Origin: Gemmatimonadota bacterium
GTDB lineage: Bacteria; Gemmatimonadota; Gemmatimonadetes; Gemmatimonadales; Gemmatimonadaceae
NCBI GenBank assembly: GCA_003223425.1
Contig: QHVA01000015.1
Coordinates: 1 to 37,376 of the forward strand
Direction of reading: 5' to 3'
DNA: 37,376 bases
The position numbers were made by a program, and so were the translations under genes. Numbering within the stretch: position 1 is the stretch's first letter; each line of letters starts with the position of its first letter. A model generated the notes under the pieces. That model made no database searches. It was given only the letters and a program-made list of their open reading frames with translations, and was not told the origin of the DNA. This document shows, in pieces, positions 1 to 37,376 of the stretch.

Positions 1-692
1 ATCGACAGTCCTCCAGCCACCGCGTATTTGTTGGCGGTCGCGACTTCGGCGTCGAGAACATCCAGATCCAGGTGGACGTAGATCTCCTGCACGCGCTGCT
101 TGATCGAGCCGAGAAAGCGGGAGAGCTCCGAGCGCAGCTGCCTCGGCGCGATGACCTCGACGGCCGATTGGTCGAGCAGTCCGCCTTCTAGTGAGTCGAT
201 GTCCCGAGCTCCAATCAGACACACGCGATCGTCGGGAACCGGTTCGAATCCTGGGACTGTCGCTGCTAGCTGGGTCCAACAACGCCCGGTGATGATGGCC
301 ACTGCCGTCCCGTCCAGAAAACCGCTGGCAGTAGTTTCGGGAGTATTGAAATCAGCGTGGGCGTCGAACCAGGCAACGCCGGTGGATTGTGCACCGAGAC
401 CGGCAATTGTCCCGACTGCCGTGTTGCAGTTGCCGGCAAGTACGATCGGAAACCGGCCGGACTTGACTGCGCCCTCCACTGCGCTCGAGAGCATTCGCAT
501 CAGCTCGAAGCTTGTCTGGATCTCCGCGTGCCACGAATTCGCCGGGAGCTCGGCGATCTTCGTGTGAACGCGATGACCTTTCTCTCGGAGCGCGCTCTCG
601 AGTCCGGCTTTTAGTAGCGCTTCGGGGCCGGCGCCCATGCGCACGCCGCGGTTGCCGGAATCGTAAGGCACCGCGAGAACCTGGATTTCCAT
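1..692 (-). CDS. Arginase/agmatinase-family hydrolase, 3' end cut by window edge
   Basis: The first 230 residues can be read before the window ends. They show the ureohydrolase (arginase/agmatinase/formiminoglutamase) fold: an N-terminal strand EIQVLAVPYDSG, a metal-binding DAHADFN at residues 110-116 followed by TPET and SGFLDG, and the second metal motif HLDLDVLD at 207-214. Enzymes of this family hydrolyse a guanidino or related C-N bond at a binuclear Mn centre. The segment that is normally G-G-D-H-S is here G-N-C-N-T (87-91), so the usual His ligand of the first metal is absent. The ATG at 692 is the only good start; no strong ribosome site sits in front of it. Substrate cannot be told. 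It lies downstream of msrA, separated by hairpins, so it is probably not in one transcript with it. Confidence 0.85.
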   Translation of the reverse strand, partial: MEIQVLAVPYDSGNRGVRMGAGPEALLKAGLESALREKGHRVHTKIAELPANSWHAEIQTSFELMRMLSSAVEGAVKSGRFPIVLAGNCNTAVGTIAGLGAQSTGVAWFDAHADFNTPETTASGFLDGTAVAIITGRCWTQLAATVPGFEPVPDDRVCLIGARDIDSLEGGLLDQSAVEVIAPRQLRSELSRFLGSIKQRVQEIYVHLDLDVLDAEVATANKYAVAGGLS

Positions 693-700
693 CTTGGGTG

Positions 701-724
701 GAAAAGTCCCTCCGGCAGGAGGGA
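701..724 (-). terminator. Candidate intrinsic terminator after msrA
   Basis: Read on the minus strand, a perfect 7-bp GC-rich stem TCCCTCC-TGCC-GGAGGGA (707-724) is followed by ACTTTTC. This is the form of a short Rho-independent terminator, although the T run is only four bases. It lies 60 bases past the msrA stop and just before the arginase-family start. Confidence 0.35.
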
Positions 725-726
725 GA

Positions 727-774
727 TGCAACTGAACAAGACGTCAGCTCAGGGTGACCTCTTGTTCAGTTGCA
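727..774. repeat. 48-nt palindromic hairpin with AACTGCAACTGAAC-type ends
   Basis: Arms 727-746 and 755-774 are inverted copies with a single C/C mismatch: TGCAACTGAACAAG pairs with CTTGTTCAGTTGCA, then A-T, then GTCA with TGAC, leaving an 8-base loop. The right arm runs into GTTCAGTTGCAGTT (764-777), the same 14-mer that recurs near 37.1 kb. It begins a few bases after the msrA stop codon. No T tract follows either arm, so a plain terminator is less likely than a dispersed palindromic repeat. Confidence 0.8.
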
Positions 775-783
775 GTTCAGACT

Positions 784-1473
784 TTAATCGCGGTAGTTAT
801 CAGAGAACTGCTTCTTCAGCGCCTCGACCTTCGGCTTGTCGTTGATCACGATGTAGAGCTGATTCGGGTGCTGCGCCAGATAATTCTGGTGGTACTCCTC
901 GGCGGGATAAAACCCGTGCAGCTTGGCGACCTGCGTCACGATTGGGCGCGAAAAAGTCTTCGCTGCGGTCAGCTGCTTGATGTAGCTCTCCGCAACCTGC
1001 TGCTGCTGCGCATTTCTGTAGAAAATTGCTGAGCGGTACTGAGTGCCGTGATCAGGTCCCTGGCGATTGAGTTGAGTCGGATCGTGCGCCACGGAGAAGA
1101 AGATCTGGAGAAGCTTGCCGTACGATACCTGAGACGGATCGTAGATGACTTCAACGGATTCCGCGTGACCCGTGTCGCCCGTGCTCACCTGTTCGTACGA
1201 TGGATTCCCGACATCCCCGCCAGCGTACCCCGAGATCGCGCGCTTCACTCCCTTCACATGGTCGAATACTGCTTCGACGCCCCAGAAGCAGCCGCCTGCG
1301 AAAACAGCGGTATCCTCCGACGGCAATGATGCCGGCGGCAGGTCTACGACAGGCGCACCGACCGGTGTTTCGAGCGAACGAGAAGCTCCGCTGGTGAGCT
1401 TCGCTCCAAACAAGACCAAAGCGACAGGAATCACAACCAATGCGGCAGCGACGTTGGGGAGATAACGATTCAT
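784..1473 (-). CDS. msrA: Peptide-methionine (S)-S-oxide reductase with N-terminal membrane anchor
   Basis: A 229-residue MsrA that reduces methionine-S-sulfoxide in damaged proteins. The family signature GGCFWG is at residues 60-65, with the nucleophilic cysteine at 62, followed by the conserved GYAGG, HAESVEV and DPTQLNRQGPDHGTQYRS segments. About 50 residues precede the domain: a hydrophobic stretch (residues 8-23) then a Pro/Ser-rich linker, so the enzyme is likely exported or anchored facing the periplasm, where it could repair envelope proteins. There is no cleavage site I would trust. No MsrB partner is present. Its start is an ATG at 1473. The gene stands alone between an unrelated upstream gene and the hairpin repeat. 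Confidence 0.95.
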   Translation of the reverse strand: MNRYLPNVAAALVVIPVALVLFGAKLTSGASRSLETPVGAPVVDLPPASLPSEDTAVFAGGCFWGVEAVFDHVKGVKRAISGYAGGDVGNPSYEQVSTGDTGHAESVEVIYDPSQVSYGKLLQIFFSVAHDPTQLNRQGPDHGTQYRSAIFYRNAQQQQVAESYIKQLTAAKTFSRPIVTQVAKLHGFYPAEEYHQNYLAQHPNQLYIVINDKPKVEALKKQFSDNYRD

Positions 1474-1554
1474 GTGATTCTCAGGTAGGGTGTGACTATG
1501 AGACCCAAAAACATGCTAATTGTTCCGATGTTTCGCTCTTCGGATCCTGCCACC

Positions 1555-1573
1555 GAGCGTCTTGGCGACGCTC
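1555..1573. other. Short perfect hairpin in the msrA upstream region
   Basis: GAGCGTC-TTGGC-GACGCTC, a 7-bp stem with a 5-base loop, lies in the 207-bp gap between the stop of the upstream minus-strand gene (1681) and the msrA start. There is no T run after it on either strand. It may be a weak terminator or part of the leader. I see no other gene or motif in this gap. Confidence 0.25.
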
Positions 1574-1680
1574 CAACGTCACGATCCGTGCACGCCGCTA
1601 TGATTCATGCCGAGTAAACATAGAGTGCGAGCGAGCGAACTATCAACCAACGATTCCTGCGCGGAGTCCCTACCCAACGT

Positions 1681-2868
1681 TCACGTGAAAATCGGCGGCA
1701 GCCTCTGTTCACTCGCCCTGCGGAACGGATAGTTGTAAGCGAGCCGTTCCTCCAGCGCCGGATCAGGAGCGTTTCGTCCCTCTAGAAAAATCCATTCGAT
1801 ATCGACGAACTCGCTGTTCTTCCACATCCCGATCCCGACCTGTCTCTCCAGGTCCAGCTCATGCTTGGAGGCGACAGACAAACTTTGCAACGCGCCGAAG
1901 GCGCGGCCCTGAAATTCGCGTGTCACCGGCAGAACGAGGAATCCACACCCAGTGCGGGCGGAAGCCATTCGGTAAGGCAATTCGAATCTGTTGGCGCGCA
2001 CTGCTTCCAATCCCTGACGCAGCTGCTGCTTGAGCGCGCGCAGCTCGTACCGACCGAGCAGAGCAAGCTCCGTCAGAATATCGTAGCCGTCGGTGTCCGC
2101 GTAGTCGCTTTCCTGCGCCGCAACTCTGCCCGCCAGACTTTCCAGCACGAATGAGAACTCGCATGCTGTGGGTCCACCGCGTGAGCGCGCCGGTCGCTCG
2201 AACCTCGAATCTGGAGGAGACGAGTAATCTTCCAGTAGATACTGTCCGATCAGCGCCTTTTCGCTCACCGCCGTCTCGGGAGAATCCCAATTGAGCAGGA
2301 TGTCGCGCCGGAAGCCGAAGTAATCGAGGAGCTCGGCCGGTGTGACGAAGTGATGGCAGATCTCGAAGTACTCTGCGTCTCGCAGGATGTGAACGAAGCC
2401 GCCGGTTCGGTTTTTCTTGAATCTGCCTGCACGGAACGCGCGTGATTTCGCCGGGACACGGTAGATGATCATGCTGACGAGCGAATCGGGATCCTTTGCC
2501 GAAACGGTTATCCGGTGCCCAAAGTCATTCACTACTGAGAGCGCCATGTAGCTGCCGAGCAAATCGCGCGTGTTCTGGATCTGCTTCATGCCTTTTCGCA
2601 CGACGTGATTCGCAACCCACTTCTCGAGGTCGCCCGCCTTGGATGCGACCTTGGGTTCTCTCTCCCGCAGTTGGAAGATGAAGCCAATGTTGTCGAGGAG
2701 CAGCACCCTGTCGGCGAGCTCGACTTCCTTCTCGGCGCTGCCCGGAAGGGCGAGGGGGAGCGGAAGCTGGCTGGTGGAGAAAGAAAACGCTCTCGTGAAT
2801 ACGTTCGCGTGATGTTGGGCGACGAAATCGTGCAGGAGACTGGCCGGTTCCCTGTCGCTCTCTTTCAC
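1681..2868 (-). CDS. Hypothetical protein, possible PD-(D/E)XK nuclease-like N-terminus
   Basis: I do not recognise a named family. The open frame continues upstream to 3183 but there it overlaps a convincing membrane-protein gene, so I take the GTG at 2868 (12 bases after that gene's TGA), giving 395 residues; translation is probably coupled. No signal peptide or membrane segment. Residues about 45-70 read EVELADRVLLLDN then FIFQLRERE, a D...Q-x-R pattern in two adjacent strands that resembles PD-(D/E)XK nuclease cores, with Arg where Lys is usual. A conserved-looking helix with KQIQNTRDLLG follows. The C-terminal half is acidic and rich in aromatic residues. The nuclease idea is an inference from pattern only. 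Confidence 0.75.
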   Translation of the reverse strand: MKESDREPASLLHDFVAQHHANVFTRAFSFSTSQLPLPLALPGSAEKEVELADRVLLLDNIGFIFQLREREPKVASKAGDLEKWVANHVVRKGMKQIQNTRDLLGSYMALSVVNDFGHRITVSAKDPDSLVSMIIYRVPAKSRAFRAGRFKKNRTGGFVHILRDAEYFEICHHFVTPAELLDYFGFRRDILLNWDSPETAVSEKALIGQYLLEDYSSPPDSRFERPARSRGGPTACEFSFVLESLAGRVAAQESDYADTDGYDILTELALLGRYELRALKQQLRQGLEAVRANRFELPYRMASARTGCGFLVLPVTREFQGRAFGALQSLSVASKHELDLERQVGIGMWKNSEFVDIEWIFLEGRNAPDPALEERLAYNYPFRRASEQRLPPIFT

Positions 2869-2879
2869 CGAAGGCTCGC

Positions 2880-3377
2880 TCAGAACCGTCTCGCTCGTCG
2901 CTCCCAGGCCAGCAGCAGCGCCGCGCCGACGAGACCGGTAATGACGCAAAAGAGGTAAAGCACGCGGAGACTCACCAGACCGTAAAGCGGATTGGCGTCG
3001 CTGAACGGTCGCAGGGGACGCATGTCCGCGTGCATGATGCCATCGAGCACAGAGTGGAAGACGCCACCGAAGACTCCGCTCAGCACCGCAATTGGCATTC
3101 GGTACTCGGCCGCCAAAGCGTCGGGAATGAGGTCGCGTGGTCGGGCCCACCAGACACCAACACGTGATACAATCAAACCGCACGCCAGCCCAATCAGTCC
3201 GCCCATTAGAAAGGTGTGGGCCTGCCGGTGGACCGGATAGCCGCCCTTGAGCATGTAGTAACCGGACTCGATGTCGATCACGATCTGCGCGACTGAGTAG
3301 GCCGCCATCGAGAAATGTCGTGGCGCGACGGCCTTGATGAGCAGGCCCGGACCGAGATGAAAGGGAGTTGCGGGCAT
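2880..3377 (-). CDS. DUF457/DUF4184 (YdjM)-like integral membrane protein
   Basis: A 165-residue membrane protein with four or so hydrophobic segments. It begins MPATPFHLGPGLL and has the motifs typical of the YdjM/DUF457/DUF4184 group of membrane proteins annotated as metal-dependent hydrolases: an early His, D-x-E (DIESGYY), HRQAHTF, and HSVLDGIMHADMRPLRPF near residues 105-125. The His and Asp residues within or beside membrane segments are the supposed metal ligands; the real activity of the family is poorly known. It is the first gene of a two-gene unit with the 395-aa protein that starts 12 bases after its stop. It is divergent from the outer-membrane barrel gene, so promoters for both must lie in about 50 bases. 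Confidence 0.8.
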   Translation of the reverse strand: MPATPFHLGPGLLIKAVAPRHFSMAAYSVAQIVIDIESGYYMLKGGYPVHRQAHTFLMGGLIGLACGLIVSRVGVWWARPRDLIPDALAAEYRMPIAVLSGVFGGVFHSVLDGIMHADMRPLRPFSDANPLYGLVSLRVLYLFCVITGLVGAALLLAWERRARRF

Positions 3378-3430
3378 GGCGCTTCAGCCAATTTATGGTC
3401 GCGCCCTCTCACGAGCACTATTATTGGCCG

Positions 3431-4201
3431 ATGAAAATCGGCCGGACGGCTCGTTGGTCCTCGATTGCGCTGCTCTGGCTGACGGCGTTCCCTCGCCTGG
3501 AGGCTCAGACCGACGAGATCCAGGTCTACACTGGCGAGGTCGAGACGCCAGGGAAGGCCAACCTTACCATCCACGCGAACTACACTCCAAGCGGCCGCAC
3601 GGTCGCTGAGTTTCCTGGTGGCGTGGTGCCTCAGCGGTCGGTCAACGGTGCATTCGAGTGGGCGTACGGTGTTTCAGATTGGTTCGAGGCAGGAACATAT
3701 CTTCCGGTTTACACGCTCACCCGCGATCGCAAGCTCGAGATCGATGGCGTGAAGTTGCGCGCGCTGTTCGCGGTGCCTCACGCGGAGACGAGAAGTTTTT
3801 TCTACGGCGTCAACTTCGAGCTGAGCTTCAATGCAAAGCGTTGGGATCAGTCGCGAAATAGCGGGGAAATCCGCCCGATCGTCGGGACGCGAGCGGGTCG
3901 ATGGGATGTGATCGTCAACCCGATTCTCGACACATCGTTTGATGGCTTTTCCCGGCTCGATTTCGCACCGTCGCTGCGAGTCGCCTACAATGAGTCTGCC
4001 ACCTTCGCTTTGGCACTGGAGCATTACGCCGATTTCGGCGCGCTTGGCCACGTCGACAGTGGAGCGCCGCAGGAGCACAACCTGTTCGCGGTGGTCGACT
4101 TCGCGCGCAAGCTGTTCGACGTCGAGGCCGGGATCGGCTTCGGCTTGACCAATGCTTCTGACAAGCTGGTGCTCAAGACGATTTTCGCCCACACGTTCTA
4201 G
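3431..4201 (+). CDS. Probable outer-membrane beta-barrel protein
   Basis: The reading frame opens earlier, but the ATG at 3431 gives a clear signal peptide: Lys/Arg start, hydrophobic core SSIALLWLTAF, and an Ala-x-Ala-like cut near LEAQ at about residue 26. The mature part (about 230 residues) is made of alternating strands rich in aromatic and Gly residues and ends in Phe, the usual C-terminal signal for barrel insertion. Phrases such as GVSDWFEAGTYLPVY and YGVNFELSFNAKRWDQ recall the MetA-pathway/transporter-like barrel family (Phenol_MetA_deg), so a small-molecule channel is possible, but the substrate is unknown. The gene stands alone and converges on the serine hydrolase downstream. No good ribosome site is seen before 3431. 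Confidence 0.72.
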   Translation: MKIGRTARWSSIALLWLTAFPRLEAQTDEIQVYTGEVETPGKANLTIHANYTPSGRTVAEFPGGVVPQRSVNGAFEWAYGVSDWFEAGTYLPVYTLTRDRKLEIDGVKLRALFAVPHAETRSFFYGVNFELSFNAKRWDQSRNSGEIRPIVGTRAGRWDVIVNPILDTSFDGFSRLDFAPSLRVAYNESATFALALEHYADFGALGHVDSGAPQEHNLFAVVDFARKLFDVEAGIGFGLTNASDKLVLKTIFAHTF

Positions 4202-4240
4202 GCGGCGACGCCGGTACTCGCGACTCAGGTATCCACCCGA

Positions 4241-5206
4241 TCATTTGCGTGGCAGAAGACGCTGGGCGACGTACGTTGCCCACGTTGTGCCCCGACGCTG
4301 ACCCGAGCTAGCTAACACCACCAGAATCATTCCATTCGAAAGAACACGGGCGATACCGCTATGACCGGCATCGCCATCTCCCGAATGCATCACTTCCGTA
4401 ACGCGTCCATTTCGCACGTACACTCTGGTACCATAGCCGTAGTGAATCTCAAACGGCGGGTCGCTCCGCACGTGCATTAGCGGCGACTCGAGCTCGAGCG
4501 TTTCCGCTCGTCCGAAAAGCCGCCCGTCGCGGATCGCCGTCAGCCAGCGGTAAATGTCTCGCGTAGTGCTGCGCATGCCATTTGCGCCCTTGTGTCCCCA
4601 GTCTCCTCCCTGGAAACTCGTTGAGCGCATCCGTGCCGGACGGAGAAGCTCGGTCGTTATGTACTTTTCCCACGTCACTCCCGACGCCACCTCGATAATC
4701 GCCGCCAGCAGCTGATAGTCGTCATCGATGTATCGGTAGTGAGTGCCCGGCGGGTAATCGAGCGGCTGCGCGAGGATAGCGTTGACAGCACCCTCGCGGC
4801 GGACGATGCCGGCGCCCGCCGAGTGTCCGCGGAGTCCCGAGGTATGGGTCAGAAGATGGAAAACGGTAATTCCGCGTTTTGACTCTGGGGCGTGCGGAAA
4901 AAATCGGGAGATGGGATCGCTGAAAGAAAGGCGGCGCTGCGAGCGAAGTCCGAGGATCGCCGCTGCGGTGAATCCCTTCGTCATCGAGCCGATGTTGAAC
5001 CTGCTCGAGACACTGAGCGGTTTGCCAGTTTGGGGCGAGTAGGCCTTTTCCATCTCTACCGTGTTGTCTCGCGCGACGAGTACGACACCTGCGAAACCAC
5101 TGTCGGCTTGCGCTCGGGCGATTGCTTCAAAACGGACGGGTGACTGTGCCCCGATCGGTACCGCCGACGACACAAGTGCAGCGACTGCGAAGACAGTCCT
5201 GTTCAC
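4241..5206 (-). CDS. Exported serine hydrolase, beta-lactamase/DD-peptidase (class C) fold
   Basis: A 321-residue protein with a signal peptide (cleavage near PIGAQ, residue 21). It has the SxxK nucleophile as SMTK (Ser74, Lys77), the HLLTHTSGL segment typical of the class C beta-lactamase/esterase family, and HSGDGDAG near residue 275 as the third motif. The second motif, normally Y-S-N, reads Y159-I-D161, so the Asn is Asp. Members hydrolyse esters, peptides or D-amino-acid bonds; the substrate here is unknown. The start is a GTG at 5206 with AAGGTGAG about 8 bases ahead, 7 bases after the macro-domain stop, so the two are probably one operon. Confidence 0.9.
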   Translation of the reverse strand: MNRTVFAVAALVSSAVPIGAQSPVRFEAIARAQADSGFAGVVLVARDNTVEMEKAYSPQTGKPLSVSSRFNIGSMTKGFTAAAILGLRSQRRLSFSDPISRFFPHAPESKRGITVFHLLTHTSGLRGHSAGAGIVRREGAVNAILAQPLDYPPGTHYRYIDDDYQLLAAIIEVASGVTWEKYITTELLRPARMRSTSFQGGDWGHKGANGMRSTTRDIYRWLTAIRDGRLFGRAETLELESPLMHVRSDPPFEIHYGYGTRVYVRNGRVTEVMHSGDGDAGHSGIARVLSNGMILVVLASSGQRRGTTWATYVAQRLLPRK

Positions 5207-5213
5207 TCAGCGC

Positions 5214-5714
5214 TCACCTTAGCGAGCTCATTAGGTCTGCATAGAGCAAGGCACTCTCCTCGTCGAAAAGACAAGCCACTATGCGATCGAAATCTGCCTC
5301 GTATGCTCGCATTGCACCGATGCCGATTTCCGCGGCGCGTGGCTTTGGGAATCGGTACACGCCCGTCGATATCGCGGGAAAGGCAATCGAGCGAATCGTT
5401 CCTTCCTCCTTGGCGAGCTGAAAGGATCGCTCGTAAGCCCGGCGCAAAAGATCTTCCTCGCCTCGTTTGCCGCCAGACCATACCGGCCCGACTGCATGGA
5501 TTACGAACCGGCAATGCAACCGAAACCCCGGAGTGATAACCGCATCCCCCGTCGGGCACGGGCCGAGCGGGACTGCTGCCTCCGCGAGCGCCGGCCCGGC
5601 AGCTCGATGAATCGCTCCATCCACGCCTCCGCCGCCGCCAAGTGTAGAGTTGGCGGCGTTTACGATTGCATCGACGTTCAGCGTGGTGATATCAGCCTGG
5701 ACGATTTCAATCAT
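5214..5714 (-). CDS. Macro-domain protein (O-acetyl-ADP-ribose deacetylase / ADP-ribose hydrolase type)
   Basis: A 166-residue single macro domain. It starts MIEIVQADITTL and carries the MacroD/YmdB-type signatures: VDAIVNAANSTLGGGGGVDG (ADP-ribose and catalytic loop, with the AAN and the Gly-rich stretch), HAVGPVW, and the second loop FPAISTGVYRFP. Such enzymes remove ADP-ribose from acidic side chains or deacetylate O-acetyl-ADP-ribose, and some reverse toxin-made ADP-ribosylation. The open frame extends to 5900 but the ATG at 5714 matches the family start. No ADP-ribosyltransferase is nearby. It sits between two tiny membrane proteins and a serine hydrolase, all on one strand with gaps of 34 and 7 bases. 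Confidence 0.92.
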   Translation of the reverse strand: MIEIVQADITTLNVDAIVNAANSTLGGGGGVDGAIHRAAGPALAEAAVPLGPCPTGDAVITPGFRLHCRFVIHAVGPVWSGGKRGEEDLLRRAYERSFQLAKEEGTIRSIAFPAISTGVYRFPKPRAAEIGIGAMRAYEADFDRIVACLFDEESALLYADLMSSLR

Positions 5715-5748
5715 CGCCGACGCCACGCGGATCCATTGCGTCCGAACG

Positions 5749-5907
5749 CTACGTGGCGAGGGCGATCGCCGTGAGAATCGACGCGGCGATGACAGATTTG
5801 ACGTAGACAGCTCGCGCTTGACGCTGAAGCTGCTGCACCTCTGCGGCGTCGGAAATCTCCTGCGGGCCGCTGTCCAGGTCGCGCAGACCGCGCGACGCAA
5901 GCTTCAC
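5749..5907 (-). CDS. Small 52-residue membrane protein
   Basis: A short gene starting with GTG placed directly after the TGA of the 68-residue protein (TGAGTG). The product has a charged, Gln-rich first half (residues 9-32, probably helical) and one hydrophobic helix VIAASILTAIALA at the C-terminus, so it is likely a tail-anchored inner-membrane peptide. It matches nothing I recognise. Support for it being real is the immediate coupling to the preceding gene and the clear amphipathic-plus-membrane layout; the case against is the small size. Function unknown. Confidence 0.58.
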   Translation of the reverse strand: MKLASRGLRDLDSGPQEISDAAEVQQLQRQARAVYVKSVIAASILTAIALAT

Positions 5908-6114
5908 TCACGTTTTGTCGCGCGCCTGATAGAAGCCGAGCGCGCCAACGTAGAACGGGACGAAGAGCGGGAGTCGCCACACCAGAGGTGCGCGAACAGC
6001 GACCAGGAGGCCGGAGATGATCACGCCGACACTCAACGCCACGATTCCCACTGCGAGCCTCTTGCGCCGTTCTCGCGCGCCTATGTTGATGGCGCGCGCC
6101 GCGGGAGTGTCCAT
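5908..6114 (-). CDS. Small 68-residue two-helix membrane protein
   Basis: Starts at ATG 6114 with GAGGA a few bases ahead. The N-terminus is basic (ARERRKRLA), followed by two hydrophobic helices at residues 21-39 and 44-61 with a short turn between, and a polar tail QARDKT. It is first in the minus-strand set with the 52-residue protein, the macro-domain protein and the serine hydrolase. It belongs to no family I can name. It is divergent from the DUF3667 gene with 85 bases between, where both promoters should lie; I see no clear operator there. Confidence 0.75.
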   Translation of the reverse strand: MDTPAARAINIGARERRKRLAVGIVALSVGVIISGLLVAVRAPLVWRLPLFVPFYVGALGFYQARDKT

Positions 6115-6199
6115 TCGCGTCCTCGACGCCGATACTGACGCTCTAGTTTAGCTGCGCCGACTACAGCCAGCCAAGGTCAGCCGCGGCCAGGTTGCCGGG

Positions 6200-7183
6200 A
6201 TGTGCGATTCCTGCCAATCTAACGCCATGGCTGACGAACACCGACTCCGCCACAGATTGCGGGCGACTGAGGACGGTTCGGCTGCGTGTCTCAACTGCGG
6301 CGCGCCACTCGCGGGCGCGTTTTGCGCAGCGTGCGGCCAGCGCGATATCCCTCCCTACCCGAGTGTCCGAGAGCTTGCAGCGGAGGCAATCTCGGAGTTC
6401 TCGGGATGGGACGGACGCCTGGCGTCATCGGTGCGAGCGCTGATTCTGCGCCCCGGCCTGTTGACGCACGAGTTTCTCGAGGGAAGGCGCGCGCGGTACA
6501 TCTCACCTCTTCGATTGTACCTGACGGCCAGCTTGATCTACTTTGTTCTCGCGGCTGCGGCGCCCAACGTCAAACTCGAGTCGGGCAGGAGTTTATTCCT
6601 CGGGGTTCAGGTCGGGGCGACGAGCACGGATTCCAATCGGCCGCAATCAAGGCCCGAGCGGGTTGCGAACGCTGCGGGTGGAGCGCTCCATAACGAGGAG
6701 GAATTGACTCAGGCCCAGAGGGATTCCGCGCTCAAGGACATCGCGCGAGCGCCGGCAGTGATGCAGCCATTCCTGCGACGGGCGGTTACAAATCCTGCCG
6801 GGTTCAAGCGCGGGATTCTCGAGGCCACCCCGAAGATGCTCTTTGCCCTTCTGCCAGTTTTTGCCGCAATCGTCGCACTTTTCTATCGGGGCAGGAAATA
6901 TCCCGAGCACCTCTATTTCGCGATGCACCTTTCAGCGTTCATTTTCCTCGCGCTTGCGCTGACTGAGCTGGCGAAGTTCACACAAATTCCCGCTCTGGCA
7001 ATTCTGACGAGTGTTATAGCGGTGGTCTGGATTCTACTTTATGCTACGCTTTCCTTCCGCCGCGTATACGGTGGCTCGCTCGTTGGGACTGTTATAAAGG
7101 AGCTGGGAATCGCGGCGCTCTACTTTGTCACGTGGATCGCCGGGTTCGTTCTGATGCTTTACTGGGTCTCAGTCGCGACCTGA
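6200..7183 (+). CDS. DUF3667 membrane protein with N-terminal zinc ribbon
   Basis: A 327-residue protein. A four-cysteine zinc-ribbon (Cys30, Cys33, Cys42, Cys45; CLNCG then FCAACGQ) leads into the DUF3667 region with RPGLLTHEFLEGRRARYISP and the first membrane helix LRLYLTASLIYFVLAAAA. A polar loop of about 100 residues follows, then four hydrophobic helices in the C-terminal third. The family is widespread and of unknown function. An alternative start is the ATG at 6227 (MADEH), and neither has a strong ribosome site; the earlier one adds an extra C-x-x-C of doubtful meaning. It converges on the SRPBCC gene with 18 bases between the stops. Confidence 0.85.
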   Translation: MCDSCQSNAMADEHRLRHRLRATEDGSAACLNCGAPLAGAFCAACGQRDIPPYPSVRELAAEAISEFSGWDGRLASSVRALILRPGLLTHEFLEGRRARYISPLRLYLTASLIYFVLAAAAPNVKLESGRSLFLGVQVGATSTDSNRPQSRPERVANAAGGALHNEEELTQAQRDSALKDIARAPAVMQPFLRRAVTNPAGFKRGILEATPKMLFALLPVFAAIVALFYRGRKYPEHLYFAMHLSAFIFLALALTELAKFTQIPALAILTSVIAVVWILLYATLSFRRVYGGSLVGTVIKELGIAALYFVTWIAGFVLMLYWVSVAT

Positions 7184-7201
7184 TTTACTGTCGACGCAAC
7201 G

Positions 7202-7687
7202 TCACTGTCGCGACTCGGCGCTCAGATTTGGCCTTTCCACGCGCTCCGGACTCTCGACAGCTTTCTTGAGCCCGTCGAGCACCATCGTCCAGTTCTTTGC
7301 GTATTCCTGCCGATTCTCCGGCGTGAGCGGCTCGGCGTCGTTCTGGTTCGTCTGAGTCAGCATGACTTCGGTCCCGCCGTCCGTCGGTCGGAGGTCGAAG
7401 GTTACGATGTGGTAGTTCTCTGGCCTATCCTCCATGCCGGAGAGCGGACTCCAGTGCGTAAAGGCCAATCGCTTCTCGGGCTCGAACGTCTGAATGCGGC
7501 CCTTGTCTTCGTAGGGCTTGCCCTTCCAGTTGCCCCTGAAATAGATCGGACTGCCAACCCGATAATCCGTCGAGATATCGGATCCGAAAAAGAATTGCTT
7601 GAGCGTGCTGACCATGGTGAGCGCCTTCCAGACCGCTGAAGGCGGCGCTTTCACCGTGGTCCGCACCTGTGATGCCTGAACTGCCAT
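7202..7687 (-). CDS. AHSA1/SRPBCC-domain protein
   Basis: A 161-residue protein of the START/Bet v 1-like (SRPBCC) superfamily, close to the activator-of-Hsp90-ATPase (AHSA1) C-terminal group. The features are the N-terminal strand VRTTVKAPPSAVWKALT, FFFGSDISTDYRVG, the strand pair GRIQTFEPEKRLAFTHWS, and TEVMLTQTNQND before the long C-terminal helix with NWTMVLDGLKKAVES. Such proteins bind a hydrophobic ligand in a deep pocket; many bacterial ones have no known partner. The start is supported by a strong ribosome site GGAGGAG 7 bases before the ATG. It is transcribed alone or from its own promoter in the roughly 100 bases downstream of it in the plus direction. Confidence 0.9.
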   Translation of the reverse strand: MAVQASQVRTTVKAPPSAVWKALTMVSTLKQFFFGSDISTDYRVGSPIYFRGNWKGKPYEDKGRIQTFEPEKRLAFTHWSPLSGMEDRPENYHIVTFDLRPTDGGTEVMLTQTNQNDAEPLTPENRQEYAKNWTMVLDGLKKAVESPERVERPNLSAESRQ

Positions 7688-7783
7688 TGGAATCTCCTCC
7701 GCTTTAATGTGCCTGCCGGCCGATCACCGCGGGCTTCGCGCTGACTCGGGTAGAGGCAGACCTCGGCAAAATCTCAGCCTGCG

Positions 7784-9334
7784 TTATACGGCGGAGGGCT
7801 CGCGGGCGCCCCTTAAGTTCCTCGCATGTCGCAACGCTAATGTCGCAGCGATCGCTGTCGCCAGCACGATGAGGGCGTTGACGGCGGCAGTCACGACGAA
7901 CGCTTGAGTGAACGCATCCCGAGCGGCTGACAGCAACTCAGTGCCGATTGGATCGCCTAATCGGTGCGCAACTGCCGATGCACCCCCAAGCGTACCACGC
8001 GCAATTTCGGTCGCATCAGCGGGGACCCCGCTTGGCAAGGCGGTCGCCATCCTGCCTCGATACACGGCCATCCCGATGCTGCCAAGAATTGCGACGCCCA
8101 GCGCTCCGCCAAGCTCGGAGCTGGTCTCTGAAATCGCCGATGCGCTGCCCGCACGCTCGACCGGCGCACTTCCCACAATGATGTCTGTCGCGAGGATGAC
8201 CACCGGAGTAAATCCCAGCGAGTAGATGACGGATCCAGTCACGATGACTACGAGTGGAGATGCTCTGTCGAGTAGCGCCAGCACCGCGAGTCCGATGGCC
8301 GCGATCACTAGACCGGCACCGATCAACTGCGTGGGGGGAAACCGGCGGGCAAGCAGCGGGACGATCATGGATCCGGCGATGAACATGCTGAACGACGGCA
8401 ACGTCCAGAGACCGGCCTTTAACGGCGTGAGTCCGAGAACGAGCTGCAGATACTGCGCGATGAAAACGTAGGCTCCGAATACAGCGAAGGTCCCCAGCAT
8501 GTAGGCAACTAACGCCGCGCTGAAAACCCGTGATCGAAAGAGCTGAAGCTCAATCAGCGGATGCTCCAGCCGACGCTGTCGTTGGACAAAGGCGACTCCG
8601 ATCAGCACGCCCGCGGCTACGGACACCGCGGCGGCTGGCCCGAGCCCGTGTTCCGCTGCTCGCTTGAGCCCGTAGATAACCAACAGAATGCTGGCGAGCG
8701 AGAGCACCGCACTGAGAAGATCGATTGGCCTGGCGTTGGGATCGCGGTACTCTGGCAACAGCTTCGGTCCGACGGCAAGGAGCAGCACCATGACCGGCAC
8801 CCCGAGCAGAAACACCGAGCCCCACCAGAAATACTGCAGAAGCACGCCGCCAAGCAGCGGACCGACTGCGCCACCAATCGAATAGCTGGTTACCCAAACG
8901 CCGATAGCGAAGGTGCGCTGGTGCGGATCGTGGAACATGTTCCGGATCAAAGAAAGGGTAGAGGGCGCGATCGTCGCGCCGGCGACGCCAAGCAGAGCAC
9001 GCGCCGCGATCAGCATTTCGGCGCTCCTCGAATACGCCGCGATAATCGACGCCACTCCGAAGGCGCCGGCCCCCAACAGCAGCAATCGACGGCGGCCGAT
9101 GCGGTCGCCCAGCGTACCCATCGTGATCAGAGAACCGGCGACAAAAAATCCGTAGATGTCGAGGATCCACAGGAGCTGCGCGCTCGTAGGTTTCAGATCC
9201 GCGCTCAGGTGGGGCACAGCAAGGTTCAACACCGTGAGGTCCATCGCGTAGAGCACGCACGGCAACGCAATGACCGCGAGGCCAATCCACTCACGACGCG
9301 TTGCTTTTGAGTCCGCTACGACCGCTTCAGGCAT
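7784..9334 (-). CDS. MFS drug exporter of the 14-TM DHA2 (QacA/SmvA/EmrB-like) family
   Basis: A 516-residue proton-driven efflux transporter with 14 predicted membrane segments. It shows the family's TM1 motif MDLTVLNLAVP, the cytoplasmic motif A as GTLGDRIGRRR, and motif C-like Gly/Pro pattern SIGGAVGPLLGG in TM5. The sequence is closest in feel to QacA/SmvA exporters that remove cationic antiseptics, dyes or drugs. It lies on the same strand 84 bases after soxR, so it may be read from the soxR promoter or its own. SoxR in many soil bacteria controls exporters and redox enzymes, so regulation by the neighbouring SoxR is a fair guess. Confidence 0.93.
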   Translation of the reverse strand: MPEAVVADSKATRREWIGLAVIALPCVLYAMDLTVLNLAVPHLSADLKPTSAQLLWILDIYGFFVAGSLITMGTLGDRIGRRRLLLLGAGAFGVASIIAAYSRSAEMLIAARALLGVAGATIAPSTLSLIRNMFHDPHQRTFAIGVWVTSYSIGGAVGPLLGGVLLQYFWWGSVFLLGVPVMVLLLAVGPKLLPEYRDPNARPIDLLSAVLSLASILLVIYGLKRAAEHGLGPAAAVSVAAGVLIGVAFVQRQRRLEHPLIELQLFRSRVFSAALVAYMLGTFAVFGAYVFIAQYLQLVLGLTPLKAGLWTLPSFSMFIAGSMIVPLLARRFPPTQLIGAGLVIAAIGLAVLALLDRASPLVVIVTGSVIYSLGFTPVVILATDIIVGSAPVERAGSASAISETSSELGGALGVAILGSIGMAVYRGRMATALPSGVPADATEIARGTLGGASAVAHRLGDPIGTELLSAARDAFTQAFVVTAAVNALIVLATAIAATLALRHARNLRGAREPSAV

Positions 9335-9418
9335 TCGAGCGACGGAACGCGCGGAAGTTCATGCAAGGATCCGGTCCTGGTCGGAGCTAGGACAATGATG
9401 GCGGGCAGTCCGGCCAAT

Positions 9419-9868
9419 CTACCGCGCGGGCCGATCCCCAATCCAGTAGCGTGCGCCAGGGCCAAAGCGGGCCGCCCGGTCGCCTGGATTCGAGAGTTGG
9501 CAACGCTCCAGCGAAAGACACCCGCAGCCAATGCACTGTGTGAGTCCGGCCCTGAGACGCTCTAGCTCCGAGATTCGTTCGTCGATGCGCGAGGTCCATG
9601 TTTTCGACAAGCGCGACCAGTCATGACCGGTGGGCGCCCGATGCGGAGGTAGCTTGGCGAGCTCTGTCCCGATCTCATCCAGCGTCAGGCCGATTCTCTG
9701 CGCGAACACTATGAACGCGATCCGGCGCAGAACTGCTCTCGGATAGCGACGCTGGCCGCTACCGGTCCGCTCCGACCTGATGAGTCCGCGGTCCTCATAG
9801 AACCGAAGCGCGGAAGCTGCGACACCGCTGCGCCGCGCCACTTCGCCGATCAAGAGCAAGTCTTCCAT
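9419..9868 (-). CDS. soxR: SoxR-type redox-sensing MerR-family regulator
   Basis: A 149-residue SoxR. The MerR winged helix-turn-helix is at residues 5-45 (IGEVARRSGV, LRFYEDRGLI, RRYPRAVLRRI), then a dimerisation helix, then the [2Fe-2S] ligands C112-x2-C115-x-C117-x5-C123, exactly the SoxR spacing. Oxidation of the cluster, by redox-cycling compounds or superoxide, lets the protein twist its promoter and switch transcription on. The open frame extends upstream but the ATG at 9868 fits the family start. A SoxR box lies 32 bases outside the gene and points to the divergent dehydrogenase. There is no soxS, as expected outside enteric bacteria. Confidence 0.94.
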   Translation of the reverse strand: MEDLLLIGEVARRSGVAASALRFYEDRGLIRSERTGSGQRRYPRAVLRRIAFIVFAQRIGLTLDEIGTELAKLPPHRAPTGHDWSRLSKTWTSRIDERISELERLRAGLTQCIGCGCLSLERCQLSNPGDRAARFGPGARYWIGDRPAR

Positions 9869-9894
9869 GCCGGTGAATCTATCGCGGCACGCAC

Positions 9895-9925
9895 TTGACT
9901 TCAAGTTCACTTGAACTTGTACATT
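9895..9925 (+). promoter_or_regulatory. SoxR-type promoter with 19-bp spacer and SoxR box
   Basis: TTGACT (9895-9900) and TACATT (9920-9925) are separated by 19 bp, the overlong spacing characteristic of MerR-family activated promoters. The palindrome TTCAAGTTCACTTGAA (9900-9915) fills the spacer; it closely resembles the known SoxR operator CCTCAAGTTAACTTGAGG. The start codon of the dehydrogenase is 31 bases beyond the -10 hexamer. Confidence 0.82.
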
Positions 9926-9955
9926 GCCATAAATCCCAATTCGGCAGGAGTCAGT

Positions 9956-10675
9956 ATGAAGAACAGTGCAAGAGAAAAGACCGCGCTCGTCACCGGCGCT
10001 TCGCGCGGCCTCGGGCTCGCCCTGGCGCGCGGTTTGGCGACGCATGGCTGGAATCTCATCCTCACTGCGCGTGACACCGAACGACTTCGATCGGTTCGCG
10101 ATGAGCTCGCGACGCGAACTCACGTCGCCGCTCTTGCTGGCGACGTCACTGATCCCGAGCATCGAAGCGCTTTGGCAGTCCTCGCGCGCGGACACGCAGG
10201 GCTCGATGCAGTCGTCAATAACGCCGGTGCGCTGGGCCCGAGCCCGCAGCCAACGCTCCTCGAGTATCCGCTCGATATCCTGAGCAACGTTTTCGAAACC
10301 AACGTCATTGCGCCGGTCGGCGTGCTTCAAGCAGTGCGAGCGGAGCTCAAACCTGGCGCCCGCATCATCAACGTGACGAGCGACGCCGCCGTCAATCCGT
10401 ACGCAGGGTGGGGCGGCTATGGTTCGAGCAAGGCGGCGCTCGAGCAGATTTCTGCAGTGCTGGCTACCGAAAACCCGTCAATCAAAGTGTATTGGGTTGA
10501 TCCGGGCGATCTCCGCACCGATATGCATCAGGCCGCATTTCCCGGCGACGACATCAGTGATCGTCCGCTGCCCGAGGTGCGCGTCCCCGCTTTCATCACC
10601 CTGCTCGAGGGCGATCTCCCCAGCGGCCGTTACGTCGCGGCTGCCCTCGGACCCGCTGCGGTGGAAGCGGCATGA
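9956..10675 (+). CDS. Short-chain dehydrogenase/reductase in a SoxR-controlled operon
   Basis: A 239-residue classical SDR. The dinucleotide-binding motif TGASRGLG is at 13-20, NNAG at 88-91, and the catalytic residues are Ser142 and Y155-x3-K159 (YGSSK). An Arg-Asp pair after the second strand (TARD) is consistent with NADP preference. The substrate is unknown. The ATG at 9956 has AGGAG 6 bases in front. It lies directly behind the SoxR-type promoter, so it is likely induced by redox-active compounds, perhaps reducing a quinone or carbonyl. The stop overlaps the start of the QueA-like gene by 4 bp (ATGA), so the two are translated together. Confidence 0.93.
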   Translation: MKNSAREKTALVTGASRGLGLALARGLATHGWNLILTARDTERLRSVRDELATRTHVAALAGDVTDPEHRSALAVLARGHAGLDAVVNNAGALGPSPQPTLLEYPLDILSNVFETNVIAPVGVLQAVRAELKPGARIINVTSDAAVNPYAGWGGYGSSKAALEQISAVLATENPSIKVYWVDPGDLRTDMHQAAFPGDDISDRPLPEVRVPAFITLLEGDLPSGRYVAAALGPAAVEAA

Positions 10676-11760
10676 CGGCAATAGCAGCAGCTGCGCTCGA
10701 TTTCCGGCTTCCCGACGACCTTGCGGCGCACGAGCCGCCCGAGGCCCGCGGACTCACGCGCGATCAGGTGCGACTGATGGTGTCACGCGTGAGCACCAAT
10801 GCGATCGCCCACACGCGCTTCTCCCATCTTCCGGATTTTCTCGCGCCGGGAGATGTGGTCGTCGTCAACACCAGCGCGACAATCAACGCGGCGCTCGACG
10901 CGGTGCGTGAATCGCATGACGGCAGCACCAGCGATGTGACGCTGCACCTGTCGTCACCGCTCTCGCGGCGCGAATGGGTTGTGGAGTTGCGGCGTCACTC
11001 TCAGAAAGGAAGCAGCCCGCTGCTGGACGCTGAGACCGGAGAAGAGTTGCGTCTGCCCGCAGGTGCAACTGCAACGCTGGTCGCGCCATATCTGCCTGAG
11101 TCGGACGCATCTTTTGGCGCGCCGGTCAGGCTTTGGATTGCCGAGCTCACGCTACCGGATGATCCTTTGACATACACGGCGCGGTATGGCTCACCAATTC
11201 GCTACGGCTACGTACCGACGCGCTGGCCATTGCGGTATTACCAAACGGTTTTTGCCGCCGAGCCCGGGAGCGCAGAAATGCCATCAGCCGGCCGGGCCTT
11301 CACGCCTGACATAGTCGAACGACTGACACGGAAGGATGTGCGTCTCGTGCCACTTGTTCTGCACACGGGTGTGTCGAGTCTCGAAGCGAACGAGCCGCCA
11401 TACCCGGAACGGTATCGCGTGCCTTATGCCACGGCGCATGCCGTAAACTCAGCGCGGTCTCATGGCTCCCGCGTCGTTGCTGTCGGAACCACGGTAGTGC
11501 GAGCACTCGAGAGTGTCGCTGACGATGATGGCTTCGTACGCGGCGGCAGCGGCTGGACGAACCTATTGATCACTCCGGAACGCGGCCTCCGCGTTGTGAA
11601 TGCGATTCTTAGTGGCCTACACGATCCGAAGGCGTCGCATCTGTCGATGCTCGAAACGCTGGCTGGCCGCGACCATCTTGTTCTCGCTTACGAAGCCGCG
11701 CTACGCGGCCGCTACCTTTGGCACGAGTTCGGGGACTTGCACCTCCTCCTCAAGAACTAG
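10672..11760 (+). CDS. Divergent QueA-like protein (SAM:tRNA ribosyltransferase-isomerase family)
   Basis: A 362-residue protein that can be followed along the whole length of QueA: FRLPDDLAAHEP at the N-terminus, HLPDFLAPGDVVVVN, YQTVFAAEPGSAEMPSAGRAFT in the middle, VAVGTTVVRALES and GLRVVNAILSGLHDPKASHLSM near the end. QueA transfers and isomerises the ribosyl part of S-adenosylmethionine to make epoxyqueuosine in tRNA. Several segments nearly invariant in true QueA are altered: N-D-T-R becomes N-T-S-A, and P-T-A-G-L-H-F-T becomes P-S-A-G-R-A-F-T. No tgt, queG or yajC is next to it. It may therefore be a paralogue with a different role, coupled to the dehydrogenase under SoxR. It overlaps the 3' end of cutC by 11 bp. 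Confidence 0.85.
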   Translation: MTAIAAAALDFRLPDDLAAHEPPEARGLTRDQVRLMVSRVSTNAIAHTRFSHLPDFLAPGDVVVVNTSATINAALDAVRESHDGSTSDVTLHLSSPLSRREWVVELRRHSQKGSSPLLDAETGEELRLPAGATATLVAPYLPESDASFGAPVRLWIAELTLPDDPLTYTARYGSPIRYGYVPTRWPLRYYQTVFAAEPGSAEMPSAGRAFTPDIVERLTRKDVRLVPLVLHTGVSSLEANEPPYPERYRVPYATAHAVNSARSHGSRVVAVGTTVVRALESVADDDGFVRGGSGWTNLLITPERGLRVVNAILSGLHDPKASHLSMLETLAGRDHLVLAYEAALRGRYLWHEFGDLHLLLKN

Positions 11761-12499
11761 TATCGGTCGCGACGTCGACTAATGAAAGCATCCGCGCCTC
11801 ATCGAGCTCTTCCCACGCGGCCTCATCGTCAGGGAAGGCTGTACGCAGCCGAACGTCTGATCCAGTGACACGAGTCGCGTCTCGAACGACAGAGCTGATA
11901 CGCGCATGCACTTCGTTCACCCCGGTCCGCCCGATCACCTCACGCACATTGTGCTCCCGGATCCCACCACCCGCCATGACGGCGATGCGGCCGCGACCTT
12001 GATCGACAAGCCGAGCAATGGCATCGGCACCTTCCAGTGCCGTCGCCGCCCCGCCCGAAGTGAGGACTCGGCTTACCCCGGCATCGATCAGCTGCTCGAG
12101 TCCTTCGGAGAGGTTGCCCGTGTAGTCAAAAGCGCGGTGAAAAGTTACCGGCAGTCCGGTCGCGGCTGCGACCAGCTCGCGCGTCGTCGCGACATCTATT
12201 CCGCCATCCTCGTCGAGTGCGCCGGTTACAATGCCTTGCGCACGCTGCTGCCTGGCGAGCTCGATGTCACGCCTCATTACATCGATCTCGCTATCCGAAT
12301 AGGTGAACGCGCCGCCACGCGGTCGAATCAGCACGAATACCGGAATGCCCACGTGTTGGGTCGTCGCTGCGATAAGTCCGGCACTCGGAGTCGTTCCGCC
12401 GTCGTGAAGGCTTGCGCACAGCTCGACCCGTCCCGCTCCAGAGCGCTCCGCGGCGAGCGCGGATTGAAGCGTGTCTACTGCTGCTTCAACGAGAGCCAA
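11750..12499 (-). CDS. cutC: CutC-family protein, last gene of the RND efflux operon
   Basis: A 249-residue TIM-barrel CutC. From the TTG at 12499 the product aligns directly with E. coli CutC (MALVEAAV..., then GAGRVELCASLHDGG, TPSAGL), and later has VFVLIRPRGG, the FHRAFD motif and GIREHNV. The frame continues upstream without a better start, and TTG overlaps the stop of the outer-membrane channel gene by 14 bases, so expression probably depends on that gene. CutC was linked to copper tolerance in E. coli, but the link is disputed and the true reaction is unknown. Its place at the end of an efflux operon suggests a shared stress. It converges on the QueA-like gene with an 11-bp overlap of coding ends. 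Confidence 0.92.
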   Translation of the reverse strand: MALVEAAVDTLQSALAAERSGAGRVELCASLHDGGTTPSAGLIAATTQHVGIPVFVLIRPRGGAFTYSDSEIDVMRRDIELARQQRAQGIVTGALDEDGGIDVATTRELVAAATGLPVTFHRAFDYTGNLSEGLEQLIDAGVSRVLTSGGAATALEGADAIARLVDQGRGRIAVMAGGGIREHNVREVIGRTGVNEVHARISSVVRDATRVTGSDVRLRTAFPDDEAAWEELDEARMLSLVDVATDTSS

Positions 12500-13946
12500 T
12501 CGAAATCGGCCAGGTTCCTCCAACCGACTTGTAGACCGCCACGAGAGCTGTGGCCGCTGCGGTATGTCCAAGCGCCAGCTGATTCTCCGCGTCGAGCAGT
12601 GTCCGCTCCGCATCCAATACCTGGAGAAAATCAGTGAGTCCCGCCTCGAACCGCTGTTGCGCCAGGTCTGCCGCGCGCGCGCTGGAGCGCACTGCATTCT
12701 CGAGTATGGCCAAGCGGGCGTGTGCCCGATCGTAAGTCACGAGTGATGCTTCGCTCTCTTCGAGCGCGCGGAGGACTGTTGCGTTATACGACGCCTGCGC
12801 CTCGTCTTGCCCTGCTTGGGCCACCTCCACCCGCTGTCGTACGCGACCCAGATCAAACAGTGGGAAAGTCATCACCGGACCAACCAGCAGCCGCGAGTTT
12901 CCGCGCTTGAACAGGGAATCGATCGAGGTTGCGAGATAACCGGCCCGCGCACCCAATGTTACGCGCGGCAAATACTCCGCTCGCGCCGAGCCGACAAACA
13001 ATGCCTGGGCAGCCAACTGACGCTCCGCTCGAAGGACGTCCGGACGATGATGCACAAGCTGCTCCGGCGAACCGACGTACAAAGTGTCCGGAAGACGTGG
13101 TAACGATCCTGAATCCAACAAGGCTTTGGGCAGCGCGTTCGGCGCACGACCGAGCAACACCGCGAGTCGATTCCTGTCCAGCGCGATCTGCGCATCGAGA
13201 CCCGGCGTCGTGGCGAGCGTGAGATACAAGACCGATTTCGCTCGCTCAGTATCGAACGCCGTCCCGCGACCAGCGGCAAGGCGATCCTCGGTAAGCTTGA
13301 CGATCTTCCTCTGATTCGCGGCGTTGCGTTCCGACACCGCGAGTTGCCGCTGTGCGCCGCGCAAATCGAAGTACGTTCGCGCCACTTCGGCTGCAACGCT
13401 CACCTGAACGTCTTCGAGACCATGCTCCGACGACTCGGCGAGCGCACTCTGCGCCCGCACGTTCCGCGCGACTCGACCGAAGATGTCCACTTCCCACGAC
13501 GCATCAAAGCCAACGTCCCACAGTTGTTGCGTTGGCAACTGACTCGTGAGGCCCGGCGTCTGAGCGAGCGATGTCTGCAGACGTGATGTGCTGCCCGTTC
13601 CCGTTATCGTCGGCATCAGGTCGAAACGCGCGAGATTACGGGCCGCGCGCGCGCTCACCAGACGCGACTCGGCAATGCGAACATCCATGTTCGCCCGCTG
13701 GGCCTCGCGAACGAGCATCACCAGCGTCGTGTCGCCCAGCTCACTCCAGAATGGCGCCGAGGCCAGCGAGCTACTCACGTGGATCGCGCGCGCCGAGGGC
13801 TCCTCGGACGCACCGATCGCGGCGGGTTCGACGGCACTCGTACTACTCACGTTGTACGCAGAAGGAACAGGAACTTCCGGCGCCCGGTACGCTGGCGTTG
13901 CACACCCAACCAGCACGACGCTGAACGCTGTCAAAACTTTACGCAT
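12486..13946 (-). CDS. Outer-membrane efflux channel, NodT/OprM-type lipoprotein
   Basis: A 486-residue TolC-family factor, the exit duct of the tripartite pump. It begins with a lipoprotein signal (VVLVGC, lipid-bearing Cys15), and has the two repeated coiled-coil halves of the family with SARAARNLARFDLMPTI, VARTYFDLRGAQRQL, HHRPDVLRAERQL and YLPRVTLGARAGYL. The C-terminal half has ALEESEASLVTYDRA and the QRFEAGLTDFLQVLDAERTLLDAENQL segment typical of NodT proteins. The start overlaps the pump stop by 8 bp. It acts with the adaptor and pump encoded just before it. Confidence 0.94.
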   Translation of the reverse strand: MRKVLTAFSVVLVGCATPAYRAPEVPVPSAYNVSSTSAVEPAAIGASEEPSARAIHVSSSLASAPFWSELGDTTLVMLVREAQRANMDVRIAESRLVSARAARNLARFDLMPTITGTGSTSRLQTSLAQTPGLTSQLPTQQLWDVGFDASWEVDIFGRVARNVRAQSALAESSEHGLEDVQVSVAAEVARTYFDLRGAQRQLAVSERNAANQRKIVKLTEDRLAAGRGTAFDTERAKSVLYLTLATTPGLDAQIALDRNRLAVLLGRAPNALPKALLDSGSLPRLPDTLYVGSPEQLVHHRPDVLRAERQLAAQALFVGSARAEYLPRVTLGARAGYLATSIDSLFKRGNSRLLVGPVMTFPLFDLGRVRQRVEVAQAGQDEAQASYNATVLRALEESEASLVTYDRAHARLAILENAVRSSARAADLAQQRFEAGLTDFLQVLDAERTLLDAENQLALGHTAAATALVAVYKSVGGTWPISIGSR

Positions 13947-16900
13947 TTGTGCTGCCCTCTGTCCCCGCCACCAGCGATGGTCGCCACGGATGGAGGGGCT
14001 CGATGTCGTCAGGAATCTTCACCGGCTCGCCGGACACCGGAACCGGAGTCTGCGCGCGTCGCGCGACGAAACCGCGGACGAGCACATAGAAGAGTGGTGT
14101 GAAGACCAGGCCGAGGAACGTCACGCCCAACATCCCTGAGAACACAGCGATGCCCATTACGCGCCTCATCTCAGCGCCGGCGCCGCTCGCCAGAATGAGT
14201 GGGACGACACCGGCGATGAACGCGAAGGAGGTCATCAGAATTGGGCGCAATCTGATGCGAGCCGCCTCGAGCGCGGCCGTGAATCGATCGCGTCCCTGTC
14301 GTTCCAGATCGCGGGCGAACTCGACTATCAAAATGGCGTTCTTACACGCCAGCCCCACCAGCACCAACAATCCTATTTGAGTGAAGACGTTGTTGTCGCC
14401 GCGAGTAAGCCAGACGCCGGCGATCGCCGACACCAGACACATCGGGACGATCAAGACGATGACGAGTGGCAGGGACCAGCTCTCGTATAGCGCAGCGAGA
14501 ACGAGGAACACCAGCAGGATACACAGCGGGAAGACGAAGATCGCGGTATTGCCGGCAAGTTTTTGCTGATAGGTGAGCTCCGTCCACTCGAAGCCGACGC
14601 CGTTGGGTAGCGTCTCGTTGGCGAGTGCCTCCATTGTCTGTACCGCCGCGCCAGCACTGACTCCCGGCGCCGCACTGCCGCTGATATCCGCGGCTGGGTA
14701 GCCGTTGTAGTGCGTGACCTGGTCCGGACCGTACGACTGTCTGACCGTTAGCACTGAGCCGAGCGGCACCATCTCGCCGCGTGCGTTGCGCACCTTGAGC
14801 GCAGTGATGTTCTCTGCACTCGATCTATAGGGCGCGTCGGCCTGCGCGATTACCTGATAAGTCCGGCCGAACTTGTTGAAGTCGTTGACGTACTGAGACC
14901 CGAGATAGATCTGCAGCGTCGAGAACAAGTCGTTGAGACGGATGCCGAGTTGTTTTGCCTTGTCGCGATCGACATCCGCGAAGAGCTGTGGCACGTTGAT
15001 CTGGAAGCTGGAGAATTGTCCGGCAAGTCGCGGTGTCTGGTAGGTTCGACCAACCAGCTGCTGCGTCGTAGCGTAGAGCGTGGAATCGCCCAACCCCGCT
15101 TTGTCTTCAACCATCAGCTTGAAACCGCCGATCGCACCCAATCCGTTCACGGCCGGTGGCGGGAAGACTGCGGTGAACCCTTCCTGGATTGTCGAGAATT
15201 TCTGATTCAGCGCCATCAGGATTGCGCCGCTCTTGAGGTCTTTACTCTTTCTTTCCTCAAATGGCTTGAGCCCGAAGAAAATGATTCCCGCGTTGGGTTT
15301 CGGTCCGAATGAGCTGATCGAAAGTCCTGGGAACTCGACTGCGTGCTCGACTCCGGGCTGCTTGAGCGCAATGTCCGCCATCCGCCTGATCACAGCTTCG
15401 GTTCGATCGAGCGAAGCGGCGTCTGGCAGCTGCGCGATCGCCACCAGGTAGCGTTTGTCCTGACTCGGGACGAAACCTTTCGGCACTCTGGCAAACCCGA
15501 GGATTCCGATGGCAACCAGCACTCCATACACGGCGAGTGCGGCGAACGACCGTCGTCTCACTGTCTGGACGAGGGTTCCGTAGCGCGCCGAGCCGCGGCC
15601 GAAGACGCGGTTGAACGGACCAAACGCCCAGCCAAGCAAGCGATTCATGACGCGTGTGGGCGCGTCCTCGGGGGCGCCACGCGGCTTGAGCAGCACGGCG
15701 GCCAAGGCCGGTGACAACGTCAGGGAATTGAACGCTGAGATCAGCGTCGAGAACGCGATTGTCAGCGCAAACTGCCGATAGAATTGCCCGGTAAGTCCGC
15801 TAATGAACGCGACGGGTACGAAGACCGCGCACAGCACCAGTGCAATGGCGATGATCGGTCCGCTCACTTCCTCCATCGCACGGTGGCTGGCATCGACCGG
15901 TGACAAGCCCTCTTCGATGTGACGCTCGACGTTCTCAACCACCACAATTGCATCGTCGACAACGATGCCGATGGCGAGCACGAGTCCGAATAACGAGAGC
16001 GTGTTGATGGAGAATCCCGTCGCCAGCATCACGGCAAATGTCCCGACGATGGATACCGGCACCGCGGTGAGAGGGATGATCGATGCACGCCACGTCTGCA
16101 GGAACAGGACGACAACTATGACGACCATCAGCGTCGCGAGGAGCAGCGTATAAATCACCTCGCGAATCGAATCACGCACAAAGAGCGTCGGATCGTAGAC
16201 CGAGGACCAATCCACTCCCTGAGGGAACCGGGTCTTGAGCTCGGCCATCTTGGCGCGAATGCCGCTGGAAAGTGCCAGCGCGTTCGATCCCGGTGCCTGG
16301 AAGACCACGATAGCGACGGCGGCCTTGTTGTCGAGCAAAGCTCGCAGGCCGTAAGTGCCAGGTCCAAGCTCGATCCTCGCTACATCGCGGAGCCGGGTGA
16401 CCTGTCCGTCCTGTCCCGTCTTCACGATGATGTTGCCGAACTCGTTTTCGTCGGCCAGCCGACCGCGGGCATTCACCGTCAGCTGGTACGCGACGGGATC
16501 GTTCATCGGCGGAGCCCCGACAGTTCCCGCGGCGACCTGTACGTTCTGCTCACGGATCGCCTGAATGACATCACCGGCGGCGAGTCCGTGGGATGCGACC
16601 CGGTTCGGATCGAGCCAGACGCGCATCGCGTAGTCCCCGGCACCGAAGACGAACACCTGTCCAGCACCCGGAATGCGAGCGAGCTCGTTACGGACGTTCA
16701 GCAACGCGTAGTTGCGCAGGTAGACCGGATCGTACCGCCCGTCGGGCGAGAACAGGTGCACGACCATCGTGATGTCCGGCGAGCGCTTTTCGGTGACGAC
16801 GCCCAGCGCGCGAACTTCCTCCGGCAACCTGGCGAGCGCCTGCGCGACTCGATTCTGCACCTGTACCTGCGCGAGATCGACGTCGGTGCCGATCTGGAAC

Positions 16901-17184
16901 GTCACCGTAAGGCTTACCGAGCCGTCAGCCGTCGAGGATGACGACATGTAGAGCATCCGCTCTACACCGTTGATGGCGTCCTCGAGCGGTGTTGCAACTG
17001 TCTGCGCCAGCACCGTCGGATTCGCACCGGGATATATCGCGCGAACCGTAATCGTAGGCGGAGTGACCTCGGGATACTCGCTTACCGCCAGTGTGCGCAC
17101 AGCGAGCAATCCGCCGGCAAGAATGACCAGCGATATCACGATCGCGAAGATAGGCCGGTCTATGAAAAAGCGTGAGAAACGCAC
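13939..17184 (-). CDS. RND multidrug efflux pump, HAE-1 family (AcrB/MexF-like)
   Basis: A 1081-residue proton-driven inner-membrane pump. It opens with FFIDRPIFAIVISLVI, the family TM1, and has two large periplasmic loops and twelve membrane segments. The proton-relay pair is Asp410-Asp411 in TM4 (GIVVDDAIVVVENV), and the matching Lys is in LACKNAILIVEFA of TM10. Family signatures YPGANPTVLAQTVATPLE and PGAGQVFVFGAGDYAMRVWLDP are intact. The start is a GTG at 17184, 24 bases after the adaptor stop. Substrates are probably hydrophobic drugs or organic compounds; the HAE-1 rather than heavy-metal (CzcA) type argues against copper as the direct cargo despite the linked cutC. Confidence 0.96.
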   Translation of the reverse strand: MRFSRFFIDRPIFAIVISLVILAGGLLAVRTLAVSEYPEVTPPTITVRAIYPGANPTVLAQTVATPLEDAINGVERMLYMSSSSTADGSVSLTVTFQIGTDVDLAQVQVQNRVAQALARLPEEVRALGVVTEKRSPDITMVVHLFSPDGRYDPVYLRNYALLNVRNELARIPGAGQVFVFGAGDYAMRVWLDPNRVASHGLAAGDVIQAIREQNVQVAAGTVGAPPMNDPVAYQLTVNARGRLADENEFGNIIVKTGQDGQVTRLRDVARIELGPGTYGLRALLDNKAAVAIVVFQAPGSNALALSSGIRAKMAELKTRFPQGVDWSSVYDPTLFVRDSIREVIYTLLLATLMVVIVVVLFLQTWRASIIPLTAVPVSIVGTFAVMLATGFSINTLSLFGLVLAIGIVVDDAIVVVENVERHIEEGLSPVDASHRAMEEVSGPIIAIALVLCAVFVPVAFISGLTGQFYRQFALTIAFSTLISAFNSLTLSPALAAVLLKPRGAPEDAPTRVMNRLLGWAFGPFNRVFGRGSARYGTLVQTVRRRSFAALAVYGVLVAIGILGFARVPKGFVPSQDKRYLVAIAQLPDAASLDRTEAVIRRMADIALKQPGVEHAVEFPGLSISSFGPKPNAGIIFFGLKPFEERKSKDLKSGAILMALNQKFSTIQEGFTAVFPPPAVNGLGAIGGFKLMVEDKAGLGDSTLYATTQQLVGRTYQTPRLAGQFSSFQINVPQLFADVDRDKAKQLGIRLNDLFSTLQIYLGSQYVNDFNKFGRTYQVIAQADAPYRSSAENITALKVRNARGEMVPLGSVLTVRQSYGPDQVTHYNGYPAADISGSAAPGVSAGAAVQTMEALANETLPNGVGFEWTELTYQQKLAGNTAIFVFPLCILLVFLVLAALYESWSLPLVIVLIVPMCLVSAIAGVWLTRGDNNVFTQIGLLVLVGLACKNAILIVEFARDLERQGRDRFTAALEAARIRLRPILMTSFAFIAGVVPLILASGAGAEMRRVMGIAVFSGMLGVTFLGLVFTPLFYVLVRGFVARRAQTPVPVSGEPVKIPDDIEPLHPWRPSLVAGTEGSTNA

Positions 17185-17208
17185 TGTATTATTCCGGAAA
17201 GAGTCTGA

Positions 17209-18390
17209 TTACCGTGCGGCAGGCGTAGGTGTTGGACTTTTGGCCACCATGGCGGCATTGGTGGCGGCGACCTTCATTCCGGGTCGCACGCGCAACATGC
17301 CATTGATCACGACGCGCTCACCGGGCTTCAGTCCTGATTCCACGGTGCGCAGACCATCGACAACGCGTCCCGTGGTTACGGGCCGGTATTCTACGCTGTT
17401 GTCGCTCTTCAGAACGAGCACGAACTTGCGATCCTGATCGGTGCCGATCGCCTGGTCCTGGACCATTGTCGCCACGTGACGGTCGCTGCCGAGGAGACGC
17501 ACGCGTGCAAACAAACCGGGTGTGAACTGGCGGTTCGGATTCGACAAAAGGGCGCGTGCTCGAATCGTTCCGGACGTCCCATCGACACGATTGTCGACGA
17601 AGTTGAGCCTGCCCTGGTGCGGGAAGCCGGATTCGTTGGCGAGACCGATCAATACCTCGCGCCCGCTGGGGCCGGCCGACTGCGCAGCCATGTATTTGAG
17701 ATAAGCCTGCTCATCGGTGTCGAAGTACACGTAGATGGGGTCGATCGACACGATCGTGGTGAGCAGCGTCGGCGAAGGTGCTCCCGCCTGCACGACATTG
17801 CCGCGCGTGATTTCAGCGCGACCCACGCGGCCCGATATCGGCGCGCGAACGACCGTCCATTCGAGATTCAGCCGCGCCACGCGTAGCGCCGCCTCGGCCG
17901 CGCGGATTGCCGCGTTGCCCTCGGCCTGACCACTGGTGCGCGAGTCCAGCTCCTCCCGCGAAATCGCTTGGGTGCTCACGAGTTTTTGTGCACGCTCGAC
18001 TTCCATGGTGGCGAGCTGATTGCGAGTGCGCGCCTGGGCCAGCACCGCCTCTGCTCTCGCGACTTCCGCCGCGTAGGGACGCTGGTCGATCACGAACAGG
18101 ACGTCACCCTGACGGACGAGAGCTCCCTCGACGAAGCCGACGCGCTCGATGAATCCACCGACGCGCGGCCGGACTTCAACGGCGTTGACGGCCTCGAAGT
18201 GTCCGGTGAAGTCGTCCCAGTCGGCTATCACTCGCTCGATGGCGGGGGCAACGGTGACCTGTGGCGCCTGCATTGGCGGCGGGTCCTTGCGACAACCGGC
18301 CGCGGAAACGGCGAAGACAGCGGCGGCCGCCCAGCCACCGGCGTGAGTTCTGAAGGAAACCGACCTGGCGCGAGAGAATGTGGAACTCAT
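17209..18390 (-). CDS. RND periplasmic adaptor (membrane fusion) lipoprotein
   Basis: A 393-residue AcrA/MexE-type adaptor. From the ATG at 18390 it has a lipoprotein signal with the lipid-bearing Cys33 in SAAGC. The lipoyl half-motifs flank an alpha-helical hairpin: VRPRVGGFIERVGFVEGALVRQGDVLFVIDQRP comes first (shown here in part as VRPRVGG and GDVLFVIDQRP), then helices around residues 95-150, then VRAPISGRVGRAEITRGN. The barrel and proximal domains follow (GLFARVRL). The open frame upstream of 18390 would run through the operator and is rejected. First gene of the operon, divergent from the tetR gene with two palindromes between them. Confidence 0.94.
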   Translation of the reverse strand: MSSTFSRARSVSFRTHAGGWAAAAVFAVSAAGCRKDPPPMQAPQVTVAPAIERVIADWDDFTGHFEAVNAVEVRPRVGGFIERVGFVEGALVRQGDVLFVIDQRPYAAEVARAEAVLAQARTRNQLATMEVERAQKLVSTQAISREELDSRTSGQAEGNAAIRAAEAALRVARLNLEWTVVRAPISGRVGRAEITRGNVVQAGAPSPTLLTTIVSIDPIYVYFDTDEQAYLKYMAAQSAGPSGREVLIGLANESGFPHQGRLNFVDNRVDGTSGTIRARALLSNPNRQFTPGLFARVRLLGSDRHVATMVQDQAIGTDQDRKFVLVLKSDNSVEYRPVTTGRVVDGLRTVESGLKPGERVVINGMLRVRPGMKVAATNAAMVAKSPTPTPAAR

Positions 18391-18458
18391 GTTACTCGAC
18401 TCCGTGGGTTGGGACCGATACAACGAAACGTGGTGGCACTGCGCAGCGACATGTAGTA

Positions 18459-18476
18459 TGTTACCGATCGGTAACA
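18459..18476. promoter_or_regulatory. TetR operator O1
   Basis: A perfect 18-bp palindrome TGTTACCGATCGGTAACA in the region between the efflux operon and its divergent TetR gene. It is the copy nearer the adaptor gene, 69 bases from that start codon. The same sequence recurs 35 bp away. Confidence 0.85.
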
Positions 18477-18492
18477 CTCCATAAGCACCCCT

Positions 18493-18512
18493 ATGTTACC
18501 GATCGGTAACAT
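18493..18512. promoter_or_regulatory. TetR operator O2
   Basis: A perfect 20-bp palindrome ATGTTACCGATCGGTAACAT, nearer the tetR start (29 bases before its GTG). Its 18-bp core equals O1, and the centres are 35 bp apart, so two TetR dimers could sit on nearly, but not exactly, the same face of the helix. It probably serves both autorepression and repression of the pump. Confidence 0.85.
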
Positions 18513-18540
18513 TTCAGTCAAGTAGGGGGTAGAAACTATC

Positions 18541-19173
18541 GTGCAAACAGATATTCCCGTCAATGGAAAGAAGCCCCGCAAAAAGGGCCGGTCTGCCGTA
18601 CCCGTCCGCGAGCGCATCCTCGTGGCGGCTGGCGATCTGTTCCATAGGCAGGGCATCAGGGGTGTCGGAGTCGAGGCGATCGCAGAAGCGGCGCAGACCA
18701 ACAAGATGACGCTTTATCGCTACTTCGACTCGAAGGACGAGCTGATCGCCGAATGGGTGAAGGGCATAGTTGCCCAGAAGGAGGAGGAGTGGAAGGATCT
18801 CAGCGCGAAGCACCGCGGAGATCCGGAGGGACAGCTTCAGGACTGGAGCCGGCGAGTCTCTGCGAAGCTTCGCGCCATGGAAGAGCGTGGGTCCGCCCTC
18901 GGCAACGCTCTCGCCGAGCTGCCCGACCCGAACCATCCAGCGCGGCGCGTCATCCAGGACCACAAGATTAGAGAACACAAGCGCATCATCCGCCTCTGCA
19001 AGGCGGCCGGATTTCGGGATCCCGCCCTCTCTGCGAACCTGTTTACGATGATGCTCGAGGGTGTCCACTCGTGTGTTCAGTGTATCGGAATGAGGCAGAT
19101 AGGTGAGCATCTCGTGCAACTCGTAGATCTGATGGTGGAAAACAATCGGCAGCGGCAACCGGCAGCGCGCTGA
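18541..19173 (+). CDS. TetR/AcrR-family repressor of the divergent RND efflux operon
   Basis: A 210-residue regulator. A basic N-terminus leads into the helix-turn-helix at about residues 22-68 (RERILVAAGDLFHRQGIRGVGV, shown here as RERILVAAGDLF and GIRGVGVEAIAEAA, with recognition helix TNKMTLYRYF). The ligand-binding C-terminal domain has two Cys residues (VHSCVQCIG) that might sense thiol-reactive compounds, though this is only a suggestion. The GTG start at 18541 has an AGGGGG ribosome site 10 or so bases ahead. Position next to the pump and the two palindromes make it the likely local repressor, released by a pump substrate. Confidence 0.94.
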   Translation: MQTDIPVNGKKPRKKGRSAVPVRERILVAAGDLFHRQGIRGVGVEAIAEAAQTNKMTLYRYFDSKDELIAEWVKGIVAQKEEEWKDLSAKHRGDPEGQLQDWSRRVSAKLRAMEERGSALGNALAELPDPNHPARRVIQDHKIREHKRIIRLCKAAGFRDPALSANLFTMMLEGVHSCVQCIGMRQIGEHLVQLVDLMVENNRQRQPAAR

Positions 19174-19291
19174 AAAGCAGCGCTAGCCCTCATTACTTAG
19201 TCGATCCAAGCATCCGCAAATCGACAACAAAGAAGCGAAGCGATTAGCCCGAAGCCCCCCGCCGCCCCGCCCAAAGCCCCCAGCCGGTAGT

Positions 19292-19311
19292 CATCAGTTG
19301 CAGTTGTAGTT
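19292..19311. repeat. Degenerate copy of the CAGTTGCAGTT intergenic motif
   Basis: CATCAGTTGCAGTTGTAGTT lies in the 164-base gap between the tetR stop and the MATE start. Twelve bases (TCAGTTGCAGTT) equal the core of the repeat found at 764-777 and near 37.1 kb, and the G-T-A-G-T-T that follows partly repeats it. There is no paired arm here. The rest of the gap is C-rich and holds no gene that I can see. Confidence 0.4.
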
Positions 19312-19337
19312 AGCCTTCCCGGTTTCGCCACGACCTA

Positions 19338-20762
19338 ATGTCGGACTCCCAGGACATCACTCTACCAGTCTCCGCTCCGGGGTACGGAAACTGGGCGATC
19401 ATCAAGGAAGCGCTTCGCGGCGCGCAACTGGACTACACCGATGGTCCAATCGGTCGCGCGATTTTCCTGCTCGCAGTACCGATGGTGCTCGAAACGGTAC
19501 TGGAAAGCGTCTTCGCGGTGGTTGATGTCTTCTTTGTCGCGCGTCTCGGCGCCGATGCCGTAGCGACCGTCGGGCTCACCGAGTCGATGATGGTTCTGAT
19601 TTATACGCTGGCGATGGGCCTTGGTATTGGCGCCACTGCTACCGTCGCGCGGCGCATCGGCGAGAAGGATTCGGACGGGGCTTCGCACGCGGCGGCACAA
19701 GCGGTTGTCCTCGGGGTAATCGTGGCCGCTGTTTTGGGCATCGGCGGTGCGCTGGCGGCGCCGACACTACTGCGTCTGATGGGCGCCTCACCCGGCGTGA
19801 TTGCCAACTCCAGGTTCACGCGCGTCATGCTCGGCGGAAACGTCAACGTGTTGATGCTGTTTCTTGTCAACGCGATTTTCCGCGGTGCCGGCGATGCGGT
19901 AATCGCGATGCGGGTGCTCTGGCTCGCGAACGCGATCAACATTTTTCTCGGTCCAATGCTGATTTTCGGTGTTGGTCCATTTCCGCGGCTCGGCGTCGTC
20001 GGTGCTGCTGTAGCAACGAATATTGGTCGCGGCACCGGCGCGCTGTACGCGATCAGCCGCCTGATTCGTCGCGGTGCGCGTGTGCGTGTTGTGCGTCGCC
20101 ATTTCCGGTTCGATCCCGCCCTCATGTGGCAGATGATCCGCCTCTCTGGCTCGGGAACTTTTCAGATTCTCGTCGGCAGCGCGAGCTGGATCGGGCTTGT
20201 TCGCGTGATCTCGAGCTTTGGCAGCGCCGCGCTCGCTGGTTACACCATTGGTTTTCGCGTTGTGATTTTCGCTCTGCTGCCGTCATGGGGCCTCAGCAAC
20301 GCGGCTGCGACGATGGTCGGTCAGGCACTTGGCGCGCGCAAACCGGATCGCGCTGACCGCGCGGTATGGATCGCGGGCCGCTACAATCTCTGGTTTCTGG
20401 GAGGGGTCGGCGTCGTTTTCGTTGCGCTCGCTGGTCCGATCGTGTCGCTCTTCACTTCGGATCCGACCGTGAGGTCGTACGCCGTAGGATGCCTGCGAAT
20501 AGTAGCGCTAGGATTTCCGTTCTACGCGTATGGCATGGTGCTCACGAGTGCGTTTAACGGTGCGGGCGATACGTGGACGCCGACCTGGATCAACCTCGTA
20601 GTCTTTTGGCTATGGGAGATTCCTATCGCGTATGCGTTGGCGGTCTGGTTTCACATGGGTCCGCGGGGAGCCTTCATTTCGATCACAGTGGCGTACTCGA
20701 CTCTGGCGCTCGTCAGCGTGTGGCTTTTCCGTAAGGGGAGGTGGAAAACGAAACGCGTCTGA
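19338..20762 (+). CDS. MATE-family multidrug/cation antiporter
   Basis: A 474-residue exporter with twelve membrane helices in two six-helix halves. The first half begins LAVPMVLETVLESVFAVVDVFFVARLGADAVATVGLTES, of which PMVLETVL and FFVARLGADAVATVG are typical MATE TM1-TM2 phrases. Each half also carries the R-G-A-G-D or N-G-A-G-D-T motif (FRGAGDAV near 190, FNGAGDTWTPTW near 415). It is driven by Na+ or H+ and expels cationic or amphipathic compounds. The first 30 residues before TM1 are polar. It stands alone and converges on the ankyrin gene, with only 10 bases between the stops. Which MATE subgroup it belongs to cannot be told by eye. Confidence 0.94.
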   Translation: MSDSQDITLPVSAPGYGNWAIIKEALRGAQLDYTDGPIGRAIFLLAVPMVLETVLESVFAVVDVFFVARLGADAVATVGLTESMMVLIYTLAMGLGIGATATVARRIGEKDSDGASHAAAQAVVLGVIVAAVLGIGGALAAPTLLRLMGASPGVIANSRFTRVMLGGNVNVLMLFLVNAIFRGAGDAVIAMRVLWLANAINIFLGPMLIFGVGPFPRLGVVGAAVATNIGRGTGALYAISRLIRRGARVRVVRRHFRFDPALMWQMIRLSGSGTFQILVGSASWIGLVRVISSFGSAALAGYTIGFRVVIFALLPSWGLSNAAATMVGQALGARKPDRADRAVWIAGRYNLWFLGGVGVVFVALAGPIVSLFTSDPTVRSYAVGCLRIVALGFPFYAYGMVLTSAFNGAGDTWTPTWINLVVFWLWEIPIAYALAVWFHMGPRGAFISITVAYSTLALVSVWLFRKGRWKTKRV

Positions 20763-20772
20763 GCGGGACGAT

Positions 20773-21879
20773 TCAGGCGGTCGGCGCGCCTTTACTGCGA
20801 AGATACTCGGCGATCTCTTTTATTCCGCCGTAGATCGCCCAATCCAGTGGCGTACCTTGATAGACGGTGTCCTTGATGTCCAGCCGAGCGCCTCGCTCCA
20901 CCAGCAGATGCACTACGTCCCCGTGTTTCGCCCACACCGCCTGATGCAGCGGCGTCGAGTGGGAATGATATCCGTCAGGGTTGTATCGGCTCGGATCTTC
21001 GCCAGCATCGAGCAGCAGACGTACGACATCGGTCCGGCCGTGCTGAGCGGCGAGCGCGAGCGCGATGTGTTTGCTCTTGCTGTCCGCGGATGGAAGTAGT
21101 CGCGCAACATCGTCAACCCGTCCTAATCCCGCCGCCGCTGCGACGTTGTTCAGCGATGCCCCGCGCCGGACCAGTGTTTCGGCCGTATCCGGATAGCCAA
21201 AAGCCAACGCAGTCGTCAGAGCCGATTGCCAGTTCGATCCAGGCCCCTCGAGCGCTGCACCGTAATCCAAAAGCGTTTCCGCGAGAACGCCCTGCAGTCC
21301 CGCTTCATCAGGGTGAGCGCTCGATACCAGCATGCTCATAGTGGTGCACTTGTTGTCGTACATATCGGCCAGTGCATCGACTTCGGCGCCGGCGTCGAGT
21401 AGGATCTTGGCGATTTGGACCGCGTTTGGCGGCGTTCGCTGTCGCCCGCCCTCGACGCCGTTCGCACCGATATAGTGCAGCAGCGTTGCGTGATGTCTTC
21501 GCGTCGACCGCGCATGTACCAGGTCCGGAGTGTCGCGCAGCATCGCCGCGAGCGTTGCGGCGTCTCCGAAAATGACGGCCTCTACGGCGCTCTCGAAGCG
21601 AGGGACTTGACCGTCGTGTCTAACGGCGCCGGTGAACTTCTCGAGATCCGCCCAGGTGTCGAAAGCATATTCTTGCGCGATGACCAACCGTGCATCGGCA
21701 AGATCCAGTGTAGCCGCCTTGACAGCGTCCACTGTCTTGCCACGAAAGCGCGGATGCTCCCACTTGAAGCGCCACTCGGCTGCTTCCTCGCCTGATTTCA
21801 ATGCATCGAAGAGGTTTTCCGCCTGCTGCTTGTACTCCTCGAGCGCTGCGCGGAATGGGAGCTGATCGCGTCGGCCCAT
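20773..21879 (-). CDS. Ankyrin-repeat protein
   Basis: A 368-residue cytoplasmic protein with no signal peptide. The first 85 residues form the module LADARLVIAQEYAFDTWADLEKF, seen at the front of many bacterial ankyrin proteins from soil phyla (quoted part: LADARLVIAQEYAF). From residue about 95 come at least six ankyrin-like repeats, with clear units such as ILLDAGAEVDALAD, TLVRRGASLNNVAAAAGLG, ALALAAQHGRTDVVRLLLDAGEDPS, TPLHQAVWAKHGDVVHLLVERGA and TPLDWAIYGGIKEIAEYL (each quoted in part). These repeats bind proteins. It starts 6 bases after the serine-hydrolase stop on the same strand, so the two are probably cotranscribed; a physical link is unlikely as the hydrolase is exported. Confidence 0.92.
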   Translation of the reverse strand: MGRRDQLPFRAALEEYKQQAENLFDALKSGEEAAEWRFKWEHPRFRGKTVDAVKAATLDLADARLVIAQEYAFDTWADLEKFTGAVRHDGQVPRFESAVEAVIFGDAATLAAMLRDTPDLVHARSTRRHHATLLHYIGANGVEGGRQRTPPNAVQIAKILLDAGAEVDALADMYDNKCTTMSMLVSSAHPDEAGLQGVLAETLLDYGAALEGPGSNWQSALTTALAFGYPDTAETLVRRGASLNNVAAAAGLGRVDDVARLLPSADSKSKHIALALAAQHGRTDVVRLLLDAGEDPSRYNPDGYHSHSTPLHQAVWAKHGDVVHLLVERGARLDIKDTVYQGTPLDWAIYGGIKEIAEYLRSKGAPTA

Positions 21880-21885
21880 AATGCT

Positions 21886-23703
21886 TCAACGACGCGTGAA
21901 GGTGAACTCGCCCGAAGGATCAGTCTGCTTGAGCGCGATCACTTTGCCGTTCTCGGTTATGAATTCAAAGGTGACGTCCGCGAACTCCTTGATGCGAAAA
22001 CGCCGCGGCTGCCACGGAATGAGATTCTGAAAGGTCCCGCTGGCGTACTGAATCGCGAGCGTCCCATCCGGCCGCAGCACGACATCGAACTTGCCTCCGC
22101 TCGGCGTGATGTAGGTCCCCAGGTACTGGCGGAGAATCGCGGCACTTGAAAGGGCGGCCGGTACCCGGCGAGTAAACGCGATCGCGGCCTCGTCCAGCGA
22201 CATCTCGGCGCGATCAATCTCGCCCTGCGGGTTGGTCAGAAAGTTGACCGAATATTTGCCGTCCTCTTCGTCGTCCGGCGTGTCGAAACGGTCGTAGTGG
22301 AAGTGACTGAGCGGCATCCTGATTTTGTGGAAGTCGAACATGAGCGACGTGTCACCCCTGGTAATGTTCAGAACGCCGTAAGCGGGGTTCTCGAACTCAC
22401 CAACGTAGTCGTCGATCGGATGAGAAGGACGTGTTCCCGCTACGCGCCCGCCTCCTGACTTTTTGCGAGACTGGGTTGATGCCGCCTTGTTTTTCAGGCG
22501 GATGGTGTTCTGGCGCTCGGACCAGGGCGTCAGCGACATCCGGAGCAGGCGTTCGTAAACGTTATACGATATGACGTTGTAGAGGGGGGCGGCCTGATTG
22601 CCGATCACGAACACGATGACGCCGATGGAATCGTACGGCATCGTCGACACTTGCGAGTGAAAACCGGGGAGGTCGCCGCCATGATAGGCGAGCAGGTGTC
22701 CGCGATACGCAGCGGTCCATCGACCCATGCCATAGGCGGAGTTGATCAATTCGCCCCAGCCGCGCACCTCGAGTCCGGTGTTGGGCAAAGCGATCGACGG
22801 AGCAAGCGTCTGCCGGACCACGTTTCTCGGTATTACCTGTTTGCCCTCGAGCCTCCCATCGTTCATCAGCGCGATGAGCCACTTGGACATGTCGACGATG
22901 CTCGAGTTGATTGCGCCGGCCGGAGCAACCCCTATCGCGTCGCTGTAGTAAGGAATCCGATAGATCTCGGTGTTGTCGCGGCGCTCGGTGTATGGAACGC
23001 CAGGCTCGCGCTGCTTCACCATGTCGGCGATGGTGAACGTCGTGCTCGTCATGCCGAGCGGGTTGAGGATTCGCTCGCGGACGAAAGTCTCCCATGGTCT
23101 TCCGCTCAGCAGCTCGATCGCGTAGCCGGCGCCTGAATACATCATGTTGTTGTAGAGAAATACCGATCGCGGCGCTTCGGTCGGCTCGAGGTATTTGAGA
23201 CGCTCGAACAGGTCTTTTTGCGTGAAATCCGATTTGTACCAGATGCCATCGTGTCGGGTGATGCCGGTGCGGTGCGACAGCATATCGCGCAGCGTTACCG
23301 TTCGGTTCAGGTCATCGTTGTAGAACTGAATGCTCGGCACGTACTGACGGATCGGTTTGTCGAGATCGACCTTGCCTTCGTCGGCCAGCATTCCGGCAGC
23401 AACCGAAGTGAACAGCTTCGTGTTCGACGCAATTGGCTGCGTTGTCGTCGGCGTGTAGGGAATCTTCTTACCGTAATCGCGATAGCCGTACCCCTTCGCC
23501 CAGACAAGCTTGTCCTTGACTACGATCCCAACACCCAGGCCCGGGACATTCCAGTCGTTCATCACCTGGGTCATGTAGCTGTCGAAGCCCTGAAGCCGTG
23601 ACGCGATGTCCGGTGATTGCTGGGCGGTAGCAATAGGCGCGAGCGTTACGAGCAGCAGCGAGCTCGCGCAGAGGTGGCGACGTGACGTGTTAAGCCTGGT
23701 CAT
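21886..23703 (-). CDS. Exported serine hydrolase (class C beta-lactamase fold) with C-terminal DUF3471-like domain
   Basis: From the ATG at 23703 the product has 605 residues and a signal peptide (LLLVTLAPIATAQQ, cleavage near residue 28). The catalytic motifs are complete: S93-N-T-K96, Y184-N-N186, and HGGDLPGF near residue 355 as the KTG equivalent. MLSHRTGI matches the family's H-x-S/T-G segment. After the hydrolase domain, from about residue 420, a basic linker (KNKAASTQSRKKSGGG) leads to a beta-rich C-terminal domain with two lipocalin-like halves (YVGEFENPAYG and YLGTYITPSGG), as in DUF3471 proteins. It is a likely periplasmic esterase or peptidase; substrate unknown. The ankyrin gene follows after 6 bases. 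Confidence 0.93.
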   Translation of the reverse strand: MTRLNTSRRHLCASSLLLVTLAPIATAQQSPDIASRLQGFDSYMTQVMNDWNVPGLGVGIVVKDKLVWAKGYGYRDYGKKIPYTPTTTQPIASNTKLFTSVAAGMLADEGKVDLDKPIRQYVPSIQFYNDDLNRTVTLRDMLSHRTGITRHDGIWYKSDFTQKDLFERLKYLEPTEAPRSVFLYNNMMYSGAGYAIELLSGRPWETFVRERILNPLGMTSTTFTIADMVKQREPGVPYTERRDNTEIYRIPYYSDAIGVAPAGAINSSIVDMSKWLIALMNDGRLEGKQVIPRNVVRQTLAPSIALPNTGLEVRGWGELINSAYGMGRWTAAYRGHLLAYHGGDLPGFHSQVSTMPYDSIGVIVFVIGNQAAPLYNVISYNVYERLLRMSLTPWSERQNTIRLKNKAASTQSRKKSGGGRVAGTRPSHPIDDYVGEFENPAYGVLNITRGDTSLMFDFHKIRMPLSHFHYDRFDTPDDEEDGKYSVNFLTNPQGEIDRAEMSLDEAAIAFTRRVPAALSSAAILRQYLGTYITPSGGKFDVVLRPDGTLAIQYASGTFQNLIPWQPRRFRIKEFADVTFEFITENGKVIALKQTDPSGEFTFTRR

Positions 23704-23888
23704 GTTGCGCTCCGTAAAAGCGGGAACTGGGGGCGAAGCCCTGGGCCGTGGAGTGTCCAAATAGGAAGCAAAACTCTGAGCATCGCAATGCGTGTTACGG
23801 GGGTCTGGCACGGGCGTCGAGACAGGTAGAGAGCGCGCGAAATGCTCGTCGCTCCATGAGGCAACCTCATCTTTTTATACCAACCGAG

Positions 23889-24623
23889 ATGGCAGCAGAC
23901 ACCACACTGGATAATTGGCTTTCGTCCTGGCCCGACGCGCTGGCGTTCGCGGCCGGTCTGGTGGTCGCTTGGTGGGCCGGCTGGAACACGACGGACCTCG
24001 TTTGGAGCTTGTGGCTGTCCAGCCTGGTCGTCGGTTACGCGACTATAGTGTGGATGATCGGTCAGCCGATCGTTGAGCTGATGCGAGCGTCGTGGAGGGA
24101 TCGTGCACTCGTCGCATCCCAACCCCAGGCGCTCGCGATCCTGTGGGCCGTGCTGATCATCGGCGGGTTATTCCTGCTTGCGTTTTTCACCGTCCATTTC
24201 GGCGGCTTCCACTACGGCCATTCACAGTTCCTGATCTCTTTTTTTCCGATCGATGCGGGTGCTGGGGCGGGACGCACCAACTGGGCCGGCACATCCACTT
24301 ATCTGGAAGTTGCGCGGCGTTACTGGCCTTTCCTCCCGTCGGCTTTTCTCGCGCACCGCGCCGCGTTTCTACGTAAGCCCCTCTCGCTCGACCGTGATCT
24401 TTCGATCAAGTCGCTGGGCGGAAGCAACAAGTTGAGCAGCCTCTTTTCTGAGCCGTACAGAAATGTCTTCCGCATGCACCTGCTGATTTTCTTTTTCTTC
24501 TTCGCTCACTTCGCGCGGTTGGAGAATTTCGCAGTGTATACGGTGGTTTACGCGGTGTACTTTTTCCCCTGGCGTCTGGTGCGCCGGCCCGCCACGCGCG
24601 CTGCTTCCGTCTCGTTTCAGTAA
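23889..24623 (+). CDS. DUF6498-like integral membrane protein
   Basis: A membrane protein with about six hydrophobic segments. The frame is open from 23748; I choose the ATG at 23889 (MAADTTLDNW, 244 residues), while MRQPHLF at 23856 is also possible. The pattern W-x-x-W....LWLSSLVVGYATIVWMI, then AFFTVHFGGFHYGHSQFLISFFP (quoted part: FFTVHFGGFHYGHSQF), is like the DUF6498 family, whose function is unknown. The C-terminal part has a further pair of helices with HLLIFFFFFAHF. It is divergent from the serine hydrolase, with about 185 bases between starts. Confidence 0.72.
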   Translation: MAADTTLDNWLSSWPDALAFAAGLVVAWWAGWNTTDLVWSLWLSSLVVGYATIVWMIGQPIVELMRASWRDRALVASQPQALAILWAVLIIGGLFLLAFFTVHFGGFHYGHSQFLISFFPIDAGAGAGRTNWAGTSTYLEVARRYWPFLPSAFLAHRAAFLRKPLSLDRDLSIKSLGGSNKLSSLFSEPYRNVFRMHLLIFFFFFAHFARLENFAVYTVVYAVYFFPWRLVRRPATRAASVSFQ

Positions 24624-24748
24624 GCCACGGGGCCACGAATCGCGCACCGAGCTGCAGTCCGGCGGGTTCGAAACATCATAAGAATAGAGCGCGACAAACC
24701 GACGCGTGCTCTGGCGGGTGAAGCCCAGGAGCGGTCAATTCCGGTGCT

Positions 24749-25324
24749 ATGAATGCACATGATACGCTAACGCTCTGGGAAAATTTTTACGTGATCGTAG
24801 GATCGTCGGCTGGAGCGCTTACAGGTCTGCAATTCGTGGTTATGGCGCTCGTGTCGGAATCCGACCGAAAAGGTGGCGAGCCCGAGATTAGCGCCTTCGG
24901 TACTCCAAACGTCGTGCACTTCTCCGCCGTGCTGCTCGTCTCCGCCATTCTTAGCGCGCCATGGCCGAACCTCTCGAGCACCGCAACTATTGTTGGCGTC
25001 TGTGGGGCGTTTGGGGTCGTCTACACTTCGATCGTCATACGGCGAGCGCGCCGCACGACGATATACCAACCGGTGCTCGAGGATTGGATTTGGCACGCAT
25101 GTCTCCCTATGGTGTCGTATCTCGCCATTCTGATCTCTGCGGCGATACTTCCGCGCTACCAAACGGTCTCGTTATTTGGAATTGGCAGCGCAGCGCTGTT
25201 GCTGCTGTTTATCGGCATTCACAACGCCTGGGACACGGTGACATACGTCACAATCGCGAGTTTGAATAAGTCCTCGCCAACCGGGGAAGCACCTCCTTCA
25301 GCAGAAGGTAAGACGCAGCGCTAG
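24749..25324 (+). CDS. Hypothetical four-to-five helix membrane protein
   Basis: A 191-residue protein beginning MNAHDTLTLWENFYVIVGSSAGALTGLQFVVMAL (quoted part: LWENFYVIVGSSAGALTGLQ), the first membrane helix with a Gly/Ala-rich face. Further helices are at about 58-75, 78-97, 118-135 and 140-160, with a short basic loop RRARRTT between the third and fourth. The tail is polar. I have seen similar openings in unnamed conserved membrane proteins of soil bacteria but cannot assign a family or function. The 125 bases upstream hold no gene I can see. The last 4 bases overlap the end of the convergent 122-residue gene. Confidence 0.8.
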   Translation: MNAHDTLTLWENFYVIVGSSAGALTGLQFVVMALVSESDRKGGEPEISAFGTPNVVHFSAVLLVSAILSAPWPNLSSTATIVGVCGAFGVVYTSIVIRRARRTTIYQPVLEDWIWHACLPMVSYLAILISAAILPRYQTVSLFGIGSAALLLLFIGIHNAWDTVTYVTIASLNKSSPTGEAPPSAEGKTQR

Positions 25325-25689
25325 GGCAGAGAGTCTGGTCGGCGACTCGCGGCGATACCTGCGCCGAGCACTGCCCCTGTCCCGATCAGGAGGGAGCTCA
25401 GAGCTGGTCCGGCGGGACTCGAGAGCGTGCGTGTCGCAATGAAAGCCGCGAGGAGAAATCCGAGCATCCCACCCAACGTTGTCATGCGCCATTGAGACTG
25501 AGCAATCCAACCGCGCCACACGGCAAATCGGGCGACAAGGGCAACCGCCAACAATCCGCCGACGACTGCTCCAATAAAAAGACCTCGCGAGCCGAAGGAG
25601 TGCCCAACCACGGAGCCAACCGCGGCACCGAGTCCTCCAGCAATGCACATGACAATGAAGATCCAGACTCTCCCGATCAAAGGCTTCAT
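25321..25689 (-). CDS. Small Gly/Ala-rich membrane protein
   Basis: A 122-residue protein with four hydrophobic segments (residues about 8-28, 35-55, 70-88 and 93-113). Gly-rich helices such as CIAGGLGAAVGSVVGHSFG and LIGTGAVLGAGIA recall glycine-zipper packing. No charged functional motif stands out and no family is recognised. The ATG at 25689 overlaps the stop of the HAD phosphatase by 4 bp, so it is the second gene of a two-gene unit. Its own stop overlaps that of the convergent membrane protein. Confidence 0.78.
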   Translation of the reverse strand: MKPLIGRVWIFIVMCIAGGLGAAVGSVVGHSFGSRGLFIGAVVGGLLAVALVARFAVWRGWIAQSQWRMTTLGGMLGFLLAAFIATRTLSSPAGPALSSLLIGTGAVLGAGIAASRRPDSLP

Positions 25690-26357
25690 ATCGTCCCCGT
25701 CGCGGTGATCTCGAGCGCCGAACCGTTGCCGCCTTCAGCGATGCGCAACGCAATCAGACGCGGAACTATTAAATCTGCAATCGCGAGCGCGTTTGCTGAA
25801 TATGTTCCGCACACTCCGACCGCACACATGCCGGCGGCGCGTGCCGCTTCGAGACCCGCAGGCGTGTCCTCAATAACGACGCACTCTTCTGGCGCCCGTT
25901 CGAGCCGCGATGCTGCCAACAAATATCCTTCGGGATCGGGCTTGCCGCGCTGAATCTCGTCCGCACAAACGAGAACCCTCGGCATCGGAAGGCCAGTGTG
26001 TCGAATGCGCAGACTGGCAATCGCCCATGTCCCGGACGTTACGATCGCCCAGGTGTTTGGCGGTAAGGTGTGAAGCAGCTCTCGAGCGCCAGCCATCTCA
26101 TAAATACCGTCAGTGGTGGTCGATTCGCCCGACTCGAGAGCCGCGACTTCCTCCGCGGCGTCGAGCTGCGGGGCAACCAGCTTCACTGTTTCAAGGGTCC
26201 GTCGGCCATGGGCCACTCCTATTACCTGAACGGGGTCGAGCCGATGCTCAAGTGCCCACCGATGCCATGTGCGTTCGACGCATTCGGCCGAATCCACCAG
26301 CACGCCGTCCAGATCGAATAGCACGGCTGCGCATCGGAGTTGTAAGGGTCCACTCAT
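25686..26357 (-). CDS. HAD-superfamily phosphatase, beta-phosphoglucomutase/sugar-phosphatase-like
   Basis: A 223-residue HAD hydrolase, subfamily IA. Motif I is FDLDGVLVDS with the nucleophile Asp15 and the acid/base Asp17; motif II is VTSGTW; motif III is the Lys in RGKPDPEGY; motif IV is VIEDTPAGLEAA. The all-helical cap (residues about 20-80) with HGRRTLETV is typical of beta-phosphoglucomutase and sugar-phosphate phosphatases (YfbT/YniC type), so the likely substrate is a small sugar phosphate. ATG 26357 is preferred; a TTG at 26366 would add three residues. It is divergent from the lipase-maturation-factor gene with only 36 bases between starts. Confidence 0.9.
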   Translation of the reverse strand: MSGPLQLRCAAVLFDLDGVLVDSAECVERTWHRWALEHRLDPVQVIGVAHGRRTLETVKLVAPQLDAAEEVAALESGESTTTDGIYEMAGARELLHTLPPNTWAIVTSGTWAIASLRIRHTGLPMPRVLVCADEIQRGKPDPEGYLLAASRLERAPEECVVIEDTPAGLEAARAAGMCAVGVCGTYSANALAIADLIVPRLIALRIAEGGNGSALEITATGTI

Positions 26358-26393
26358 GCGCTTCAAGAATGCCGATTGCTATGAAATCCTGCT

Positions 26394-27905
26394 ATGTCGG
26401 AGTCGCAGCCCAAGCTAGCTGATACGTCGGAAGACGCCCGCCTTTGGCCTCGCTGGCTTTTTCTCCGAGCGCTGGGGCTGATTTTCTTTTCCGCGTTCTA
26501 TTCCCTCGCGTTCCAGATACACGGGCTGATTGGAGAGCGCGGAATTCTTCCCGCCGATTTCTACCTCTATGAACTGTCGACCACGTTTGGAGCGATCGCG
26601 CGGATGTGGTATGCGCCGACATTGCTCTGGCTAAATGCCAGCGACCGTGCGTTGACCCTGATCGTTGGCGCCGGACTGATCGCGTCGCTCCTTCTCGTCT
26701 TCAATTTCTGGCCAAGGCTCACAATCGCGGTGTGCGAGATTCTCTTCCTCTCGTGCATTGCAGCGCTCCAGGACTTCTCGTCCTACCAGTCGGATGGAAT
26801 GCTGTTGGAAGCGGGATTTCTGTCGTTCTTCTTTGCGCCACGTGGTATCCGGCCCGCCCTGGGCGCCAGCGATCCTCCGTCGCGGTTCAGTCTTTTCATG
26901 CTGCAGTGGGAGTGGTTCCGGATCTACTTCGAATCCGGATTGGTGAAGCTGCTGAGCGGCGACCCGCACTGGCGCGATTTCACCGCGATGGACGAGTACT
27001 ATCAAAACGGTCCGCTGCCATCCTGGATGGGTTGGTACGTCCAGCAGCTCCCGCATTGGTACCACGCCGGCACCGTCGCAATTACGCTGGGCGTCGAGCT
27101 TGGTCTCGTGTGGGCGCTCTTCCTACCGAGGCGGTTTCGCATTGTTTGCTTCTTTGTGGTGACAGCGCTGCAGATCGGAATAATCACCACCGCTAACTAC
27201 TGCTTCCTTAACTACCTGGTGCTATCTCTGGGAGTGCTCCTGCTCGACGACCGCCCCCTGGCACGACTTGGATTTCCAGTGGTCACGCCGGCGGCGCCGG
27301 AATCGACGCGTAGGTTCCGAATCTACCGGCGCGTTGAAAGCGTCACACTCGGCATTGCGCTGTACTCAACGGTGGCGGCGTTTCTCCTTGGCGGTTCCGG
27401 TTCGATCCTCGCTCTTCCCAACCGTCTACTCGAGCCGTTCCGAATTGCCAATGCCTATGGCCTCTTTGCGGTCATGACTCCAGCGCGCTACGAGATCGAG
27501 TTTCAGGGCAGCAATGACGGAAGGACGTGGATCGCGTATCCCTTCCGCTACAAACCGCAGGATCCGAAGGAGCGACCCGGCTTCTACGCTCCATACCAGC
27601 CGCGCTTCGATTGGAACCTGTGGTTTGCGTCACTCGTCCCTTGGCGGGCATCGCCGTGGGTAGTGCTCGCGCAGGAGCGATTGCTCGAAGGAAGTCCCAG
27701 CGTGCTGGAGCTTTTTAGAGCCGATCCATTTCATGGGAAGCCGCCCTCGATGGTGCGCACAGTCGTGTGGCAGTACTGGGTCACCGACCTTGAGACCAAG
27801 CGAAAGACAGGCGCATGGTGGCGTCGACAGGAGCTCGGGCTATTCAGTGGGACGGTGACGCGGGCGAGGGACGGGAGCACAGTCTTCAGCGAGGCAGCGT
27901 TTTGA
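26394..27905 (+). CDS. Lipase maturation factor (LMF1) family membrane protein
   Basis: A 503-residue multi-pass protein that matches the LMF family along its length: WLFLRALGLIFFSAFYSLAFQ at the start (quoted part LRALGLIFFSAFYSLAFQ), DFSSYQSDGMLLEAGF near residue 130, FESGLVKLLSGDPHWRDFTAMDEYYQNGPLPSW (quoted part KLLSGDPHWRDFTAMD) near 185, and WLLPR-type basic ends between helices. The C-terminal 150 residues are a soluble part with EFQGSNDGRTWIAYPFRYKPQ. In vertebrates LMF1 in the ER is needed for folding of lipases; bacterial members are common and their role is not known. A role in export or folding of a secreted hydrolase is possible. It converges on the carbonic anhydrase, with 5 bases between stops. 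Confidence 0.92.
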   Translation: MSESQPKLADTSEDARLWPRWLFLRALGLIFFSAFYSLAFQIHGLIGERGILPADFYLYELSTTFGAIARMWYAPTLLWLNASDRALTLIVGAGLIASLLLVFNFWPRLTIAVCEILFLSCIAALQDFSSYQSDGMLLEAGFLSFFFAPRGIRPALGASDPPSRFSLFMLQWEWFRIYFESGLVKLLSGDPHWRDFTAMDEYYQNGPLPSWMGWYVQQLPHWYHAGTVAITLGVELGLVWALFLPRRFRIVCFFVVTALQIGIITTANYCFLNYLVLSLGVLLLDDRPLARLGFPVVTPAAPESTRRFRIYRRVESVTLGIALYSTVAAFLLGGSGSILALPNRLLEPFRIANAYGLFAVMTPARYEIEFQGSNDGRTWIAYPFRYKPQDPKERPGFYAPYQPRFDWNLWFASLVPWRASPWVVLAQERLLEGSPSVLELFRADPFHGKPPSMVRTVVWQYWVTDLETKRKTGAWWRRQELGLFSGTVTRARDGSTVFSEAAF

Positions 27906-27910
27906 GCAGT

Positions 27911-28558
27911 TCATTCCGAGCTCGTCGGTTCGTCGAAGAAATCAACCACGCCGCTCTCCAGAGAATATTCGGCGCCCAGCACGAGCAGCCCCTCGTTCGC
28001 AATCAGTTCTTCAAGGACTTGCGACCCGTGCCGCAGGTGACTGACCGAGGCGCGGATGTTGGCGCGGACCGCCTCCTTCACGAGCGCATCGGGGTCATGT
28101 CGGAGAGCTGTCGCTAACAGTCCCTCAACTGACGGGCGGACGCGGTCGACGATTGCTCGCAGGTTGTGCGACTGATTCTCTGTTGGCGTTCGCAGCTCTT
28201 CGAGAGTCGCCAGAATTGCGCCGCACTGAGAGTGTCCGAGGACTACGACAAGCCGCGTACCGTATCGTGCCGCGGCGAACTCGACGCTGCCGACCTGTGA
28301 CGGAGCTACGATGTTGCCCGCGACACGAATCACGAAAAGATCGCCCAGCCCCTGATCGAAGACGATCTCGGCGGGAACGCGCGAATCCGAGCAGCCAAGG
28401 ATGATTGCGAAGGGCTGTTGCCCAGCGGCCAGCTCGGCGCGTCGGGTGTGACTGACGAAAGCGTCGGACCCGCGCACATTGGCGGCAAATCTCGAATTGC
28501 CTTCTTTCAGTCGCTGCAATGCTTTACGCGCAGCGGCCGTCCGCGGTCCGGAAGTCAC
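27911..28558 (-). CDS. Beta-class carbonic anhydrase
   Basis: A 215-residue zinc enzyme for CO2/bicarbonate interconversion. Zinc ligands are Cys56 in CSDSR (with the Asp58-Arg60 dyad), and His109 and Cys112 in GHSQCGA; VIRVAGNIV and EFAAARYGTRLVVVLGHS (quoted part) fit the clade B type. It has no signal peptide, so it is cytoplasmic. The C-terminal SLESGVVDFF is also usual for the family, and the tail is short. The ATG at 28558 lies 83 bases from the DUF3309 gene, which is on the same strand upstream of it in the 28.6-28.8 kb region. Confidence 0.95.
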   Translation of the reverse strand: MTSGPRTAAARKALQRLKEGNSRFAANVRGSDAFVSHTRRAELAAGQQPFAIILGCSDSRVPAEIVFDQGLGDLFVIRVAGNIVAPSQVGSVEFAAARYGTRLVVVLGHSQCGAILATLEELRTPTENQSHNLRAIVDRVRPSVEGLLATALRHDPDALVKEAVRANIRASVSHLRHGSQVLEELIANEGLLVLGAEYSLESGVVDFFDEPTSSE

Positions 28559-28641
28559 GCGAAAATTGATCTAGGCGAAGGCCTGCGCTGACGATTTTCG
28601 GTCCTCAATTACCCGTGTCGAGCTATAGGAGAAACTCGAGA

Positions 28642-28797
28642 TCAAATACGACCCAACAGCAGTAGAATCAGCACGATTATGACGATGAGCCCCAGTCCGC
28701 CGCTCGGGTAGTAGCCCCAACTTCGGCTGTGACCCCAGCTCGGCAAAGCACCGATAAGCAGCAGAACCAACAAGACAATCAGTATCGTGCCAAGCAT
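28642..28797 (-). CDS. DUF3309 small membrane protein
   Basis: A 51-residue protein MLGTILIVLLVLLLIGALP, then WGHSRSWGYYPSGGLG, then a second hydrophobic helix ending LLLLGRI. This matches the small DUF3309 family closely in length and layout: two helices joined by a Trp/Tyr/Gly-rich turn. GGAGG stands 5 bases before the ATG at 28797. The open frame extends to 28974 but that part overlaps the next gene and has no such match. The function is unknown; in other bacteria such proteins are often stress-induced or abundant. Confidence 0.9.
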   Translation of the reverse strand: MLGTILIVLLVLLLIGALPSWGHSRSWGYYPSGGLGLIVIIVLILLLLGRI

Positions 28798-28924
28798 GGA
28801 ACCTCCGCTGGAGAGTAGAGAGACCGTTGCTTCGTTCCGCGATGACTTCCTTGCAATTTCCAAGCGAATTTCTTCGCTTGGACGGAATTGGCCTATGAGC
28901 TGCCCCTCGTTCTTACGGGAACTT

Positions 28925-29401
28925 TCAGCTGTCGTCGTAATCCAAGTCAGCCGGGCGCACGGCGCAGTGCTCACCGCAACCCATTCTGTACCGATTCCGC
29001 GCGAACCACCGATAGAATCGGTCGGCGAGCGGACGCATGAACGGGATCTTGAAGAGCCACGCGAATAGCCGTCCCTTCGGCAACACCTTTAGGAGCTCTT
29101 CCAGCGCGGCAGCCGCCTGCCAGGTCATCCCATCATCCGTCCGGATAACCTGCACGGATTCCATGTAGGCTCGCTGCGGAATCCACGGGAATCTCGCCCT
29201 CACTCCCGGCGCCTGCGAAGGAATTATCTCGAGCTCGCGATTTCTGTCCCACTTCCTGAGGAACTTTACCATTCGGCCGCAGACCTTGCAGTGACCATCG
29301 TAAATCACCGTGTAGCCGCGACCGGCCTCGCCGACAGCGGGCGCGACTGGTTCGCTTAATTCTTCGCCGCCAACTGTGAAGTGAACAACGGGAACGGTCA
29401 C
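28925..29401 (-). CDS. DCC-family thiol-disulfide oxidoreductase (DUF393)
   Basis: A 158-residue protein of the DCC family, named for its D-x-x-C-x-x-C motif: YDGHCKVCGRMVKFL, with Cys38 and Cys41. Typical later elements are EIIPSQAPGV, ESVQVIRTDDG and AAALEELLKVLP, and a C-terminal helix pair with FYRWFARNRYRMGCGEHC. The last segment has two more Cys residues. Members are thought to be thioredoxin-like redox proteins; substrates are not known. It is the last gene of the minus-strand operon that starts at 31939, and its ATG overlaps the OsmC-like stop by 4 bp. Confidence 0.9.
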   Translation of the reverse strand: MTVPVVHFTVGGEELSEPVAPAVGEAGRGYTVIYDGHCKVCGRMVKFLRKWDRNRELEIIPSQAPGVRARFPWIPQRAYMESVQVIRTDDGMTWQAAAALEELLKVLPKGRLFAWLFKIPFMRPLADRFYRWFARNRYRMGCGEHCAVRPADLDYDDS

Positions 29402-29886
29402 GGCGCGCTGGTGGCCTTTGGTTGTCCGTCGGCCTGTGGCACTGCGGTAGTAGTGGATCTACTAGTACCACGCGTTGATTCAAGATCCAGCGGAGCTTCG
29501 ATTGACGGTGACTCCGCGCCAACGGCGGTCACTGAGATTGCAAACGGGCGCGCCAGCGTCTGATGTACTCCGCACAGATGCGCCGCGCGAATCGCTCTCG
29601 GCCAAAGCTCGGCAGACAGCGATGGCCAATCAAGTTTGATGTTGATTGACGCGATTCGGTGCTGGGCTTCGACGAAGATCCAACTCACGTCGATGCGGAG
29701 GTCGTCCACCGCCAGGTTTTTGTTCGCCGCCCAGCTTTGCAGCACCGAGAACGTACACATACCGAGCGAACTGCCGAGCATGTGAAAAGGCGAATAGCTC
29801 TGGTCGTGTGATTGCGCTTCGATGGTGAGCGGCCCGGACATCGGCTCGAGTCTTAGCGACTCTTCGCCTGTGAGAGTGATCTTCAT
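29398..29886 (-). CDS. OsmC/Ohr-family protein
   Basis: A 162-residue protein with the OsmC layout: an N-terminal strand region, HMLGSSLGMCTFSVLQSWA with the first redox Cys44, and IRAAHLCGVHQTL with the second Cys105. OsmC and Ohr reduce organic hydroperoxides through this cysteine pair. The extra C-terminal tail of about 40 residues is Pro/Thr/Ser-rich and probably disordered. I take the ATG at 29886, which overlaps the agmatine-deiminase stop by 4 bp; an open frame continues upstream but inside that gene. It is third in a four-gene overlapping operon, before the DCC thiol protein, which could be its reductant (a guess). Confidence 0.87.
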   Translation of the reverse strand: MKITLTGEESLRLEPMSGPLTIEAQSHDQSYSPFHMLGSSLGMCTFSVLQSWAANKNLAVDDLRIDVSWIFVEAQHRIASINIKLDWPSLSAELWPRAIRAAHLCGVHQTLARPFAISVTAVGAESPSIEAPLDLESTRGTSRSTTTAVPQADGQPKATSAP

Positions 29887-31028
29887 TTTGATGACGTCCT
29901 CCCCATCGGCGCGGGTTGTTGCTGCGTTAGACAATGCAGCGTGCCGAATCCCCACACCAGATCTACCGCGTGAATACCGATTACGGTGCGCCGCGGAAAT
30001 GCCTCGGCGATCCCGTTGAGCGCCACGCGATCGTTCGGATCGTTGAACGTTGGCACAAGAACGGCGCCGTTGGCAATGTAGAAGTTCGCGTAACTCGCGG
30101 GTAGCCGCTCGCCATTCATCGTCACCGGGCGCGGGAAGGGAATCATGACGATCCTCAATGCGCGAGTCTTCGCCGCGGCTTTTAAGCGACGGAGATTGTC
30201 CACCGACCGCGCATGATTTTCATCCGATGGATCGGACTCGTACGCCAGAATTATCGTATCCCGTGCGCTGAAACGGGCGACGTCGTCAACGTGACCGTGC
30301 GTGTCATCACCGACCGCACCTTCACCCAACCATATAGTGTCGGTCACGCCCAGATAGTTCTTGAACGCCTTCTCGTAATCACCGGCGGTCATGCCCGGGT
30401 TCCTGATCTGAACGTCTGTAAGCAACCACTCCTCAGTAACCAGCATCGAACCAGCGCCGTTGACCTCGATTCCTCCGCCTTCGAGCACCAGGCGTTGGCC
30501 GTTGTCGGGCCGAGCCGCTTCCGCGCGCGGCAATCCGGTGATGCGCTCGATCGCCCGCCCGATGTCGGCGTCCATACTATAGTTGTCGTACTTCGACCAG
30601 GCGTTGAATTGCCAATCGATCAGCTCCACGCTCCCGTCGGCGCGCAGCACCGCTGTGGGCGCCGAGTCACGGAGCCAGACGCGATCGTTCGGTGCGATGT
30701 GCAACCGATACTTATCTGGGTGGTCCTTCACTCCGTGAGCGGTGAGCAGCACACGCGCGTTGTGTGCAACCGCCTCGTTGTGACAGAGTATTTCCACACG
30801 ATCGTGCTCGCTGAGCGCGCGCACGATCTCCGCGTAAACCCACGGAATCGGAGCCAGCTTTCCTGGCCAGTCCGGCTCATGGTGCGGCCACGCAATCCAG
30901 GTTGCGTCGTGCTTCTCCCACTCTGCAGGCATTCGTCGAGCCAGCGCTAGCTCCATAGTCAAAGCGCCGCTTCCCTGCGGGGCGGCGCTTTCGCTGCGCT
31001 TACTCGCGGTAGCGGTCCGCTTCGTCAT
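29883..31028 (-). CDS. aguA: Agmatine deiminase
   Basis: A 381-residue enzyme that converts agmatine into N-carbamoylputrescine and ammonia. It has the guanidino-modifying fold: MPAEWEKHDATWIAWPH near the start, NDRVWLRDSAPT at 114-125 (carboxylates binding the guanidine), GDDTHGHVDDVARF at 240-253 with the catalytic His, and the nucleophile Cys366 in FGTLHCLTQQQP. The family usually has GGGNIHC; here it is GFGTLHC. Residues 1-24 are a low-complexity extension; MELAL at residue 25 is another possible start. It overlaps the amidase gene by 4 bp upstream and the OsmC-like gene by 4 bp downstream. Confidence 0.95.
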   Translation of the reverse strand: MTKRTATASKRSESAAPQGSGALTMELALARRMPAEWEKHDATWIAWPHHEPDWPGKLAPIPWVYAEIVRALSEHDRVEILCHNEAVAHNARVLLTAHGVKDHPDKYRLHIAPNDRVWLRDSAPTAVLRADGSVELIDWQFNAWSKYDNYSMDADIGRAIERITGLPRAEAARPDNGQRLVLEGGGIEVNGAGSMLVTEEWLLTDVQIRNPGMTAGDYEKAFKNYLGVTDTIWLGEGAVGDDTHGHVDDVARFSARDTIILAYESDPSDENHARSVDNLRRLKAAAKTRALRIVMIPFPRPVTMNGERLPASYANFYIANGAVLVPTFNDPNDRVALNGIAEAFPRRTVIGIHAVDLVWGFGTLHCLTQQQPAPMGRTSSK

Positions 31029-31939
31029 CCGATGTAGCGATTGAGAATCGGGGAATAGGCGTCAATGCGTCGATCGCGCAGAAACGGCCAGTTGCGTCGC
31101 GTGTTTTCGATCAAGGCTCTATCGCATTTCGCCACGAGCACTGCCGGCTCTGTCCCGGCTTCGGCGAGAATTCGTCCGAACGGATCACTGATGAATGAGT
31201 GTCCAAAAAACTCGATACCGTCGGTGCCGGGCTCATCCTCGTGACCGACGCGGTTTGGCGACGCGACGTACACGCCGTTTGCGATGGCGTGCGCGCGCTG
31301 TGCAGTGCGCCACGCATCTACCTGCGCTTCGCCGTGCTCGGCTTTCTCGGAAGGGTGCCAACCGATTGCCGTCGGATAAAAGATGATCTCGGCGCCGAGA
31401 AGGCTCGTGATGCGCGCGGCTTCCGGATACCACTGATCCCAGCAGATCAGAACGCCGATGCTGGCGTAGCGGGTCTTCCAGACGCGAAAACCACTGGCGC
31501 CCTTGTGATCGCCGTCATCGGCAATGTGCGAATCTCCGGGAGTGAAGTAAAACTTTTCGTTGAAGAGCGGATCGTCGGGGATGTGCATCTTTCTGTACGC
31601 CCCGAGGTACGAACCGTCGGCGTCGACTACCGCTGCGGAGTTACGGTACACACCAGCGGCCTGGCGCTCGAAGATCGGCACGATGATTACCAGCTCGAGC
31701 TCCCGAGCGAGCTTCTGCATCAGCTCGATAGTGGGGCCAGGGATCGGCTCGGCCAGATCGAAGCGCTCGTGTTTTTGCGATTTGCAGAAGTACGGCGCGT
31801 TGAACAGCTCCTGGAGACACACGATTTGCGCTCCGCGATCCGCCGCTTCGCGGACGCGCGCAACTGCGCGGTCGACGTTCCTCTGAACGTCATTCGCGAC
31901 AGATTCCTGGACCAATCCGACTGTGAAAGAGCTGCTCAT
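31025..31939 (-). CDS. aguB: N-carbamoylputrescine amidase
   Basis: A 304-residue nitrilase-superfamily enzyme that hydrolyses N-carbamoylputrescine into putrescine, CO2 and ammonia. The triad is Glu44 (CLQELFNAPYFC), Lys117 (YRKMHIPDDP) and Cys166 (ICWDQWYPEAAR). The sequence FYFTPGD, SLLGAEIIFYPTAIGWHP and PNRVGHE (quoted in part) is typical of plant and bacterial N-carbamoylputrescine amidases rather than other nitrilases. It is the first gene of the operon, followed by aguA, so the two make putrescine from agmatine. No arginine decarboxylase is in this window, although an arginase-family gene is at 1 kb. Confidence 0.95.
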   Translation of the reverse strand: MSSSFTVGLVQESVANDVQRNVDRAVARVREAADRGAQIVCLQELFNAPYFCKSQKHERFDLAEPIPGPTIELMQKLARELELVIIVPIFERQAAGVYRNSAAVVDADGSYLGAYRKMHIPDDPLFNEKFYFTPGDSHIADDGDHKGASGFRVWKTRYASIGVLICWDQWYPEAARITSLLGAEIIFYPTAIGWHPSEKAEHGEAQVDAWRTAQRAHAIANGVYVASPNRVGHEDEPGTDGIEFFGHSFISDPFGRILAEAGTEPAVLVAKCDRALIENTRRNWPFLRDRRIDAYSPILNRYIG

Positions 31940-32017
31940 GGTTGAAAGGTGACGGGTTTATCCAAGCACAGGAAGTGGCCCTGGCTGTTGGGTCAAAACT
32001 TTGCATCTTCAGGAGAC

Positions 32018-32629
32018 ATGGACCAGCGCATCGAACCGCTTACGAGCATTGAACCCGCAACACCCACGACCGGTGAGAGGCGGATGCGCCGCAGCGCGGG
32101 CATCAACAAAGCGTTCCGCGCGATCAAAGCGCAGCACGCGGCGAATCGCTCGGCGATGGAAGTTCTCGCCGACCGCATGATCTCGATTGCCAGCTCCACG
32201 CCGTTTCTGGCCATTCACGGACTTCTTTTCGCCGGCTGGGTGTACTGGAATCTGCCCTTCTCGGGCTTGCCGCTCTTCGATCCCTATCCCTACGGCATGC
32301 TCACGATGGTCGTCTCGCTCGAGGCCATCGTTCTGTCCATCTTCGTGTTGATGACGCAGAGCCGCGAGTCGCGCATAGGGGAGCTGCGCGAAGAGCTGAC
32401 GCTCCAGGTGAATCTCCGTATGGAGGAAGAGATCACCAAAACTCTCCATCTGGTTGCCGGCCTGTACTCGCGTCTCAACCTCGCGCTCGCCGACGATCCC
32501 GAGCTCAGAGCGATGCTGGAGCCGCTCGACCCCAAGCGGATCGAACAGGATCTGGCCGACCAGATAAGCGCGTCGATGCCGCAGTTTCAGCTGCGAAGAC
32601 GGAAGTACATCGATAAGGCGGTTTCCTAA
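32018..32629 (+). CDS. DUF1003 membrane protein
   Basis: A 203-residue protein. From the ATG at 32018, with AGGAGA 3-8 bases before it, it has a polar N-terminus of 50 residues, then the DUF1003 core: ADRMISIASSTPFLAIHGLLF (quoted part ASSTPFLAIHGLLFAGW), a second helix MLTMVVSLEAIVLSIFVLM, and QSRESRIGELREELTLQVNL after it. The C-terminal 80 residues are charged and probably helical. Function is unknown; DUF1003 genes often sit beside metal-transport genes, and here the 3' end overlaps the NRAMP-like gene by 4 bp in convergent orientation. It is divergent from aguB with 78 bases between. Confidence 0.9.
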   Translation: MDQRIEPLTSIEPATPTTGERRMRRSAGINKAFRAIKAQHAANRSAMEVLADRMISIASSTPFLAIHGLLFAGWVYWNLPFSGLPLFDPYPYGMLTMVVSLEAIVLSIFVLMTQSRESRIGELREELTLQVNLRMEEEITKTLHLVAGLYSRLNLALADDPELRAMLEPLDPKRIEQDLADQISASMPQFQLRRRKYIDKAVS

Positions 32630-33912
32630 ACGACGAACATCGCGACCGCAGCGACGAACATCGCGGCTGTCGTCAAACCGACTGTGATCTGCCCAAGCCG
32701 CGAGCTGGGCTGGCCGCGCATGATTCTTCGATCGCTCGCTACGATCAAAATTCCGAGCAGGAGGAATGGCGCGAGGAGTCCGTTGATCACCGCCGTCCAA
32801 TACAAGGTTTTGATGGCGTTGAGGTTGGCGAAGTCCATACTGATTCCAGCGAGAATCGAAAGCGCCAGGACGACGTAAAAGCGTCGCGCCTTGGGGAAGA
32901 TTTCGTCGATGCCTTCGCGCCAGTGAAACGTTTCGGCCAAAGCGTAGGCAGCGGATCCAGCCAGCGTGGGAATCGCCAGGATTCCCGTGCCTACGAGCCC
33001 GATGGTGTAAAGGAGCGCACTAAAGCGACCGGCGAGTGGACGAAGAGCGAGCGCGACTTCCTTTGATGTCCGCGGCGCGGTCATCCCGTGCGCATGCAGA
33101 GTGAGCGCCGTCGTCAGGACGATGAAGAACATTACCAGATTGGAAAAGAACGTCCCGACACCGATGTCGATCCTTCGGTTCAGAATTTCTGCCGGAGTTG
33201 CGCCGCGCCGTTCGACCAGTGTGTGTCGGCCGATCGACTTTTCCTCCTCGACTTCCTGCGAGGCCTGCCAGAAGAAGAGATATGGACTGATCGTAGTTCC
33301 GAGAATTGCCACCAGCGTTGCCCACGCCGCGCGACCGTGTGGCAGTCTCGGAATCACCGCCGCGTTAACAACCGAGCTCCAGTCCGGATGAAGACGGATC
33401 GCCGTCACGACATATGCGAAGAGCACCAACGCGAGCCATTTGAGAGCATTGGCGAGCACGATGTAGCGAAGGCGTATCGTGGCCCATGCGATGAGCAGAC
33501 CAAAACCGATCACCCACAGGTGTGAATGGACATTCGTCAGCAACTCCATCGCGTCGCCCATCCCGGTGAGGTCAGCCCCGATGTTGATTGTGTTAGCGAT
33601 CATGAGCAAACCGGCGACCCCAATGAGAACGCTGCGCGGAAACTTCGTGCGGAAGGTCGACGTCAATCCGTGACCGGTGACCATGCCGATGCGGGCGCAC
33701 ATGCTCTGCACCGCCGCCATCAGCGGCCAGGTGATCAGCGATGTCCATAGTAAAGTTGTTCCGAGCTGGGCACCCGCCACCGAGTAAGTCGCGATTCCGG
33801 AGGGGTCATCGTCTGCCGCGCCGGTAACAACCCCCGGGCCGAGCGAGCTCCACAGGTTGCGGAGCATGCCGCGTGGATTCCGCTGCCTTGATTCGCGGTC
33901 GGTCGATGCCAC
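32626..33912 (-). CDS. NRAMP-like divalent metal transporter with non-canonical binding site
   Basis: A 428-residue transporter with eleven membrane helices of the LeuT-like NRAMP fold. TM1 reads ADDDPSGIATYS (D36-P-S-G39), where canonical MntH/DMT1 has D-P-G-N; TM6 reads ILGTTISPYLFFWQASQE (about 203-220) where canonical proteins have MPH. The metal-binding Asn and Met are therefore replaced (Gly and Ser by alignment), which is usual in NRAMP-related branches with other selectivity, such as Mg or other ions. The substrate cannot be stated. The start is a GTG at 33912; ATG at residue 16 is an alternative. It follows acnA by 120 bases on the same strand. Confidence 0.9.
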   Translation of the reverse strand: MASTDRESRQRNPRGMLRNLWSSLGPGVVTGAADDDPSGIATYSVAGAQLGTTLLWTSLITWPLMAAVQSMCARIGMVTGHGLTSTFRTKFPRSVLIGVAGLLMIANTINIGADLTGMGDAMELLTNVHSHLWVIGFGLLIAWATIRLRYIVLANALKWLALVLFAYVVTAIRLHPDWSSVVNAAVIPRLPHGRAAWATLVAILGTTISPYLFFWQASQEVEEEKSIGRHTLVERRGATPAEILNRRIDIGVGTFFSNLVMFFIVLTTALTLHAHGMTAPRTSKEVALALRPLAGRFSALLYTIGLVGTGILAIPTLAGSAAYALAETFHWREGIDEIFPKARRFYVVLALSILAGISMDFANLNAIKTLYWTAVINGLLAPFLLLGILIVASDRRIMRGQPSSRLGQITVGLTTAAMFVAAVAMFVV

Positions 33913-33981
33913 GCTGTGGTTTCGAAAGGAATGGGAGCTTCGGTTTCGACTTGAAGCGGATTCAAAGATTCTCTGCCTGCG

Positions 33982-34015
33982 CTGGCACTGCAGCCTTTGG
34001 GACTAGGGGTGCCAG
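33982..34015 (-). terminator. Weak candidate terminator after acnA
   Basis: In the 120-base gap between the acnA stop and the NRAMP-like start, CTGGCAC (33982-33988) and GTGCCAG (34009-34015) form a 7-bp stem with a 20-base loop. No T run follows on the minus strand. It could end the acnA message in part, but is uncertain. Confidence 0.2.
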
Positions 34016-34032
34016 TTGAAACGCTCGATGCC

Positions 34033-36834
34033 CTAGGCCGAGTTGCGCTCCCGGCCGACAAGCTGCCTCAGTACGTAAGGCAAAATGCCTCCGTGACGGT
34101 AGTAGCTCAGCTCCTCCGGCGTGTCGATTCGCGACACGGTCCTGAACGTCTTCTCCGAGCCATCATCGCCGCGCGCGCGAACGGTAAGGACCGCCCGAGG
34201 CTTCATCTCCTCTGACATCCCTTCGATCTCGAATGTTTCGAACCCGCTAAGACCTGCTGTGACTCTGGTTTCCCCTGGCAGGAACTCCATCGGCAGCACA
34301 CCCATTCCCACCAGGTTCGATCGATGGATCCTCTCGAACGACTCGGCGATCACCGCCCGGACGCCGAGTAGCAGCGTACCCTTCGCTGCCCAGTCGCGAG
34401 ACGACCCAGTGCCGTATTCTTTGCCCGCGATGATCACGAGCGGAATTCCCCTCTTCTGGTATTCCATCGCGGCTTCGTAAATCGAAATCGGCTTTCCCCC
34501 CGGGCTTCGCGTAGTCCACCCACCTTCAGTTCCAGGCGCGAGCTCGTTGCGAAGGCGGATATTCGCGAAGGTTCCGCGCATCATCACCTCGTGATTTCCC
34601 CTACGCGAGCCATAGGAGTTGAAGTCGATCGTCTTCACACCCTGCTCGATCAGCCACTTGCCTGCCGGGCTCGAAGCCGGAATCGAACCCGCGGGTGAGA
34701 TATGGTCAGTCGTGATCGAATCTCCGAACATTCCAAGCACGCGCGCGCCTGTGATCGAGCGAATACCGGGCGGCGTGAGCGTCATTCCATCGAAGAACGG
34801 CGGATTCTTGACGTAGGTCGACGTCGGGTCCCAGGCGTAGAGATCGCCTTCGGGCACCGGAAGGCTGCGCCAGTTGTCGTCCCCGTGAAAGACGTTCGAG
34901 TACTGTGCCTTGAACATCTCCGCCTTCACCGAGCGGAGAATCTCGTCTTCCACTTCTTTCGGCGCTGGCCAGATGTCACGGAGAAAGACGGGGCCGCCGT
35001 TGCCAACGCCGATGGGCTCGGTATTGAAGTCGATGTCCATCCGCCCAGCGAGCGCGTACGCGACGACGAGCGGCGGTGAGGCGAGATAGTTGAATCGCGT
35101 TAGCGGATTGATTCGTCCCTCGAAGTTGCGATTGCCCGACAGCACCGCCGCGACCACGAGCTTGTGCGACTCGATCGCTTCGGCGATCGGCTGTGGCAGC
35201 GGACCGGAGTTGCCGATGCAAGTCGTGCAACCGAATCCGACTACGTTGAAGCGCAGCTGTTGCAGCGCGCTCATCACTCCGGCCTTCTTGAAGTAGTCCG
35301 TTACGACCTTGGAGCCGGGCGCGAGACTGGTCTTCACCCACGGCTTCGAGCCCAGACCCTTCGCTACTGCGTTGCGCGCCAACAACCCTGCCGCGAGCAT
35401 TACGCTCGGGTTCGATGTGTTGGTGCAACTCGTAATCGCGGCGATCACCACCGAGCCGTGGCGAATTGAGAACTTCTCTCCATTCATCTCTACGTGAACG
35501 CTCGAATTTTGTCCCGCCTGTTCATCCGGATCGGTGGCGACTACAGACGGGGAAAGCTGCGGTGATGCCGCGACCGCCATTGCCTGTTTCGCCGCCGCGA
35601 TTGCAGCGACCGTTCCCGTGCGCTCGAGATCGGCGGCGAGTGCGTCCTTGAACATCTTTTTCGACAGCTTGAGCGGCACTCTGTCCTGTGGACGCTTGGG
35701 ACCGGCGAGACTCGGCTCCACTGTGTGCAGGTCGAGCTCCAGCGTGTCGCTGAAGATCGGGTCCGGAGTGTCGTCCGTGCGGAAGATTCCCTGCGTCTTT
35801 GTGTACGCTTCGACGAGCTGCACCTGCGCCTCGTCGCGGCCGGTAAAGCGGAGATAGTTGATCGTCTCGGCGTCGATCGGAAAGAATCCCATCGTCGCGC
35901 CATACTCGGGCGCCATGTTGCCGATAGTCGCGCGATCTGCCAGCGAGAGGCTGGATAATCCCGCGCCATAAAACTCGACGAACTTTCCGACCACTTTTTT
36001 CTTGCGCAGCATCTCGGTGACAGTAAGCACGAGATCGGTCGCAGTAGCGCCAGGCTGCAGCCGGCCGTGCATCTTGAAGCCGACGACTTCCGGAATGAGC
36101 ATCGATACCGGCTGTCCGAGCATGGCTGCTTCGGCTTCGATTCCACCAACGCCCCAGCCGAGTACGCCGAGTCCGTTGATCATGGTGGTGTGCGAATCGG
36201 TGCCTACGAGGGAGTCGGGGTAAGCGTAGATCTGCTTGCCCACGACTTCGGTGAAAACCCCTTTCGCGAGATACTCGAGATTGATCTGGTGGACGATTCC
36301 CGTGTCGGGCGGCACGACACGGAAGTTGTGCAGGGCTTTTTGCCCCCAGCGGAGAAACGCGTACCGCTCCTGATTGCGGCGGAACTCGAAGTCGGCGTTG
36401 ATAAGGAACGCTGCCTCAGATCCGTACTCATCGACTTGGACCGAATGGTCGATGACGAGATCGACCGGTTGCAGCGGATTGATCAATCGGGCGTCGCCGC
36501 CGAGTCGCGCCAGCGCATCGCGCATGGCGGCGAGATCGACGACGGCGGGAACTCCGGTGAAATCCTGGAGCAGCACACGCGCGGTGCGGAATGCAATCTC
36601 CTTTTCGACTTTCCCCTTAAGGTCCCAGGTTGCGAGAGCGCGGACGTCGTCGGCTTTGACGAACTTGCCGTCTTCGTTCCTGAGCAGATTTTCGAGAAGG
36701 ATCTTGAGGCTGACGGGGAGTCGATCTGCGTTCCCGCCTCCGAGTTGGGAGAGGGAGTCCAGCCGAAAGATCGTGTACTGCCGACCCGCAACGTCCAGCG
36801 TTGATCGGCTACCGAAGGAATTCGGGTGTGTCAT
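34033..36834 (-). CDS. acnA: Aconitate hydratase A
   Basis: A 933-residue citrate-cycle enzyme (citrate to isocitrate) of the AcnA/IRP type. The [4Fe-4S] ligands are Cys470 in SCTNTSNPS and Cys536 and Cys539 in [15 protein letters not shown]. Other signatures are [29 protein letters not shown] (quoted part [16 protein letters not shown]), [21 protein letters not shown] and the swivelling-domain [16 protein letters not shown]. Residues 405-445 form an Ala/Gln-rich stretch between domains that is longer than in E. coli AcnA, probably a flexible loop. The ATG at 36834 fits the family. A strong hairpin lies in its leader and a long palindromic repeat further upstream. It is probably transcribed alone. 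Confidence 0.96.
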
Positions 36835-36888
36835 TTCTGTTTTTCCGAACTTGGCCGCGGCACGCGCTGGCCAGTGGGCACGGAGCCG

Positions 36889-36913
36889 CTGCGTCGCTCC
36901 TCGAGCGACGCAG
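36889..36913 (-). promoter_or_regulatory. Perfect 10-bp hairpin in the acnA leader
   Basis: CTGCGTCGCT-CCTCG-AGCGACGCAG, a perfect 10-bp GC-rich stem with a 5-base loop, centred about 65 bases before the acnA start. No T run follows in the acnA direction, so a terminator for the upstream gene is unlikely; it may be an mRNA stabiliser or a regulator site. The rest of 36835-36955 has no gene. Confidence 0.45.
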
Positions 36914-36955
36914 GCTGCCTCAATTTAACACAAATCCCAGAGCAGGGGTTTCTCA

Positions 36956-37149
36956 AAAACTGCAACTGAACGGGTGCGAGTTGTCAGTAGCACAGGTGCC
37001 AGCTTCGAGTTCACTACGCCCTGACCTACCTCCGGGGCGTGATGGTCACCGCTCGTGCCACGAATGGCGCCTAGTGAAGTCCGGGCGTCGTGAACTGAAT
37101 CACTGGCAACTACGCTACCGACAACTCGCACCCGTTCAGTTGCAGTTTT
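36956..37149. repeat. 194-bp long palindromic (MITE/REP-like) element
   Basis: The outer arms, 36956-36991 and 37114-37149, are 36-base inverted copies with a single mismatch. Inside them the two halves continue as a weaker inverted match (TGCCAG, GTTCAC, ACGCCC and GAC are paired in order), so most of the element folds into one long stem with a small centre near 37040-37060. The arms carry AACTGCAACTGAACGGG and its complement, the same core as in the hairpin at 727-774. It holds no credible gene. With 36835-36955 and 37150-37197 it makes up the 363-base intergenic region upstream of acnA. Confidence 0.85.
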
Positions 37150-37181
37150 CAGCCTGGAGTTTGTAGTAGCCAGCCCTCCCG

Positions 37182-37200
37182 CCCGTTCAGTTGCAGTTCA
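37182..37200. repeat. Third copy of the CCCGTTCAGTTGCAGTT motif
   Basis: CCCGTTCAGTTGCAGTT (37182-37198) equals 37131-37147 base for base, a direct repeat 51 bp away, and the inverted copy at 36958-36974. The final TCA (37198-37200) is the stop codon (TGA on the minus strand) of the gene that runs off the window. The 31 bases between it and the long palindrome show no further pairing. Confidence 0.75.
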
Positions 37201-37376
37201 ACCAGTTTTGGTGGTCGGCTCACTAGTGGGATCGACCGTCGTCTTCCCCGGAAGTCCGGTGCTGCCCATCTCGAGCCTCGTCGCGGCGATGGCCAGAGTC
37301 GGACAATGATGGACGAAATCGCCATCCGCCGGCGACCATTCTACGACCGGTGTCAGCGGATAAGCCTTGTGCTGCG
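37198..37376 (-). CDS. C-terminal end of an unrecognised protein, cut by the window edge
   Basis: Only the last 58 codons are present, with a TGA stop at 37198-37200. The product runs AYPLTPVVEWSPADGDFVHHC, followed by PTLAIAATRLEMG and a Pro/Thr/Ser-rich tail PTSEPTTKTG (quoted in parts). The frame is free of stops up to the edge and has the codon bias of its neighbours; the other two frames on this strand have stops. Too little is visible to name a family. The stop codon lies inside the repeat motif described at 37182-37200. Confidence 0.5.
   Translation of the reverse strand, partial: QHKAYPLTPVVEWSPADGDFVHHCPTLAIAATRLEMGSTGLPGKTTVDPTSEPTTKTG

Follow-up and report, generated by a model that had tools for sequence, protein, structure and literature searches.

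A dispersed 194-bp palindrome of Gemmatimonadales, probably the ORF-less form of an IVP-encoding mobile element

The palindrome and its surroundings

The window, i.e., the whole stretch of 37,376 nucleotides analysed here, belongs to contig QHVA01000015.1 of a Gemmatimonadales MAG (G000; 2.52 Mb, 247 contigs). Towards its end, the minus strand carries acnA (aconitase, 34033-36834), and 121 bp upstream of the acnA start, outside the gene, lies a palindromic element of 194 bp without an ORF (36956-37149, no strand assigned). Its left arm of 47 nt (36956-37002, plus strand) is 91% complementary to the right arm (37103-37149, minus strand), with which it pairs. The ends of the element read AACTGC.., and near either end sits a tip motif, CTGCAACTGAAC, at 36960-36971 on the plus and at 37134-37145 on the minus strand. 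This tip is common to the 194-bp copies, to short hairpins and to some of the gene-bearing elements discussed below.

Over the terminal arms (36956-36991 against 37114-37149) 35 of 36 positions match, over the outer 47 it is 43, and in an ungapped comparison of the half-elements the match drops to 57 of 97. The ends are, thus, better conserved than the interior. The first-pass annotation of this DNA had reported the same 35 of 36 and partly matching inner halves, and our recount agrees. Its remark that no transposase is encoded inside is borne out as well, since the interior holds no recognisable protein gene. Upon folding, the region clearly outperformed dinucleotide shuffles, with z scores of -9.0 on the plus strand (251 nt) and -14.4 on the minus strand (206 nt) and none of 200 shuffles as good. 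Rfam covariance models found no match in 36800-37376 up to E = 1.

The tip, written as AACTGCAACTGAACGGG, occurs three times at the element. The third occurrence (37182-37198) had been overlooked; it lies inside an extra end module of about 51 bp (37150-37198, minus strand), at whose end CTGCAACTGAAC is found at 37185-37196. Modules of about 51 bp also flank other copies of the family, on either side.

A short hairpin with the same tips (726-775, no strand assigned) adjoins msrA, a gene with a PMSR domain. The tip is matched there with 2 mismatches, 0.07 such matches being expected in the window. The hairpin is possibly a deletion derivative or a sister miniature of the palindrome, a kinship made plausible by the common tip and by short internal-deletion forms that relatives have at the OsmC-rsgA locus (see below). 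The initial proposal to unite both in a single family finds support in the tip, but the stem beyond it is unlike that of the palindrome, and full membership is unsupported.

Two further features of the window deserve mention. The acnA 5' leader (36770-36940, minus strand) is strongly conserved across the genus. It comprises a -10-like box, TGTGTTAGATT, after which follow a hairpin, AGCCTGCCG..CGGCAGTGGCT, whose tip covaries, with changes on both sides in 5 of 16 predicted pairs, and a conserved stretch, GGCCAGCGC..GCGGCC. It has no Rfam match and is a candidate for an unclassified leader RNA. At 18457-18516, between HlyD-type and divergent TetR-family genes, two near-identical 25-bp repeats, each with the palindrome TTACCGATCGGTAA, are found 35 bp apart; they are likely a TetR operator.

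Copy number, range and position

A search of G000 with the element yielded 84 matches, many of them being both strands of one place. About 40 copies of the palindrome are dispersed over the genome. The 36 full-length copies analysed, of which the window holds one, measure 193-203 bp, and their identity to that one is about 70-90%. G000 contains 62 occurrences of the 12-base tip and none of its reversed control. Among the sampled relatives, the family stays within one genus: 11 of its 19 genomes carry the element, and 0 of the 22 from elsewhere do. The public records that match are mostly MAGs of Gemmatimonadetes/Gemmatimonadales (e.g., palsa_1239, palsa_1244, AG39, UBA4718). The further copies for which the first-pass annotation had asked thus exist, in the genome as well as in its relatives. 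Viral carriage was considered and rejected: eight tip matches in IMG/VR came without the element, and phage records encoded no close homologue of the IVP protein introduced below.

Genes were called by a simple dicodon method that had been trained on these loci, and by these calls all 36 copies are intergenic. Of 35 copies with both neighbours known, 14 lie between convergent genes; among background spacers no shorter than 30 bp, the share is 18 of 130 (Fisher p = 0.0013). The median gap from a copy to the 3' end of a gene is near 23 bp, that to a gene start near 61 bp. Many copies bear extra end modules with tandem periods of about 17, 28-30 or 51 bp.

Convergent enrichment and closeness to stop codons would also be understandable if the palindrome were a selected bidirectional terminator or 3'-end stabiliser without any mobility, and a modest covariation (7 of 39 pairs changed on both sides) points the same way. 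Pairing and covariation are, however, too weak a signal to tell structural selection from subfamily structure: Watson-Crick pairing amounts to 92.4% for own and 90.2% for shuffled arms, and gapped 45-nt arms are as similar between copies (identity 0.829) as within a copy (0.826). Many pairs are mismatched, a T-run is not general, and the convergent placement could be a secondary effect. As the same locus may moreover be filled or empty among close relatives, we consider a merely structural role improbable.

Filled and empty sites

Orthologous loci in relatives were compared by means of targeted flanks. At acnA, G000 and G010 have the element, and in both it has the stop codon of a ferredoxin-like gene on one side and the promoter region of acnA on the other; it is absent in G011, G014, G016, G009, G002 and others. 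The SOD-speA locus is filled in G000, G011 and G016 and empty in G002, G009 and G004. At OsmC-rsgA the element is present in G000, G008, G010 and G011, and missing in G002, G016, G017 and G004, while G009 and G014 have shortened forms of roughly 30-60 bp. As the occupancy of syntenic loci differs between species, the element must either move or undergo gain and loss.

The same variation decides against a structured RNA of acnA, the alternative that the first-pass annotation had tied to occupancy of one locus in all relatives. The position in G000 and G010 had made it thinkable. The many relatives without the element, however, keep a conserved acnA leader, about 40 copies lie elsewhere, and there is no Rfam match. 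We regard this alternative as refuted.

With its length below 500 bp, its terminal inverted repeats, the lack of a transposase gene and its dispersed, polymorphic copies, the element resembles a MITE. The original view of a non-autonomous, MITE-like mobile family is accordingly backed by copy number, insertion polymorphism and the absence of an internal transposase. Target-site duplications, for which the first-pass annotation had advised looking, were not found: at 3-9 bp, direct repeats were not in excess over shuffled flanks. Nor was a clear target sequence seen for the insertions. The copies are old, and the duplications may have eroded; the direct repeats of MITEs fade with age, as a review puts it (PMC10969869).

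The element further resembles REP/BIME sequences, which are mobilised by RAYT, a Y1 transposase: it is extragenic, palindromic, located at 3' ends and equipped with end modules in mosaic arrangement (PMC3733652). REPs, however, are units of 20-40 bp (PMC3733652), whereas the present element has about 194 bp, and PF01797 matched only in G006, G015 and G016. This half of the first-pass reading fails because no RAYT is found in G000 or in the 98%-complete carrier G011; it is largely refuted and retains hardly any credibility.

Relatives that carry an IVP gene

Among the spaced tip pairs fetched from relatives, only one, in G014, held a gene neatly inside; no transposase was seen between the pairs. 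In the G014 pair, a lone gene is framed by a long inverted repeat, whose halves agree at 54 of 61 positions. The gene product is a 23S_rRNA_IVP protein (PF05635, E 1.6e-31), also recognised as a TIGR02436 four-helix-bundle protein. PF05635 is found in 17 of the 19 genus genomes. Where the flanks were long enough, 55 of 61 IVP genes lay in an inverted repeat (score of at least 40); for control genes the count was 2 of 86 (p about 7e-31). The complete elements measure about 500-650 bp and have inverted arms, mostly of 36-136 nt, and one IVP/S23p ORF in the loop.

The arms are homologous to those of the 194-bp family. Both of them match in L278 and L309 (G011), L307 and L292 (G017), L290 (G005), L298 (G001) and L321 (G010), one side in L289 (G016, where the contig ends), L301 and L304. 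These ORF-bearing relatives with the same arms had escaped the first-pass annotation. When aligned, the arms of the short and the IVP-bearing elements are co-linear, and homology extends past the paired arms into the 3' flank of the ORF; the 194-bp form, therefore, seems to have arisen from the ORF-bearing one by internal deletion. In the IVP tree, 8 of the 10 arm-sharing IVPs fall into one group of ten. The IVP ORFs are nearly always uninterrupted and, with dN/dS of 0.03-0.17 where measurable, are under purifying selection. Both forms prefer convergent sites (21 of 49 ORF-bearing, 14 of 35 ORF-less elements), and ORF-bearing elements with called neighbours lie, like the 36 ORF-less copies, between protein-coding genes and outside 23S rRNA. 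An ORF-bearing copy inserted against an empty orthologous site was not seen.

ORF-less palindromes are also known from other IVP arm families, the L305-type occurring in 13 places. The convergent SOD-speA spacer of G000, G010 and G001 (L199, L202, L207) contains ORF-less palindromes of three different arm families, among them the L311-type in G010 and the L300-type in G001; it is possibly an insertion hot spot.

Not every carrier has a matching gene. G002 (93% completeness) has ORF-less copies, and an IVP gene was not detected in it. The sole IVP gene of G000 is divergent and has other arms: L284 (G000:C29:6675-6980) lies in a 123-bp inverted repeat with 118 matches, which consists of short GACTGCGGACT-like units and is unlike the 194-bp arms. 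The matching IVP may have been lost from these genomes or may lie inside assembly gaps, the latter being possible because several contigs end in such repeats.

IVP itself has no known catalytic activity or domain, and its solved relatives, 2gsc and 2rld, are listed merely as uncharacterized proteins. One may, hence, think of an ordinary MITE, whose tips are recognised by a conventional transposase that was lost or escaped recognition, IVP being a selected passenger that, e.g., protects or processes the hairpin. Carriers without a matching IVP, such as G002 and G000, would be explained in this way, and so would the tips, which are common to elements with unrelated arms. In the spaced pairs examined, however, no transposase was enclosed, inverted repeats of many unrelated kinds accompany IVP genes, and target-site duplications are lacking. 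A passenger role is possible, yet in our opinion unlikely.

An RNA-mediated spread has to be considered too. Diversity-generating retroelements have an accessory four-helix protein of related fold; IVP would then play a comparable part and would cooperate with a reverse transcriptase; the elements, when transcribed, would be long hairpins. RVT_1, however, was detected in only 3 of 19 genomes (G009, G014, G015) and neither in G000, G001 and G010 nor in the 98%-complete G011, which renders this route very improbable. Being missing from most carriers, a reverse transcriptase of the retron, DGR or group II type is disfavoured as the mover.

Beyond the genus, inverted short tandem repeats also surround eight IVP genes on plasmids of cyanobacteria; their scores, 32-63, are weaker and have no matched control. 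On plasmids of Pseudanabaena and Anabaena (L340 and L343), IVP/four-helix-bundle genes are found inside CRISPR loci, with cas6 on one side and cas4 on the other, and are flanked by inverted tandem repeats.

Comparison with known systems

The closest likeness is to the intervening sequences (IVS) of 23S rRNA, of which forms lacking an ORF also exist. Like our ORF-bearing relatives, and unlike the window copy, they form a long inverted repeat whose loop can hold an S23p/IVP ORF. S23p/IVP is described as a protein without known function, and the IVS of Coxiella burnetii, a selfish element, carries its ORF in a hairpin with terminal inverted repeats (PMC4990558). Mobility has long been suspected, and the ORF was once proposed to be needed for it (Ralph and McClelland 1993, as cited in PMC4990558). 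IVS, however, reside within 23S rRNA, and RNase III cuts them out of the RNA (PMC4990558), whereas the present elements are intergenic throughout the genome and have multi-copy ORF-less derivatives.

YPAL/RU-2 and ERIC are likewise intergenic, 127-168 bp long, strongly palindromic, restricted to certain taxa and present in tens of copies or more, and for YPAL empty and filled sites are known (PMC2229807, PMC10969869). ERIC has TA ends and target-site duplications, YPAL duplications of 3-26 bp, in contrast to the present AACTGC.. ends without any; the portions of their descriptions considered here link neither to an ORF-bearing parent (PMC2229807, PMC10969869). QMITE2 comes close in size (about 190 bp), terminal inverted repeats and location at gene 3' ends, and its truncated copies resemble REPs; MITEs of its kind, however, have flanking direct repeats, of which we found none (PMC10969869). 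According to the same review, IS elements are presumed to be the main source of prokaryotic MITEs, whereas the relative with the same arms here encodes IVP and no known transposase. Literature that links IVP to dispersed palindromes was not found in a search thin on subscription papers; the novelty is, hence, provisional.

Interpretation and implications

The palindrome is probably a non-autonomous form, lacking the ORF, of a palindromic mobile element that encodes IVP, and IVP would act as its mover in trans. We observe that the arms are homologous, that each complete element has one intact IVP ORF, that the copies are numerous and polymorphic in their insertion, and that IVP is under purifying selection; from these we infer that the direction of change was deletion of the ORF and that IVP is the agent of movement, acting on the hairpin or its tips.

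The sequence of events would be as follows. A complete element of about 500-650 bp, two long inverted arms around one IVP/S23p gene, would lose the gene by internal deletion and leave a near-perfect hairpin of about 194 bp; further deletion would yield forms of about 50 bp. The hairpin would then have reached tens of intergenic positions, for the most part directly behind stop codons and frequently in convergent spacers, places in which its harm is smallest. IVP would bind the common tips or arms and drive the spread in trans, possibly with the help of host replication or repair enzymes at the hairpin.

A broader generalisation is more tentative, and we would sooner doubt than endorse it: IVP/S23p might be what mobilises a widespread class of palindromic elements, with the rRNA IVS as a special case and the ORF-less palindromes as its MITEs, working without a known transposase, recombinase or reverse transcriptase. 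The pairs of ORF-bearing and ORF-less elements with homologous arms, together with the high copy number and the empty sites, provide a concrete system in which to ask whether IVP moves DNA or RNA hairpins. The old suggestion of mobile rRNA intervening sequences becomes directly testable, and one kind of orphan bacterial MITE, that without a matching transposase, is offered a source.
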